A DNA stretch of 57,964 nt from Deltaproteobacteria bacterium (GTDB taxonomy: Bacteria; Bdellovibrionota_F; JAHFAK01), in the NCBI GenBank assembly GCA_023250585.1, contig JAHFAK010000002.1:2514-60477 (forward strand), written 5' to 3'. The translations under genes were made by a program, and so were the position numbers. Under the pieces are notes generated by a model. It worked only from the letters and a program-made list of their open reading frames with translations. It ran no database searches and was not told the origin of the DNA. Below, piece by piece: positions 1 through 57,964 of the stretch (position 1 is its first letter; every line of letters starts with the position of its first letter).

Positions 1-1
1 T

Positions 2-457
2 ATGTACATACAAATAGTAAAACATATCATGAAGATACGAAATCTTAATAGGGCCCAAATAGCCAAATGTGCAGGAATTTCTCGTGCAGCAGTTACAAAG
101 TGGTTTAGTAAAGGACAGACAATCAATTGGGTAAATGTTGAGACAAAAACGATTATTCGCCTTGCAGAACATTTACATGTACCGCCAGAAATATTCTTAC
201 AAACAAGAGTTAATCTTGCCCGCATGTCTCATCGATTTTTGTGGGATAGGCTCTATCCTGATATGGAATCATTTATAGAGGCGCTTTCAAAACATGATCT
301 GCCCGCAGTTGCGCGTCTTGTTCAGATTGTTGGATTTAAAGAAGCAAAAGATATTATAGGAAAAGGTATTGTAGAATTATTTCCTCAGTACAAACAATTT
401 ATTAAACCTATGCGACGAAAAGAATTGGAGATTCTATGGCCCCGTTTTGAAAAATAA
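2..457 (+). CDS. Helix-turn-helix (XRE-like) DNA-binding protein
   Basis: A 151-aa protein. Residues about 11-60 look like an XRE/Cro-type helix-turn-helix, with RAQIAKCAGISRAAVTKWF as the likely helix-turn-helix core, so it probably binds DNA as a regulator or antitoxin. The C-terminal half (about 75-151) is helical and of no recognised family; it ends in a basic RRKELEILWPRFEK tail. The first ATG is at the second base of the window, so the start may lie further upstream and the gene may be incomplete. No partner gene is visible downstream: the next gene starts 113 bases later after a copy of a dispersed repeat. The DNA-binding call is reasonably safe; the biological role is unknown. Confidence 0.6.
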   Translation: MYIQIVKHIMKIRNLNRAQIAKCAGISRAAVTKWFSKGQTINWVNVETKTIIRLAEHLHVPPEIFLQTRVNLARMSHRFLWDRLYPDMESFIEALSKHDLPAVARLVQIVGFKEAKDIIGKGIVELFPQYKQFIKPMRRKELEILWPRFEK

Positions 458-464
458 AAAATAG

Positions 465-513
465 GTGCCACGCTACTTCCGAAACAAAAAGAACATGTAC
501 TTTATATTCTTGC
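465..513. repeat. Dispersed repeat A, copy 1 (half element)
   Basis: The segment GTGCCACGCTACTTCCG and the following 30 bases (ACAAAAAGAACATGTACTTTAT) recur with few changes at about 4819-4860. This copy has only the left arm; the 4.8-kb copy also has the inverted right arm. It lies between two co-directional genes. Non-coding as far as I can see. Confidence 0.6.
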
Positions 514-570
514 AAATTCACTCATCACCTACTATAAGAATGGAATTACAAACTAACATAGAGGAGTATT

Positions 571-3500
571 ATGATGAAGAATATTTTCTCTGGTGTGTTT
601 TTCATTGGTTTATTCTTGAGTTTCAACGTATCAGTTTATAGTTCTCGAATCAGCATGCCTGTTAAGAAGCCTTTTAATCATTGTCCCGACTGTGGGTTTT
701 ATTTTAGTGAATTTGCTCAAACTCCAAATCCTTATGGTTGGCCTCTTCTTCATCCGGGTAAAGATGCTAATTTCCCTGGGGATAATGGATCTCCCTTATA
801 TGCTATTGCGGACGGACAAGTTTCATGTGTGTCTCCATTAGGTGGAACAGATGGAAATACTCCTACGGCATGGGGTAGTATTGTAATTCGACATACTATC
901 AATGGAGAAACTCTCTATTCACAATATGGACATGCACAAACGATCTATGTAAGAACAGGAGATTCGGTAAAACGGGGACAACTCATCGGAGAAGTTGGAG
1001 AGGTTGGAGCTGCGGGTTTTCCTCATTTACATTGGGAGATTAGAACAGCAAATCATCCTGCTGCCCTCAATAACTGTAATGCAAGTTATTGGAATCATGG
1101 AACTCGAAATCCATTAACTTCCGAACAATATTCACATTCTCCTCCTACTGATTCTGAAGGATTTCAAAATGCTCATAACATTTATACTTGGTATCGAAAT
1201 CCCGAAGAAACAGTTATTAATGCATCAATGAATGCTAAACGGAATGAGTCTTTGTATTTACATCTTCGTGAAGTAGCGAATGCAGACGAGCAATTTAATT
1301 TTCACTCGGTTCCTTGGTATAATCATTATCCACAAGATAACAATGGAAATATCATAGGAACAACTTTCCCTTTTAATATTTTCTCGTATTATTCGTATAC
1401 TAAAGATAATAGCAGCGAAGCTAATGATAAAAATTGTTATATTAAAGTATTTGTAAGTCCTTTAGGAAGGTATCGTGCAATTGTTTATGATCATGTTGAT
1501 ATAGCAACAGAATCCTACTCTGTGGGGTATCCTTTCTTACAAGATCAGAGCGTCGGATGGATGACTCATGGAGGTCCAACGTCGGTAATGAGAATGCCAA
1601 CGTCAAACGAATTTATTGCGAAATTTTTCCCATTAACCCTTCGGCAAAACTTTAAATATGGTTATTTAAGTTATAATTTTGGTGAACATACTGTGCGCAT
1701 GTATAATTGGGCCAACCAGCAATTGTTTTTTAGTGAAAATCCAGCCGAGCAGGATAGACCAGCTGTGTATGTTCCTGGAGGATTTCAGCATCAAGGTACT
1801 ACTCCTAAATGGGAATCCATGACATCATACCTTTTCACTGATGCGTATAATAGGAATACTTCTTTTATGGTTTATTATGTACCGGATGATCATGTAAGTA
1901 CCAATGAACCAAGAAACACCTATGAACAACTCTTTGTGAGAAGCAATAATAACAGTTATCTTCCTGTAACTGTTTTAATCGTAGCAAATCAGAATGAACG
2001 AGAAGTCGATTATAGTAATCTATCTATTCCCGCCTTACGAGATGCAAATAAATCTATTACTTCATCCGATCTTGGAGGAAGGAATGCATACATTCTTCGT
2101 TATTTCTTGAATGAGTATTATCAAAATTTTGGACAATACGGTCTTCCAATATCTGATGAAATATCCATTACAGCAGGGCAAGAGAGAGCGATTGTACAAT
2201 ATTTTGAAAACAGGGTTCTTGTATATAATCAAAGAAAGACTATTCCAAGACAAGCATACACATATGAAGATTTTACTAATAATTGGTGTTTATATATATA
2301 TAATCTAGCCGAGACACAATCTCAATGTAATAGAACAAACAATGCGGCTTTACGATCGAGAAGATTAGTAGCAACTACTGCACTACTCGTTCAACAAGGC
2401 AAGCTCCAAGTTCCAGGAATAAATAATCGCGAAGATTCATTACTCTATGCGCAAAGATTGGAACTGGTTGCTAGGAACGAGGATTCATTAACGAATATGC
2501 TTGGTGATAATCAAGATGAATCGCAACAGAAACCCGATCTAACTTTAAAAATACTGACGATCAATAACTTGCCTCCTCAAGAATTTACCTATCTCGCTGG
2601 CTCACCAAGTTTAGGAATTCAATCGATCGTTACTAATGGAGGAAGAGGGACGTCGGTACATGAATCAACTCTTACTTTTGTTATTAGTAAAGATGATACG
2701 TATTCAGCGGATGATTATGTGTTTGAAAAGGTCTATCTTCCGTTCTTACTTCCAAATCAAAGTTATAATTTTCAAATACTATTTGATTTACCGCAGAATT
2801 TTTCTTCGGGGACGTATTATCTCATTGCCTACGCTGACGGTGAATTTAACATTGAAGAAGAAAATGAAAATAATAATTATCATGTAGTTAGAGTACACAT
2901 CACAGGGGCCATGCGTGATATTGATAAGGATGGCTATTTTTCTATTGAAACCGGCGGAACCGATTGCGATGATGCCAACTCAGATGTCTATCCCGGGAAG
3001 ACGGATAGAGCAAATAATGGCATTGATGAAGATTGCAATGGATTCGATTATACGCGCGAACCTCTTGATTGGATTGCAAACCCCATTGATAATGTACAAA
3101 CGATTATTGAAAACATGTCCCCGGGCGATACGCTCATCTTTGGTCCCGGTATTTATCATATTCAAGGCCAATTATATAGTAATAAAAAAATATTCATTAC
3201 AAGCTCTCAAGGTCCGGAAAAAACAATTATTGATGGAACAGGGGTTTTTAATGCATCAATTGTTTTTGAAGGAACAAATGCTAATAACTCGATTCTCGAA
3301 GGAGTTACGGTAATGAATGCCCCTGATCACTGTATCGAAATTCTCGGAACAGCGCTCCTTATTAAAAATGTTATTATTCATGATTGTTCACGAAGCGGTA
3401 TACACATCATCAATATGCCCGACGTAATCGCGATTGAATCAGCGCTCATCTATAATAATGGACAAGATGGCGTTCAAGTCTTTGATTCACAGGTTGCACT

Positions 3501-4812
3501 TCAAGCTTCGACTCTCGTGAATAATAGAGGCTATGGAATGTGGGCAACCGGCGGACATAAACTGTGGTTGTATGCGAATATCTTTGCATACAATTATTTA
3601 GAAGGCCTTGATGTTCCAACGGCTACGGATCCTCGTATCTATAGAAATATTATCTATGGAAACGGCAGAAATAATAATGCATGGATATTAAATAATCCCG
3701 AAGTCATTCAAGAGGATCCTCGATTTATTAATCGAGAGGCTGGCAATTATAAGTTAAGTCCCTATTCTCCGGCAATTGATCGATGCTATAATTGTTTAAG
3801 CAATCCCGTTCAATACGATTATAACAACGATCCGCGTGTAGTTGGCTCAAGTATGGATATTGGAGCAGATGAGTTTACACGAGAAAGTTACGCAAAAGAT
3901 CTCTGCAAAAATCTTGAAGTAGAAACAGGAATGTATGAATATCATCAATGGATGATAGAATACGCGCCGTTACAACAGGTGATTGATCAATGTATCAGCG
4001 ATGGAGACAGACTCTTCGTTCATCCTGGTATATATGCTATTCCATCAGGGATAGATTTCAAAGGGAAAAATTTCAAACTATTCAGTGTCAAAGGTGCCGA
4101 AAAAACAATACTCGATGGAAAACAGTCAGCTTTAAGATGTGTTTTTATAGGAAGTGGAGAAAACTATGGTGCTCATCTTAAAGGATTTACGATCGAGAAT
4201 TGTGTCTATTATGGAATTGATATTCGGAATTCATCGCCTCAAATTTCAAGTAACATTTTGAGAAACAATGGGTCTTTTGGATTTCTTATTGAAAATTCAC
4301 CGAATAATTCTACTCTTGTAATAAGCAATCTTATCTATAAAAATGGGCGTGGCGGTGGATACGTATTAAATAGCAAAACATCAATTCAAGGAAATACGAT
4401 AGTACAAAACAGCGATTTTGGTATTTGGATTGATAATCCAGTAGCTCCCAGTGATTATTGCTCCTCCTGCGATTATTACAATATATATGCGTATAACCAA
4501 GGAATCGGTTTAAAGATAGGTACATCAAATACGAGTTGGAAAATGAGAGTTTATCGATCCGACTTTTATAAAAATGGCATTCCCCAAGATACGAATTATT
4601 TTGATGAAGGAAGTGTTGCGTGGTTTGAAAATCCACAATTTAGAAATTATGAGGTCGAAGATTATTATCTTTTAGAAAATTCCTATGTGGTCAACAAGGT
4701 CTATGGGGATTATACCAATCCTCTTGATTATGATGTTCATGGTAATTCTCGAAGAATTTGTTCCTCTATGGATTTGGGTGCTCTCGAGAATCAGGAAGTT
4801 ACGTGTGAATAA
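571..4812 (+). CDS. Giant secreted protein: M23 peptidase + CARDB-like + MopE-like + two beta-helix domains
   Basis: A 1413-aa exported protein. Residues 1-24 form a signal peptide. Residues about 55-160 are an M23/LytM metallopeptidase with the expected zinc ligands: HPGKD (H61, D65) and HLH (152-154). A long unassigned part follows (about 190-640). About 653-777 resembles a CARDB-type beta-sandwich, and 783-826 is an Asp/Cys-rich MopE-like Ca-binding segment (DKDGYF, GGTDCDDAN, GIDEDCNG). About 830-1100 and 1135-1410 are two right-handed beta-helix (pectate-lyase-like) domains, each closing with a SMD(I/L)GA motif. A GAGGAG ribosome binding site precedes the start; the second ATG at 574 is equally possible. 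The M23 domain suggests peptidoglycan or peptide cleavage and the beta-helices suggest glycan binding; both roles are inferred. Confidence 0.85.
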   Translation: MMKNIFSGVFFIGLFLSFNVSVYSSRISMPVKKPFNHCPDCGFYFSEFAQTPNPYGWPLLHPGKDANFPGDNGSPLYAIADGQVSCVSPLGGTDGNTPTAWGSIVIRHTINGETLYSQYGHAQTIYVRTGDSVKRGQLIGEVGEVGAAGFPHLHWEIRTANHPAALNNCNASYWNHGTRNPLTSEQYSHSPPTDSEGFQNAHNIYTWYRNPEETVINASMNAKRNESLYLHLREVANADEQFNFHSVPWYNHYPQDNNGNIIGTTFPFNIFSYYSYTKDNSSEANDKNCYIKVFVSPLGRYRAIVYDHVDIATESYSVGYPFLQDQSVGWMTHGGPTSVMRMPTSNEFIAKFFPLTLRQNFKYGYLSYNFGEHTVRMYNWANQQLFFSENPAEQDRPAVYVPGGFQHQGTTPKWESMTSYLFTDAYNRNTSFMVYYVPDDHVSTNEPRNTYEQLFVRSNNNSYLPVTVLIVANQNEREVDYSNLSIPALRDANKSITSSDLGGRNAYILRYFLNEYYQNFGQYGLPISDEISITAGQERAIVQYFENRVLVYNQRKTIPRQAYTYEDFTNNWCLYIYNLAETQSQCNRTNNAALRSRRLVATTALLVQQGKLQVPGINNREDSLLYAQRLELVARNEDSLTNMLGDNQDESQQKPDLTLKILTINNLPPQEFTYLAGSPSLGIQSIVTNGGRGTSVHESTLTFVISKDDTYSADDYVFEKVYLPFLLPNQSYNFQILFDLPQNFSSGTYYLIAYADGEFNIEEENENNNYHVVRVHITGAMRDIDKDGYFSIETGGTDCDDANSDVYPGKTDRANNGIDEDCNGFDYTREPLDWIANPIDNVQTIIENMSPGDTLIFGPGIYHIQGQLYSNKKIFITSSQGPEKTIIDGTGVFNASIVFEGTNANNSILEGVTVMNAPDHCIEILGTALLIKNVIIHDCSRSGIHIINMPDVIAIESALIYNNGQDGVQVFDSQVALQASTLVNNRGYGMWATGGHKLWLYANIFAYNYLEGLDVPTATDPRIYRNIIYGNGRNNNAWILNNPEVIQEDPRFINREAGNYKLSPYSPAIDRCYNCLSNPVQYDYNNDPRVVGSSMDIGADEFTRESYAKDLCKNLEVETGMYEYHQWMIEYAPLQQVIDQCISDGDRLFVHPGIYAIPSGIDFKGKNFKLFSVKGAEKTILDGKQSALRCVFIGSGENYGAHLKGFTIENCVYYGIDIRNSSPQISSNILRNNGSFGFLIENSPNNSTLVISNLIYKNGRGGGYVLNSKTSIQGNTIVQNSDFGIWIDNPVAPSDYCSSCDYYNIYAYNQGIGLKIGTSNTSWKMRVYRSDFYKNGIPQDTNYFDEGSVAWFENPQFRNYEVEDYYLLENSYVVNKVYGDYTNPLDYDVHGNSRRICSSMDLGALENQEVTCE

Positions 4813-4817
4813 GGAAG

Positions 4818-4881
4818 GATGCCACGCTAGTTCCGAAACAAAAAAAGCATGTACTTTATTTTACGAGAGTAGCGTGGCACG
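4818..4881. terminator. Dispersed repeat A, copy 2: hairpin between convergent genes
   Basis: TGCCACGCTA (4820-4829) pairs with TAGCGTGGCA (4870-4879) around a 40-base loop that matches the repeat at 465-513. It fills the 71-base gap between a plus-strand stop at 4812 and a minus-strand stop at 4884, so it may act as a bidirectional terminator. That function is inferred; the inverted symmetry is seen directly. Confidence 0.6.
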
Positions 4882-4883
4882 TT

Positions 4884-5633
4884 TTATTTCTTCTGTAAAT
4901 TCTTCAATAACCTTACATAATCTTTTTGGCTTTCATAGACAAGTTCAGCTAGAAAATGGATGAACGGTTTAAAGTCTCCATTGTTTCCTTGGTACACTAC
5001 ATCCAAATATTCACCACGTTTAATCGGCGGAATAATGGTAATCGGATAATTGTTTTTAAAAAGAAAAAGATTCATGAGGAGTCGAGCACAGCGACCATTA
5101 CCATCTATAAATGGATGAATGTTGACGAATTTTGAGTGGACTAGGGCTGCACATTCAACTGGATGTATTTCTTTCTTAAACGAATTTATCTCAGTGATGA
5201 AGCTGTTCATGAGAGAAGGCAGTTCTTTTGGTGCAGGAAAGACAGTATCTCGGCCTGTTACAATAACGCCTACTTTTCGATATGTTCCGGCATTTTTTAT
5301 ATCGATACGATAATAAAAAAGTCTATGAAGTTCCATTATATAATGTTCATCAATCGTGTTTTTCTGAACCAGCGTATACAGTAAATCATAAGCTTCGCTA
5401 TGCCCAAGAGCTTCTTGATGATCACGAATTGGTTTTCCACCGATGGTAATTCCATCTTCAAGAACAATTTTTGTTTCGCTTTCAGTGAGCGAATTTCCTT
5501 CGAGCGCATTACTCGTGTAGGTAAAACTAATGCGATAGTATTCTTTGAGTTGCTTGAGAATTTCTTTATCGAAAGGTTTATATTTTTCTATTTCCTTTTG
5601 GTTGTTAGTAATTTTTTCAAATAAATTATTCAT
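4884..5633 (-). CDS. Fic family protein (AMPylase-like)
   Basis: A 249-aa Fic-domain protein that probably transfers AMP or another nucleotide to a hydroxyl side chain of a target protein. The catalytic motif HPFIDGNGR is intact, and an N-terminal SNALEG segment (residues 41-46) matches the self-inhibitory [S/T]xxxE[G/N] motif of Fic proteins that carry their own inhibitory helix. This fits the absence of a separate antitoxin next to it. Start chosen at the methionine of MNNLFEKI, where the conserved N-terminus of such proteins usually begins. An upstream in-frame ATG at 5693 has a GAGGA ahead of it and would add 20 residues. The 5' end is divergent from nuoA, with 126 bases between the chosen starts. 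Confidence 0.85.
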   Translation of the reverse strand: MNNLFEKITNNQKEIEKYKPFDKEILKQLKEYYRISFTYTSNALEGNSLTESETKIVLEDGITIGGKPIRDHQEALGHSEAYDLLYTLVQKNTIDEHYIMELHRLFYYRIDIKNAGTYRKVGVIVTGRDTVFPAPKELPSLMNSFITEINSFKKEIHPVECAALVHSKFVNIHPFIDGNGRCARLLMNLFLFKNNYPITIIPPIKRGEYLDVVYQGNNGDFKPFIHFLAELVYESQKDYVRLLKNLQKK

Positions 5634-5719
5634 ATCTACAAAACGTACCAGATCACATGAGACCATATCAAATGTAAAATAATAAATACTCATACATGAA
5701 CACTTGACTTCCTCATTTC

Positions 5720-5749
5720 TTGACTTATAGAGAGGGTATAACCTAGTAT
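5720..5749 (+). promoter_or_regulatory. Putative sigma-70 promoter of the nuo operon
   Basis: TTGACT (5720-5725) and TAGTAT (5744-5749) are separated by 18 bases. The -10 element ends only 10 bases before the nuoA ATG at 5760, so the transcript would have almost no 5' leader and no Shine-Dalgarno site is visible. Pattern match only. Confidence 0.45.
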
Positions 5750-5759
5750 ACTCAATGCG

Positions 5760-6143
5760 ATGATTTACGAGTATTTACATATATTTACGTTTATTGCTCT
5801 CTCTATCTTATTAGTATTTGTTACGCTTCTTGTTCAACGGTTTTTAGCGCCTCGTTTTACGAATAAAATGAAATCAAGCACCTATGAATGCGCCGAAGAA
5901 CCGGTCGGCCCGGCATGGATTAATTTCAATGCGCGATTTTATATTATTGCGCTTATATTTATTATTTTTGATGTAGAGATTGCATTTATGTTTCCTGTAG
6001 CAACGAGTTTTTTAAGTTGGGTTCAGCAGGGAAAAGGGCTCATTGCTTTTATTGAGATATTTTTATTCGCATTTGTTTTATTTATTGGCCTTATTTATGT
6101 GTGGGCAAAAAAGGATTTAGAATGGAAAAAAGAGATCACATAG
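5760..6143 (+). CDS. nuoA: NADH-quinone oxidoreductase subunit A
   Basis: A 127-aa membrane subunit of the complex I proton-pumping arm, with three predicted transmembrane helices (about 8-30, 60-82, 90-112). It has the conserved subunit A signature around [12 protein letters not shown] and [10 protein letters not shown]. First gene of an eleven-gene operon; its end overlaps nuoB by 22 bases. It helps form the quinone-site junction between peripheral and membrane arms. Start at ATG 5760, with no visible Shine-Dalgarno site; the upstream promoter suggests a leaderless or nearly leaderless message. Confidence 0.96.
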
Positions 6144-6679
6144 AAACTCGAGAAGAATACAGAACGAAAGAGAATGAAGTCCAAGAATGGAGCGCGTATC
6201 AAAAGCTCTCTGATAATGTTCTTTTTACATCCCTTGATAAAATTTTAAATTTGGGACGAGCAAATTCATTGTGGTATTTGCTTTTCGGAACTGCGTGCTG
6301 TGCAATTGAGCTTATGCAAACTGGTGGGCCTCGTGCTGATCTTGACCGCTTCGGATCAGTCTTTAGACCGACTCCTCGACAATGTGATTTAATCATTATT
6401 GCGGGTACCGTGACTCTTAAAATGGCATCGCGAATAAAAATACTCTACGACCAAATGCCGGAACCAAAGTATGTCATTTCTATGGGAAGCTGTGCAAATT
6501 GTGGAGGGCTTTTTGATCTTGGATATTCAGTGCTGCGTGGCATTGATAAAGTTATTCCCGTGGATGTCTATGTTCCTGGTTGTCCTCCACGACCTGAAGC
6601 ATTGACTGAAGGACTCTTAGTACTCCAGCAGAAAGTCAAAAACGAAAAATTTTTAGTCAAAGAAAAAAAATCAATTTAA
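6122..6679 (+). CDS. nuoB: NADH-quinone oxidoreductase subunit B
   Basis: A 185-aa peripheral-arm subunit that holds Fe-S cluster N2, the last cluster before quinone. The ligating cysteines are visible as the tandem pair in TACCAIE, the [10 protein letters not shown] motif and the [10 protein letters not shown] motif. Start chosen at ATG 6122, which has AAGGA seven bases upstream inside the end of nuoA; an in-frame GTG at 6101 has no such site. The gene overlaps nuoA by 22 bases, consistent with translational coupling. Confidence 0.97.
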
Positions 6680-6690
6680 AATTATTATTT

Positions 6691-7194
6691 ATGGAAACTT
6701 TACATACAAGATTACAAGAAAAATTTCCCAATGCGCAGGTAACATTTGCAAATCTTGAAGCGGGTGATCATTATATTATTGTTGATACAGCTCATCTTCA
6801 TTCTATTATTTCATATCTAAAAATTGACGAACACTACACGATACTCATGTGTCTTTCGGGTGCAGAAGATTCGGAATTTTTACAATCAGTGTATCATTTG
6901 TTTTCTGAGAGCTCTCGAAAAAAAGTAACTCTAAAAGTAAGATTGCCCAAAGATAATCCTGAAGTTGAAACGATTGGCGATCTTTGGCCAGGAGCTTATT
7001 TTTTTGAACGAGAAGCATATGATCTTTTTGGAATTATCTATAAAAATCATCCTGATTTGCGACGAATTATGCTTCCTGAAGATTGGATAGGGCATCCACT
7101 AAGAAAGAATTATATAGATCCGATACAGTATCAGGATATTAATAATGAACGAGCGTATCCTTGTGATGTTCCAAATGTGACTGAGAAAAAGTAA
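6691..7194 (+). CDS. nuoC: NADH-quinone oxidoreductase subunit C
   Basis: A 167-aa hydrophilic peripheral-arm subunit (30-kDa type). The family signature is seen around PEVETIGDLWPGAYFFEREAYDLFG, followed by LRRIMLPEDWIGHPLRKNY. Subunits C and D are separate genes here, not a fused nuoCD. It lies 11 bases after nuoB and one base before nuoD. It carries no cofactor and connects the N2-containing module to the rest of the arm. Confidence 0.96.
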   Translation: METLHTRLQEKFPNAQVTFANLEAGDHYIIVDTAHLHSIISYLKIDEHYTILMCLSGAEDSEFLQSVYHLFSESSRKKVTLKVRLPKDNPEVETIGDLWPGAYFFEREAYDLFGIIYKNHPDLRRIMLPEDWIGHPLRKNYIDPIQYQDINNERAYPCDVPNVTEKK

Positions 7195-7195
7195 T

Positions 7196-8323
7196 ATGTA
7201 TGAATTAGAAAAAAACAATGATAATACGATGACTCTCAACATGGGTCCGCATCATCCGAGTACACATGGAGTATTACGATTCATTTTGGAGATGGATGGA
7301 GAAATTATTCTCAGCGTGAAGCCTGATGTTGGCTATTTACATCGCTCAATTGAAAAAATTGGTGAACGAGTAACATATCCCGCGTTTATGCCTTATACCG
7401 ATCGTGTTGATTATGTAGCTGCCGCAAATTGTAATGTTGGATATGCATTGGCTGTAGAAAAACTTATGGGTATTGAAACTCCTGAACGAGCTCAGTATTT
7501 ACGTGTTATTGTTTCAGAGCTCAATCGAATCATCAGTCATCTTTTAATGACCGGCGTTCTTGCCATGGACCTTGGCGCATACACGCCTTTTTTACATGCC
7601 GTACGAGAACGAGAAAAAATTAATGATATTTTTGAGATTTTATGTGGAGCACGCCTTACCTATAATTTAGCAACGATCGGAGGCATGCCTTTTGATATTA
7701 AAGAGACAACCATTAGAAAATGTCTAGAAATTTTAGAAGGTTTAAAGAAATTTCTTAAAGAATTTGATGACCTTGTCACCAACAATGCTATTTTTATAAG
7801 TAGACTTGCCAATATTGGAGTCATCGATAAAGAAACCGCAAAAGCATTCATGCTTTCAGGCCCTAATCTCCGTGCAGCTGGGGCTCACTGGGATTTACGA
7901 AAAAACGAAACTTATTTTCTCTATGATCGATTCAAATTTGATATTGCAGTAGGAAGCGGAAAAGCCGGAACCCTTGGAGATTCCTACGATCGTTTTTCAG
8001 TGCGCATGAAAGAGATCGAAACGTCAATTTCAATACTTGAACAAGCATTTAAAAGTCTTCCCAGTGGTGAAGTCCAAGCAAAATTGCCAAAAACATTAAA
8101 GCCTCCAAAAGGTGAAGTATATGTTCGAACTGAAAGTGCGCGAGGCGAACTTGGGTATTACATTATTAGTGATGGCACAGCAAAAGCTTCGCGAATTAAA
8201 ATTAGAACGGGGTCCTTTGCGGCGATTTCAATTCTCGATAAAATTGGTAGAGGTTTAATGTTGAGTGATTTAGTTGCCTTTATGGCAAGCCTTGATTTAA
8301 TTGCACCCGAGATAGATAGATAA
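7196..8323 (+). CDS. nuoD: NADH-quinone oxidoreductase subunit D
   Basis: A 375-aa 49-kDa-type subunit that forms the quinone-binding pocket together with subunit B. The conserved MGPHHPSTHGVLR start, the GYLHRSIEK segment and the C-terminal DLVAFMASLDLIAPEIDR are all present. Its stop codon overlaps the nuoH start by one base (TAATG). Length matches the family. No sign of a nickel-hydrogenase-type C-terminal CxxC, so this is a complex I rather than a hydrogenase subunit. Confidence 0.97.
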   Translation: MYELEKNNDNTMTLNMGPHHPSTHGVLRFILEMDGEIILSVKPDVGYLHRSIEKIGERVTYPAFMPYTDRVDYVAAANCNVGYALAVEKLMGIETPERAQYLRVIVSELNRIISHLLMTGVLAMDLGAYTPFLHAVREREKINDIFEILCGARLTYNLATIGGMPFDIKETTIRKCLEILEGLKKFLKEFDDLVTNNAIFISRLANIGVIDKETAKAFMLSGPNLRAAGAHWDLRKNETYFLYDRFKFDIAVGSGKAGTLGDSYDRFSVRMKEIETSISILEQAFKSLPSGEVQAKLPKTLKPPKGEVYVRTESARGELGYYIISDGTAKASRIKIRTGSFAAISILDKIGRGLMLSDLVAFMASLDLIAPEIDR

Positions 8324-9432
8324 TGAATAACATAGCGATAACTCTCCATAACTTCATTATAGAAAATTTTGGTATTGATATAAACTTGTCTCTTGCCATT
8401 AGTTACTTTCTTATCGCGCTTATTTTTTGGAGTTTCTTAGGGGTTATCGGAGGATTGCTTACATTTCTTGAACGAAGAGTTGCAGGACGTATTCAGTCTC
8501 GTATTGGACCTAATCGTGTTGGTCCACAGGGAATATTCCAAATGCTTGCGGATGGAATCAAATTGGTTCTTAAAGAGGATCTGATTCCAGCTCTTGCTGA
8601 TAAACCTCTTTTTCGTATGGCTCCCTATTTATGCGTTATTGGAGTTTTTTCTGCCCTTGTTGTTATTCCCTTTAGCAGTGATATTGTCGTAGCGGATTTA
8701 AATGTTGGAGTATTGTATGCCCTTGCTATAACGACGATGGTAGTTATGGGAATTTTAATGGGAAGTTGGGCATCAAACAATAAATGGTCATTACTCGGTG
8801 GCTTACGAAGTGCTGCTCAAATTGTAAGTTATGAAATACCGGCGGCTCTTTCAGTTCTTTCAATTGTTTTGATTACGGGATCCTTAAGTATGCAAGATAT
8901 AATTCGTGCCCAAGGAGCATGGCCTCATCAGTGGTTTTTCTTCCATAATCCAGGAACATTTGTTGCTTTTTTTATATTCTTTACCTCAGCCCTTGCCGAA
9001 AATAACCGCGTTCCTTTTGATATTCCAGAAGCTGAATCGGAGCTTGTTGCCGGCTACAATACTGAATATTCAGGAATGCGTTTTAGTTTCTTTTTTTTAG
9101 CAGAATTTGCAAATGTCTTTATCATTTCTAGTCTTGCGGTAATCTTCTTTTTTGGTGGTTGGCAAATACCACATTTTTTAATAAGTGAAAATCACATTAT
9201 AACAAATATAATCATGATTGCGAATTTTTTATTCAAAACATTTGTGTTTATTTTTATTGTCTTATGGCTACGCTGGACCTTGCCACGTTTACGTGTTGAT
9301 CAACTCATGACTATGTGCTGGAAGTATCTAATTCCGATTTCCTTTATCTGTTTATGTATAACCGCAAGCTTTGTCCTCTTCTTTGGAGGAAAAAGTATGA
9401 TCGCTGTTTTTATTGGTAGGATTACACAATGA
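8323..9432 (+). CDS. nuoH: NADH-quinone oxidoreductase subunit H
   Basis: A 369-aa membrane subunit with about eight predicted transmembrane helices that forms the membrane side of the quinone cavity. Signatures include ERRVAGRIQSRIGPNRVGPQG (about residues 50-70), EDLIPALADK, and NNRVPFDIPEAESELVAGYN. Start overlaps the nuoD stop; its own stop overlaps nuoI (ATGA). The length is slightly above the usual 320-350 residues because of an extended N-terminal helix and a hydrophobic C-terminal tail. Confidence 0.97.
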   Translation: MNNIAITLHNFIIENFGIDINLSLAISYFLIALIFWSFLGVIGGLLTFLERRVAGRIQSRIGPNRVGPQGIFQMLADGIKLVLKEDLIPALADKPLFRMAPYLCVIGVFSALVVIPFSSDIVVADLNVGVLYALAITTMVVMGILMGSWASNNKWSLLGGLRSAAQIVSYEIPAALSVLSIVLITGSLSMQDIIRAQGAWPHQWFFFHNPGTFVAFFIFFTSALAENNRVPFDIPEAESELVAGYNTEYSGMRFSFFFLAEFANVFIISSLAVIFFFGGWQIPHFLISENHIITNIIMIANFLFKTFVFIFIVLWLRWTLPRLRVDQLMTMCWKYLIPISFICLCITASFVLFFGGKSMIAVFIGRITQ

Positions 9433-9908
9433 GAGAAGATATTATACAGTATTTTAGAAATATTAAATATGCAGTAACGAGTGTTCCAAAGGGGATGATG
9501 GTTACACTGAAGAATATGTTTCGTGAACCGACTACTATTCAATACCCTGATCGGATACCACAAAAAATTGAAGACACGCTCCCGTTAAATTATAGAGGAC
9601 ACCTAGAAGTTGAAAAAGAAATATGCACAGGATGCCTTTTGTGTGAAAAATTTTGTCCGATTGATTGTATAAGGATTGATGTTCACAAAGAAGAAACAGG
9701 GCGGGTACTGCATAGCTTTAAAATTGATATGGCAAAATGTATGTATTGCGGACTCTGCGTTCCTCCATGCCCAACAGATGCAATTCGTTTTACGAGAAAA
9801 TTTGAAGGATCTACATACGATATTAAAAGCTTGCTCTTTGAATTTATAGATACTCCAACGCCGGTGTATAAACCAAATAGAGATAAAGATAAAAAGGAAG
9901 AAGCGTGA
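9429..9908 (+). CDS. nuoI: NADH-quinone oxidoreductase subunit I
   Basis: A 159-aa ferredoxin-like subunit carrying two 4Fe-4S clusters (N6a/N6b) that pass electrons to N2. Both binding motifs are complete: CTGCLLCEKFCP and CMYCGLCVPPCP. The N-terminal LKNMFREPTTIQYPD segment is typical of the family. It overlaps nuoH by ATGA and nuoJ by GTGA. With no NuoE, F or G encoded nearby, the electron donor to these clusters cannot be read from this window. Confidence 0.97.
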   Translation: MREDIIQYFRNIKYAVTSVPKGMMVTLKNMFREPTTIQYPDRIPQKIEDTLPLNYRGHLEVEKEICTGCLLCEKFCPIDCIRIDVHKEETGRVLHSFKIDMAKCMYCGLCVPPCPTDAIRFTRKFEGSTYDIKSLLFEFIDTPTPVYKPNRDKDKKEEA

Positions 9909-10432
9909 GTATTACATTAATTGATATATTTTTTTCTATGAGTGTAGCGCTAACAATTGCAAGTGCATTGTATACCGCTTTTTCATCCAATATTTTACGA
10001 AGCGCTTTTGGATTACTCTTTACTCTTTTAGGGGTTGCTCTTTTGTATCTTTTTTTAAATGCCGGGTTTTTGGCAGCATTACAAATTATGCTCTATGCGG
10101 GTGGAATAATGGTTATTGTAATATTCGCCATATTTTTTACACGAGAAATCCTTACGACTAAAATATCAAATCCACGTAAAGAAACACTGTACAGCTTACT
10201 GTTACTCATGATTTCTATGGTTACGCTCATTATGATTATTTTTAAAACAGATTGGGTAGAGAATAATCAACTTATTGGTTCAGATATCCGTTCAATTGGC
10301 CAGTTACTTTTAAATGAATATCTTATTGCATTTGAAATGATATCACTTCTGATACTTTTGGTTTTGATTGGTTCAGTTTCAATTGCACGAAAAGCATTTA
10401 AAGAAGCAGAAAGAAGAAAGCTCTATGATTAA
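9905..10432 (+). CDS. nuoJ: NADH-quinone oxidoreductase subunit J
   Basis: A 175-aa membrane subunit with five predicted transmembrane helices; the conserved AALQIMLYAGGIMVIVIFAIF helix contains the pi-bulge region of subunit J. It starts with GTG at 9905, overlapping the nuoI stop (GTGA), the only convincing GTG start in the operon. The end overlaps nuoK by eight bases. Confidence 0.94.
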   Translation: MSITLIDIFFSMSVALTIASALYTAFSSNILRSAFGLLFTLLGVALLYLFLNAGFLAALQIMLYAGGIMVIVIFAIFFTREILTTKISNPRKETLYSLLLLMISMVTLIMIIFKTDWVENNQLIGSDIRSIGQLLLNEYLIAFEMISLLILLVLIGSVSIARKAFKEAERRKLYD

Positions 10433-10733
10433 GTTAGAAACATTCCTCATTGTATCTGCTATTCTTTTTTCTTTGGGCATTTATATTATTATTGCACGAA
10501 AAAACGTCATTGCTATTCTTATGGGAGTTGAATTGATTCTTAATGCTGCTAGTTTAAATTTTGTTGCTTTTAATAAATATAGTGTGCCTACGAGTTTTTC
10601 AGGGCAAATGTTTTCTGTCTTTATTATTGTACTTGCTGCATGTGAAGCCGTTGTGGCTTTTGCGATTGTTATGAGTATGTATAAAAATTTTAAAGATATA
10701 AATGCTGATAGCGCAACGACTATGAAGGAGTAA
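10425..10733 (+). CDS. nuoK: NADH-quinone oxidoreductase subunit K
   Basis: A 102-aa subunit with three predicted transmembrane helices, homologous to MrpC. The conserved glutamates of the proton path are in GVELILNAASLNFVAF and AACEAVVAFAI. Start at ATG 10425 inside the end of nuoJ; a longer in-frame opening would overlap nuoJ far more and exceed the usual 100-aa length. A 120-base palindrome separates it from nuoL. Confidence 0.95.
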   Translation: MIKLETFLIVSAILFSLGIYIIIARKNVIAILMGVELILNAASLNFVAFNKYSVPTSFSGQMFSVFIIVLAACEAVVAFAIVMSMYKNFKDINADSATTMKE

Positions 10734-10740
10734 ACGACAG

Positions 10741-10860
10741 GAAAGGTAGTGTATATGTTCTTTTTTTTATTCTATATCGACGTCGCTTACCCCATTCTTA
10801 ATAGTTTTATGGAAGCGACGTCGATATAGAATAAAAAAAAGAACATATACACTACCTCTC
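10741..10860. repeat. Long palindrome B, copy 1, inside the nuo operon
   Basis: Arms of 48 bases (10741-10788 and 10813-10860) are complementary at 47 of 48 positions, around a 24-base loop. The loop and the inner arm sequence CGACGTCGCTT recur at 39530-39644 in reverse orientation. In the transcript this would fold into a very stable hairpin between nuoK and nuoL. Non-coding; possibly a miniature mobile element. Confidence 0.9.
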
Positions 10861-10879
10861 CTAAAGAGTGAATACATCT

Positions 10880-12925
10880 ATGAAAGAATTTATCATACAT
10901 TACGCTCACATCATTTTGTTATTTCCATTGCTCGGTTTTATTATCAATGGACTTGTGGGTAAATTTTTACAGGACGCTTTTGGAAAAAGTATTTGTGGAA
11001 TTATAGCCTCTCTTATGGTTTGTGCATCTTTTGCTCTTTCCTTGGGTATCTTTTGTACGCTTAGTGAATTGGATCCCCGCAGTCGTTTATTTACAATCAC
11101 GCTTTTTGATTGGATAAATGTTGGAAATCTTCATACCTCAATTTCTTTTCTCTTTGATCCGCTCACAAGTGTGATGCTTTTGATTATTTCGGGAGTTGGT
11201 TTTTTGATTCATATCTATGCCATCGGATATATGCATCATGATTCGTCAACATGGCGCTTTTTTGCTTTCTTTAATCTCTTTATTTTCATGATGCTTGAAC
11301 TCGTTATTGCTGATAATGTTTTTCTTATGTTTTTAGGATGGGAAGGTGTAGGTCTCTGCTCCTATCTGCTCATTGGATTTTGGTATAAAGATAAGGCGAA
11401 TGTTATTGCCGGAAATAAAGCATTCATAGTAAATCGCATCGGTGACCTTGGATTTATTATTGGAGTTTTTCTGCTTTTTTGGGCAATTGGGTCTCAAGGT
11501 ATATGGACGCTGAATTTTGCTGAACTCAAAGAGTATTCTTATCTGCTCGAAAATTTATATCTTGGAAATATAAACGTTGTAACAATTATATGTTTGTGTT
11601 TTTTCTTTGGAGCATGCGGAAAATCAGCCCAAATCCCCTTATATGTGTGGCTACCGGATGCAATGGCTGGTCCAACACCGGTGAGCGCACTTATTCATGC
11701 CGCAACAATGGTTACGGCTGGAATATATATGGTTACTCGACTGAGCTTTCTCTTTATTTTGAGCCCTGTTGCATTAGGAGTAATTGCAATCACTGGTGCG
11801 GTAACTGCGGTTTTTGCCGCAACAATTGGTTTTGCACAAAACGATATTAAAAAAATTTTAGCTTATTCCACCGTGAGTCAACTTGGATATATGTTTTTAG
11901 CTCTCGGAGTTGGGGCTTTTTCTGCCGGAATCTTTCATGTAATGACTCATGCGTTTTTTAAAGCGCTTTTATTTATGGGTGCGGGCAGTATTATTCTTGG
12001 TATGCATCATGAGCAGGATATCACTAAAATGGGTGGGCTTCGCAAAAAAATGCGCTGGACATATTACACGTTTTTAGTTGCAACTATTGCGCTTTTGGGA
12101 ATTTTCCCTCTGTCAGGATTTTTTAGTAAAGACCAAATTCTGTGGAGTGTTTTTAGTAGTCCTTATGGAAGTAAATCCCTCTGGTTACTTGGTGTATTTG
12201 GAGCAGGACTTACAAGCTTTTATATGATTCGACTGGTGACATTAACTTTCTTTGGGAGACATCATCATACAGATAAAGCACACGATACATTACATGAAGT
12301 TCATGAATCTCCAAAAGTTATAATTATTCCATTGGTTATTCTTGCGATGCTCTCGGTTATTGGAGGTTTTGTAGGTGTTCCTCATATATTTGGCGGATCA
12401 AATATACTTCAAGTATATCTTTCACCTGTTATAGCTGATGCTGAGCTTAATCATTATCCAATGATTACTGAAGTTGGACTCATGCTTGTCGTATTTATGT
12501 GTGTCCTTGGATTTGCTTATGGAGCTTATTATCTCTATTCAAGAAAACCGAGCCGTCGGGCAAAACTGATTGAGAGATTTTCTTTTCCGTATAAAGTTAT
12601 TTCAAGAAAATATTTTGTGGATGAAATATATCAGCATCTGTTTGTAAACAACATTATGAGAACGATGAGATTTATGGCTCGCTTTGATATGGTTGTTGTT
12701 GATGGGCTTGTTAACTTTGCGGCGTTTCTCACGAGAATAGGGGCATATGGTAATTCCTGGATTGATAAAGTTTTTGTTGATGGCCTCGTCAATGGAATTG
12801 CGACTGTAATAGGCTCACTTGGAAGTAGATTACGAAAAATACAAACAGGATATATTCAGGATTATGTCTATGTCCTTTTTGCATCGATTATTTTTATACT
12901 GTTGTTTCGATTTATGATTGCATGA
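10880..12925 (+). CDS. nuoL: NADH-quinone oxidoreductase subunit L
   Basis: A 681-aa Mrp-antiporter-type proton-pumping subunit with about 14-16 membrane helices and the C-terminal lateral helix typical of subunit L. Conserved parts include FLGWEGVGLCSYLLIGFWY, the AMAGPTPVSALIHAATMVTAG helix, and THAFFKALLFMGAGSII. Start chosen at ATG 10880 (MKEFIIHYAH), with AAAGAG upstream; an in-frame GTG at 10868 has no such site. It follows the 120-base palindrome and is followed by a second, unrelated palindrome. Confidence 0.96.
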   Translation: MKEFIIHYAHIILLFPLLGFIINGLVGKFLQDAFGKSICGIIASLMVCASFALSLGIFCTLSELDPRSRLFTITLFDWINVGNLHTSISFLFDPLTSVMLLIISGVGFLIHIYAIGYMHHDSSTWRFFAFFNLFIFMMLELVIADNVFLMFLGWEGVGLCSYLLIGFWYKDKANVIAGNKAFIVNRIGDLGFIIGVFLLFWAIGSQGIWTLNFAELKEYSYLLENLYLGNINVVTIICLCFFFGACGKSAQIPLYVWLPDAMAGPTPVSALIHAATMVTAGIYMVTRLSFLFILSPVALGVIAITGAVTAVFAATIGFAQNDIKKILAYSTVSQLGYMFLALGVGAFSAGIFHVMTHAFFKALLFMGAGSIILGMHHEQDITKMGGLRKKMRWTYYTFLVATIALLGIFPLSGFFSKDQILWSVFSSPYGSKSLWLLGVFGAGLTSFYMIRLVTLTFFGRHHHTDKAHDTLHEVHESPKVIIIPLVILAMLSVIGGFVGVPHIFGGSNILQVYLSPVIADAELNHYPMITEVGLMLVVFMCVLGFAYGAYYLYSRKPSRRAKLIERFSFPYKVISRKYFVDEIYQHLFVNNIMRTMRFMARFDMVVVDGLVNFAAFLTRIGAYGNSWIDKVFVDGLVNGIATVIGSLGSRLRKIQTGYIQDYVYVLFASIIFILLFRFMIA

Positions 12926-12949
12926 AGTGGGACTCATGAAGAGGGATGA

Positions 12950-13026
12950 TGTCATTGCGAGCGAAGCGAAGCAATCTCTAACAAAACAAATAAGATTGCT
13001 TCGTCGCTATCGCTCCTCGCAATGAC
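12950..13026. repeat. Palindromic repeat C (TGTCATTGCGAG type), copy 1
   Basis: TGTCATTGCGAGCGAAGC and the GCAATCT that follows are mirrored by AGATTGCTTCGTCGC and CTCCTCGCAATGACA. The same inner palindrome lies at about 48632-48756. This repeat type is, to my knowledge, common in many unrelated bacterial genomes. It sits in the 131-base gap between nuoL and nuoM. Confidence 0.85.
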
Positions 13027-13056
13027 AGCCAACGTGAGACCCAATAGGAGTAAATT

Positions 13057-14550
13057 ATGGAATTGATCAATGAACATTTACTTTCATTAATGGTTTTTTT
13101 GCCACTCATTGGAGCAATGCTTATTGTTTTGCTTCCGAAAAGCAGTGAACAATCTTTTAAATGGATTGCATGTATCACAACATTGCTTCCGCTCATCTTA
13201 GCGTATAAAATTTTTGTTCTCTTTAATCGAGATGTCGCTGGTTTATCGATTAACCAAGGCTTCCAGTTTGTTGAAAAATTTTCATGGATTCCCGCTTTTA
13301 ATATTGAATATTTTTTGGGGATAGATGGATTAAGTATTTTAATGTTATTACTCACGGCTCTTTTATGTCCACTCTGTATTCTTGCTTCATGGAATATTAA
13401 TAAGGGTTTAAAAGGCTATTTCAGTCTTTTCTTACTTCTTGAAACAGGAATGATGGGTGTGTTTTGTTCACTCGATTTTTTCTTATTCTATGTGTTTTGG
13501 GAAGTAATGCTTTTACCGATGTATTTTCTGATCGGTGTTTGGGGGGGGCCTCGACGAGAATATGCAGCGATTAAGTTTTTTCTCTATACACTTGTTGGAA
13601 GCGTACTTATGCTTTTAGTAATGCTGTACTTCTATTTTATGACTGAACCTCATACCTTTGATATAACACGACTTATAGCAGAACATAAAAATTTTCTTGG
13701 GTTTGGACATATTCTTTGGTTTGCACTTTATATTGGTTTTGCAATCAAAATTCCTGTTTTTCCATTTCATACATGGCTTCCCGATGCCCATGTCGAGGCG
13801 CCTACCGCAATTAGTGTGATTCTTGCGGGAGTCTTACTTAAAATGGGAGCCTATGGAATTCTCCGAATTTCCTATCCAATTTTGCCTGAAGCAACACTCT
13901 ATTTTAGTACATTTCTCGCTATCATGGGAGTAATTAATATTGTGTATGGTGCACTCTGTGCTATGGCTCAGAAGGATCTAAAGAAATTAGTCGCATATTC
14001 ATCAATCAGCCATATGGGATATGTGCTGTTAGGTATGGCAAGTTTTACTGAAGAAGGCATTAATGGAGCGGTTTTACAGATGTTTAATCATGGAACGATT
14101 ACCGCCATGCTCTTTATTTTAGTTGGGGTCGTTTATGATCGGGCCCATCATCGTGAAATTGATGGTTTTGGTGGTCTTGCAAGTCGTGTGCCGGTTTATA
14201 CGGGAATTACCGCTTTTGCATTTTTTGCAGGACTTGGCCTTCCAGGGCTTTCAAGTTTTGTTTCTGAAGTATTAGTCCTTTTGGGCGCTTTCCAGAAATT
14301 TACACTCTATACAATCATTGCTGGCACAGGAATAATTTTGGGAGCAGCATATTTTTTATGGACAATCCAACGCGTATTTTTAGGAAAATTAGACGCAAAG
14401 TATGCGGAACTTCCTGATATTAATATTCGTGAAATTCTAAGTTTGGCGCCATTAGTAGTTATTGTCGTAGTGCTTGGTGTCTATCCGCAGCCAGTATTGG
14501 ATTTAATGAAAGCATCTCTAGGATATTTGAATAGTGTCGTGGGAGGATAA
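13057..14550 (+). CDS. nuoM: NADH-quinone oxidoreductase subunit M
   Basis: A 497-aa antiporter-like proton-pumping subunit with about 14 membrane helices. The family hallmarks are FYVFWEVMLLPMYFLIGVWGG with its key glutamate, PFHTWLPDAHVEAPTAISVILAG, and LVAYSSISHMGYVLLG. A clear AGGAG lies before the ATG at 13057. The stop overlaps the region that serves as ribosome binding site for nuoN. Confidence 0.97.
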   Translation: MELINEHLLSLMVFLPLIGAMLIVLLPKSSEQSFKWIACITTLLPLILAYKIFVLFNRDVAGLSINQGFQFVEKFSWIPAFNIEYFLGIDGLSILMLLLTALLCPLCILASWNINKGLKGYFSLFLLLETGMMGVFCSLDFFLFYVFWEVMLLPMYFLIGVWGGPRREYAAIKFFLYTLVGSVLMLLVMLYFYFMTEPHTFDITRLIAEHKNFLGFGHILWFALYIGFAIKIPVFPFHTWLPDAHVEAPTAISVILAGVLLKMGAYGILRISYPILPEATLYFSTFLAIMGVINIVYGALCAMAQKDLKKLVAYSSISHMGYVLLGMASFTEEGINGAVLQMFNHGTITAMLFILVGVVYDRAHHREIDGFGGLASRVPVYTGITAFAFFAGLGLPGLSSFVSEVLVLLGAFQKFTLYTIIAGTGIILGAAYFLWTIQRVFLGKLDAKYAELPDINIREILSLAPLVVIVVVLGVYPQPVLDLMKASLGYLNSVVGG

Positions 14551-14557
14551 TGAACAG

Positions 14558-16051
14558 ATGTTACTAGGCAATATCCAAAGTATATATTACTTCGTACCTG
14601 AATTATTACTCTCTTTTTTTATTTTTATTATCTTATTCATGGATCTTCTGAAGATTGATCAAAAAGTTATATACGCACTTGCACCGCTTTTTCTTTTGAT
14701 TACTTTTATGGTTCAAACAAATTTAGATATTCGCTCCGTATATTTATTTGAAGGAATTCTTCGTTACGATGCTCTTGGCGTGTATTTTAAATACTTTACC
14801 TATATTGTTTTATTCGTTGTGGTGCTTATTTCACTCAGTTCCAATGAAACGAATACAAAAGCGACAACAACTTTTGGCTTTTTGCCGGCGGAATATCTCA
14901 TGCTTACCTTTGGGCTTGGCATTGGAATGATATTGCTTGCAACGAGTAATAATATGCTTATGACCTATCTTGCAATCGAATTCCTCAGTCTACTTTCATA
15001 CATTGCTACAGGCTTTAAATTTAAAAATAAAAAATCAAATGAAGCCTCGCTCAAGTATGTTATTTATGGTGGTGTTGCCTCGGGAATCATGATTTATGGA
15101 ATTTCTTTTTTATATGGAATGACAGGCTCGCTTTTTTATAACAGTATTGGATCGTTTCTTACTAATCAACCAACGTATAATGTAACGCTTTTTGTTTCTA
15201 TCTTATTCATCTATGCAGGGCTTGGATATAAAATAGCAACAATTCCCATGCACATGTGGTGTCCGGATGTCTATGAAGGAGCGCCAACGCCCGTGACTGC
15301 ATTGCTTTCCGTAGGACCAAAAGCAGCTGGATTTATTTTGGCTTTACGGCTTTTTTATGAAGTATTTAGCGTAAACTTTCAGGATATCACTCATATCAAC
15401 TGGCCGCTTTTTATTGCCATTATTTCTGTCTTTACGATGACGTTGGGTAATTTAGTAGCTATACACCAAACAAATCTTAAACGCCTATTGGCATATTCGA
15501 GTATTGCGCATGCAGGTTATGTACTCATGGGAATAGCGTCTATTAGTATTTTAGGCCAACAATCGGTTCTCTTTTATCTTGTCGTATATATGCTTATGAA
15601 TTTTGGTGCATTTTTAGTCGTAATTCTTATTTCAAATCGATATGGCGTCGAAGAAATAGAGGACTATCGAGGTCTTGCGTGGAAGACTCCGTATTTAGGA
15701 TTTATTGCGGTACTTATGACTATCTTTTTGCTTTCACTCACCGGTCTTCCTCCATTTGCTGGTTTTATTGGTAAGTTCTATCTCTTCTCAGCAGTCATTG
15801 AAAAAGGGCCTTCATATTATTGGCTCGCACTCGCTGGTGTTATTAATAGTGTTATTTCACTTTATTATTATGCACGAATTATCAAGGCTATGTTTTTGGA
15901 AGAAGCGCGCACCGAAATTGCTCTTGTTGATGGAGATACCCAAGTCCTTGGAACGGCAATACTGAGCGTGCTTGCATTTTTTACCCTTCTTTTTGGAATT
16001 TATTGGGGCCCCGTGTTCGAGGTTATCACTACTATATTTGCTTCACTATAA
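14558..16051 (+). CDS. nuoN: NADH-quinone oxidoreductase subunit N
   Basis: A 497-aa antiporter-like subunit, the third proton channel of the membrane arm. Signatures include EFLSLLSYIATGF, PMHMWCPDVYEGAPTPVTALLS and LLAYSSIAHAGYVLMG. Start at ATG 14558, with GGGAGGA ten bases upstream overlapping the nuoM end; an in-frame GTG at 14534 would overlap nuoM further and lacks a site. Last gene of the operon. No nuoE, F or G follows. Confidence 0.96.
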   Translation: MLLGNIQSIYYFVPELLLSFFIFIILFMDLLKIDQKVIYALAPLFLLITFMVQTNLDIRSVYLFEGILRYDALGVYFKYFTYIVLFVVVLISLSSNETNTKATTTFGFLPAEYLMLTFGLGIGMILLATSNNMLMTYLAIEFLSLLSYIATGFKFKNKKSNEASLKYVIYGGVASGIMIYGISFLYGMTGSLFYNSIGSFLTNQPTYNVTLFVSILFIYAGLGYKIATIPMHMWCPDVYEGAPTPVTALLSVGPKAAGFILALRLFYEVFSVNFQDITHINWPLFIAIISVFTMTLGNLVAIHQTNLKRLLAYSSIAHAGYVLMGIASISILGQQSVLFYLVVYMLMNFGAFLVVILISNRYGVEEIEDYRGLAWKTPYLGFIAVLMTIFLLSLTGLPPFAGFIGKFYLFSAVIEKGPSYYWLALAGVINSVISLYYYARIIKAMFLEEARTEIALVDGDTQVLGTAILSVLAFFTLLFGIYWGPVFEVITTIFASL

Positions 16052-16160
16052 GCGCTTACAAGATTCGAAGTTTGAGGCAGTAAAGTCGCAGTGTAAAAGA
16101 GTATGGATGGCCTGTTCATTATAACTCATTAACATTATAAAGGTAATTTAGTTCTGTTTT

Positions 16161-16176
16161 TGGCATAAAAATTGCA
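16161..16176 (+). promoter_or_regulatory. Sigma-54-type promoter (-24/-12)
   Basis: TGGCATAAAAATTGCA has the GG and GC dinucleotides in the exact spacing of the sigma-54 consensus (TGGCAC-N5-TTGCA). Predicted transcription start is near 16187, 19 bases before the ATG of the secreted protein at 16206. Three more such elements occur in this window. Confidence 0.7.
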
Positions 16177-16205
16177 GTATTCCAGTAAACAGAAGGCTCA
16201 TAAAC

Positions 16206-17141
16206 ATGAAACTATACATTTATATTATCATCATTATTTTATTTAGCGTAAGTTCTGGCCAATTTCTTAAAGCGCAAGATGTAAAGGAGCTTTCAAAAAA
16301 ATATCCCATATCTACACAAGGGATTGAGTTTGGTCCGAATAGAAGGATAATGTTTTTTCAAAACAATACCTGCATGGGCAAACAATATACCTGGGGATCC
16401 TATACTAAGGGTGGCACAACAACAATAAAAATTCCCGACGGTATGTGGGCAAAGATAATCTTTGGGGAGGATGATTTAACTTCTTGTACGAAGGGAGAAT
16501 TACAAGTAAACGTGATTCAATTTAATTTTGTTCCCTTGAATTTTAGTGGAAAGCGTACAATAATCTTAATACCAACAACTAACGAATTTGGTTCTAAAGA
16601 CATACAACGTGGTTTTATCGCTTTCTTTAAGTATTTAAAAGAAAAGAAAATCAGGCAACCAATTTCATTACTTGCTGCTTACACGTTTGCTGGTGAGGAT
16701 AATATTGAAGAATTGATTAGAGCAGAAGAGCTCGAAGCGCTTCCTGTAGAAGGCAACAATTCAATCACACAGAGAATTATAGGTAAATTAGATTTTGAAT
16801 CTACTGATATTCTTTCTAACAGCTCTATACAGATTCTAAACCTTACAGAAATGTACTTTAACAAAAAACATATAGAGATTGAGAAAATTATATATTTTAG
16901 TGCTAAACGTATGGAACCAAAGTTCCCCCAAGGTCAATGGATTAATAATAATAGTGAAGTTTTAATGGTTGCTCCTCTTTTACTGTGGATTTTCCGTGAT
17001 ATTGAAATTCATATAGTAACAAACGTGGATTGTGATTTTTGGAATAAACGAAAAGAATTTAATCTTCCCTGTACCGTCCTTCCTATGGGCACAGAACCAG
17101 AAAAAATTAGCGAGTTCTTGAAGAATGTATTGTTGAACTAA
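16206..17141 (+). CDS. Exported protein of unknown function
   Basis: A 311-aa protein whose first 22 residues (MKLYIYIIIIILFSVSSGQF, then KAQ) form a signal peptide. The mature part starts with a beta-rich region (about 35-110) containing two cysteines. A mixed alpha/beta region follows (about 115-311). I do not recognise the family. It stands alone, preceded by a sigma-54-type promoter with a short leader and an AGAAGG ribosome binding site. Expression would therefore depend on an enhancer-binding activator. Role unknown. Confidence 0.75.
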   Translation: MKLYIYIIIIILFSVSSGQFLKAQDVKELSKKYPISTQGIEFGPNRRIMFFQNNTCMGKQYTWGSYTKGGTTTIKIPDGMWAKIIFGEDDLTSCTKGELQVNVIQFNFVPLNFSGKRTIILIPTTNEFGSKDIQRGFIAFFKYLKEKKIRQPISLLAAYTFAGEDNIEELIRAEELEALPVEGNNSITQRIIGKLDFESTDILSNSSIQILNLTEMYFNKKHIEIEKIIYFSAKRMEPKFPQGQWINNNSEVLMVAPLLLWIFRDIEIHIVTNVDCDFWNKRKEFNLPCTVLPMGTEPEKISEFLKNVLLN

Positions 17142-17367
17142 AACATGTAGATGATGTCCTTTATATAATAGTAAACACTTCTCTGATGAGCGTGTATGTT
17201 ATTATAGATGACACATTTATTCCTTCAAGGTATTGTAATAGCATGGTAACATATCCTTTATCGTTAGATGAACTTTCGAGTCTTTATTTTCAACTGCAAC
17301 AAACACGAAAAAAAATTGTACGTGTATTCTGTGAAAAAATAATGTCTTACTTTTATAGTTCTCAAGT

Positions 17368-17772
17368 TTATAAAGTATATTTTTCAATAAATTCTCTTGG
17401 TGAGATTATTTTTATATTTTGATAATTCTTAACGTTTAATAAGTGTTTGTCTCCACTAACAATAATCTTAGTATTACTAGCCAAAGCGCATTCAATAAAT
17501 TTTTCATCACTTGGATCTTCACAGATTTTTTCATTAAGTTTAATAGGCATTGTTAAAATAGATTTGATGGTAATAAGATCAATTAATTCATCAATATTGA
17601 TTTCTGGAAATTTAATTGAAAGTTCTTTACCTACTCTTTGATATTCATTGAGAATATCTAGAGTTATTACAATAACAATATCTCCCGAGAAAATACTTTC
17701 CATTATTTTACGTGGATAACCTTTCCAGAATATTCCTGAAACGAGGACATTTGTATCGAGTACTATAGTCAT
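17368..17772 (-). CDS. PIN-domain toxin (putative RNase of a TA pair)
   Basis: A 134-aa PIN-domain protein of the type annotated as putative toxin-antitoxin toxin component. Acidic residues expected to bind Mg are seen in VLDTNVLVSG (D6), in DPSDEKFIECA and in SGDKHLL. Such proteins cleave RNA. It lies three bases after the stop of an AbrB-type antitoxin, so the two form one operon. The likely trigger, loss of the unstable antitoxin, is inferred from the family. Confidence 0.88.
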   Translation of the reverse strand: MTIVLDTNVLVSGIFWKGYPRKIMESIFSGDIVIVITLDILNEYQRVGKELSIKFPEINIDELIDLITIKSILTMPIKLNEKICEDPSDEKFIECALASNTKIIVSGDKHLLNVKNYQNIKIISPREFIEKYTL

Positions 17773-17775
17773 TAA

Positions 17776-18033
17776 TTATTTCCGTACTTTTTTAATAATT
17801 CTTTTAAGGTCAGATTTTTTTAGTTTTGCTTGTTTTGCTTGTTTTTCTGCTTTAGTCAGTAACGTTTTAAAGTCATCTATACCTGGCTGTGTAATACTTT
17901 TTAGAATCACCGTATCTTGTTCTCCTAAGACAACAAATTCAGTACCTTCACGTAAATTGAGCTCATTTCTAATGTCTTCAGGAATGACTATTTGTCCTTT
18001 TGAGGACATTCGAGTTGTTGCAAAATGTGCCAT
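17776..18033 (-). CDS. AbrB/MazE-type antitoxin
   Basis: An 85-aa protein with a swapped-hairpin AbrB/SpoVT DNA-binding domain at residues about 7-50 (MSSKGQIVIPEDIRNELNLR). The lysine-rich C-terminal tail (about 60-85) probably neutralises the PIN toxin encoded three bases downstream. ATG at 18033 is preceded by AAAGGAG. A perfect 18-base palindrome lies immediately upstream and is the likely autoregulatory operator. Confidence 0.88.
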   Translation of the reverse strand: MAHFATTRMSSKGQIVIPEDIRNELNLREGTEFVVLGEQDTVILKSITQPGIDDFKTLLTKAEKQAKQAKLKKSDLKRIIKKVRK

Positions 18034-18044
18034 AGTATGTCTCC

Positions 18045-18062
18045 TTTCTTACTAGTAAGAAA
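18045..18062. promoter_or_regulatory. Perfect palindrome, probable TA operator
   Basis: TTTCTTACTAGTAAGAAA is an exact 18-base palindrome that overlaps the ribosome binding site of the antitoxin gene on the minus strand. AbrB-type antitoxins normally repress their own operon by binding such sites. The binding itself is inferred. Confidence 0.65.
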
Positions 18063-18090
18063 TATGAATTGATTAATTTTAGCAAGGAAA

Positions 18091-19119
18091 TTATCTTTCC
18101 TCATAATCGAACTTATCATCATTAAATGCTTCAAGGCTTTTTTCAATAAGCTGTGTGCGTTCAAAAGTTGCGATGTGAAATACTGCGTCTCCACGATTGA
18201 CAAGTGGGAGGAGAGTATATCCAATAATGAGGCCTTCTTTTTCGGCACGAATTTCAATGTTATTGTTTCCAAGCGGATCAGAAATAATTCCCAACAGTTC
18301 GCCCGGATGAACAATCGTTCCTAATTTTTTCTTAACGATGACAATGCCACTATGCGGTGATCGAATCCAAAAGTTTCCCTTCGCAACGATAGAGCGAACT
18401 TTTTTTTGTTTTTTTTCTTTATGTTCAATCATGCTGAGTGCATGCATGACTGATAAAACACCGTGCAGCCCGCTTTGAATAGCAACTTCGTCATAACGTA
18501 ATGATTCACCTGCTTCGTACACGAGGAGTGGCATCTTTTTTCCAAAAGCAACTTTTCGTAATGAGCCCTCGATAACTTGCGCATCTAATATAACGGGAAC
18601 ATTGAATGCACGTGCGATGTCGATTGTTTCTTTGTTGAATAAGCACGCGCGAATCTGAGGAAGATTTGTTCGATGATGTGAGCCTGAGTGAAGATCAATA
18701 CCGTGAGTACATTTATCGACAATTTCAGTAACAAAAAGATGTGCTAAACGGGAGCTTAATGACCCATGAATATTTCCGGGAAAGCAACGATTTAAATCAC
18801 GTCGATCTGGCATATAACGGGAGAGGGCGTTAAACCCAAAGGCATTCACTATCGGAACGAGAATAAGAGTTCCTTTAATGTTTTGTAGGGCTTTGTGTTG
18901 GGAAAGTCGTTTAATAACTTCAACGCCATTGACTTCATCGCCATGAACGGCAGCGCAAATAAACAGATATGGTCCTTCTGCTGTTCCTCGAATAACTTTA
19001 ACGGGCATATGAATTTCCGTAAAATCGTATTGCTTGGCAATAAAGAGAGCAACGTCCTTAACTTCACCGGGTTCAATTGTTACTCCGCCAATGATTAAAT
19101 TTTTTTCGGTTACTTTCAT
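18091..19119 (-). CDS. Succinylglutamate desuccinylase/aspartoacylase family metallo-hydrolase
   Basis: A 342-aa M14-like zinc hydrolase. Zinc-binding residues are visible in AAVHGDEVNG (His, Glu) and in GIDLHSGSHH (His); the family motif DRRDLNRCFPG is also present. A C-terminal beta-rich domain (about 255-330) follows, including a GxxxxxP-type lid. Its start overlaps rimK by four bases (ATGA). Members of this family often sit next to RimK-type ligases, and it may remove or trim amino-acid tails or small acyl-amino acids. The substrate is not deducible. Confidence 0.85.
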   Translation of the reverse strand: MKVTEKNLIIGGVTIEPGEVKDVALFIAKQYDFTEIHMPVKVIRGTAEGPYLFICAAVHGDEVNGVEVIKRLSQHKALQNIKGTLILVPIVNAFGFNALSRYMPDRRDLNRCFPGNIHGSLSSRLAHLFVTEIVDKCTHGIDLHSGSHHRTNLPQIRACLFNKETIDIARAFNVPVILDAQVIEGSLRKVAFGKKMPLLVYEAGESLRYDEVAIQSGLHGVLSVMHALSMIEHKEKKQKKVRSIVAKGNFWIRSPHSGIVIVKKKLGTIVHPGELLGIISDPLGNNNIEIRAEKEGLIIGYTLLPLVNRGDAVFHIATFERTQLIEKSLEAFNDDKFDYEER

Positions 19120-20006
19120 TCTGTTTGTGGCCCTTGTTTTAGTTTTTCGAGAAATTGTACAAAATATTGTGCAACATTTACACCGGTTGCTCGCTCGATG
19201 CCTTCAAGACCTGGAGATGAATTTACTTCGATAATTTGAGGACCCGTGGCAGTTTCGAGCATATCCACTCCCGCGACATTGAGACCAAGAATATGTGTGG
19301 CTTTTATCGCAGTTTCACTATAGATCTCTTTTAAATTAATTTTTTGTACCGCTCCACCTCGATGAACATTACTTCGAAATTCATCACCTTGGGCGGTTCG
19401 TCTCATCGATGCAACAACGGTATTTCCAACAACAATCGCGCGTATATCACGCCCTTTACTTTCTTTTACAAATTTTTGGATAAGTACATTTTGTTTGGAA
19501 ACATGCAGGGTCTCAATAATTGATTCCGCAACTTTGTTGGTTTCAGCTAAAATGACTCCTTTGCCTTGCGTTCCTTCAAGAAGCTTGATAATAACAGGAG
19601 CTCCGCCAATCTCTTTTATTGCCGGAAGTACAAGGGCACTATCTTTTACAAATATGGTTTGAGGAATTCCAATATTGTGACGAGCAAGCAGTTGAATAGA
19701 GGAAAGCTTATCACGAGCCGTTATGATTCCCAGTGCTGAATTGAGACAATGTTTCCCCATTTGCTCAAATTGGCGCACGACTGCAGTTCCAAAGAAAGTA
19801 ATAGAGGCGCCAATGCGGGGAATAACTGCATCTACTTTGCCTAATTTTTTGTTTTTATAGAGAAGCTCCGGTTTTCCCTGTTTAACATTAATCGATAATT
19901 CTAAAGGATTAATGATTCGCACATCATGGCCAGATTCTTTGCATGCTTCCTGTAATCGCTTCGTGCTGTAGAGTTTGGGTCCTCGTGAGAGAATGAGTAT
20001 TTTCAT
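19116..20006 (-). CDS. rimK: RimK-type ATP-grasp glutamate ligase
   Basis: A 296-aa ATP-grasp ligase close in length and motifs to RimK, which adds glutamates to the C-terminus of ribosomal protein S6 in E. coli. Seen are the N-terminal preATP-grasp part (MKILILSRGPKLYSTKRL), the VIIKLLEGTQGKGVILAE nucleotide-binding loop, and the metal-binding end IIEVNSSPGLEGIERATG. It overlaps the upstream protease-like gene (ATGA) and the downstream desuccinylase (ATGA). The three form one operon similar to known rim clusters. The S6 target is inferred from the family. Confidence 0.9.
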   Translation of the reverse strand: MKILILSRGPKLYSTKRLQEACKESGHDVRIINPLELSINVKQGKPELLYKNKKLGKVDAVIPRIGASITFFGTAVVRQFEQMGKHCLNSALGIITARDKLSSIQLLARHNIGIPQTIFVKDSALVLPAIKEIGGAPVIIKLLEGTQGKGVILAETNKVAESIIETLHVSKQNVLIQKFVKESKGRDIRAIVVGNTVVASMRRTAQGDEFRSNVHRGGAVQKINLKEIYSETAIKATHILGLNVAGVDMLETATGPQIIEVNSSPGLEGIERATGVNVAQYFVQFLEKLKQGPQTE

Positions 20007-20440
20007 AAACTTGCCTTTGTCTTTTTATTTAACAGGAATGATCGGGATACATCAACTAAGAAAAGGTCGTCAAGCGCATTTCTTCCTAAAAGCATACGAA
20101 AATTCATTCCTTCACGATTTACAAGATTTATAATAATATCTCGCTCAATTGGACCAATTTTTAACTTGGTTTTGACATACCATCGTTTTGTTTTTGTACC
20201 GGTACTTGATTTAACATGCCCCACTTTAAGTCTTTCGGTGATCACCTTTTTTTTGTAGATAAGATTTCTTTTTCGTAAGATTACATAAAAGCGAATACGA
20301 TTACGTGTCAATAGAGTCACATCTTCAACATGCAGCGAACTTGTTTGAGCACCTGTATCAATTTTTGCTCGTAGCTTATGAATGTCCCATTCTGGAAAAT
20401 CGACATATTCTCGCCAACCAATACTATGCTTTGTTTGCAT
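20003..20440 (-). CDS. RimB-like retropepsin-type (ATP-dependent zinc protease-annotated) protein
   Basis: A 145-aa protein of the family usually annotated as putative ATP-dependent zinc protease. It has a retropepsin-like AKIDTGAQTSSLH motif (residues about 23-37) and the closing RMLLGRNAL motif typical of aspartic-protease folds. Start chosen at MQTKHSIGW (20440); the longer opening runs into a dispersed repeat. It is the first gene of the three-gene rim-type operon. In Pseudomonas, RimB counteracts or processes RimK-modified protein; that this copy does so is inference. Confidence 0.8.
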   Translation of the reverse strand: MQTKHSIGWREYVDFPEWDIHKLRAKIDTGAQTSSLHVEDVTLLTRNRIRFYVILRKRNLIYKKKVITERLKVGHVKSSTGTKTKRWYVKTKLKIGPIERDIIINLVNREGMNFRMLLGRNALDDLFLVDVSRSFLLNKKTKASL

Positions 20441-20464
20441 TATTGATAGTATATCACAGAAAAA

Positions 20465-20509
20465 GGTGTGACACAACTTCCGGTCCATATGGGTATAGGC
20501 ATTTGGTTG
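20465..20509. repeat. Dispersed repeat D, copy 1
   Basis: GGTGTGACACAACTTCCGG and the GGGTATAGGCAT that follows recur with a few substitutions at 43894-43938. The repeat lies in the divergent gap between the rim operon and the START-domain gene. Confidence 0.65.
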
Positions 20510-20512
20510 GAG

Positions 20513-20610
20513 CCAAAAGGAGCCCGGCAACTTTCGGTCGAGAAAATGACCAAAAAGTACATGCACCTTTTAGTCAATTTTTTGACCTGGAGTTGCCAGC
20601 CTCCTTCTGG
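20513..20610. repeat. Imperfect inverted repeat upstream of the START-domain gene
   Basis: CCAAAAGGAGCCCGGCAACT (20513-20532) pairs with AGTTGCCAGCCTCCTTCTGG (20591-20610) apart from a few mismatches, and complementarity continues inward. It abuts repeat D and ends 13 bases before the next start codon. Looks like a miniature palindromic element; no coding potential seen. Confidence 0.7.
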
Positions 20611-20623
20611 TATTTTTAAAACT

Positions 20624-21430
20624 ATGAAATTACTATCTAAAATAATTATTGTATCTTTATTAATTGCTGCAAGTTCGGAGATAAAAGCTCTTGCTCTTTC
20701 TTTTTCCGAGTTTCAGTCATTATTCCAGACAATAAAACAGTATGGATCTAATAAAAAGCTGCCAGAAATTACACAAGATGCATATGAAAAGATCTTTAAG
20801 GGAAATGCTATAGTTAGAGTAGGAAAGGCAGATGCTGATAACAAATTTGCTTTCGTTGTAAAACATGCTGACGTTTCAATACAAAAATTGTGGGCTGTAA
20901 TTATCGATCGTGCTCATTATCACATATTTACTAAAGAAATTACCGAATCACGCATTCTCGACAAAATGAACGATCATTTTTTGACGTATATTTTTATTGA
21001 TGCGCCTTTTCCCATAAGTGATCGACAGCAGCTTCTTGACTGTTTTGCCAATAAAGAACTGTTCAATCATTCCAACAAAAAAATGTGGGAACATTACTGG
21101 AAAATTACTGAAGGACAGGAAAAAATTCTAGCTCGATATAATAAAAATCCAAAGAAAGCTCAGTTGGTACAAAAAAATAATGGTCAATGGATACTTGTGG
21201 ATTATGGCGCACATAAAACACTCGTTATTGCGTATTCAATTAATAATCCCGGTGGAAGCGTCCCTCAATCCGTTGTAGGTTTAGTCGCTGGAGATAAGCT
21301 TGAGAGCGCGGTAAATACAATGATTTCATGGGCCCAAAAGAAATTTACATCCCATTTTACCAAAGATCATGAGAAAATTCTTGCTCCTGATGAAACATAT
21401 AAAAGCGCTACAGAACTTTTAGGCTATTGA
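20624..21430 (+). CDS. Exported START/SRPBCC-domain lipid-binding protein
   Basis: A 268-aa protein with a signal peptide (MKLLSKIIIVSLLIAASSEI, then KALA). A START-like domain follows at about 70-260; recognisable parts are the KLWAVIIDRAHYHIFTKEI segment, IDAPFPISDRQ and the C-terminal amphipathic helix beginning PQSVVGLVAGDKLESAV. START domains bind lipids or other hydrophobic ligands; here it would act in the periplasm. Start chosen at ATG 20624 because the longer opening runs through repeats D and the inverted repeat. The 3' end overlaps the convergent gene by 23 bases. Confidence 0.8.
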   Translation: MKLLSKIIIVSLLIAASSEIKALALSFSEFQSLFQTIKQYGSNKKLPEITQDAYEKIFKGNAIVRVGKADADNKFAFVVKHADVSIQKLWAVIIDRAHYHIFTKEITESRILDKMNDHFLTYIFIDAPFPISDRQQLLDCFANKELFNHSNKKMWEHYWKITEGQEKILARYNKNPKKAQLVQKNNGQWILVDYGAHKTLVIAYSINNPGGSVPQSVVGLVAGDKLESAVNTMISWAQKKFTSHFTKDHEKILAPDETYKSATELLGY

Positions 21431-22619
21431 TAAATTCGTGCATATTCTTTAAATGAATAAACCTATCGTTTGCCTCTTCTGCACATGTTTTTTTTGTCTC
21501 AAGAAATTTTTCGAGAGGACTAAGATAAAATGCTTCTGAAGTCGAAAGTTCTTTTTTTGCAAAATCCACTATTTCTTGCGCGCTCATTTTTTTTTCTATT
21601 TTTTTGTTGTTGTAGACAAGTCCTTTTATTAGAGCTCCAATTGCAAGGACAACGTCAGGTTTATTGCAATCAAAAAGACGGATTTCTAAAGTTTTAAAAT
21701 TGAATCGCAAATGCGGATAAAGCATATTGAGATGTAACTTCCAGTCGTCAATAGTTGCCGTATATCCACTGTAGCCTTTATCAATAAATTCTTCAAAAGA
21801 TAGGCGATGAGTGATTTCTATAAAACGACTATTTTTATAGAGAAGGATCATCGGTATTTTTAGGGCAGCATCAATGTAATCTTGGAATGAATTTAGCGGA
21901 GCATTGTGATGTAAGGATATTCCACACCGCTCAGGATCGGTATTCTGCCATATGGTTTCACGAAAGTTCAATGTGTTCTGAATTGTACCGGTATAGATTG
22001 ATGAATTTGCAAACATATGCATGAGTGGCTGAGAGAGATTGAGGATCATATTATGTTTTCGGAGGGCATCTTCTTCAGAATTATAATCAATATTAACCTG
22101 TATTGCGGCGGATTGTTTCATCATCATATGTCCCATCGAACCTTTGGGAGCTAAATACTTTTGCATGATGCGATAGCGATCTTTTGGCATCCATGGAACA
22201 TCGGCGAGAGCATTCAGTGGATCAACACCACATGCAATAAATACAATGGAATATGTATCTTCTATTTCTTTAAGAATACCAACATATGTATCTAATGCTT
22301 TTTTAATTTCTTTAATGGTCTTATACGGCGCAAATGATGCTTCTAGTTGTCCGCCCGGCTCAAGTGTCATATAGAAATCATCTCGTGAAGCGCCAATGAG
22401 AAGATGTTCTTCATATTTTGGCTCAAAACCTAAGCTAACAAAATATTCAAGAATATTTTTAATTCCAGGTTTTGAATCATAGTCTAAACGTTTGAGTGTT
22501 TTTTTATCTAAACAAATAATTTCATATTCAATGCCAATTTTATTTTCCGAGGGCGGCACAATGGAATTATGAAAATGTTTTTGTAGATCAGTATAGATTA
22601 GTTTTGTTTCTTGTCTCAT
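21408..22619 (-). CDS. Glutamate-cysteine ligase, GCS2 family
   Basis: A 403-aa protein of the GCS2 (plant/alpha-proteobacterial GshA, EgtA) family, which joins glutamate and cysteine to gamma-glutamylcysteine for glutathione-like thiols. Motifs seen are KIGIEYEIICLD near the start, TLEPGGQLEASFAPY, MKQSAAIQVNIDY and the SRFIEITHRL and LEIRLFD segments. It overlaps the upstream pepE-like gene by four bases and is the last gene of the fatty-acid operon. No glutathione synthetase is seen nearby, so the final thiol is unknown. Confidence 0.88.
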   Translation of the reverse strand: MRQETKLIYTDLQKHFHNSIVPPSENKIGIEYEIICLDKKTLKRLDYDSKPGIKNILEYFVSLGFEPKYEEHLLIGASRDDFYMTLEPGGQLEASFAPYKTIKEIKKALDTYVGILKEIEDTYSIVFIACGVDPLNALADVPWMPKDRYRIMQKYLAPKGSMGHMMMKQSAAIQVNIDYNSEEDALRKHNMILNLSQPLMHMFANSSIYTGTIQNTLNFRETIWQNTDPERCGISLHHNAPLNSFQDYIDAALKIPMILLYKNSRFIEITHRLSFEEFIDKGYSGYTATIDDWKLHLNMLYPHLRFNFKTLEIRLFDCNKPDVVLAIGALIKGLVYNNKKIEKKMSAQEIVDFAKKELSTSEAFYLSPLEKFLETKKTCAEEANDRFIHLKNMHEFINSLKVL

Positions 22620-23401
22620 AAAAGCTTGTGGGTAATATTTTTGTTTGGTGTAACTTCTTCTCTTTTTTGACCTTTGCGAAAGATTACTGCAGGTTCATTG
22701 AGTGGAGACTCATATGAGATGTGATTTTTTTTTATTATGAGTACACTTCCTTCGGGAATTCCAATGACATCTAAATTGTTGTCTGTTTCTTGATGATATT
22801 CTTTAATTCGCTGTTCACGTGTTTCTCCCAGGTGTTCAATTAAGCGTTTTCCTAAACGTCGATATGTTCTACCTCCAAAGTAATGGGGATTAATTTGAAA
22901 AGGGAGTAACGAAAGCGCATCAAGTTTTTTGGGAGTAACAATGGGCCAATCATTGGTTGTCCTAATCGTTGGTGCGGCGATGTTTGATCCAGCGCTGATG
23001 CCTATATAAGGAATCCCTGCAGCAACTCGCTCTTGAATAATTTTTATGAGATTATTTTTATACAACTGATGTAAGAGCTTAAAAGTATTTCCTCCATTGA
23101 CATAAATTACCTCTGCAGTTTTGAGTACTTCTTGTTGATTACGAGATTCATGAATACTCTCTAATTTTCTTCCCGAAAATATGTCATTGTTTTCAAACCA
23201 TGAATATGCAGAAAGCCGATCAGCTGGATCAAGCGCATAAAAGATCATGGCAACTTTTTTTACGTTACTCCTGAGAAAGGCATTAATTTGTTTTCTGAGG
23301 TAATCGTTATGACCTTTAAATCCTCCACTTCCCAAAAGTAGAGATGCATGAGGAGATATAATCTTTTTGTGTATTTTAGAATTGCTCAAGCGCTTTTTCA
23401 T
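22616..23401 (-). CDS. PepE-like (S51) dipeptidase
   Basis: A 261-aa class-I glutamine-amidotransferase-like serine peptidase of family S51 (alpha-aspartyl dipeptidase PepE, cyanophycinase relatives). The nucleophile region YIGISAGSNIAAPT contains the probable catalytic Ser136; VIYVNGGNTFKLLHQL is the conserved glycine loop, and QINPHYF supplies a conserved histidine. It probably splits Asp-X dipeptides in the cytoplasm. The 5' end overlaps the HAD gene by 26 bases and the 3' end overlaps the glutamate-cysteine ligase by four. Specificity uncertain. Confidence 0.85.
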   Translation of the reverse strand: MKKRLSNSKIHKKIISPHASLLLGSGGFKGHNDYLRKQINAFLRSNVKKVAMIFYALDPADRLSAYSWFENNDIFSGRKLESIHESRNQQEVLKTAEVIYVNGGNTFKLLHQLYKNNLIKIIQERVAAGIPYIGISAGSNIAAPTIRTTNDWPIVTPKKLDALSLLPFQINPHYFGGRTYRRLGKRLIEHLGETREQRIKEYHQETDNNLDVIGIPEGSVLIIKKNHISYESPLNEPAVIFRKGQKREEVTPNKNITHKLL

Positions 23402-24605
23402 TTTTGAAAACCTGTATAGTTTGGGTGAATTTTTCTTTTTCAGCGGTATTTAATTTCAAGCGAGTTTCTAGTTCTTTTTCAGAAGCAACAAAGCCCGGGG
23501 ATTTTTTATATAATGTCGGTTGAATCAGCCACTTTTCTTTATCTGAATTTTTGATGAGTTCAGCTGTCGCTGCTTGATAATCTTTCTTTTCAAGTCGTGC
23601 AATCCAAAGTCGATTTTCTGCCCATTCAAGCATTTGATGGTCGTTGGGACTATCGCCTGCGATAAAAAATGGATGCTCGTGAGTGATATGCTTGAAAATC
23701 ATTGCTACTTTTCCTTCATAGGCAGGAAGTGGGTATGAGAGCTCATATAAAAGTTCATACTGTTGTAATTCAGAAATTTCCAAATTGCGATATGCTTTAT
23801 TTTCTTTTACTAATGATTCATCTTTGTACAGTTTTCCATCTCGCTTATCTTTGAGTAATGTGCTCACCCCCAGGACATGATCGGGAGCTATCGTTGTATT
23901 TTTTCCATATTTTTTTTGTAAAAGTTGATTGAGCTCTTTCGTGACTAAATAGCGCACACTCCAGACATTGCTTGCTGTAATAACATACACATTAAATCCA
24001 TTCGAGATCATTGTTCCTGCAAGATCAATCATTTCAGGATAAAAGAAGGGAAGGCGATAGCCATTCACCATTGTTTCACCAAGGGATGAATCTTCTCGAT
24101 CCTTTGCTCCTGTACCTTCTTTATATGCTTTTTTTGTTGCGGAAATAACATCTTGCGGTGTTAACCCAGCCATAATTTGTACAATCCATGCATAGGCATT
24201 TGAATAAGGGGTTTTTTCATCTTTAATATGTTTTGTCGCTTCAAGAAAGTCTTCATAGTAAGCAGTTACATTCGGTGAAGTCGCAAGACTTACATGTCGG
24301 GTATCTATTGTAAAATCTGGTGCCCATTGAGCATAGGGACTATTTTTATGTATAGTATTCTCAATGGCAAGCGTCGCAAATGTTGCTTCCCCGATATCTC
24401 GAGAAACCATCGTATTATCAAAATCAAAGATCACAATTTTTGATTTATTTTTGTTTTCTTGAATAAGGTTTTCAAGTCGAGATTTAATTGTTGGCATCCA
24501 GTTACCTTGAGGTAATGTAACTTTAGCATCAGAAGTCGTCACAATAGTAAGAAACATACATGAAAAAACAGTAATTACATCAGTACTAAAAAATTTTGAT
24601 AACAT
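23376..24605 (-). CDS. Exported HAD-superfamily phosphatase
   Basis: A 409-aa HAD hydrolase with an N-terminal signal-like segment (about 1-27) and catalytic motif I FDFDNTMVS (D61, D63). Motif II is the VYVITASNVW stretch and motif IV is FIAGDSPNDHQML. It resembles phosphorylcholine/phosphoserine phosphatase-type enzymes with a large cap (about 75-200), but the substrate is unknown. Start chosen at MLSKFF (24605), which has GGAGG five bases upstream; an ATG at 24617 lacks such a site. It sits within the fatty-acid operon, 11 bases after the acyl-CoA dehydrogenase stop, so release of lipid head groups is a possible role (inference). Confidence 0.8.
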   Translation of the reverse strand: MLSKFFSTDVITVFSCMFLTIVTTSDAKVTLPQGNWMPTIKSRLENLIQENKNKSKIVIFDFDNTMVSRDIGEATFATLAIENTIHKNSPYAQWAPDFTIDTRHVSLATSPNVTAYYEDFLEATKHIKDEKTPYSNAYAWIVQIMAGLTPQDVISATKKAYKEGTGAKDREDSSLGETMVNGYRLPFFYPEMIDLAGTMISNGFNVYVITASNVWSVRYLVTKELNQLLQKKYGKNTTIAPDHVLGVSTLLKDKRDGKLYKDESLVKENKAYRNLEISELQQYELLYELSYPLPAYEGKVAMIFKHITHEHPFFIAGDSPNDHQMLEWAENRLWIARLEKKDYQAATAELIKNSDKEKWLIQPTLYKKSPGFVASEKELETRLKLNTAEKEKFTQTIQVFKNEKALEQF

Positions 24606-24616
24606 ATCGGCCTCCA

Positions 24617-26518
24617 TTATTCTTTATCACCAATCCATATAATTCCGTCTTCCATCCATTTCATCTCTCCATCAAGAATACTCTTCGCAATTTTATTTGC
24701 TTTCTTTGTGCTATTACAACACAGAGCTCTGAAATGATCGTTGATTGAGAGACGCGTTTCACGACAGAAAAGATCCGCAAGTTCTCTAGGAGACGTATCT
24801 GCAGGATTTTTCTTAGAAAGCATGTGAGCGTAACTAATTGAAGCAGTCATGGCAAAGAGCTCAACGGCTACTTCAATGAGGTGTCCTAAGCGAACTTGTT
24901 TTTTTTCTAATCGTGCCTGATAGAGCATCATACTGTGAAATAAACTCCGTGCGAGTTTTTGAGTTTTACGTTCTATAAAGCGTAGATGACAGGACAAAAA
25001 ATTACCATGAGATAATGAAAAAAATGATTGTATTGTTTTCCACCAAAGCATGGGATACCAACGAATATAGAACCCCAACATTCTTAAAAGTGCTTTACAT
25101 TTTTTGGAAAGGCTACTTCGTTTATCAAGTAAGTCTCCTGCGACTTTGAGATGGGGATCAAGAGCTTCGCGAGCTAAGAATAGTTTAAGTATTTCTGAAG
25201 TTCCTTCGATAATCGTATTAATCCGAGCATCGCGCATCATGCGTTCAACAGGGTAGGGGTGCTCTCCTCGAGCTTTTAATGATGATGCTTTTTCATAGCC
25301 TCGACCACCGCATAATTGCATAGTTTGATCGATGATTTTCCAGGCGGTTTCACTTGCAAAAAGTTTTGTCATGGCGGATTCCATACGAATATCGACATCG
25401 CCTTTATCAACAAAGTATGAAGAAATCATAGTCATTGCTTCCATGGCAAATGTTCGTGATGCTATATAGGAAATTTTCTTTCGGCCTTCTTCATGAAGTC
25501 CAATAGGCTGACCCCATTGGACACGGGATTTTCCAAAACGTCGTGCAATGGAAAGACACTGTTTTGCCAAACCAACACTTGCGGCAGGCAACGTCATTCG
25601 TCCTGCATTAAGTGTAGTGAGTGCAAGTTTTAATCCACGGCCTTCGCCATATAAGATGTTTTCTCGTGGAACTTTGACATTGGTAAAACTCATCAGCGCA
25701 TTCTGCATCCCGCCGAGGCCCATAAATTCACAGCGATGCTCCATTTTAATGCCTGGCGTATCGCGCTCAACAATAAAAGCAGTAATTTGTTTTTTTTCTT
25801 TACCGTTCGTATACTTCGGTGGAGTTTTAGCCATTACGACCAATAGCTTTGCAATGGGGCCATTGGTGCACCAGAGTTTTTTGCCATTGATAATAAAGCT
25901 TTTACCATCTTCAGTGGGGATTGCTTCGGTTGTCATATTTGCAGGATCTGATCCAACAAGTGGTTCAGTAAGCGCAAAAGCTGAAATTGTATCTTTTGTA
26001 AACCATGGAAAATATTTTTTCTTTTGAGCTTCCGTCCCAAATAATTTTAATGGCTGGGGAACTCCAATGGATTGATGAGCAGAAACCATGACAGCAGTAC
26101 CTCCGCAATATGAAGCAAGCATCATCATGACACGATTGTAATTTACTTGCGAAAAACCAAGCCCGCCATATTCTTTTGGTACTTTCATCGCAAAAACACC
26201 CAGGGTAAAAAAATCATCAATAATTTTTTGCGGAATTGTACGCGTGCGATCCACTTCTTCGGGATCGAGATTTTGTTCTAAATACGTTTTTAATTTTTTA
26301 ATGTACTCATCGCCAATTTTTTTTTCTTCCAGTGATTGAGTAGGAAATGGAAAGATAAGATCACGATCAAATATGCCCATAAAGAGCTGACTTCCAAAAC
26401 TTTTGTATGTCCATTCTTTTTCACGGGCAGCTTCGGTTATTTCAAGTGCTTCTCGTTGTCCCGCTGACATTTTTGAAGTATCAAAATTTATGTCGTGGTC
26501 ATGATGTTCAGTACTCAT
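24617..26518 (-). CDS. Acyl-CoA dehydrogenase
   Basis: A 633-aa FAD-dependent acyl-CoA dehydrogenase that makes trans-2-enoyl-CoA, the first step of beta-oxidation. Seen are the FALTEPLVGSDPANM flavin region, the WCTNGPIAKLLVVMAKT segment, the LCGGRGYE motif and the C-terminal IIEGTSEI motif with the likely catalytic glutamate. About 200 extra residues after the core form a helical C-terminal domain as in long/very-long-chain enzymes. It overlaps the FadB-like gene by four bases. Chain-length specificity is inferred only from architecture. Confidence 0.93.
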   Translation of the reverse strand: MSTEHHDHDINFDTSKMSAGQREALEITEAAREKEWTYKSFGSQLFMGIFDRDLIFPFPTQSLEEKKIGDEYIKKLKTYLEQNLDPEEVDRTRTIPQKIIDDFFTLGVFAMKVPKEYGGLGFSQVNYNRVMMMLASYCGGTAVMVSAHQSIGVPQPLKLFGTEAQKKKYFPWFTKDTISAFALTEPLVGSDPANMTTEAIPTEDGKSFIINGKKLWCTNGPIAKLLVVMAKTPPKYTNGKEKKQITAFIVERDTPGIKMEHRCEFMGLGGMQNALMSFTNVKVPRENILYGEGRGLKLALTTLNAGRMTLPAASVGLAKQCLSIARRFGKSRVQWGQPIGLHEEGRKKISYIASRTFAMEAMTMISSYFVDKGDVDIRMESAMTKLFASETAWKIIDQTMQLCGGRGYEKASSLKARGEHPYPVERMMRDARINTIIEGTSEILKLFLAREALDPHLKVAGDLLDKRSSLSKKCKALLRMLGFYIRWYPMLWWKTIQSFFSLSHGNFLSCHLRFIERKTQKLARSLFHSMMLYQARLEKKQVRLGHLIEVAVELFAMTASISYAHMLSKKNPADTSPRELADLFCRETRLSINDHFRALCCNSTKKANKIAKSILDGEMKWMEDGIIWIGDKE

Positions 26519-28677
26519 TGTGCCTCCTCATAGAATTTTCGATTATTCCTTTTCATGTCTTCCAACAACATACATGGTTTAAATCGTTCACCATACCGTT
26601 CATGTAAATAATGAAACGTATGCATGACGCTTTCTATGCCAAGTGAATCAACATAACGAAGTATTCCTCCACGAAATGGCGGAAAACCTGTGCCCATAAC
26701 GAGTGCCATATCGAGATAATAGGGGCGTTCAATAATAGCTTCTTCCAGACATTGACCTGATTCATTGATCAGCCTAAATACCATGCGGTCAAGGATGTCT
26801 TTATCGCGGATTTGTAGTGGCGATATATTGTATGATTCTTGAACTTCATGGACAAGTTTCACTACATCTTTATTGAAATACTTTTCTTTTGAATTATGAA
26901 TATAAAAACCGGCTCCTGATTTTTTCCCCAGTAATTTTTGTTTTTCAATCATAAGCTTTAAGAGTTCGATATGATGAGTATCAAGATTTAAACGTCCTGC
27001 AAGAATTCGACAAACTTTGTAACACACATCAAGACCGATTTCATCGGCAAGAATGAATGGTCCCATAGGCATTCCAAAGCCTTCCATTATAGCATCTATT
27101 CGTTCTATATCGATTCCTTCTTGAGCCATCAGTGTTGCTTCAATCATATAAGGGATGAGAATACGATTAACCAAAAAACCTGGAGAATCTTTCACAACAA
27201 GCGGAGTCTTTTTAAGCCGCCGCGCCAGCGCAATAGTTGTTGCGATCGTTTGGCCTGATGTATTTTTCCCTGGAATAATTTCTACCAAAGGCATTCGATT
27301 CACTGGATTAAAAAAATGCATGCCAATAAAACGATCAGGATTTTTTAATACGCTACTCATTTCATGAATGGAAAGAGTTGAAGTATTTGAAGCTATAATA
27401 GTATTTTCTCGAACATTATTTTCAAGTTCTCTAAATGCTTGTTTCTTTATTTCCATGTCTTCGATGATTGCTTCAATAACAATGTCATGTTGTCTAAATC
27501 CCGTGTAATCGAGTGTTGAGCTGAGTTTGTGCATTTTAATACGTATTTCATTTTTTGGAACTGGTTTGTGCTCTCCCGCTTTTTGATAAATTCCTGCGGT
27601 TGTCGCATATGCTTTTCGTAATGGCTCAAGCGCAATATCTTTCATGCGAATAGGAATATGCGCATTGGAGAATGCCCATCCGATACCTCCTCCCATAATG
27701 CCTGCACCTAAGACACCGGCAGAATAAATTGGTTTAGGCTCAATTTTTTCTTTTTCACCGGCATCTTTTTTTAAAGCTTCGCCGATAAAAAAAAGCTGAA
27801 TGAGATTTTTGCTAATATCAGTGATTGCTAGATGACTAAAAAAGTCTCGCTCTTTTTTGAGTCCTTCATGTAAAGGAGAAGCAAAACTTTCCTGTAGTAA
27901 TTCTACAATTTTTAAGGGAGCTGGATATACTCCTTTTGTTTTTTTCCAAACATCTTTTTTTGCTTTATAAAAAAGAAAGGCTCGTCCTAAAGGATTTTTT
28001 TCAAGTGCGATTTCGAGCAATCCTTTTAATTTTCGTCTTTTGAAAATTTTTTCTCTTTCTGAATCGTTTGCAATTGTTTCTAAAAATTGAGCAAGTTTTT
28101 CTTCTTTAAATTCTTGAGGTATCAGGGCATCAACAACTTTTAAGGCATATGCTTTTCTGCCATCAAATGGTTTTCCCGTTAGAATAATAGAGAGGCTTTT
28201 GGTGAGTCCAATGAGTTTTGGTAATCGTTGTGTTCCTCCCCACCCAGGTAAAATTCCAAGATTTACTTCGGGTAATCCAATAGCCACTTTATCATTATCA
28301 GTAGCAACTCTAAATGTACATGCAAGTGAAAACTCAGTTCCTCCGCCTAAGCATGCGCCATCAATGACAGCTACGGTAGGAAAGGGGAGATCTTCCAATT
28401 TATTGAATACATCTTGGCCACGTTTTGCTAACTTTTCTGCAATCGATTGTTTTTTAATAGCTACTATTTCTTTAATGTCAGCTCCGGCAATAAAAATATT
28501 TTTTTTAGCGCTTTCGATAACGAGAATCTTTATCTCTGTATTGTTTTTCAATGAATCAATCAGCTTTTCTAATTCCTCAACAACTTCTCCCGTGAATTTA
28601 TTTACTTTTTCGCCGGGAAGATCGAATATGAGACGACCAATGCCGCGTATTATCTGTAAATTAAATGCATGACTCAT
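26515..28677 (-). CDS. fadB: FadB-like multifunctional enzyme (enoyl-CoA hydratase / 3-hydroxyacyl-CoA dehydrogenase)
   Basis: A 720-aa fusion. Residues 1-190 are a crotonase domain with FIAGADIKEI as oxyanion region and catalytic glutamates in GACLGGGTEFSLAC and GLPEVNLGILPG. Residues about 315-500 are the NAD-binding part of 3-hydroxyacyl-CoA dehydrogenase (VLGAGIMGGGIGW, MHFFNPVNRMPLVEI with the catalytic His). Two C-terminal dehydrogenase domains follow to 715. It carries out hydration and oxidation in beta-oxidation and would act with the thiolase encoded 19 bases upstream. FadB and FadJ types are not separable by eye. Confidence 0.94.
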   Translation of the reverse strand: MSHAFNLQIIRGIGRLIFDLPGEKVNKFTGEVVEELEKLIDSLKNNTEIKILVIESAKKNIFIAGADIKEIVAIKKQSIAEKLAKRGQDVFNKLEDLPFPTVAVIDGACLGGGTEFSLACTFRVATDNDKVAIGLPEVNLGILPGWGGTQRLPKLIGLTKSLSIILTGKPFDGRKAYALKVVDALIPQEFKEEKLAQFLETIANDSEREKIFKRRKLKGLLEIALEKNPLGRAFLFYKAKKDVWKKTKGVYPAPLKIVELLQESFASPLHEGLKKERDFFSHLAITDISKNLIQLFFIGEALKKDAGEKEKIEPKPIYSAGVLGAGIMGGGIGWAFSNAHIPIRMKDIALEPLRKAYATTAGIYQKAGEHKPVPKNEIRIKMHKLSSTLDYTGFRQHDIVIEAIIEDMEIKKQAFRELENNVRENTIIASNTSTLSIHEMSSVLKNPDRFIGMHFFNPVNRMPLVEIIPGKNTSGQTIATTIALARRLKKTPLVVKDSPGFLVNRILIPYMIEATLMAQEGIDIERIDAIMEGFGMPMGPFILADEIGLDVCYKVCRILAGRLNLDTHHIELLKLMIEKQKLLGKKSGAGFYIHNSKEKYFNKDVVKLVHEVQESYNISPLQIRDKDILDRMVFRLINESGQCLEEAIIERPYYLDMALVMGTGFPPFRGGILRYVDSLGIESVMHTFHYLHERYGERFKPCMLLEDMKRNNRKFYEEAQ

Positions 28678-28696
28678 GAGTACCTCCTGTCTCTCA

Positions 28697-29986
28697 TTAT
28701 TCTACCTCCAACGCTAGGCTTGCGCCTTGACCACCGCCAACGCATAGGGTAGCAAGTCCAATATTTTGATTTCGTCTCCGCAATTCATTCAGCAACGTTA
28801 TGACAAGCCGTGTGCCGGTTGCACCAACAGGATGGCCAATAGCAATTGCTCCACCGTTAACATTGAGAAGATCCATCTTGAGTTCGCCGACTGCTTCACT
28901 TTGTCCTAAATACTTTTGCGCAAATTCTTTTGAAGCGAATGCTTTTTCGCAGGCAAGAACTTGTGCAGCAAATGCCTCATTGAGCTCAATGAGATCAAAA
29001 TCTTTCATGGTTAAACCTGTTTTTTGAAGGAGTTTAGCGGTTGCATACACGGGCCCAAGACCCATTCTACTTCCATCGAGAGCAGCATAGGAATATGCTT
29101 TTAAATATCCTAAGGGTTTTAATCCTTTTTCTTTTGCAGTACTTTCTTTCATAAGAATGACAGCTGCTGCTCCATCGCTCACCGGACATGAATTACCAAT
29201 CGTTACTGATCCGGTAACACGATCAAAATAAGGTTTTAATTTTCCTAGAGCTTCAAGGCTTTGATCTGCGCGTACCCCATCATCTTTTTCTTGTACCGTT
29301 GTATATGCAGGCGGTGTAAAAACAGGGATGATTTCATGTTTTAATACATTATCGCTCTGTGCTGTTGCGGCTTTTTGATGGCTCAACAGTGCAAAGGCAT
29401 CTTGTTCTTTTCTTGAAATACGAAATTCACGTGAAAGTTTTTCCGCCGTTAATCCCATAATGAGATTACAGATGGGATCGGTCAGCCCTTGTTCTAATCC
29501 AATAATTGGTTTTAAAAAAGAAGGTCTAAACGTCATAAATGTTTTAATTTTTTCTACAATATTTTTAGCTTTTGCGAGCTGAAAGAAAAAACGCGCCATT
29601 TTTGGCGAATAGATTAAAGGAATTTGGCTCATGGATTCAGCGCCACCTGCTACGATGACTCTTGCTTCATCCGCCCATAATTCGTTAGCTGCTGCAGTTA
29701 TGGATTGCATGCCTGAAGCACAGTTACGTTGAACCGTATGTGCAATAAGTGATGTGGGTAATCCAGCTTTGAGAGCAATCACGCGCGCAATATTTGCTGC
29801 ATCATAGGGCTGAGCAACATTTCCAAAAATTACTTCGTCGATTTCATTGACTGGAAATGATGTTCGCGCAAGAAGTTCTTTAACTACGAAGGCTCCCAAA
29901 TCATCAGCTCCTGTGTCTTTAAATACGGCGGATGCTCTACAAAATGGGGTTCGCAATCCTTCAATAATGGCAATACGTTCTTTCAT
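28697..29986 (-). CDS. Acetyl-CoA acyltransferase (3-ketoacyl-CoA thiolase)
   Basis: A 429-aa thiolase that splits 3-ketoacyl-CoA in the last step of beta-oxidation. The active-site cysteine lies in QRNCASGMQS (C89), the histidine in NVNGGAIAIGHPVGATG, and the second cysteine in LCVGGGQGASL. The length and the internal insertion (about 125-170) fit the FadI-type or long thiolases better than FadA. It overlaps the acyl-CoA synthetase gene by four bases, so the order is synthetase, thiolase, hydratase/dehydrogenase, acyl-CoA dehydrogenase. Confidence 0.94.
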   Translation of the reverse strand: MKERIAIIEGLRTPFCRASAVFKDTGADDLGAFVVKELLARTSFPVNEIDEVIFGNVAQPYDAANIARVIALKAGLPTSLIAHTVQRNCASGMQSITAAANELWADEARVIVAGGAESMSQIPLIYSPKMARFFFQLAKAKNIVEKIKTFMTFRPSFLKPIIGLEQGLTDPICNLIMGLTAEKLSREFRISRKEQDAFALLSHQKAATAQSDNVLKHEIIPVFTPPAYTTVQEKDDGVRADQSLEALGKLKPYFDRVTGSVTIGNSCPVSDGAAAVILMKESTAKEKGLKPLGYLKAYSYAALDGSRMGLGPVYATAKLLQKTGLTMKDFDLIELNEAFAAQVLACEKAFASKEFAQKYLGQSEAVGELKMDLLNVNGGAIAIGHPVGATGTRLVITLLNELRRRNQNIGLATLCVGGGQGASLALEVE

Positions 29987-31680
29987 AAGTTATCCTTTTT
30001 GGTATACATCTCTTCAATGATATCGTGATATTCTTCAATAATAACTTTTCTTCGTAACTTAAGCGTCGGAGTTAATTCTCCATTTTCAACGGTCGGTGTA
30101 TCAAAAATAATGTGCCATGCTCGAATTTGTTCCCACTCATTAAGTGTTGCATTAACTTTTTTAATGAAATGATTCAAATTATTTTTTAATGCTCCATTGT
30201 TTTTTTCTCGATCAATAAATAAAAGTGCACTCACAAACTTTCTTCCGTCGGCAATAATCATTGCCATGTCAATGAGTGAATTTTTTTTGAGTTTTTCTTC
30301 GAGAGGAATGGGAGAAACATATTTACCTCCCGAAGTTTTACAGAGTTCTTTAATTCTGCCGGTAATAGTTAAAAAGCCGTCTTTGTCGATTGTTCCCGTA
30401 TCACCGGTGTGAAGCCATCCATTACTATCAATTGCATGTTTCGTTTCGTCGATTAAATTGTGATAGCCTTTCATTATATTATTTCCACGAGCAAAAATTT
30501 CTCCATTGGAACTAATCTTCATTTCTACATCAGGAAGCGCAGGACCCACAGTGCCAACTTTGTGGCGATTAATAAAGTTAGTGGTGATAACGGGGCATGC
30601 TTCGGTTAGTCCATATCCTTGATACAGCGGAATTCCAATATTGACAAAAAATCGATACATATCAAGAGGAAGAGGAGATCCACCGGAAATGAGGTACTTT
30701 AATTTTTTTCCAAATAATGTTCTTATTTTTTTATAAACAAGTAGATCTGTCAAAAATGTTTTTGGTTTTTTCAAAGCTCGTTTTAATGCCCACATCGCAA
30801 TCTTTTTTTTGATCCAGGTTTTTGCTTGAGCTTTCTCAATAATTTTTGCATGCATTTTTTCTAAAAGCCGAGGCACTGTTGCCATAAAAGTTGGTTCTAC
30901 TTCTTGTAAGCATTGTGCAATATTTGTTATATCCGGGCAAAAATATATAGATGTTCCTCGTGAAATATAAAAATATATAAGCGTTCGTTCAAAACTATGA
31001 GCAATAGGTAAAAAGCTTAAAACATTATCTTGGGGAGAAAGATCGGAAAATAGTTTGGTTATTGATTGTATTTGAGCCATAAAATTTTTATGTGTCAATT
31101 CTACGCCTTTTGGTTGACCCGTTGATCCGCTGGTATAAATGATCGTTGCACTATCATCTTCCAAAAGGTGGGGACCGACATATGATTTCATGAGTTGGTC
31201 CCCACCTTTTGATTCAAATTCAATACTTTGAGGAAATAAAATGTTTTTTGTAATGATGAATGAAAACGAATGAATCAGCGGTTCAATGAATTTGGTAAAA
31301 CGTTCATTCAATTTTTGCTCATAATCTGAAAGAACAAAAATCCCTTTGAGGTTCGCATCTTTAACTTTAAAGCGTACATGTTCTTCTGATTCATTAATAA
31401 AAAAAGGAACAGAAACAGCTCCATTCATTAAAATTGCAAAATCAGCCATAAGCCAAAAGGGAGATGAAGGTGAAAGAATGCCGACCGCATCGCCTTTTTG
31501 AATACCTTGGTTTTGTAAAAGTTGTGCGAATTTCACAACATGACTAACAAAAACTTCAGTTGAAATATGCTTCCATTCATTATTTTCTTTGTAATTAAAA
31601 GCCGAACTATTGGGACGAGTTTGAGAGATATGAGTCAGTAGTTGGGGAAGGGCAGTCATTTTTTCATATTCATCTCTCAT
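29983..31680 (-). CDS. Long-chain acyl-CoA synthetase (AMP-forming)
   Basis: A 565-aa adenylate-forming enzyme that activates fatty acids to acyl-CoA. The ATP-binding loop TIIYTSGSTGQPKGVELTHK, the GYGLTEACPV motif and the GWLHTGDTG motif are all present. Its layout is like the FadD15-type soluble long-chain synthetases. Start chosen at MRDEYEKMTAL (31680), with AAGGAG eight bases upstream; a longer opening to 31734 lacks a site. It is the first gene of a seven-gene minus-strand operon, and a CRP-like palindrome lies about 115 bases upstream. Confidence 0.93.
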   Translation of the reverse strand: MRDEYEKMTALPQLLTHISQTRPNSSAFNYKENNEWKHISTEVFVSHVVKFAQLLQNQGIQKGDAVGILSPSSPFWLMADFAILMNGAVSVPFFINESEEHVRFKVKDANLKGIFVLSDYEQKLNERFTKFIEPLIHSFSFIITKNILFPQSIEFESKGGDQLMKSYVGPHLLEDDSATIIYTSGSTGQPKGVELTHKNFMAQIQSITKLFSDLSPQDNVLSFLPIAHSFERTLIYFYISRGTSIYFCPDITNIAQCLQEVEPTFMATVPRLLEKMHAKIIEKAQAKTWIKKKIAMWALKRALKKPKTFLTDLLVYKKIRTLFGKKLKYLISGGSPLPLDMYRFFVNIGIPLYQGYGLTEACPVITTNFINRHKVGTVGPALPDVEMKISSNGEIFARGNNIMKGYHNLIDETKHAIDSNGWLHTGDTGTIDKDGFLTITGRIKELCKTSGGKYVSPIPLEEKLKKNSLIDMAMIIADGRKFVSALLFIDREKNNGALKNNLNHFIKKVNATLNEWEQIRAWHIIFDTPTVENGELTPTLKLRRKVIIEEYHDIIEEMYTKKDNL

Positions 31681-31795
31681 GGAAATAACTCCTTTTACAT
31701 AAAGAATACTACTCTTTTTGTATCGATGATTCAAATGAATAAAAGTGTATTAATTTCAATAAGATAGATTATATTTTCACATAGCGCTCATTTCT

Positions 31796-31811
31796 TGTGA
31801 TGAAGATCACA
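31796..31811. promoter_or_regulatory. CRP/FNR-family-like palindrome
   Basis: TGTGATGAAGATCACA matches the CRP consensus TGTGA-N6-TCACA at all ten defined positions. It lies in the 184-base gap between the divergent fatty-acid operon and the lipoprotein gene at 31865, so it could control either. Whether this organism has a CRP homologue is not visible here. Confidence 0.6.
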
Positions 31812-31864
31812 GATTTTTCTATGTTTTTTCTCCATAATAATGGGGATAAAGCAGGGGCAGGTAT

Positions 31865-34456
31865 ATGAAAAAAAACACTAACTATTTCAATATGTTGCTA
31901 TTTTCTATTATTCTCATGGGAATCCTTACCCTTTTTTCGTGTTTAGAAGTAAGTTCTGATTCATCTACTTCCGGAGACAAACAAACAAACACAGATACAG
32001 CTTCATCGACATCTGAATCTTCAGGCACTTCTGATGTTGATACGATGTCTCCTTTGGTTGTAAAGACTGATCCGGCTGACGGAGAGGTGGATATCTTCAT
32101 TACTAAGAAAATCGTTATTACTTTTTCAGAAGGAATCGATGAGGAAACAATTACAACTGATTCAATTCTACTCTATGAAGGAGATCGCGAGAAAGGCATA
32201 CTCGTAAGTGGAATAGTTAGTTATGATGCGGAGGCTTATAAAGCAACTTTTATTCCCGAAGAAAATTTATTAGAGTCGACTGAATATACAGGAGTGATTA
32301 TGCCGGGAATTAAGGATCTTTCGGGTAATCAGATAGCCGAGGAATATGTTTTTGCGTTTCAAACAGAAGTTCAAGACTATGCAGTTGATACAACTCCGCC
32401 TATCGTGAAAGAAACTTCTCCTGCTGATCAGGCCCAAGCGGTTTCTCTTTTATCTAAAATGAGTATCACTTTTTCTGAACCCATGGATGTTAAATCTCTC
32501 ACACCAGAAAATTTTATAGTCACTGCACATGCATCAGACATTTTGGGAAGTATTTCGTATAGTAGCCCTTCAAATGTTATTACGTTTACTCCTTCTGCTG
32601 GTTTACCGGCAAATACAAAAATCCAAGTGCAGTTGACGAAAGGATTGAAGGATGGAGCTGGAAATGGACTTGTGCAGGATTATTTTTTCAGCTTTACAAC
32701 CACTGATTCTGCTAATCAAGAATCTACACAATCAAATGGAGGATCTCAAACACCTTCATTGCCACCAGATACATTGAGTGTTGTAAGTACGACTCCAGAA
32801 AATAGTACAACAGGAGTTTTAGTCGCTTCAAATATAAGTATTGTTTTTTCGAATAATCTTGATCAAACAACTACTACCTCAACAAATATTTATATGACTG
32901 GAGGCGGAGGGGGTGTTGCGGCAGCATTGAGTTATGATAGTAATTCAAAGACAGTAACGATTGATCCTACGAGTAACTTAGCTCGAGGGACACAATATAC
33001 CGTTACTATAAATACAAACGTCAAAGACTCAGCAGGCGATGTACTTAATTCGAATTATTCATTTAGTTTTACAACACTTGCTCCGTTAAGTGTTGCCAGT
33101 ACAAGTCCTTCAAATAATGCTACGAATATCGATGTAGGCGCAAATATTACCGTTACTTTTTCGCAAGGCCTTGCTGGGGCTAGTGTAGCTTCATGGAACT
33201 TCCCTATGACGTCATCAGGCGGGTCGGTTGGAACAACAGTATCATACACAGCTGCGACAAATACTATTACGATTGATCCAAACTCAAATTTATCGAAATC
33301 AACAGTTTATACAATCACTGTATCATCAGGTGTGACTGATACCTATGGAGGTACATTAGGGCAAGATTATACGTTTAGTTTTACGACACAAGATCCAACA
33401 TGGCAGGTAGTGAGTAGCGCTGGATTTTCTATGAGTACTGCTACCTATACCGAGATGGAGATTGGTAGCGATGGAACAATTTATGTTGCATTTTCAGATG
33501 GCGCTGCTAGTGCTAATAATAAAGTTACTGTAATGAAAAATACTCAAGTCGCAGGCTCAGGTTGGGTAAATGTCGGTAGTGCTGGCTTTTCATCAGGCGC
33601 AGCAAGCTATATTGACCTTGAACTCTCTGGCGCAGCTAATACTCCCTATATCACTTTTAAAGATGCGGGTAATAACGACAAGGCAGCGGTATATAAGTTT
33701 AACGTCAATGTATGGGAAACCTATGGACCTCAGACTTTTACAACTACAGGAGTAGCATATACCAATATGGAATTAAATGGAGAAAATCCCTATATTGTCT
33801 ATCAAGATCCGGCAAATAGCTCAAAGGCGAGCGTTAAAAAATATAGCTCGGGCAACTACACTAAAGTTGGTAATAACTTAGGCCTTTCTTCAGGAACAGC
33901 AGCATATATTGATCTTGCCCTTGATAGTAGCGGCAATACGTATGTTGTTTATCAAGATGCAGCACAATCTAATAAAGCATCAGCTAAAAAAGCGGGAACG
34001 ACTGGAACATCACCATGGAATGATATCGGCAGTCCTGGTTTTTCTGCAGGAGCTGTAAGCTACTGTAGTCTTGAGATGTATAATGATGTTCCCTATGTTG
34101 TATATGTTGATGGAGGTAACTCGAGCAAGGCTACGGTAATGAAGAACACTCAAGTTGCACCTGCGGTCTGGGAAAACGTTGGAAGTGCAGGATTTTCTGC
34201 AGGTATAACTTCCTATACTGACTTAGAAATTAATACTTCTAATGGAGACCTCTATGTTGTCTACAGAGATGCCAGCAACACGAATAAGGCTACGGTTATG
34301 AAATACTCAGGCTCGAGTTGGGCTACACTTGGTACCGCTGGATTCTCAGCAGGAGCAGTGAGTTATACCGATCTTGCCATATACAACGGTGTTCCCTATG
34401 TCGTTTTCGTCGATGGAGCAAATGTTAATAAAGTGACGGTTATGAAGTATGAATAG
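31865..34456 (+). CDS. Lipoprotein with four Ig-like domains and a seven-repeat propeller-like region
   Basis: An 863-aa outer-surface lipoprotein candidate: the signal peptide ends in LFSC (C26), followed by a Ser/Thr/Asp-rich linker (about 27-60). Four SbsA-type bacterial Ig-like (Big_5) domains follow at about 60-175, 178-280, 300-397 and 399-505, each starting with a P-x-D/N phrase and an ITFSE-like strand. From about 510 to the end are seven degenerate units of 45-55 residues, with a GSAGFSAGA-like turn and a YVVYxDxxxxxKATVMK strand. This is consistent with a seven-bladed beta-propeller. Adhesion or ligand binding at the cell surface is inferred. Confidence 0.8.
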   Translation: MKKNTNYFNMLLFSIILMGILTLFSCLEVSSDSSTSGDKQTNTDTASSTSESSGTSDVDTMSPLVVKTDPADGEVDIFITKKIVITFSEGIDEETITTDSILLYEGDREKGILVSGIVSYDAEAYKATFIPEENLLESTEYTGVIMPGIKDLSGNQIAEEYVFAFQTEVQDYAVDTTPPIVKETSPADQAQAVSLLSKMSITFSEPMDVKSLTPENFIVTAHASDILGSISYSSPSNVITFTPSAGLPANTKIQVQLTKGLKDGAGNGLVQDYFFSFTTTDSANQESTQSNGGSQTPSLPPDTLSVVSTTPENSTTGVLVASNISIVFSNNLDQTTTTSTNIYMTGGGGGVAAALSYDSNSKTVTIDPTSNLARGTQYTVTINTNVKDSAGDVLNSNYSFSFTTLAPLSVASTSPSNNATNIDVGANITVTFSQGLAGASVASWNFPMTSSGGSVGTTVSYTAATNTITIDPNSNLSKSTVYTITVSSGVTDTYGGTLGQDYTFSFTTQDPTWQVVSSAGFSMSTATYTEMEIGSDGTIYVAFSDGAASANNKVTVMKNTQVAGSGWVNVGSAGFSSGAASYIDLELSGAANTPYITFKDAGNNDKAAVYKFNVNVWETYGPQTFTTTGVAYTNMELNGENPYIVYQDPANSSKASVKKYSSGNYTKVGNNLGLSSGTAAYIDLALDSSGNTYVVYQDAAQSNKASAKKAGTTGTSPWNDIGSPGFSAGAVSYCSLEMYNDVPYVVYVDGGNSSKATVMKNTQVAPAVWENVGSAGFSAGITSYTDLEINTSNGDLYVVYRDASNTNKATVMKYSGSSWATLGTAGFSAGAVSYTDLAIYNGVPYVVFVDGANVNKVTVMKYE

Positions 34457-34477
34457 CCCGGCGAATTTAATTTTTCT

Positions 34478-34505
34478 TTGTAAATAGATCAAAGCGTTGT
34501 ATAAT
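34478..34505 (+). promoter_or_regulatory. Putative sigma-70 promoter giving a leaderless mRNA
   Basis: TTGTAA (34478-34483), 16 bases, then a perfect TATAAT (34500-34505). The ATG of the next gene is at 34513, seven bases after the -10 box, so transcription would begin at or next to the start codon. No Shine-Dalgarno site is seen. Confidence 0.55.
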
Positions 34506-34512
34506 TATATGT

Positions 34513-34737
34513 ATGAAAAAAGATGTAAAGAATCTCTTAAGGGATTGGAAAAAGCGATGGAAAAATATTGAAGATTATGAAAAAAAAGAGTTAGCTCATC
34601 TTTCCATTGAACAAAAATATCTACAACTTGCGTTTCTTATGAAGCTCGCAGGTACTCTCAAATTAGACTATAGAGAAAACAGTGATACTCAACGAGTACG
34701 CAGAAGATGGAAATATCTACGAGAAACACTCACATGA
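34513..34737 (+). CDS. Small charged protein paired with a nucleotidyltransferase
   Basis: A 74-aa helical, highly charged protein rich in Lys, Glu, Arg and Trp. I do not recognise the family. Its stop overlaps the ATG of the following nucleotidyltransferase gene (ATGA), so the two are translationally coupled. The small-plus-nucleotidyltransferase layout resembles toxin-antitoxin pairs of the MNT/HEPN or AbiE kind, in which case this would be the partner or neutralising protein. That role is inference. Confidence 0.6.
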   Translation: MKKDVKNLLRDWKKRWKNIEDYEKKELAHLSIEQKYLQLAFLMKLAGTLKLDYRENSDTQRVRRRWKYLRETLT

Positions 34738-35315
34738 ATCAAAACTCAAATCTTGTAGTGTTACAAGAGCCATTACTGGCTTTGAATAAATTAATGAAAG
34801 AGCTTAAATGCCCTTGGATGCTTATAGGAGGAATTGCGGTAAGCCTTTTAAGCAAACCTCGATTTACGGCTGATATTGATTTAGTAATCATTATTGATAA
34901 TGATGATGTTGATCGAATTGTAAGAATTGCTAAAAAATACACCATTCAACCGCGAATAAAAGAAGCAATCCCATTTGCCCAAAAGAATAGGGTGCTCCTC
35001 TTACGACATACGGCAAGCTCAATAAATATTGATATTTCTCTTGGTATGCTGCCTTATGAAATTGAAGCGATTTCGTGCAGTAAACAATATAAGATTGGAA
35101 AAGTATCCTATAACTTACCTCGCGTAGAAGATTTAATCATTTTAAAGGCAGTTGCCCATCGAACAAAGGATATGCTTGATATTCGAGAGCTGGTCAATAC
35201 TCATAAAAAACTTAATGTCCACTACATACAGAAAACAATTAAAGAATTTGCTGGTGTATTAGAAATGCCCGAAATTTGGGATGATATTGAGTCTATAGTA
35301 AGAAAAAAGAACTAA
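34734..35315 (+). CDS. Nucleotidyltransferase (AbiEii/DUF1814-like or MNT-like)
   Basis: A 193-aa protein with a nucleotidyltransferase fold: MLIGGIAVSLLSKPRFTADI followed by DLVI, giving the G-G and the D-x-D pair of the active site, and a third acidic position in INIDISLG. The C-terminal part (RVEDLIILKAVAHRTKDMLDI) is typical of AbiEii-like and related enzymes. It starts by ATGA overlap with the small upstream gene. Function could be a toxin that modifies tRNA or protein, or an antibiotic-type nucleotidyltransferase. The pair is followed at once by a decayed ATPase gene. Confidence 0.75.
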   Translation: MNQNSNLVVLQEPLLALNKLMKELKCPWMLIGGIAVSLLSKPRFTADIDLVIIIDNDDVDRIVRIAKKYTIQPRIKEAIPFAQKNRVLLLRHTASSINIDISLGMLPYEIEAISCSKQYKIGKVSYNLPRVEDLIILKAVAHRTKDMLDIRELVNTHKKLNVHYIQKTIKEFAGVLEMPEIWDDIESIVRKKN

Positions 35316-36188
35316 AAGAAATGTATTTATTTTCCCTTCTATTCAGTCTTTAATGGAATTCCAAAGTACTATGATATCATTGCTCAAGAAAAAGCTCATC
35401 TTAAAAATTTACAAGCTATAGTAGTAGAACACTGCTTATCAAAAAATGGGTCATTAACCAATGAGGGTTTTTTCCTTTTACAATCTGAGTTTGGCCGAGA
35501 CTATCAACGATACTTCGATATATTAACTCATATGGCGGCCGGTGAAACTTCTATTACCGATATTGCTGCACGAGTTGCAGAGCCTACAAATAAAATAGCC
35601 GTATATCTCCAGAGACTTGAGACGTATTATGGATTAATAGAACGGAAAACTCCACTTTTACTCCGACAAAAGTCAGAGACTCGTTACTTTATACGGGATA
35701 TTTTCTTACAATTTTGGTTTCGATATATTTATAGGAGACAGAGTTATATTGAACGAGGGAATGCTTTATTTTTATGGAAACTTATTTCACAAGATTTAAC
35801 AAACTATCAGGGAAGAATCTTTGAAAAACTCTGCATAGAACTATTTTTAAACAGAAAGGTACAAGATAAACTATTGCTCAACTTTGAGATATGGGAATAT
35901 GGAAATTTCTGGAGCAAGAAGGACAGTATAGAAATAGATCTTATTGCTTTTGATAAAAAGAGAGAGAATCTTTGCCTCATTGAATGTAAAATCAATCCGA
36001 AGAGAATAACGGCTGCATTCTTGAATGAATTTCAACGTAAGGCAGACTATCATCTCTTCAAAAATTTTAAGAAGAAACGATTAATCATTTGGACTGTCCA
36101 TAGAGCCGATACCTCAATTCACTTGCTGTGTAAGCATCATGGGATAGAGTATCTTTCACTCGAAGATGTTGTATACACGACGCCATAA
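35316..36188 (+). pseudogene. Remnant of an AAA ATPase / DUF234 protein
   Basis: Reading on in the frame of the preceding stop codon, about 290 codons encode the C-terminal part of an archaeal-type ATPase with a DUF234 nuclease-like domain. The first recognisable piece is FNGIPKYYDII (about 35350), then a winged-helix part (TSITDIAARVAEPTNKIAVYL) and the DUF234 motif EIDLIAFDKKRENLCLIECK. The whole N-terminal P-loop ATPase domain is missing. The first ATG is internal at 35532, so the longest ORF there (218 aa) is only a fragment. The last codons and stop come from repeat E. I read this as a 5'-deleted gene. Confidence 0.7.
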
Positions 36189-36326
36189 CTTCGCATACCA
36201 TCGTTACTCCTTGTCTCGTCATTGCGGCGTAACTAAGAGTACGCCTCATTCCTCGACTTCGTCGTGCCTTGGTCTGCTCGTTTTTGCGTCGTGTATACGC
36301 AATTTTTTATATCGTTGTGTATAGAA
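36171..36326. repeat. Miniature element E, copy 1 (ends in GTATACACGACGC / GCGTCGTGTATAC)
   Basis: GTATACACGACGC at 36171 is mirrored by GCGTCGTGTATAC at 36286-36298, and similarity to copy 2 (49645-49838) runs on to 36326. The shared sequence includes CGACTTCGTCGTGCCTTGG and CTGCTCG. The left end overlaps the 3' end of the preceding coding frame and provides its codons Y-T-T-P and its stop. It lies between convergent genes. Confidence 0.85.
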
Positions 36327-36360
36327 TAGATTTAAAAGGATTGGCCAAATGACTGAACCT

Positions 36361-38472
36361 CTAAACATTCCCTTGATTGAGATCAACAACTCTATATCTC
36401 ACTCCATCATCAGCGTAATAGAGAATATGAAGATTATTATTTGTATCAATCATTGCTGAGACGAGATTTTGTAAATATTGAAAATGGGAAATTTTTGTAT
36501 CCTCAAATGAAAGAGAAACTTTATTTATGGTGATAGTTTGTATCTCTTGTAAGTCGTCTCCTTGTATTTTATATAAATAAAGTGTTTTGTTTTTCTTGCT
36601 AAATGCAAGTATAAATACTTCGTCTTTGTGATTAATGAGCAATTTATGTAAAATGATTTTCTTATCAAACGTTATATGATGTAGTATTTTATTTTTTACT
36701 ACAGCGTAATGAAGTACGGGCTGGCTGTTATCCTGCTGATCAATATAGGTTATAATTGCATCTCCTCGCGAATTAAAAATTGCATTATTAATTTTTTCAG
36801 CAATAGCATGATGTAGTTTCAATGACTTAGTTTGCGAAGCAATAATGTTCATAAATTCTGCTTTTTTTGTTGAGTCGATGGGTAGCGTAATATTTTTTTT
36901 AATTCCTCCTTTCTCAACAGAATAAACCGATCCATTAAAAATCAGTGGTTCTAAATCCTTTTCTAAAACAAGCGGTGTAATTGTTTGAGGATTATCTAAA
37001 GTATTATGTGCGAGAACAAGCGATCCATCCTGCAGTTTTAAGAGGTGACTGATGATTGTTAATTCCTTGGTGTGATAGAATCCAAATTCTAGAGGTATTG
37101 TTTCTAAAAGGGCATAAGGAAATTTGCTTATAAAGTCCTTTTCTTCATAGAGTCTATGTGTCAATAAATTTTGGCTATATAAGGTGTTTGGGTTGAGTCC
37201 GCTAAAAAATAAATAATTTGAATCATACGCATCTTTCCAAAAATGAATGTTTGGATGCCCTGTTTTCGTGAGTGTATCTTCGATGGCTTCTTCATTGTTT
37301 TGATTCTTTTGCGCGCTATATTTAAAGTTTGAAGCATTATATCGGGGATAGGTAAAAATATAATCATCCATCAATTTACTGAGCACTCCTACCGTCAGAA
37401 TCGTTTTTTCCTTATCGATGCCAACACTCAAATCAAACGGTGTTCCTTTAAACCTCAGAGAAGATTCTTTTTTTATTCCCAAATTTTTGTCAGATAATGT
37501 GCACATTGCCAGATGCGCATTTTGATCAATAATACCAACGACCGGAGCGTCTTTAGTACTTACTGTTGAAAAAAGTGCGACATTTTCTTGAATGAGATTT
37601 CCCGTCCATTTCCCTTCATGAACAGAGTAATGATAGAGCTTGTTCTTATCATCACGTAACACAAGATGAGGTAGCTGGGAAGCATCGAAGACAATTTCTT
37701 TTTTGGTAATTTTATTTCCTATTTCTAACCAATCGAGTGTAGTCCACATGGAATTTTTTTGATACAACAAGCTGATTGATGTTCCATCGTCACTAACAAC
37801 TGCAATGTAGGGCACATTTTCTTCGTTAATAAAAAGTTCGTGTAATTTACATTGAGGGGAGAACGTATCGCTTGGAGTATGTCGAGTACTATCATTGCCA
37901 GTGATCTTTACATATATAATGTGTCCAGAAATTATATTGCAATAGCTTGCATGAATCATTCCTTCTCTATCAGTTTTTATATAAAAAAAGTCGTAGATTC
38001 CTGCGCGGTTTTCTGAAAGCAACAATGAAGGATCGGTATCTTCCTCGAGTATTTTTTTTGGTACCACTTTTATTTCATTTTTTGGAGGGAACGAAGGTTT
38101 CTCTTGAGGCCCGTCTTGTTGTTTTTCTTTTACTTCTTGGTTTTTACTTTTTGATGGAGCTTCTAATATATCTATTGTAGCTTTTGGTTTTGTTTTTTGA
38201 GGAAGAGGAAGAGTCGGAACTTGAATGATTGGTTCTTCGGGTACGGAATTTTCATGTGAGGGCACTTCTTCCGGCTTGGGTTCTTGTATTGGTGCTTCGA
38301 TTATTATTGGTTCTTCTTTGGTTTTTTTAACTTCAGGTTCTTTGCTATGGTTTTTAGGTTCTTTTTCTTCTTCGTGGTGCACATCTACAATGTGCTGCTT
38401 TCTATTATGTTCTTTTGGCTTGCTACAGGAAAAAATCTGAAAACTCATTACAAGAATACATAAAATTTTCAT
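36361..38472 (-). CDS. Lipoprotein with Pro/Glu/Lys-rich linker and propeller-like region
   Basis: A 703-aa protein with a lipobox signal peptide (QIFSC, C16). Residues about 20-150 are a low-complexity linker rich in Pro, Glu and Lys (PEEPIIQVP, EPKPEEVP), which could span the periplasm or cell wall. The rest (about 155-703) is beta-rich, with repeated short strands and no family I recognise; a degenerate beta-propeller is possible. It begins 21 bases after the stop of the YchF-like gene, so it is probably cotranscribed with it. Surface location is inferred from the lipobox. Confidence 0.75.
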   Translation of the reverse strand: MKILCILVMSFQIFSCSKPKEHNRKQHIVDVHHEEEKEPKNHSKEPEVKKTKEEPIIIEAPIQEPKPEEVPSHENSVPEEPIIQVPTLPLPQKTKPKATIDILEAPSKSKNQEVKEKQQDGPQEKPSFPPKNEIKVVPKKILEEDTDPSLLLSENRAGIYDFFYIKTDREGMIHASYCNIISGHIIYVKITGNDSTRHTPSDTFSPQCKLHELFINEENVPYIAVVSDDGTSISLLYQKNSMWTTLDWLEIGNKITKKEIVFDASQLPHLVLRDDKNKLYHYSVHEGKWTGNLIQENVALFSTVSTKDAPVVGIIDQNAHLAMCTLSDKNLGIKKESSLRFKGTPFDLSVGIDKEKTILTVGVLSKLMDDYIFTYPRYNASNFKYSAQKNQNNEEAIEDTLTKTGHPNIHFWKDAYDSNYLFFSGLNPNTLYSQNLLTHRLYEEKDFISKFPYALLETIPLEFGFYHTKELTIISHLLKLQDGSLVLAHNTLDNPQTITPLVLEKDLEPLIFNGSVYSVEKGGIKKNITLPIDSTKKAEFMNIIASQTKSLKLHHAIAEKINNAIFNSRGDAIITYIDQQDNSQPVLHYAVVKNKILHHITFDKKIILHKLLINHKDEVFILAFSKKNKTLYLYKIQGDDLQEIQTITINKVSLSFEDTKISHFQYLQNLVSAMIDTNNNLHILYYADDGVRYRVVDLNQGNV

Positions 38473-38493
38473 TTATTGTACTTCAGAATATAC

Positions 38494-39501
38494 TTATACA
38501 TTAAATCTAAAATTAATAATATCGCCATCTTTAACAATATATTCTTTGCCTTCGAGGCGAAGTTTACCAGCTTCTTTTGCTTTGTGAAGGGAGCCAAGTT
38601 CAATGAATTCTTGAAAGTTAATTACTTCGGCACGAATGAAGCCACGTTCGATGTCTGAATGGATTTTGCCTGCGGCTTTTTGCGCGTTGATTCCTTTGGG
38701 AATATCCCAGGAGCGAACTTCATCTTCACCGACGGTAAAAAAAGGAATGAGGTGTAGTTGTTTGTATGCTTCCAGTAAAAGTCGATCTTTCGCAGATTCA
38801 GTGAGGCCAAAATCTTGCAAGAATGCATTTTTTTCTTCACGATTTAATGAAGCAATCTCTTCTTCTATTTTACAACAGAGTTTTAGAACATTTTTTTCGA
38901 GTGGAAAATCTTTTTTGAGAATCTCTTCGCTACAATTAACAATATGAATAAGTGGTATTTGTGATAAGAATCTGAATCCCGCAATTTCTTTTAATTCATG
39001 TTCTTCGAGGTGCATATTTCGAAGAGGTGTATTTTCTTCTAATCCTTTAAGAATTTTTTCTAATAATTCTTTATCATTACTTTTCTTGCCTTCTCTTTTA
39101 CTTCGTTCGAGACGATTTTCAATAATGGATGCATCATTAATAATACATTCAGTTTCGATGTCATTGATGGAAGATTTCAGCTTTTTGGAGAGTTCTTGCA
39201 GATCATCAGTCGTGTAGCTATTATGAATAGCTACAATAAGATCAACTTTTTTAATTTCTTCGAGGCATTTTTTACTTAAGGCATTTTCTCGAAGATCATA
39301 TTCATAGCCCGGAAAATCCTGGAACAATACTTCAGAAGGCGTAAGTTTTTTTGGTTTAAAAACCTCTACAAGTTTCTCCAAACGTTCGTCGGGGATTTTT
39401 ACTACACAGACATTTGATTTGGTAGGAGAACTGCTATCGCTCAGTGAATTAAATAGAGTCGTTTTTCCGCTTCCTAAAAAACCAATAATGCCAACTTTCA
39501 T
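38494..39501 (-). CDS. Divergent YchF/Obg-family GTPase-like protein
   Basis: A 335-aa protein with the YchF layout: P-loop GFLGSGKTTLF (residues 7-17), a G3-like DFPGYEY, a coiled-coil insertion (about 130-200), and a C-terminal TGS-type domain ending in EYIVKDGDIINFRFNV. The P-loop and the rest of the G domain differ clearly from the usual GLPNVGKSTLFNALT, and no NKxD or NMxE-type G4 motif is obvious. It is therefore more likely a paralogue than the housekeeping YchF. Nucleotide preference is unknown. It heads a two-gene unit with the downstream lipoprotein. Confidence 0.8.
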   Translation of the reverse strand: MKVGIIGFLGSGKTTLFNSLSDSSSPTKSNVCVVKIPDERLEKLVEVFKPKKLTPSEVLFQDFPGYEYDLRENALSKKCLEEIKKVDLIVAIHNSYTTDDLQELSKKLKSSINDIETECIINDASIIENRLERSKREGKKSNDKELLEKILKGLEENTPLRNMHLEEHELKEIAGFRFLSQIPLIHIVNCSEEILKKDFPLEKNVLKLCCKIEEEIASLNREEKNAFLQDFGLTESAKDRLLLEAYKQLHLIPFFTVGEDEVRSWDIPKGINAQKAAGKIHSDIERGFIRAEVINFQEFIELGSLHKAKEAGKLRLEGKEYIVKDGDIINFRFNV

Positions 39502-39529
39502 TTTTTTTCCTTCTACCTAGAGTTTATTT

Positions 39530-39644
39530 GGATGGAGTAGAGATGTTCTTTTTCTGTTTTCTATCGACGTCGCTTCCATAATACTATTAAGAACAGGAAA
39601 GCGCGATCGATAGAAAATAGAAAAAGAACATCTCTACTCCATCC
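39530..39644. repeat. Long palindrome B, copy 2
   Basis: Arms of about 46 bases (39530-39575 and 39598-39644) are complementary apart from a few positions near the loop. The loop (CCATAATACTATTAAGAA) and inner arm CGACGTCGCTT match copy 1 in the nuo operon in opposite orientation. The outer arms differ between copies, yet each copy pairs with itself. It lies in the divergent gap between the YchF-like gene and the 39.87-kb lipoprotein. Confidence 0.88.
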
Positions 39645-39663
39645 TGAAAGATCTTTAGGCTTC

Positions 39664-39691
39664 TTGACATTACAATCCTATTGCCTATAGT
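39664..39691 (+). promoter_or_regulatory. Sigma-70-type promoter
   Basis: Perfect TTGACA (39664-39669), 16-base spacer, TATAGT (39686-39691). It would start a transcript near 39698 with a leader of about 170 bases before the lipoprotein at 39870. Confidence 0.6.
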
Positions 39692-39739
39692 CCGGCTCAT
39701 TTATTTACCCGCAGGAGATAATTTTTGCAAGGAGATTCT

Positions 39740-39775
39740 ATGCAAAATAATAATGCCTCAGTTGAGGTAAGTTAA
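39740..39775 (+). CDS. Possible 11-codon leader peptide
   Basis: AAGGAG lies six bases before an ATG at 39740 that opens an 11-codon frame (MQNNNASVEVS, stop at 39773-39775). The end of this frame overlaps a hairpin (GCCTCAGTT at 39754 pairing with AACTGAGCC at 39776-39784). A second hairpin follows (AAAAACTAT near 39800 with ATAGTTTTT near 39822). The layout resembles an attenuator, with three consecutive Asn codons. Speculative: the peptide is too short to support by coding statistics. Confidence 0.3.
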   Translation: MQNNNASVEVS

Positions 39776-39869
39776 TAACTGAGCCATTACAAGGGAAGCT
39801 CAAAAACTATTTACAATGAATATAGTTTTTGTTACGCTTAGAAATTATAAAATATTTATGGAATTATAT

Positions 39870-40424
39870 ATGAACTATAAAACACTATTTTTTGTGATGA
39901 TTTTTATTATCGTTGGTTGCGATGCTCATATGCAAAAAGGTCTTGAAGTTTATCAAGAACGCTACACAGAGCCAGTAACTGACGCAAAAGTTGATAGAAC
40001 TAGATTCTTCATGATTGAAGATGATGTTGATGCAGCATTTTCGGCAAGTGATACTCAACCCCGAGTAAAAATAAAACAAGAAGATGCAAAGCCAAAAGAA
40101 GGTGCCTTAAAACAAGTAACAAAAGCCGAGGTTCTTTCTGAAGCTGGAGTTCTCAAAGTTGTATTTCATGGCGATGGCGAATTAGATGCATTTAGAGTGA
40201 TTAAAAATCCTGAAAAAAAAGAAATCATGGTTGTGGTTAAAAATGTCGAGAATGCAGGTATAGCAAATACTCTTGATGCGAATTCTGATACATTAAAGAG
40301 AATTAAGATAGCACGCGATAAAACCCAAAAGCATTTTATCGTAATTTTTGAATTTTTTACCAATGCTCCTCTTCCAGAATTACAAGTACAAAAAGAAAAA
40401 GATGGTTTCTCCGTAAAGTTTTAA
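39870..40424 (+). CDS. Lipoprotein with AMIN-like domain
   Basis: A 184-aa protein with a lipobox signal peptide (IIVGC, C17). Residues about 20-90 are a charged linker. The C-terminal half (VLKVVFHGDGELDAFRV, then EIMVVVKNVENAG) looks like an AMIN-type beta-sandwich, the domain that targets PilQ and AmiC to the cell envelope. Start chosen at MNYKTLFF; in-frame ATGs at 39858 and 39816 are possible, but the latter falls inside a hairpin. Only a weak family match, so the AMIN call is tentative. Confidence 0.6.
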   Translation: MNYKTLFFVMIFIIVGCDAHMQKGLEVYQERYTEPVTDAKVDRTRFFMIEDDVDAAFSASDTQPRVKIKQEDAKPKEGALKQVTKAEVLSEAGVLKVVFHGDGELDAFRVIKNPEKKEIMVVVKNVENAGIANTLDANSDTLKRIKIARDKTQKHFIVIFEFFTNAPLPELQVQKEKDGFSVKF

Positions 40425-40430
40425 TTATTC

Positions 40431-40535
40431 ATGTTTAAATTCTTAAAGATTTTTTTTAGAGGTTTTTATTTATTTCTTCTTATTGCTGCCGTTATTATTA
40501 TTATTGTAGGAGTTTTTTATTCGTGGATGCGATAG
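40431..40535 (+). CDS. Single-membrane-span microprotein
   Basis: A 34-codon frame starting at ATG 40431, six bases after the lipoprotein stop, encodes MFKFLKIFFRG followed by a hydrophobic span (FYLFLLIAAVIIIIVGVFYS) and a short WMR tail. The positive start and single helix would place the N-terminus in the cytoplasm. No clear ribosome binding site; translation may be coupled to the upstream gene. It is directly followed by an inverted repeat. Function unknown. Confidence 0.5.
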   Translation: MFKFLKIFFRGFYLFLLIAAVIIIIVGVFYSWMR

Positions 40536-40540
40536 CGGAA

Positions 40541-40657
40541 ACCTCTAAAAACTACCCATCTACTTCGTTGCTTACAAATTCGCAATCCTCACGTATTGTC
40601 ATATACGTTCCGGTTGCAAATTTGTAAGCGCCTTGTATCTGGGCACTTTTTAGAGGT
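40541..40657. repeat. Inverted repeat F
   Basis: ACCTCTAAAAA (40541) pairs with TTTTTAGAGGT (ends 40657), and GCTTACAAATTCGCAA pairs with TTGCAAATTTGTAAGC further in. It fills the gap between the microprotein and the convergent Nfu gene, where it could terminate transcription from either side. Confidence 0.7.
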
Positions 40658-40724
40658 CCCCCAAAAAAGATAGTTATAAGAGGTACCCTAGATGCAATCG
40701 AGTGAACCGTTTCAAGGACAATTT

Positions 40725-41282
40725 TTATTCTTTTTCGACAATAATTTCAGGATCAAATTCGCTTTGTAATAAATTTTGAATTGCATTCAGGGTTCCCATT
40801 GCTGCACTAGGACAAGACCCACAAGCTCCTTGATAGAAAATTTTTAGGGTCTTATTCTCGTAGCTGAGCACCCGTAAATCACCGCCATCTTGTTGTAAAG
40901 CAGGACGAACGCGTGCATCTAAAATTGCATTAATCTGGGCAAGTGCAGCATCTGCGTCATTGACCTTTTTGATATTTTGTGAAGCATTTTTCGCAAGATG
41001 TGGATCATGAGTTCCGATCTTATCGGTAATTGCTGTTCGTATTTTTTCTTGGATAGTATCCCAATCAGCGCTCCCATTTTGAGAAACGGTAATAAAGTTA
41101 TCAAAGAAGTAAACCTCTGTAATGGCATTGGATACTTGGAAGATAGCCTTTGCTAAAGGGTTATCTTCAGATTCTTTTATACTGGTGTAGGTGCAATTTC
41201 CCTCTGCTATGACCCTTGTGTTCAAGACAAACTTTAATGCATTTGGATTTGGGGTATGTTCAATGGTTAAATGTGTATTCAT
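40725..41282 (-). CDS. Nfu-type iron-sulfur cluster carrier
   Basis: A 185-aa protein with an N-terminal Nfu_N domain (residues about 4-90, EHTPNPNALKFVLN) and a C-terminal NifU-like domain containing the cluster-binding CxxC in GACGSCPSA (C154, C157). Such proteins pass 4Fe-4S clusters to apo-enzymes; complex I and the radical SAM enzyme in this window would be clients in principle. Start chosen at MNTHLTIE, with AAGGAG six bases upstream; the longer opening lacks a site. It is a single-gene unit on the minus strand. Confidence 0.9.
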   Translation of the reverse strand: MNTHLTIEHTPNPNALKFVLNTRVIAEGNCTYTSIKESEDNPLAKAIFQVSNAITEVYFFDNFITVSQNGSADWDTIQEKIRTAITDKIGTHDPHLAKNASQNIKKVNDADAALAQINAILDARVRPALQQDGGDLRVLSYENKTLKIFYQGACGSCPSAAMGTLNAIQNLLQSEFDPEIIVEKE

Positions 41283-41457
41283 AAGAAACTCCTTAGTTAG
41301 GTAATTTGTTCGTACTCTATAACTTATAGAATACATCATCTATTGTGTCTAGCTAAAAGGGATAATAGCTCAGCTGATTTAATTATAATGCAAAATATAA
41401 ATATTTATTGACTATTATTTGTCTTATGCTAGAGATGAATCAGTAGCTATTAAAATT

Positions 41458-43857
41458 ATGGTGGGGAAAAAAATCATACACAATTTTCTTTTGATATATT
41501 TATTAGTAATCGGAGGAAATCTTAACGCTACAACTCGATGTGATCCATTTAGCCATCTGAGATCTAAACCTGAATCAAAAAAACCAATTAATGATCTTGA
41601 TAGCACAGAATATGCATTTCATAATTATGATTTAGATCCTCTGTATTTACATGTCACTTCTTTATTACCAGGAAGAGTTGGAAGAACACAGGAAGTAATT
41701 CAGTTGATGGGATTGTATTTACCTTACAAGTGGTGTTCAGTAGAAGAAGTTTATAGCTATAAGACATTATTGAGTTATGCAGATGAAAACAATTGGAAAA
41801 ATAAAACTGAATCTGTAAGCAATAGTCTCAAGTCTTTATATAGAGATCTTGAAAAACTGGTGAGAAGTAAGGACGCTGGTGTTTATAAGCAGAAAAATAA
41901 GAATAAAAATGAATACCGCAATTGGCCATCGCTGACTGAAGGATTAGTCGTCGTTTCTCGATTGAATAGATTAAAAGAGTATCTTGTTCATCCTAATGAA
42001 AATATTAAATCTAAGGGATGGGAAGAAGTTTGGACATTACTTACCCATACTGAAAAAGCTTTGCGCCATAGAGGTTGGTTTGTTCTTGTTTCTACTTTAG
42101 GTAGTGCAGATAAAGCTGCTTCAGAAGTAGCATGGCAAAAATTTTGGGAGTTACACAATACCTGGAAAGAGGAAGAACGAGAAGATCGTCTCTTGGAAAT
42201 GCTCGATCATTTTTCAATTATCAATGATGAATTTAGGAAAAATATTGCACAAGAATTATCAAAAATACTCGGTGATGAGAATAAAACAAAACGAGAATCT
42301 GCTTCATTTATATTATTAACAGCCATTACCTCACATACTGAAAACTACAGGAAAGGTGTGAAAGAGACTGTTAATGAAGCTATAGAAAAAGCTGGTCAGA
42401 TTGATGCTCAATATTATGGAGAATTTCTTGTTAAAGCACTCGGTATTCCTGAGTCTTCCCAATTCGCACGAGAGAAAATTGAGCGTTTTCTTGATGATAA
42501 AAGCTCACAAGATAAAACTCTTAATTCTCTGATGAAGGTCTTAGAGGGAAACAATATCGATCTCAATGCTCGAATAATTAAAATTTTCGCTACGGTTGAT
42601 GCGAGAATACTGGCTTCAAAAAAAGAAGAAATTCAGTCATTAGCAAGAGCGACAAAAGATCCAACGGTTCGCTATTGGATGAAAGTGTTAGAAAAGCGAA
42701 TTTGGGGAAGTTCTATTATACTTATTCCTGAAGCTACATTGGTTCCGGTAACAGTCGAAGAATTATTTGAACACGTTGGTCTTCCGATTGGACTTTTTTG
42801 GGATGGACAAAACAAATTGTTACAAACAATTCCTGAAGAAAAAACGGGAAAAACTGTTTTGATGCCTGCTGTTCGAGATCCTCGCATTTATCATCGTGAG
42901 ACTATTCATTATCGTTCAATTGGAAGCGGGCCTCCACCCCAAGAAATTGCACAGGGAGCATTTACGATCGTTGGAAAAGGAAATGGAATGCCGGGATGGC
43001 CAGCATGGGGATATAATGATTCACTTGGTCTTAATACACAACATTTTAGAGGAGGAGAAAATACTTTTGTTGTTAACCATGTGATAGATGCCTTACTTGC
43101 TGCCAAAGAAGAATACGAAGAAGTTCGAAAAAAAGACCCACTCTTTCAAAGTGAAAAATTTTGGCGGCCATATTATGTTCCTATTGCAAAGGTTAAAATC
43201 ACGAGCCTTCCAAAGCCAAGTAGCGATGGAAAAGAAATAGCGCTTTTCCCAAGCCAAGAAGTTCTTGATGAACTTAAAGTGCCGCGAGATATTCAGAAAC
43301 AACAGATTACTTTTTTCTATGGTTTTTATGGAGTTCCCTATCGATTAGATGAAGCAGATTCACTTACCTTATTTCAAAGAATGCAAGTTGCTGCTTCATA
43401 TGGCTTTCCTGAGCATGATATTTTGGATAGAGCTATCTCATCGAGAGTTTTGATTATGTTTGCTGGTCGCTTAGCTGAAAGCATCACTCTTAAACACTTT
43501 TATCTAAGAGGGACATTTATTTCACCTGTGGTAGGTCGAGGTATAGTAAGCGCTCTTGCAAGTCATAATACAACCTTAAGTGCTAATGTACTCGATTGGG
43601 ATTCTGTAATCCATGGATATCCTGAAAAAAACAATGAGAGAGGAGCACATCTTATTTATCAGCAGATGGATTATAAAAATGCTCAATTGCGTATAGAAGA
43701 ATTTGCTCAATTTCTTAAGGTAGAATCACAAGAGGCAATTGATGAATTTAAAAGATTAAGTAAAAGAGCTCACGACCAATGGCAAGATGATGTAGAAGAA
43801 AATTTTCCCGAAGCGCGTTTTTCTGAAGACGGAACTTTAGAACTTACTACTCAATAA
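41458..43857 (+). CDS. Large exported protein of unknown function
   Basis: A 799-aa protein with a signal peptide (MVGKKIIHNFLLIYLLVIGG, then NLNA). Residues about 100-410 are helical and may form HEAT/TPR-like repeats. Residues about 430-650 are mixed and include Pro/Gly-rich loops. The last 170 residues contain a helix RVLIMFAGRLAESITL that faintly recalls the AGRAAEE helix of M41/FtsH peptidases, but no HExxH motif is present. No family recognised. Start chosen at ATG 41458 rather than the TTG-led longer frame. It stands alone between a divergent nfu gene and the CCA-adding enzyme. Confidence 0.7.
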   Translation: MVGKKIIHNFLLIYLLVIGGNLNATTRCDPFSHLRSKPESKKPINDLDSTEYAFHNYDLDPLYLHVTSLLPGRVGRTQEVIQLMGLYLPYKWCSVEEVYSYKTLLSYADENNWKNKTESVSNSLKSLYRDLEKLVRSKDAGVYKQKNKNKNEYRNWPSLTEGLVVVSRLNRLKEYLVHPNENIKSKGWEEVWTLLTHTEKALRHRGWFVLVSTLGSADKAASEVAWQKFWELHNTWKEEEREDRLLEMLDHFSIINDEFRKNIAQELSKILGDENKTKRESASFILLTAITSHTENYRKGVKETVNEAIEKAGQIDAQYYGEFLVKALGIPESSQFAREKIERFLDDKSSQDKTLNSLMKVLEGNNIDLNARIIKIFATVDARILASKKEEIQSLARATKDPTVRYWMKVLEKRIWGSSIILIPEATLVPVTVEELFEHVGLPIGLFWDGQNKLLQTIPEEKTGKTVLMPAVRDPRIYHRETIHYRSIGSGPPPQEIAQGAFTIVGKGNGMPGWPAWGYNDSLGLNTQHFRGGENTFVVNHVIDALLAAKEEYEEVRKKDPLFQSEKFWRPYYVPIAKVKITSLPKPSSDGKEIALFPSQEVLDELKVPRDIQKQQITFFYGFYGVPYRLDEADSLTLFQRMQVAASYGFPEHDILDRAISSRVLIMFAGRLAESITLKHFYLRGTFISPVVGRGIVSALASHNTTLSANVLDWDSVIHGYPEKNNERGAHLIYQQMDYKNAQLRIEEFAQFLKVESQEAIDEFKRLSKRAHDQWQDDVEENFPEARFSEDGTLELTTQ

Positions 43858-43893
43858 ATTTTATGTTCATAAGGTCATAAGGTGTGTTCATAA

Positions 43894-43938
43894 GGTGTGA
43901 CGCTACTGCCGGTCCGTTTGGGTATAGGCATATAGTTG
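43894..43938. repeat. Dispersed repeat D, copy 2
   Basis: GGTGTGACGCTACTGCCGG followed by GGGTATAGGCAT matches 20465-20509 with a few substitutions. Just before it, a short phrase ATAAGGT is repeated three times (43869-43895). It ends 33 bases before the CCA-adding enzyme start. Confidence 0.65.
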
Positions 43939-43971
43939 ACATCGCCTTCTTTTTTAAGAGAAGGTAGTTTT

Positions 43972-45297
43972 ATGAAATTCCAAAGCTCCGTATATAATAA
44001 TGCCATAAGTATTATACAAAAACTGACTGGTTCGGGTTTCAAAGCATACTTTGCCGGTGGGTGTGTCCGTGATTTCATTATGGGTAATACCATTGTGGAT
44101 ATTGATATTGCGACAAGTGCAACACCGGATGAAGTTGAACACTTATTTCCAAAAACATTTCCCGTGGGCAAACAATTTGGAGTTATTCTCGTTCATATAG
44201 ATGGGGTGGACTTTGAAATTGCAACTTTCCGCAGTGATGATAATTATAGTGATGGACGACGACCCGATAGCGTACGATTTACTAATGAAAAAGAAGATGT
44301 GCTTCGCCGTGATTTTACGATTAATGGACTTTTGTATGATCCGTTACAAGACAAAATCCTCGATTATATTGATGGCCAAAAAGATATAAACAATAAAATT
44401 ATCCGCACAATCGGTGATCCCGAAAAACGTTTTTCTGAAGACAAGCTTCGAATGATTCGTGCTATTCGTTTTGCAACACGATTTAATTTTTCAATTGAAG
44501 ATACAACCAAGAATGCCATTAAGAAATTAAAAGAAGAGATTACTCTCGTCAGCGCTGAACGAATTGGCGATGAGATCAGTAAAATTTTTACCGGACCTCA
44601 TAAACATATCGCTCTTGATCTTCTCGATGAAGTTGGATTGCTTGCGATTATTTTACCCGAAGTAAAGACAATGCAAAACGTTGCTCAGCCACCAGAATTT
44701 CATCCTGAAGGTGATGTATATATTCACACACGAATGATGCTTGAAGATACGCAAACAACTGATCTAGAACTTGCTCTTGCAATACTTTTACATGATATTG
44801 GCAAACCACCAACGTTTGATATTGCTGATCGCATTCGGTTCAATAATCATGATGTTGTAGGAAGCAAGATGGCTGAAGAGCTTTTACGACGTCTTAAATT
44901 TTCTAATGAAGTCATTAAAAAGGTTTGTGAGCTTGTTGGTGCACATATGAAATTCCGTCATGTGCCTGATATGAGAGAAGCAAAATTGAAGCGTTTCATT
45001 TTGGATCCGCTTTTCCCAAAACATCTTGAGCTTCATCGTGTGGACTGTCGTGCGAGTCATGGAAAGCTTGAAATATATGAATTGGCGAAAGAAAAATTAG
45101 ACATCTGGTCCAAGGAAAAAGCTGAACTTGAGAAACGAAAAAAGCTTATCACCGGTGATGATTTAATCGAACTTGGATTTAAACCCGGACCAAAATTTAA
45201 AGAAATCCTCGAATTTATCGAAGATGCGTATTTAGAAAATAAAATTCACACCAAGGAAGAAGGGATCGAACTGATACGAAGTGCCTTCTTAAGTTAG
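43972..45297 (+). CDS. cca: CCA tRNA nucleotidyltransferase with HD domain
   Basis: A 441-aa class II enzyme that adds or repairs the 3' CCA of tRNAs. The active site FAGGCVRDFIMGNTIVDIDI carries the two carboxylates (D43, D45). The RRDFTINGLLYD motif and the ERIGDEISKIF helix of the RNA-binding part are present. A C-terminal HD domain (LHDIGKPPTF, near residue 280) follows, as in bacterial CCA enzymes with 2',3'-phosphodiesterase activity. Start chosen at MKFQSS with AGAAGG upstream. Confidence 0.93.
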   Translation: MKFQSSVYNNAISIIQKLTGSGFKAYFAGGCVRDFIMGNTIVDIDIATSATPDEVEHLFPKTFPVGKQFGVILVHIDGVDFEIATFRSDDNYSDGRRPDSVRFTNEKEDVLRRDFTINGLLYDPLQDKILDYIDGQKDINNKIIRTIGDPEKRFSEDKLRMIRAIRFATRFNFSIEDTTKNAIKKLKEEITLVSAERIGDEISKIFTGPHKHIALDLLDEVGLLAIILPEVKTMQNVAQPPEFHPEGDVYIHTRMMLEDTQTTDLELALAILLHDIGKPPTFDIADRIRFNNHDVVGSKMAEELLRRLKFSNEVIKKVCELVGAHMKFRHVPDMREAKLKRFILDPLFPKHLELHRVDCRASHGKLEIYELAKEKLDIWSKEKAELEKRKKLITGDDLIELGFKPGPKFKEILEFIEDAYLENKIHTKEEGIELIRSAFLS

Positions 45298-45318
45298 TCA
45301 CTGTAAAGTGAATAACTT
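45291..45318 (+). terminator. Hairpin at the end of cca
   Basis: AAGTTAGTCACT pairs with AAGTGAATAACTT around a three-base loop; the stem includes the stop codon. There is no clear T-run afterwards, so termination is uncertain. Confidence 0.4.
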
Positions 45319-45590
45319 TAGATAATGAGATATCATTACGAAAGAACATTCTTTTTTTGACGATCGAGATCATCGATACACATCACATCCTGTTGAGCTG
45401 TAATTGTTTTTATTTTTATGTCACGTGAAAGGTTGGATGCTTTAGTACTACGTAAGCTTTTAATCCTCACGTCTGTAAGTTTTACATACTATTGATAATT
45501 TTTTATAAAAATACCATCATGTTTAAAGATTATTTTGCGGATATACTTCTTTTTCTTAAATAACTTTCGGCGAATTAATTTCAATAAATT
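45319..45590. other. Gene-free interval upstream of a sigma-54 unit
   Basis: About 270 bases, very AT-rich, with no open frame that looks coding. Activator sites for the downstream sigma-54 promoter would be expected here, but I see no obvious repeated palindrome. The 63-codon frame beginning at 45535 runs through the CCTTA repeat and is probably noise. Confidence 0.4.
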
Positions 45591-45615
45591 CCTTACCTTA
45601 CCTTACCTTACCTTA
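45591..45615. repeat. Pentanucleotide tandem repeat (CCTTA)5
   Basis: Five uninterrupted CCTTA units. The array ends 30 bases before the -24 element of a sigma-54-type promoter. Unit-number changes would alter spacing between the promoter and upstream sites. Confidence 0.95.
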
Positions 45616-45645
45616 CTATCCTTTACATATAAAATTTATGCAAAT

Positions 45646-45661
45646 TGGCATAAATACTGCA
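45646..45661 (+). promoter_or_regulatory. Sigma-54-type promoter (-24/-12)
   Basis: TGGCATAAATACTGCA keeps the TGGCA block and the GC at the correct 12-base register. Predicted start is near 45672, giving a leader of about 68 bases before the ATG at 45740, which has a strong AAGGAGG site. Confidence 0.7.
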
Positions 45662-45739
45662 ATGAGTTAGTTACTGTAGGTTGTATATATCGATTGAGTG
45701 TTTATGGAGCAATTAATTTTTTTTAAGGAGGATTTTAGT

Positions 45740-46624
45740 ATGAAAATACAAAATCGTTATTATGTTTCTCTGATGGTCATAGTAAGTATGACCTTAGTTT
45801 TAGTAGGATCAATCCTACAAGCGAAGCAAAGTGGTCAAATCGATCAATCGGATCTTCCCGTAGATTTAGGTCTCCAAGAACCTACATTAAAGGTTTCAAG
45901 TCAAACCACGAAATATAAACTGGACGATGGATCAGGTGCAGATACAACTAATATAGGAGCTATAGCTAATAGAAAGATTACCTATAATTATTCAATAGTA
46001 TATCCAAGTGATTATGCATGCTCAAAGAATAATGATGAACTTCTTTTCGATGAGTTAATCTTAGAATATCCTGATGGATCAATGGGTTACGTTGAAGGTT
46101 CTCAGTTAGAGGGAATGATAACTATGGGAGAGAATCATACTTTCTCATTAGCTTTGCCCAATACCAATACTACTAATATTGTAAAACGCGAGTTGTTTGT
46201 GTCTTTACTTTCTCGAGATCCAAGTAACAGTTGCCGTCAAGAAGTATATTATGCAGATTCTATTACCGATGTTACCGATGTAGTTATTCCCTCTGATTTA
46301 AGAATTGTAGTTGATGAGCACTATGAAGGAGATTCAGATGTGAATAGTGACCAAATAAAATGGACAGTTCGATTTAAGGAAGGAAGCTATTTTGGATTAA
46401 GCCAAAAAATGAACATAGAATGTAGTGTATACATGGGAGATAAACTTTTCTATAAACAAACTATAAAACCTTGGGTTGCACCACATGATCCTGCTACAAA
46501 TCTTACCTATTCAATTATTAGTACCCAAACCTTTGATCCTTTTGACCTAGAAGATTTAACTAAAGCATCTTGTAAAGTCACTGATGCTGCTGGAAAATCT
46601 GCATCTGTAGAGATTAGTATATAA
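45740..46624 (+). CDS. Exported protein of unknown function
   Basis: A 294-aa protein with a signal peptide (VSLMVIVSMTLVLVGSILQA, cleavage near AKQ). The mature part is beta-rich with several cysteines and ends in VTDAAGKSASVEISI, which looks like an Ig-like terminal strand. Two Ig-like beta-sandwich domains are plausible, but no family is recognised. A strong Shine-Dalgarno site (AAGGAGG) and a sigma-54-type promoter precede it, and a clear hairpin terminator follows. Single-gene unit. Confidence 0.75.
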   Translation: MKIQNRYYVSLMVIVSMTLVLVGSILQAKQSGQIDQSDLPVDLGLQEPTLKVSSQTTKYKLDDGSGADTTNIGAIANRKITYNYSIVYPSDYACSKNNDELLFDELILEYPDGSMGYVEGSQLEGMITMGENHTFSLALPNTNTTNIVKRELFVSLLSRDPSNSCRQEVYYADSITDVTDVVIPSDLRIVVDEHYEGDSDVNSDQIKWTVRFKEGSYFGLSQKMNIECSVYMGDKLFYKQTIKPWVAPHDPATNLTYSIISTQTFDPFDLEDLTKASCKVTDAAGKSASVEISI

Positions 46625-46638
46625 TTCATTAACCGAAT

Positions 46639-46675
46639 ACGGAATAGTTTGACGACTATTCCGTGTTTGTTCTTT
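46639..46675 (+). terminator. Rho-independent-type terminator
   Basis: ACGGAATAG (46639-46647) pairs with CTATTCCGT (46656-46664), followed by a T-rich GTTTGTTCTTT stretch. It lies 14 bases after the stop of the preceding gene. Confidence 0.75.
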
Positions 46676-46683
46676 GAAATCCC

Positions 46684-46711
46684 TTGACGATTTCCATTTC
46701 TTCGTTAAGAT
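46684..46711 (+). promoter_or_regulatory. Putative sigma-70 promoter giving a leaderless mRNA
   Basis: TTGACG (46684-46689), 16 bases, TAAGAT (46706-46711). The ATG at 46719 is seven bases after the -10 box, the same layout as at 34478-34513. Confidence 0.45.
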
Positions 46712-46718
46712 GGCTTCT

Positions 46719-47189
46719 ATGAAATCACAAAAAATAACAAAGTCTAAAGAAAAATATAAAGACACGTTTACTGCTCACGAAGTAGGAGTAATACTAGAGA
46801 ATCTTAATGATAAGTTTGACCTTCTTACTGAGAAGCTCGATAGTCATGACGAAATATTTGAAAATATCGAAAATAAATTAGTAAATCTTACTGACAAGGT
46901 AGAGATTATTGCAATTTCTCAAACAAAAACTTTAGCCAGAGTTACTGCTTTAGAAGCCGGCCAAAAACTTCTTATGAAGAGAATTGAGTCAGTTGAAAAT
47001 AAGCTTGAAGTAGTTGAGGTTGAGGTGAACCGTAGATTTGATAAAATTGATCAAAGGCTTAATCACGTTGAGCTTGATATCAGAGACATTAAGGATTCCA
47101 TAAAGACCCTCGTTGATCTCGACAAATTTTACGTCTTAGAAAAGCGAGTAACAAAGCTCGAAAATCACGTTGCTTCGTTTCTGAAGTAG
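46719..47189 (+). CDS. Coiled-coil protein
   Basis: A 156-aa protein that is nearly all heptad-patterned coiled coil from residue about 20 to the end (LEAGQKLLMKRIESVENKLE, then VDLDKFYVLEKRVTKLENHV). The N-terminus is lysine-rich (MKSQKITKSKEKYKD). It lacks a signal peptide, so it is probably cytoplasmic. Similar short proteins are found scattered in many genomes without known role. Start chosen at 46719 because the upstream promoter leaves no room for a longer transcript; in-frame ATGs at 46710 and 46674 exist. Confidence 0.65.
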   Translation: MKSQKITKSKEKYKDTFTAHEVGVILENLNDKFDLLTEKLDSHDEIFENIENKLVNLTDKVEIIAISQTKTLARVTALEAGQKLLMKRIESVENKLEVVEVEVNRRFDKIDQRLNHVELDIRDIKDSIKTLVDLDKFYVLEKRVTKLENHVASFLK

Positions 47190-47196
47190 AATAAGT

Positions 47197-48501
47197 TCAA
47201 AAACGCACCGAAGGATCGCCATAAATTTGTGGAGCAAGAAGATTCGTATGAGCTACGGGGCTTAATGGATAATACACATTATCGATATAGTAATTCAGTG
47301 CAGCTGCAAGCGATTCACCGACACTATTGCCACGCAAAATGTATGATCCAACAAGAACCATTTGAGCCGTAATGCCGGGGATGTCTCGAATTGTTGCAAT
47401 AGGGTGTCTCAGATCTTGCTGTTCTATTGGACTTACTTCCTGAGTCGCCGCTAAGTATACAATGACATTATTTTTTAACAGCGCATCAGTAAGTGTTCCA
47501 TTAAAGCTATTGCCATTCGGAGCTCCATTCGAACAGCTTGCCGAAAATAAAACTACGGGAAAAGGATTAGTAATTTTTTTAATTATATCAGGGTGTAAAA
47601 AAGGTTCGCGTCGTGGTTGATAAATGGATGCTGTACTTGGTGATCCATGAGCTAATGTATAGACAAAACCAAAGTCATTTGCATTCCACTGTTCTACCAA
47701 GCTATCTTTGTTGAGAACCACGTCAGCTCCTTGCAATCCTTCTTCATACATTGAAAAAGTTGGAACATCTGCTTTAAAAAATACCATATTGTTTAATGGG
47801 TTAAGTAAAAAACCATTTGAATCAATGGGAAATCGAGACGTATCAATGCGAAGATATGCACGGGTAAAGCTCCCTCCCAAGAGACGAGCTTGTTTTCGAA
47901 AAAAGAGATCAGTACCTTTCATCGTTTCATATTCAATAGTGTTACTTAGAATTTTACTAATGACGCTGCTCTTATCAAATGGAATACGGCCAAGAAAAAC
48001 ATTATGATTATATTTAATATCAGGATCTTCGCCATTGAGACCCCAATTACTTTCGAGATCTTCATAGACTTTGTCAGTAGGAATAGTAATTTCTTCATTG
48101 AAAAAATTATGGCTTTTGAGTTTGAGCATGGGAATTATTTTTGGCGAACCGATGAGAAGAACGTACTCCGTATTCTCTGTATTTTTTTCTTCAATAATAA
48201 AATTTCGAAGTTTTTCTATTTTTTCGATCTCTCTATCTACATTACTATAGATTACATTAAGAGGGATCGCACTAACATTAAATCCAAGGTCTCGTTTATG
48301 ATTTTGAAAATCCTCAGTAAGAGGAATAATGCTTTTATCAGAAATTATTAGATACTGCTTTTGTTCAGTATTTTTTTCAAATTCATTATTTATTTTATCG
48401 AATGAATAACTATCCAAATAATCGTTCAAGCTTGCTTGGCAAGAAATAACAGAAACCAGAAAAATAGAGAGGATAAAATATTTATATACGTTTATGTGCA
48501 T
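47197..48501 (-). CDS. C25 (gingipain-like) cysteine peptidase, lipoprotein
   Basis: A 434-aa protein with a lipobox signal peptide (SVISC, C21). The catalytic His of family C25 is seen in FVYTLAHGSPS and the catalytic Cys in VLFSASCSNGAPNG; the preceding domain (YVLLIGSPKIIPML, HNVFLGRIPF) is typical of the family's N-terminal subdomain. It would be an anchored periplasmic or surface protease. Unlike secreted gingipains there is no C-terminal sorting domain and no long propeptide. Single gene on the minus strand, converging with the coiled-coil gene (7-base gap). Confidence 0.82.
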   Translation of the reverse strand: MHINVYKYFILSIFLVSVISCQASLNDYLDSYSFDKINNEFEKNTEQKQYLIISDKSIIPLTEDFQNHKRDLGFNVSAIPLNVIYSNVDREIEKIEKLRNFIIEEKNTENTEYVLLIGSPKIIPMLKLKSHNFFNEEITIPTDKVYEDLESNWGLNGEDPDIKYNHNVFLGRIPFDKSSVISKILSNTIEYETMKGTDLFFRKQARLLGGSFTRAYLRIDTSRFPIDSNGFLLNPLNNMVFFKADVPTFSMYEEGLQGADVVLNKDSLVEQWNANDFGFVYTLAHGSPSTASIYQPRREPFLHPDIIKKITNPFPVVLFSASCSNGAPNGNSFNGTLTDALLKNNVIVYLAATQEVSPIEQQDLRHPIATIRDIPGITAQMVLVGSYILRGNSVGESLAAALNYYIDNVYYPLSPVAHTNLLAPQIYGDPSVRF

Positions 48502-48544
48502 GTCTCTTACCTTTATTATCATAAACAAAAAAAGATGCAAGCTT

Positions 48545-48810
48545 GTAACAGCTCGGAAGGTGTGAAGAAATGAAGAGAGAGCTGCATTTTCTGAAAAAGA
48601 AGCGATAGGAAACTGAAATGTCCAATGCGACTGTCATTGCGAAAACCTGAAGGGTTTGAAGCAATCTCTTCTTACATATGCATGATTGCGGAGTTTATCC
48701 TGCATCTGCTTGAGATTGCTTCGTCGGACAAGAAAACGTGTCCTCCTCGCAATGACAACGTGAGGGACCACGCTCGAAATGACAGTTTTTCACACCTTCT
48801 GAGCTGGTAC
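48545..48810. mobile_element. Miniature inverted-repeat element G, copy 1, containing repeat C
   Basis: Outer terminal inverted repeats: GTAACAGCTCGGAAGGTGTGA (first 20 bases from 48545; the 21st is the final A) and its partner ending GAGCTGGTAC at 48810. Inside lies a palindrome of the TGTCATTGCGA type (48632-48756), as in the nuo operon. No transposase. The same outer end GTACCAGCTCAG recurs at 57810. The element fills the gap between the divergent C25 and uridine phosphorylase genes. Confidence 0.8.
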
Positions 48811-48893
48811 ATAGTGATGTAAGATAACTATTTACAAAAATATTCTACAGTAGGATAGTAATAAAATCAGATTTAGAAGTATGAGGAATTTCT

Positions 48894-49661
48894 ATGAAAC
48901 ATGTCTATCATCTTGATCTAAACGAAAAGCACGTTCAGGGAATCAAACTTGTATTACTTCCTGGTGATCCAGATCGCGTGCCAACAATTGCCGATCATTT
49001 TGAAAATCCAATTAAATTAGCGCATAAACGTGAGTATCATACGTATAAATGTTCATTAGATGGCAGAGAATTTCTTGTGACTTCAACAGGAATGGGTGGT
49101 CCATCGACTGCTACGACTGTTGAAGAGCTTGCGCAACTCGGGATAAAATATTTTCTTCGTGTTGGAACCACAGGAGCAATTCAGGAATATATAAATGTCG
49201 GCGACGTAATTATTTCAACAGGCGCTGTTCGCCTCGATGGGGCTTCATATCATTATGCTCCCCGTGAATATCCTGCTGTTGCTGAGTATGAACTTGTCGA
49301 TGCTGCTATACATGCATGCAAGAAAAATGAGATTGCTTTTCATTATGGAATTACCGCTTCCAGCGATACTTTTTATCAAGGGCAAGAACGCTATGATTCA
49401 TATAGCAAATATGTTCCACGCCATTTCCAAGGTAGCTTTGATGAATGGAAAAAACTGCATGTTTTGAATTATGAAATGGAAACAGCAACACTCCTGGTTG
49501 CGGCCAGTTCATGCGGACTAAAAGCAGGAGCTATCAATGGAGTAGTTTCAAATAGAAATCAATCTGAACATGTGTCGAAAAATGATTTAGAATTAGGTGA
49601 AAAAAACGTTATAAAAGTGGCCATAGAAACCGTCAGATTATTATTATACACGACGCCATAA
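48894..49661 (+). CDS. udp: Uridine phosphorylase-type nucleoside phosphorylase
   Basis: A 255-aa enzyme of the PNP/UDP family that splits uridine with phosphate to uracil and ribose-1-phosphate. The family motifs are LLPGDPDRV at the start (phosphate site), TSTGMGGPSTATTVEEL, FLRVGTTGAIQ and the purine/uracil-pocket stretch LNYEMETATLL. The length is as expected. The final residues YTTP and the stop codon come from element E, so the native C-terminus has been altered. Ribosome binding site (GAGGAA) before the ATG is good. Confidence 0.92.
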   Translation: MKHVYHLDLNEKHVQGIKLVLLPGDPDRVPTIADHFENPIKLAHKREYHTYKCSLDGREFLVTSTGMGGPSTATTVEELAQLGIKYFLRVGTTGAIQEYINVGDVIISTGAVRLDGASYHYAPREYPAVAEYELVDAAIHACKKNEIAFHYGITASSDTFYQGQERYDSYSKYVPRHFQGSFDEWKKLHVLNYEMETATLLVAASSCGLKAGAINGVVSNRNQSEHVSKNDLELGEKNVIKVAIETVRLLLYTTP

Positions 49662-49838
49662 CTTCGCATACCTTCGTTACTCCTCGTCTCGTCGCTGCGT
49701 CCTACTACGCTCCGTAGGAACGAAGCAGGATCGCTGCGGCGTATTGTTTCATACGCCTCGCTTCTCGACTTCGTCGTGCCTTGGTCTGCTCGTTCTTGCG
49801 TCGTGTATACGCAATTATTTATGTCGTTGTGTATAGAA
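49645..49838. mobile_element. Miniature element E, copy 2
   Basis: TATACACGACGC at 49645 is mirrored by GCGTCGTGTATA ending at about 49810, and similarity to copy 1 (36171-36326) continues to 49838. This copy has about 40 extra internal bases (GCTGCGTCCTACTACGCTCC region). It replaces the 3' end of the uridine phosphorylase gene and lies between convergent genes. Confidence 0.85.
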
Positions 49839-49848
49839 AACATCTAGA

Positions 49849-50880
49849 TCATTTCTTTAAAGATATTTCTCCGTTATTGGTTTGGAGCGCAAGGACATTG
49901 TGCGGTTTCCCCAACACAATAAAAAATGATTCCCCATTTTCAGTCATTTGGAATTTTTTCGTGATGTTTTGATCTTGGAAGGGAAAACCGTGTTCGGAAG
50001 TAGCGGTGATCTTAAGTTGGTTTCGGGAATCAAAGTTAATAGTAATATCTCCGTTGTGAGAGATCACTTCTGAATCACCCGTAAAAAGAACATTACGCCC
50101 TTCAAAGCGGCCATTATGGTCTTCTGCCGTTAAAGTTCCTTCGGTATCTTTTAACACAATATCTCCATTATGCCCGTCGATTTTTGCTTTTGTAAATTTT
50201 GTTTTTTCTAATTTAACTTCTCCATTCTGAGAATTAATATCCAATGACGTAATTGTACATTCTTTAATTTTCAAAGATCCGTTATGTGTTGTAATTGTAG
50301 CATCAGGAATCGTTGTTTTTGATACAGTAATGGAACCATTATGGGTTTCAGCCTCAAGTTTTTCAAATCGTTGAGCGTTGTAAGCTTGAGATCCATTATG
50401 TGTCGTAATATCGAGCGCTGAAAATGCTCCTCCGTCAGTTCTGATATATCCATTATGAGTTTCAGCTTCAATATTCATTTTTTCGGGAAGAAGAATTTTG
50501 AATGAAAACCCATAATTGTTTATTTCTCCGCCCACATCTTCGGCATCGTCACGATTTTCATTTGTAGTAACCTCTAGTGATGAGCCAGCAGGTTCTACTT
50601 TAAACGAAAGAGTAGCAAAAATTTTCTTTTGATCTTCGTCTGAAATACTTTTGAGAGTTTCAAAAAATTTAAAGCCACTAATCATAATATCTTCGCGTGC
50701 CTCTGCTTTAAATGTAAAATTGCTGTTATGTCCATCTGCGATAATTTTTTCGAGTGATTTTTTGTCGATCTTTATTTGTTTGATAGGCTCTCGATATTCA
50801 TGCTCATCATCAAAATGCGCTAAGAGCGATGTTGCTGAAACAATGAAGCTCATAAAAAATACAATTAAAATTCTTTGCAT
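49849..50880 (-). CDS. Exported HNG-repeat protein (DUF4097-like beta-helix)
   Basis: A 343-aa protein with a signal peptide (MQRILIVFFMSFIVSATSLL, cleavage near AHF). Residues about 135-290 contain at least nine spaced copies of a (T/S/D)-H/Q-N-G motif (for example ETHNGYI, TTHNGSL, DGHNGDI, ISHNGDI) at about 20-residue spacing, the pattern of a parallel beta-helix of DUF4097-like type. Start chosen at MQRIL with GGAGGAACC upstream. Role unknown; its architecture resembles the VEQGSL-repeat protein in the RiPP-like cluster 4 kb away. Confidence 0.78.
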   Translation of the reverse strand: MQRILIVFFMSFIVSATSLLAHFDDEHEYREPIKQIKIDKKSLEKIIADGHNSNFTFKAEAREDIMISGFKFFETLKSISDEDQKKIFATLSFKVEPAGSSLEVTTNENRDDAEDVGGEINNYGFSFKILLPEKMNIEAETHNGYIRTDGGAFSALDITTHNGSQAYNAQRFEKLEAETHNGSITVSKTTIPDATITTHNGSLKIKECTITSLDINSQNGEVKLEKTKFTKAKIDGHNGDIVLKDTEGTLTAEDHNGRFEGRNVLFTGDSEVISHNGDITINFDSRNQLKITATSEHGFPFQDQNITKKFQMTENGESFFIVLGKPHNVLALQTNNGEISLKK

Positions 50881-51067
50881 AGGTTCCTCCATAACTTATT
50901 TTTGTTTATTGTATATATTCATAATATCTTACTATACAGCTTGTCTAGACCTTTTACAGGCTTTACTTATTGTATTCATTTTGTATCGAGTAAAGCACAC
51001 TGTTATTTTTGTATATACTATCCACTCGTTAAGTCTTTAATTTTAAACAAATAATTAATGTCATCTT

Positions 51068-51083
51068 TGGTATATAATTTGCA
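51068..51083 (+). promoter_or_regulatory. Sigma-54-type promoter (-24/-12)
   Basis: TGGTATATAATTTGCA keeps the -24 GG and the -12 GC in correct spacing. Predicted start near 51094, 15 bases before the ATG at 51109, with GGAGG in between. Confidence 0.6.
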
Positions 51084-51108
51084 GAAGTGTACAATTATGG
51101 AGGTCTCT

Positions 51109-51639
51109 ATGGATTATAAAAAAATAGTTTTTTTGTTCGTATTCTCTTTTATGTTCGTCTGTTCATTTTTAGCCCAAACTTTTGCCAGCGAAAATCGAGA
51201 AGAGTCTTCTCAAGAAATTTGTCAGGGCCTTGAATCTTTTCTCCGATTTCATTGGGACAAATATCATCTTAAACCGAATATCCCCAACATTACCTATCTT
51301 AATCTTATTCTGTCTCATTGTAATGCAGAAAAAAATTCTTGGGATTTTGAGTTTAAATATATGTATAGCTATAAAGTCGATTCGTACTCATGTAAGAAAT
51401 GGCATACTCTTCAAGGTGTAAAAGATCCTATTCATCCCGAACGCCCACGTGAGGTTTGTATTGAATACGAACAAGATCAAATACGCGAAGAGTTTACTCA
51501 TGAGATTAAGGTGGATACGAAAAATGAGTATCGATTTTCGTTTGGTAAATCGTACTATAAAAAATATCATGAGATATATGATTGGATAAATAATCTTTTA
51601 AGAGAGTACATAAGAATTAATGAAAAGAATCGAGGATAA
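51109..51639 (+). CDS. Exported protein of unknown function
   Basis: A 176-aa protein with a signal peptide (KKIVFLFVFSFMFVCSFLAQ, cleavage near TFA-SEN). The mature part holds four cysteines (positions around residue 38, 76, 104 and 124) that could form disulfides, and a basic C-terminal helix. No family recognised. It has a sigma-54-type promoter with a short leader. Its 3' end converges on the RiPP-like cluster (29-base gap), so it could be functionally linked, but the opposite strand leaves this open. Confidence 0.65.
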   Translation: MDYKKIVFLFVFSFMFVCSFLAQTFASENREESSQEICQGLESFLRFHWDKYHLKPNIPNITYLNLILSHCNAEKNSWDFEFKYMYSYKVDSYSCKKWHTLQGVKDPIHPERPREVCIEYEQDQIREEFTHEIKVDTKNEYRFSFGKSYYKKYHEIYDWINNLLREYIRINEKNRG

Positions 51640-51668
51640 AGAAATAGACCTTATGCGATTACTCTAAT

Positions 51669-52673
51669 CTACCGTTCCACACATTTTTTAATTTTTTCTT
51701 TAAGGAAACGAGGAGTGCCTGTCCACATGGGAAGATCGTCTCTTATTTTGATACAAAGTTGTTTCGTAGTGTCCGGATCAATTTTTTCTAACGTAGAAAT
51801 TAAGTCTGGGATTAACAAAAAATACAAAAGAGAAGTGTTCCCTCGTTCATTTTTCATGAAGTCCATAGTTTCTTCTAAAAATATATCGATTTTTCTTTCA
51901 TGAAAATTAATCTTAAGCCTTAGCCATTGGAGAAAACGAGGCTGTAGTGCAGTTGTATCAATTAGCGTGTAATAGCCATGCAGTATTTCTTTCAATCCAT
52001 CATTCCATTGATAAGCACTATTCCCTAAAGCCATTTCATGCAAGATTTGAATTGTCATATCTCGTATCAAGCTTGGTTGAATTCTTTTCAAAAAAGATGA
52101 CCCCCATGGTCCTTTGAGGTAGGATATATTAAATACTGATGAATTAAGATACTGTATTGCTTCAATACTGCGGGATAGAGCGCGTGAATAGTTACCGGTT
52201 TTTACATCAATTCTGATTAAATTATGAGCTAGCTGTATTCGATGCATATGTAATAAATAAATACCAAACTTTTCTTCGAGAATGATATCAGCATCATTTG
52301 CTTGAAAGATTATTTGTTGAGCTTCGACAAAATTATTTTCACAATATTTAAAATAAGCTTTTGTTGAACAGAGAGACGATACACAGTGAAGTCGTGCTTG
52401 GAGTCCTAAAAGCCTGAGCCAATATTCAAAATTAGCTTGTTTATAATAAAGCTCTGCTGTCTGTAATTTCTTCTGCCGCGATGCTGTCAGCGCGTGAGCT
52501 GATAAAACCATAATACGTTTACAGATGAGATATTCATTAAGACTCACATTTTTTTTTATGAGTGATCCAGTTTTATCGGAGAAATATGTTCCAGAATAAA
52601 TAACTGATTGTAGAGAAAGCTTGCTACGACTTTCATTATATGCTTGCAGTATTTTTTGTAATGGTATTTTCAT
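51669..52673 (-). CDS. Helical (TPR-like) protein of the RiPP-like cluster
   Basis: A 334-aa soluble protein without a signal peptide, almost entirely alpha-helical, with TPR-like pairs (AELYYKQANFEYWLRLLGL, NYSRALSRSIEAIQYL). It overlaps the radical SAM gene by 38 bases and has its own CAGGAG site, so it is the last gene of that operon. I do not recognise the family. A scaffold, recognition or immunity protein are all possible roles; none is shown by the sequence. Confidence 0.7.
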   Translation of the reverse strand: MKIPLQKILQAYNESRSKLSLQSVIYSGTYFSDKTGSLIKKNVSLNEYLICKRIMVLSAHALTASRQKKLQTAELYYKQANFEYWLRLLGLQARLHCVSSLCSTKAYFKYCENNFVEAQQIIFQANDADIILEEKFGIYLLHMHRIQLAHNLIRIDVKTGNYSRALSRSIEAIQYLNSSVFNISYLKGPWGSSFLKRIQPSLIRDMTIQILHEMALGNSAYQWNDGLKEILHGYYTLIDTTALQPRFLQWLRLKINFHERKIDIFLEETMDFMKNERGNTSLLYFLLIPDLISTLEKIDPDTTKQLCIKIRDDLPMWTGTPRFLKEKIKKCVER

Positions 52674-54069
52674 GAATAGATAGCTCCTGAGATACTACAG
52701 TTTCTTCTTGTTTCATTCGAGAGATTGCATAATGAAGAAGGAGTTTTTGTTCAATATTAAATTTTGTAACAGGGCAGGGAATGTATCCCTCGAGCCATTT
52801 TTTTGGACATGCTCCACCGCAGACAGGAAGCATTCGGCAGGTATTACACGGTACTTGTCCTTTTTCTACGAGGGAATAAAAATCGCCAAAAACATTTTGC
52901 TTTCGTTTACCTGGGATCTCTCCATGTTCGAGATGACCAATTGCATATTTATTGGATTGAGATATCCCCGGAATTTTTTCGTATGCTGGAACCTGACTTA
53001 CTTCAGAGCAATCAAAAAGAGTTCCGGTGGCATCAATGAGAATTGCTTTGGGATCAACGGCAAAACAGGTAACTTTTTTTCGCTTAGGCAGTACATTAAC
53101 GTTAAAACCTAATTTATACATTTCTACATACCATTCCATTTCTCGCTCTCCAAATTCAGCTTGAGTAGGAGATGTTTTATCCGCATCATTTCCCCATGAA
53201 TAGACTAAGGTCCAATAGAAGGAGCCAAGGCGTTTCTGTAAATTGTGTTCAGCCAAAAGACGCATGAGTGGAATAACTCCATCCATATTTTCCCAACTGA
53301 CATTGCATCTAATAATAATTTTAAGCTTAATATCCTGAGATTCACAGATTGTGATAATATTATTAAAGATTTTATCAAATGACCCCTGTCCACCTTTTGT
53401 AGGTCTACTCTTATCATGGTACTCTTTTGTACCATCAAGGGTAATATGTACCTCAGTGATATCGAGCTCATCGTATAATTCCCGTGCAACTTCTTTAGTG
53501 ACTAAAACTCCATTTGAGGTTAATCGTCCACTGTAACTGCAACCAAATTGTTGAGCAAGTTCTTTAAATCTTTTTGTTAGTAGACGCATATCATCTAATG
53601 CTAAAAGTGCTTCGGCTCCAAACCATGAAATCAGGACTGATTTCCATTTCCTAGCAGAGAGTCGTTTTTGTAATTCCTCTACTAAAAGATCTTGATGTTT
53701 CTGTGATAAATTTTTTGCGGTATGTTTCTGACCACAATAACCACAGCCTAATTGACATAATGCCGTTGGCTGGATAACCATATACAAATCATCGCTATCG
53801 AGAATTTCGGCTTGATTTTCATTGAGAATGCTTAATAGCTCATTTTCATTTTTTGGCACAAGAATTCTCGTTGAGATAAGATCATCGATAATAGAACGAG
53901 GGATACCTTGAAGTAATCCCTCGTTTACACTATTCCATATATGTGGATCCATTATCCGGACTACTCCATTTCTTGTCCCATATACTATATGTTTTTCATA
54001 GCCATCACGTTCATCATAGATTGGAGTTGAAACTACATATTGAGAAAGTTTGAATAATGAATCAGGCAT
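52636..54069 (-). CDS. Radical SAM/SPASM peptide-modifying enzyme
   Basis: A 477-aa radical SAM enzyme. Residues about 1-95 form a small domain of the kind seen at the front of many peptide maturases and may bind the leader peptide. The SAM-cluster motif CQLGCGYC (C105, C109, C112) is intact, as is the Gly-rich FGAEALL region. The C-terminal SPASM domain has C335, C354 and the C408-x2-C411-x5-C417-x3-C421 set plus C432, enough for two auxiliary 4Fe-4S clusters. Together with three cysteine-rich precursors upstream it is the probable maturase, forming thioether or C-C crosslinks. The chemistry is inferred. Confidence 0.88.
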   Translation of the reverse strand: MPDSLFKLSQYVVSTPIYDERDGYEKHIVYGTRNGVVRIMDPHIWNSVNEGLLQGIPRSIIDDLISTRILVPKNENELLSILNENQAEILDSDDLYMVIQPTALCQLGCGYCGQKHTAKNLSQKHQDLLVEELQKRLSARKWKSVLISWFGAEALLALDDMRLLTKRFKELAQQFGCSYSGRLTSNGVLVTKEVARELYDELDITEVHITLDGTKEYHDKSRPTKGGQGSFDKIFNNIITICESQDIKLKIIIRCNVSWENMDGVIPLMRLLAEHNLQKRLGSFYWTLVYSWGNDADKTSPTQAEFGEREMEWYVEMYKLGFNVNVLPKRKKVTCFAVDPKAILIDATGTLFDCSEVSQVPAYEKIPGISQSNKYAIGHLEHGEIPGKRKQNVFGDFYSLVEKGQVPCNTCRMLPVCGGACPKKWLEGYIPCPVTKFNIEQKLLLHYAISRMKQEETVVSQELSIHENTITKNTASI

Positions 54070-54092
54070 AATTATTTCCTCGGATAATTTGT

Positions 54093-54830
54093 TTATTTGA
54101 TAGACAGGTCTCCTTGATCAACGATAAGTTCAATATTAGAATTTTTATCAGAACACTGAGATGTTGGATATAAGGATATTTTAGGATATGCTTCAATCCA
54201 GGCGTTAATACGTTCGCTTGCTGGAATAGAAATATTTTTTGCTGTCAATACTCCTTGTCCTAGTTCTACTTTTATACAAGGATTCTTTTGTATATGAGTT
54301 GGCTTAAATTCAAGAGATCCCTGTTCAACATGTAGTTGTAACTTACTATTAGCAGTAGTCTCGCCCTTAAATAAAAGAGATCCCTGTTCAACAAGTAAAT
54401 TTGCTTGTAGTATTGAACCTGATAAAAATGTTATCATACCATTTTTAACTTTAGCAGTTAACACTATGTTAGATGGGACTACTATTGCTGCAGTTACCTC
54501 TACGTCTCCACAATTTCCATCAATCTCAAGATTGTTAAGGGTCGGTGTGGCTTTACAGTTATCTAGATTTTTACCTGTAAACCACCCGAGATTAGGTTGA
54601 AGTCGTACTCGATACTTAATCGGACTATCGTTTTCGGTAACTTCATGCTCTAAATCTATTTTTTCATCCGACACCTCTATTCTTAGTTCACCTCTTGTAA
54701 GAGTTACCTCGAGTGATTCTTGACCTTTTTTCAATGGTACCGTTCCACTTATTTCCTTTGCGTAAATTACTGAAGCAGAAAAACAAACGATAAGGCAGAG
54801 AACAATGAGAATGTTTAATCTTTTAACCAT
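54093..54830 (-). CDS. Exported VEQGSL-repeat protein in the RiPP-like cluster
   Basis: A 245-aa protein with a signal peptide (LNILIVLCLIVCFSASVIYA). The mature part is beta-rich with repeated turns VEQGSL, VEQGSL, LGQGVL and VDQGDL, and may be a DUF4097-like beta-helix. Four or five cysteines lie in the middle part. Start at ATG 54830 with GGAGG upstream; the ATG at 54842 overlaps that site. It lies between the precursor genes and the radical SAM gene on the same strand. It may be a periplasmic partner or carrier for the modified peptide; this is inference. Confidence 0.72.
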   Translation of the reverse strand: MVKRLNILIVLCLIVCFSASVIYAKEISGTVPLKKGQESLEVTLTRGELRIEVSDEKIDLEHEVTENDSPIKYRVRLQPNLGWFTGKNLDNCKATPTLNNLEIDGNCGDVEVTAAIVVPSNIVLTAKVKNGMITFLSGSILQANLLVEQGSLLFKGETTANSKLQLHVEQGSLEFKPTHIQKNPCIKVELGQGVLTAKNISIPASERINAWIEAYPKISLYPTSQCSDKNSNIELIVDQGDLSIK

Positions 54831-54883
54831 AACGACCTCCAAATTAATTTATAATGTTTTTGTCATATTCTTAAATTTTCTTT

Positions 54884-54928
54884 TACCATGGCCATGGCAT
54901 ATATAATTTGATTAAGTATGCCATGGTA
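54884..54928. terminator. Stem-loop between precursor genes and maturase genes
   Basis: CCATGGCATA (54892-54901) pairs with TATGCCATGG (54917-54926), and the outer TACCATG pairs with CATGGTA. No U-run follows in the direction of transcription, so it is not a textbook terminator. It lies where partial termination or RNA processing would give more precursor than maturase message. Confidence 0.55.
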
Positions 54929-54955
54929 GATTTTACATAATACTTATATCTATTA

Positions 54956-55243
54956 CTAGCAGCCTGTATTACTAGGACAACCGGAATTGCTTGTACAGCT
55001 GCCCACATTAACTGAGTCTCCATTTATCGGAGAAGTAAAATCTAATTTTTCATAGGCGATAACAGATTCATATACAGCTTTTTGAACCTGCGTGGGTTCT
55101 TTTTTAGTAACTGCCGCATGAGTTGTTTGAGGTAAGACAATTGATCCTAATACAATATTCGCTCCTGCAACAAAGGTCATTAAATGTCGAGACAATCTCG
55201 ATTTTGTTTTCTCAGTTGGTTTGAAAATTTCATTTTTCTTCAT
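54956..55243 (-). CDS. RiPP-like precursor peptide 3
   Basis: A 95-aa peptide, third of three tandem paralogues. It has a Lys-rich start with KSRLSRHLMTFVAGANIVLG, a signal-like hydrophobic segment ending PQTTHAAVTK, the conserved hinge YEKLDFTSPI and a C-terminal core GSCTSNSGCPSNTGC. Its three cysteines have the same C-x5-C-x5-C spacing as the sister peptides, but the first unit is T-S-N-S-G instead of P-x-N-T-G. The stop follows the last Cys directly. AAAGGAA precedes the ATG. Confidence 0.8.
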   Translation of the reverse strand: MKKNEIFKPTEKTKSRLSRHLMTFVAGANIVLGSIVLPQTTHAAVTKKEPTQVQKAVYESVIAYEKLDFTSPINGDSVNVGSCTSNSGCPSNTGC

Positions 55244-55280
55244 AATTATGTTCCTTTCTTATTAATGCGTATTTTTATTT

Positions 55281-55565
55281 CTAACAGCCAGTATTAGTTG
55301 GACAACCAGTATTGTGTGGGCAACTGGTATTACCGTCCTCATTATTTACTGGAGAAGTAAAATCTAATTTTTCGTATACATACACTGATTCGAGGACTGA
55401 TTTTTTAGTCAGAATAGTATCTTTGTTTGTAACTGCTGCATGTGTAATTTGTGGGATTGTTAATGATCCTAATACAATATTCGCTCCTGCAACAAACGTT
55501 ATTAAGTGTCTGGATAAGCCAGACTTTTTTTTCTCTGTTAAGTTTAAAGTTTTATTTTCCTTCAT
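55281..55565 (-). CDS. RiPP-like precursor peptide 2
   Basis: A 94-aa peptide, second of three paralogues; a good AAAGGAG site precedes ATG 55565. The N-terminal part (KSGLSRHLITFVAGANIVLG) and hinge (YVYEKLDFTSPVN) are nearly the same as in its neighbours. The C-terminus reads NTSCPHNTGCPTNTGC: three cysteines, each separated by five residues, and the last residue is Cys. The middle (about 45-65) is the least conserved part. Likely substrate of the radical SAM enzyme encoded about 1.2 kb downstream. Confidence 0.82.
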   Translation of the reverse strand: MKENKTLNLTEKKKSGLSRHLITFVAGANIVLGSLTIPQITHAAVTNKDTILTKKSVLESVYVYEKLDFTSPVNNEDGNTSCPHNTGCPTNTGC

Positions 55566-55601
55566 AATTATACTCCTTTCTTATTCACATATGTCTCTTA
55601 A

Positions 55602-55886
55602 CTAACAGCCTGTATTTTTTGGACAGCCAGTATTAGTTGGACAACCAGTATTACTTTCTTCCTCATGTATTGGAGAAGTAAAGTCTAATTTTTCGTATAC
55701 ATACACTGATTCAAATGTTGATTTTATAACTAAGGAATTGTCCTCCTTTGTAACTGCCGCATGTGTAACTTGAGGTAGTACAAATGTACCCAATACAATG
55801 TTTGCCCCAGCAACAAAAGTCATTAAATGTCGCGATAATTTCGACTTCTTTGTTTCTGGTAGCTCCAAAACTTCATCTTTCTTCAT
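55602..55886 (-). CDS. RiPP-like precursor peptide 1
   Basis: A 94-aa peptide, the first gene after the sigma-54-type promoter. Start chosen at MKKDEVLELPE (55886), with AAAGGAGAT upstream; a longer frame to 55940 would begin at the predicted transcription start and has no ribosome binding site. Leader: KSKLSRHLMTFVAGANIVLG, then signal-like end THAAV. Hinge: YVYEKLDFTSPI. Core: NTGCPTNTGCPKNTGC, a perfect tandem of the six-residue unit. Nothing like this core is known to me; it resembles cysteine-rich substrates of SPASM enzymes in layout. Confidence 0.83.
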   Translation of the reverse strand: MKKDEVLELPETKKSKLSRHLMTFVAGANIVLGTFVLPQVTHAAVTKEDNSLVIKSTFESVYVYEKLDFTSPIHEEESNTGCPTNTGCPKNTGC

Positions 55887-55951
55887 ACGAAATCTCCTTT
55901 TGTAATAATTGTTAGTAAAATAACTAAAACTGAATTTCATATAGAGGATAA

Positions 55952-55967
55952 TGCAAGTTATATGCCA
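55952..55967 (-). promoter_or_regulatory. Sigma-54-type promoter of the RiPP-like operon
   Basis: Read on the minus strand, TGGCATATAACTTGCA matches the sigma-54 consensus in all key positions (GG at -24, GC at -12, correct register). Predicted start near 55941, 55 bases before the first precursor ATG. Expression would need an enhancer-binding activator; none is encoded in the window. Confidence 0.72.
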
Positions 55968-56029
55968 AAAGTTATTTCTTGTAATTACTGAATGTTAGAT
56001 GTTTTTGACTTATAGTGATGCAATCAAAA

Positions 56030-56099
56030 GAAGACATTTTGTCTTCGTCAGTATTCAGTCAACAATGTGCTCTATGATAGATGTCTTCATGTTGACTGA
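56030..56099 (+). promoter_or_regulatory. Mutually exclusive hairpins in the leader region of the S41 gene
   Basis: GAAGAC (56030-56035) can pair with GTCTTC (56041-56046), or, extended to GAAGACAT, with ATGTCTTC (56081-56088). TCAGTCAAC (56055-56063) pairs with GTTGACTGA (56091-56099). The alternatives cannot all form at once, as in some regulatory RNAs. Whether this stretch is transcribed is unknown. Confidence 0.3.
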
Positions 56100-56172
56100 T
56101 AGGAGCTTGGAATTATATATGTCGAACTATATTCATTATGCTTAATCCAATTATTTTCCTGAGGAGGTTACT

Positions 56173-57741
56173 ATGATTTCATTGAAAAGAATATTCATAT
56201 CCCTGATTTTGTTTACTTTGCTTTCATGTTCTTTAAAAAAAATCTCAAAGAACGAATCAAATCCCTGGCAGGAACTTACAAAGAGAGACCTCGCTTTTAT
56301 TTATAAAACTATACTGAACGATCATCCAGGGCCTGTCGATGAACTTAATCCAGATTTTAAAATTTGGCTTGAGGAAGGATATAAAGAAGCTTTAAAACGA
56401 ACTGAAGAGGTTACAAGTTTTGCAGGTTATGTATATCTCCTTCGCTATTATGTTAATGGCTTTCAAGATGGTCATGTGTATATCAACTTTAAACTTGAAC
56501 GAGAGAATTTAAACTGGTCAGGATTTCTAGTTGCATATCAAAATGGAAAATTTCTAGTTGAATATGTTGATAGCAGTGGAAGTTTTGCAAAGCTTCCAGA
56601 AATTAATGATGAACTTGTAAGTTGTAATGATATGAAGCCTATGGATTTGATGAATAAAAATATTTTTCCTTTTCAAGGAATTCATGAACTTGAAGCCGAA
56701 TTGTTTCGATTTGCTCCACTTCTCTTTGTATTTGATGGAAATCCATGGGCAGAGTCTTTAGATACCTGTGTATTTAGATCAGCAAAGAATAAAGAATATT
56801 TTCTGTCTCTTGAGAAACGACCAATAGGAAATACTCAGATTTCTGCTCTCATTGACCAAATTAGAGGAGTTCCAGATAGGACATTTACTAGTACGAAATT
56901 TGGAAATAATTCAGTATGGATTAAACTTCCTTCTTTCGATCCAAAGGGAAATAGTGAATTACTACAAATGCGTTCACTTATGCAAACAATAGAACAAGAG
57001 AAAGAAATGTATAGAAAGAGTGATATGGTTGTATTTGATGTTCGAGGAAATAGTGGAGGAAGTTCGGTATGGGGCCAAAAAATACTCATGAATCTTTATG
57101 GAGAAAAATATGTGCGATATAAATCAACTCAAAATTTTATATCGAACTATAATGTTCATGCCTTATGGAGAGTTTCTCCGAGCAATTATAATTACCATCT
57201 CACCGAAACACTTCCTGAGTTAGAACGTAATTTTGGTCCTGATTCTGAGGCATATAAAGAGTATACAGATCTTGCTGAGCAAATGAAACAAGCCCTTACA
57301 AAAAATATTCAATTAATTCGAGAAGGCCAGGATGAAAATACTCTTAAAAGAAAAGCAAATGAGGCTAAACAGAGCATTATTGTTGGTGATAATCTTAATC
57401 AAGCACAAGTATTCTTATTGACTGATTCACGTTGTGGAAGTGCCTGCCTTGATTTCTGTGATATGTTGTTTCGGGTTGATGAAAAACTAATTCACGTAGG
57501 GCATCCAACCAATGCTGATACTGTATATCTAACAATAAAATATGATACTCTTCCAAGCGATATTGCATATATCACAGTACCAAGAAAACTTTGGCGCAAC
57601 CGACCTCGTGGTCACAATGTAGCTTATATACCGAAGTATCGTTGGGAAGGTGCAATTGGTGATACTGAAGCACTTCAAAAATGGATTATTGAAATAGCTA
57701 CAAGAAAGAAAGATACCGTCGTTACGAAGGATAATAAATAA
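56173..57741 (+). CDS. S41-family peptidase-like lipoprotein
   Basis: A 522-aa protein with a lipobox signal peptide (FTLLSC, C19). The S41 (tail-specific protease) layout is visible: VVFDVRGNSGGSS near residue 300 and a Ser-containing DSRCGSACLDF near residue 420, the expected nucleophile region, with a probable cap and a long helical insert (about 350-400). It has a strong GAGGAGG site. It is divergent from the RiPP-like operon, with 286 bases between start codons, and is a candidate for trimming the exported precursor. That link rests on proximity only. Confidence 0.75.
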   Translation: MISLKRIFISLILFTLLSCSLKKISKNESNPWQELTKRDLAFIYKTILNDHPGPVDELNPDFKIWLEEGYKEALKRTEEVTSFAGYVYLLRYYVNGFQDGHVYINFKLERENLNWSGFLVAYQNGKFLVEYVDSSGSFAKLPEINDELVSCNDMKPMDLMNKNIFPFQGIHELEAELFRFAPLLFVFDGNPWAESLDTCVFRSAKNKEYFLSLEKRPIGNTQISALIDQIRGVPDRTFTSTKFGNNSVWIKLPSFDPKGNSELLQMRSLMQTIEQEKEMYRKSDMVVFDVRGNSGGSSVWGQKILMNLYGEKYVRYKSTQNFISNYNVHALWRVSPSNYNYHLTETLPELERNFGPDSEAYKEYTDLAEQMKQALTKNIQLIREGQDENTLKRKANEAKQSIIVGDNLNQAQVFLLTDSRCGSACLDFCDMLFRVDEKLIHVGHPTNADTVYLTIKYDTLPSDIAYITVPRKLWRNRPRGHNVAYIPKYRWEGAIGDTEALQKWIIEIATRKKDTVVTKDNK

Positions 57742-57809
57742 TGTTCATATAGTTTTACCAAACATGGATATTTTCTCTGTTGACTAAGAGTTCAATTATA
57801 GATTTTTTG

Positions 57810-57964
57810 TACCAGCTCAGTAAATGGAGGATTAAGTAATTTTTCTATGGAACTGGATCCCGCGGTCAAGCCGCGGGATGACAATTTGAGAGTGTTTCCC
57901 GTTTGTCATCCCGTGGCTTGACCACGGGATCCATCTTCATTTTTCCCATTTACTGAGCTATTAC
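57810..57964. mobile_element. Miniature inverted-repeat element G, copy 2, containing a GGATCCCG palindrome
   Basis: Outer ends GTACCAGCTCAGTAAATGG (57810-57828) and, inverted, GTAATAGCTCAGTAAATGG from the last base of the window. Inside lies a different palindrome: GGATCCCGCGGTCAAG (57855) mirrored by CTTGACCACGGGATCC (ends 57932). The outer end shares GTACCAGCTCAG with the element at 48545-48810, but the inner palindrome is unrelated. No coding potential seen. Confidence 0.75.

Follow-up and report, generated by a model that had tools for sequence, protein, structure and literature searches.

Candidate Sec-exported, NxxC-type ranthipeptides encoded beside a maturase of a sporadically distributed radical SAM/SPASM clade in a deltaproteobacterial genome

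In the NxxC family of Streptococcus, a radical SAM/SPASM maturase (NxxcB) is encoded beside a short Cys-containing peptide (NxxcA) with an N-x-x-C core. The product is described as a beta-thioether in which Cys is bonded to an Asn ahead of it, with Cys23 of NxxcA joined to the beta-carbon of Asn20 (Caruso 2019, as given in PMC8326336 and PMC13361665). SCIFF and freyrasin ranthipeptides are made by SPASM enzymes (CteB, PapB) that form non-alpha thioethers on Cys-rich peptides, and in the SCIFF and PapA peptides the Cys precedes its acceptor (Cys32-Thr34/37, CX3D). Export of RiPP precursors through Sec is established for the bufferins, in which a partner protein may keep the signal covered until modification ends; among bacterial RiPPs, this is the one group whose Sec signals have experimental support from the natural host (PMC12452194).

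We analysed a 57,964-nucleotide stretch of DNA (the window, meaning the whole of that stretch), which contained six same-strand genes on the minus strand (51669-55886) encoding three precursors, a 245-aa exported protein, a radical SAM/SPASM enzyme and a helical protein (Table 1). A sequence-only reading had described this layout, including three paralogous 94-95-aa genes with Cys-rich ends, complete cluster motifs in the enzyme, a sigma-54 promoter and a divergent S41-type lipoprotein peptidase, and all of these features were present. The match of the divergent lipoprotein to Pfam S41 (E 4e-4) was under the cut-off, and no such peptidase was seen beside clade relatives of the maturase, whose flanks were annotated in part. 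The precursors were 65-68% identical to one another. Their pS (0.52-0.64) exceeded pN (0.18-0.21; pairwise substitution differences per site) and each was preceded by an RBS of its own, indicating that they are real coding genes under purifying selection. In all three, the Sec-like signal ended in THA-AVT, one block was invariant, and the tail was built of N-T/S-G/S-C units. The family comprised just three copies in its own genome, and neither 97 other genomes nor viral contigs yielded a credible match. A longer, 112-aa start for precursor 1 at 55940 was rejected as an artefact, as it is 12 nt beyond the sigma-54 element and close to where transcription should begin.

Table 1 Features of the candidate operon and its flank (positions in the window).
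Feature	Position	Strand	Description
Precursor 1	55602..55886	-	94 aa; Sec-type signal; invariant YEKLDFTSP; tail NTGCPTNTGCPKNTGC
Precursor 2	55281..55565	-	94 aa; tail NTSCPHNTGCPTNTGC
Precursor 3	54956..55243	-	95 aa; tail NVGSCTSNSGCPSNTGC
Exported 245-aa protein	54093..54830	-	Signal peptide, weak beta-repeats, possible diverged Toastrack/DUF4097
Radical SAM/SPASM peptide maturase	52636..54069	-	Member of an uncurated clade
TPR-like alpha-solenoid partner	51669..52673	-	Conserved neighbour of the enzyme in Roseibium and one Planctomycete
Sigma-54 promoter element TGGCATATAACTTGCA	55952..55967	-	-24/-12 spacing
Similar direct repeats (55992-56015, 56074-56102) plus inverted repeats	55992..56102		Candidate enhancer-binding-protein sites, role inferred
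S41-like lipoprotein peptidase	56173..57741	+	Divergent; linkage to the system uncertain

The promoter element had the GG at -24 and GC at -12 with correct spacing. The genome encodes RpoN (E 1e-62) and contained 57 sigma-54 sites, compared with one match to a reversed control pattern. A signal-like start was found in 25/30 callable sigma-54 targets versus 12/42 window genes (one crude rule for both), which places the precursors in a genome-wide sigma-54 regulon of exported proteins. Such a regulon is in line with the proposal, in the title of PMC3162934, that sigma-54 controls the bacterial exterior. Upstream of the promoter, two near-copies of a 24-29 bp element, ~85 bp apart, may be activator binding sites.

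The maturase carried a radical SAM CX3CX2C motif (residues 105/109/112) and seven SPASM Cys (335, 354, 408, 411, 417, 421 and 432), all invariant in the clade alignment. It matched Pfam Radical_SAM (E 2.4e-10), and Pfam detected no RRE domain in it. The nearest solved structure by profile was 5wgg (E 4e-16), which we take to be the thioether-forming enzyme CteB. Amongst the NCBIfam models, the best match was TIGR04463 (194.5 bits; curated cut-off 525), the PapB model gave 89.8 bits (cut-off 340), and the maturase cut-offs were passed by none of the clade members tested. A genome contig scan identified relatives with 31-43% identity in Duganella, Roseibium, a Planctomycetaceae MAG, Prevotella and Myroides, plus a more distant one in Streptomyces. 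Together with the window maturase, these formed one clade (10 rows; SH-aLRT 100, stem 1.0). Core members scored 601-689 bits to the clade profile and the Streptomyces enzyme 338, compared with 273 or less for all others in the tree. The occurrence of the clade was sporadic (Pseudomonadota, Planctomycetota, Bacteroidota and one Streptomyces), and ~1,000 more genomes, drawn from orders, families or phyla in which members occur, yielded only a handful of additions, indicating that it is rare and patchy. This distribution would be expected of horizontally moving natural-product genes. A scan of viral contigs with the maturase returned nothing useful.

We further investigated whether the clade maturases occur with Cys-rich peptides, since the proposal that Sec-type precursors and a SPASM maturase constitute a RiPP system had been made subject to refutation if maturase homologues were found mainly without such precursors. 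The opposite was observed, which supports the proposal: an adjacent Cys-peptide gene was clear at 8/11 clade loci with usable flank (L038, L039, L040, L041, L043, L044, L045 with the near-identical L130, and L128) and probable at one more (L129; Roseibium-like leader, weak match, E 0.018). L042 was left out as it starts too close to a contig end and has too little flank. The gene lay directly upstream of the enzyme in Duganella (two), both Roseibium, Planctomycetaceae (two), Prevotella (L043, L045) and Myroides, and L128, from a genome in the family searched around Duganella, carried two tandem copies. No Cys peptide was seen beside the maturase in L127 or Streptomyces (L046). Across phyla, the clade precursors showed no detectable homology to each other.

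Asn occupied position -3 in 8/9 Cys of the window precursors (the ninth has Asn at -4), and Asn or Asp did so in 12/12 Cys of the Roseibium and Planctomycetaceae precursors (NLGC-DSGC, NVAC-DSGC). In Roseibium aquae the units are NLAC and DSGC. Shuffling the tails with Cys fixed gave p ~5e-5 for each set, the lowest value that the test can return, although the counts are not fully independent, as the window paralogues are related and so are the two Roseibium peptides. Precursors at two Streptococcus loci elsewhere in the same tree (L111 and L082) end NLGCGSGC and NLICGSAC, and counting L111 from the ATG behind its RBS places Asn at 20 and Cys at 23, as in NxxcA. The sequence-only reading had held that the core motif matches no known class; this was not supported, as N-x-x-C is the motif for which the streptococcal NxxC family is named (PMC8326336 and PMC13361665) and it explains all but one of the window Cys. 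The cores of Bacteroidota and Burkholderiales clade members were mostly without N/D at -3, and on this sequence evidence the chemistry may differ within the clade. Taken together, the co-occurrence and the motifs very probably denote a real, unusual RiPP operon. From sequence, we put at roughly 60% the probability that its products are a set of three Sec-exported, multi-ring ranthipeptides of NxxC type, whose maturase belongs to a new clade and has a TPR-like partner.

The most serious competing explanation retains the RiPP system and changes the linkage, to an alpha-thioether (sactionine), a SCIFF-like Cys-to-Thr gamma-thioether or a forward C-to-x-x-N bond. A Thr or Ser adjoins each Asn and CteB is the nearest solved structure. 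In addition, the period-6 repeat places Asn at +3 of the preceding Cys for two Cys per precursor (6/6), and with Asn at both -3 and +3, the direction of the ring is ambiguous except for the last Cys. However, all three window precursors and both Planctomycetaceae ones end in that Cys, making a forward acceptor impossible there, and position -3 alone fits nearly all Cys across distant members. We therefore consider another linkage unlikely.

In a second alternative, the precursors are bufferin-like, Sec-exported metal-binding or disulfide peptides with a minor or different radical SAM change. The MNIO-modified bufferins are the best-known RiPPs with Sec signals in their precursors (PMC12452194), and one MNIO is encoded in this genome. 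However, this sole MNIO lies on contig C80, outside the operon, whereas the bufferin assignment calls for one in the cluster; the operon enzyme is a radical SAM/SPASM protein, and a metal site would not be expected to hold Asn constant at -3 of every Cys, so we regard this explanation as improbable. Still less credible is that the precursors are ordinary small secreted proteins, with the enzyme acting elsewhere (the exported 245-aa protein being one candidate substrate) or serving as a sulfatase-type maturase: the family is an orphan without traceable homology among the clade's precursors, but several phyla place a Cys-peptide gene immediately upstream of the enzyme, N/D at -3 is convergent, and direct reading of the tails found no C-x-P-x-R sulfatase motif.

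Two partner proteins accompany the precursors and maturase. The helical protein was modelled with 15 helices (pLDDT 78), and a fold search with it returned generic TPR matches alone (best E 0.01). Its homologues lay directly downstream of the maturase in both Roseibium (L039, 25% identity over 259 aa, E 3e-13) and in a Planctomycete (E 3e-6), and none was found in the Duganella or Prevotella loci. The helical proteins of Myroides and Burkholderiales were related to each other (E 4e-8), with no link found to the solenoid of the window. By analogy with bufferins, the solenoid could act as a mask that holds the signal until modification. However, it also occurs with relatives whose precursors lack a signal, making a general role in substrate delivery the safer assignment. 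The 245-aa protein had been read as a signal-peptide repeat protein fitting no known class. Its secretion stood, whereas the repeat came down to a weak beta-repeat with a possible, sub-threshold resemblance to Toastrack (DUF4097; E 0.046; 13.5 bits versus a Pfam gathering score of 22.9), and the protein stays unclassified. Its structure model was poor (pLDDT 45) and is the basis for no fold claim; as a guess, it might be a receptor, carrier or immunity factor.

Under the preferred reading of an NxxC-type ranthipeptide set, RpoN activated by an enhancer-binding protein would drive transcription of the three precursors, the accessory protein, the maturase and the TPR-like partner. The maturase, aided by the solenoid in the cytoplasm and probably reading the invariant YEKLDFTSP, would remove a hydrogen from the beta-carbon of every Asn in the N-(T/S)-(G/S)-C repeats, and that carbon would be joined to the thiol of the Cys three residues downstream, giving up to three small thioether rings at -2 Da each. 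The ringed precursor would then be exported through Sec by its own signal sequence and cut by signal peptidase after THA, releasing a ~50-residue peptide with a ringed C-terminal tail. We infer the bond type, the order of events, the partner roles and any final trimming, which the sequence-only reading placed outside the cell, and the biological role may be that of an extracellular signal, an antagonist or a surface peptide. A bolder and more tentative proposal is that of a distinct radical SAM RiPP class, in which multi-ring N/D-x-x-C thioethers pass Sec with their rings and a solenoid chaperone delays export until they are modified. Few bacterial RiPP precursors carry Sec signals. A radical SAM example in which the maturase clade is uncurated, the conserved partner new and the N/D-x-x-C rule clear would take beta-thioether chemistry well beyond streptococci, and would offer a simple test of whether ringed peptides can cross the Sec channel.

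In comparison to described systems, the locus shares with the NxxC family its N-x-x-C core and a radical SAM/SPASM maturase beside short Cys peptides. However, identity between the window maturase and the streptococcal enzymes is just ~25%, and the tree does not place them as sisters; the L111 and L082 enzymes, taken as NxxcB-like by their precursors, branch in a different starred group, and on that basis the maturase is not counted as an NxxcB orthologue. Further differences are the number of precursors (three, bearing as many as three NxxC units apiece), the Sec signal that stands where the NxxC family has a short leader, the presence of a solenoid partner, and control by sigma-54 rather than Rgg. 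TIGR04463 (rSAM_vs_C_rich) is the closest curated family, and the TIGR04463-like L007 has a 37-aa ORF with NGGC/DVNC/NSGC, but the window maturase and all clade members tested fell far below its cut-off. With the SCIFF and freyrasin ranthipeptides the system would have in common non-alpha thioethers formed by SPASM enzymes on Cys-rich peptides, in the opposite orientation, as here the acceptor likely precedes the Cys. Bufferins resemble it in their Sec signal, Cys cores and dedicated partner protein (PMC12452194), and differ in the superfamily of the modifying enzyme. By sequence, the system falls outside both the NxxcB group and TIGR04463, and by its likely mechanism it would be a variant of the NxxC/ranthipeptide type. 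This would make it an unusual member, set apart by its enzyme clade and built-in secretion signal, with chemistry of a known kind.

The 2.24-Mb genome that carries the operon (G000) contained 57 sigma-54 sites, an unusually large regulon, and the genes behind these sites mostly encoded lipoproteins and Sec-exported proteins. Two of the sites, together with other features within and outside the window, are listed below.

Coordinates of sigma-54 sites, operon neighbours and additional enzyme genes
Feature	Location	Strand	Remarks
Sigma-54 site	window 55952-55967	(-)	operon promoter
Sigma-54 site	window 16161-16176		
C25 (gingipain-like) peptidase	window 47197-48540	(-)	E 2e-28; near operon
Exported protein	window 49849-50892	(-)	strong DUF4097/Toastrack; near operon
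GC-rich palindromic repeat GATCCCGCGGTCAAGCCGCGGGATG	window 57856-57880 and 57907-57931		inverted pair; adjoins S41 peptidase gene
Second radical SAM gene, Duganella	L038:4387-5391		upstream of both precursors
In-frame TAG, TIGR04463-like maturase	L007:2557-2559		within SPASM CxxC..C motif
MNIO enzyme (L197)	G000:C80:11432-12214		PF05114, E 1e-99

Within the window-maturase clade, the precursor and maturase unit of genome G897 was duplicated in tandem (L128, about 5570-10050), with two identical 53-aa precursors and maturases that differed from each other. The position of its second radical SAM gene made the Duganella cluster a two-maturase one. The TAG codon interrupting the TIGR04463-like maturase (LACSRCT*LPVCMGGC) represents a pseudogene, a sequencing error or recoding. 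Finally, as the window's genome encodes an MNIO enzyme, the type that modifies bufferins (Sec-exported RiPPs), it may harbour a second, bufferin-like RiPP in addition to that of the window operon.
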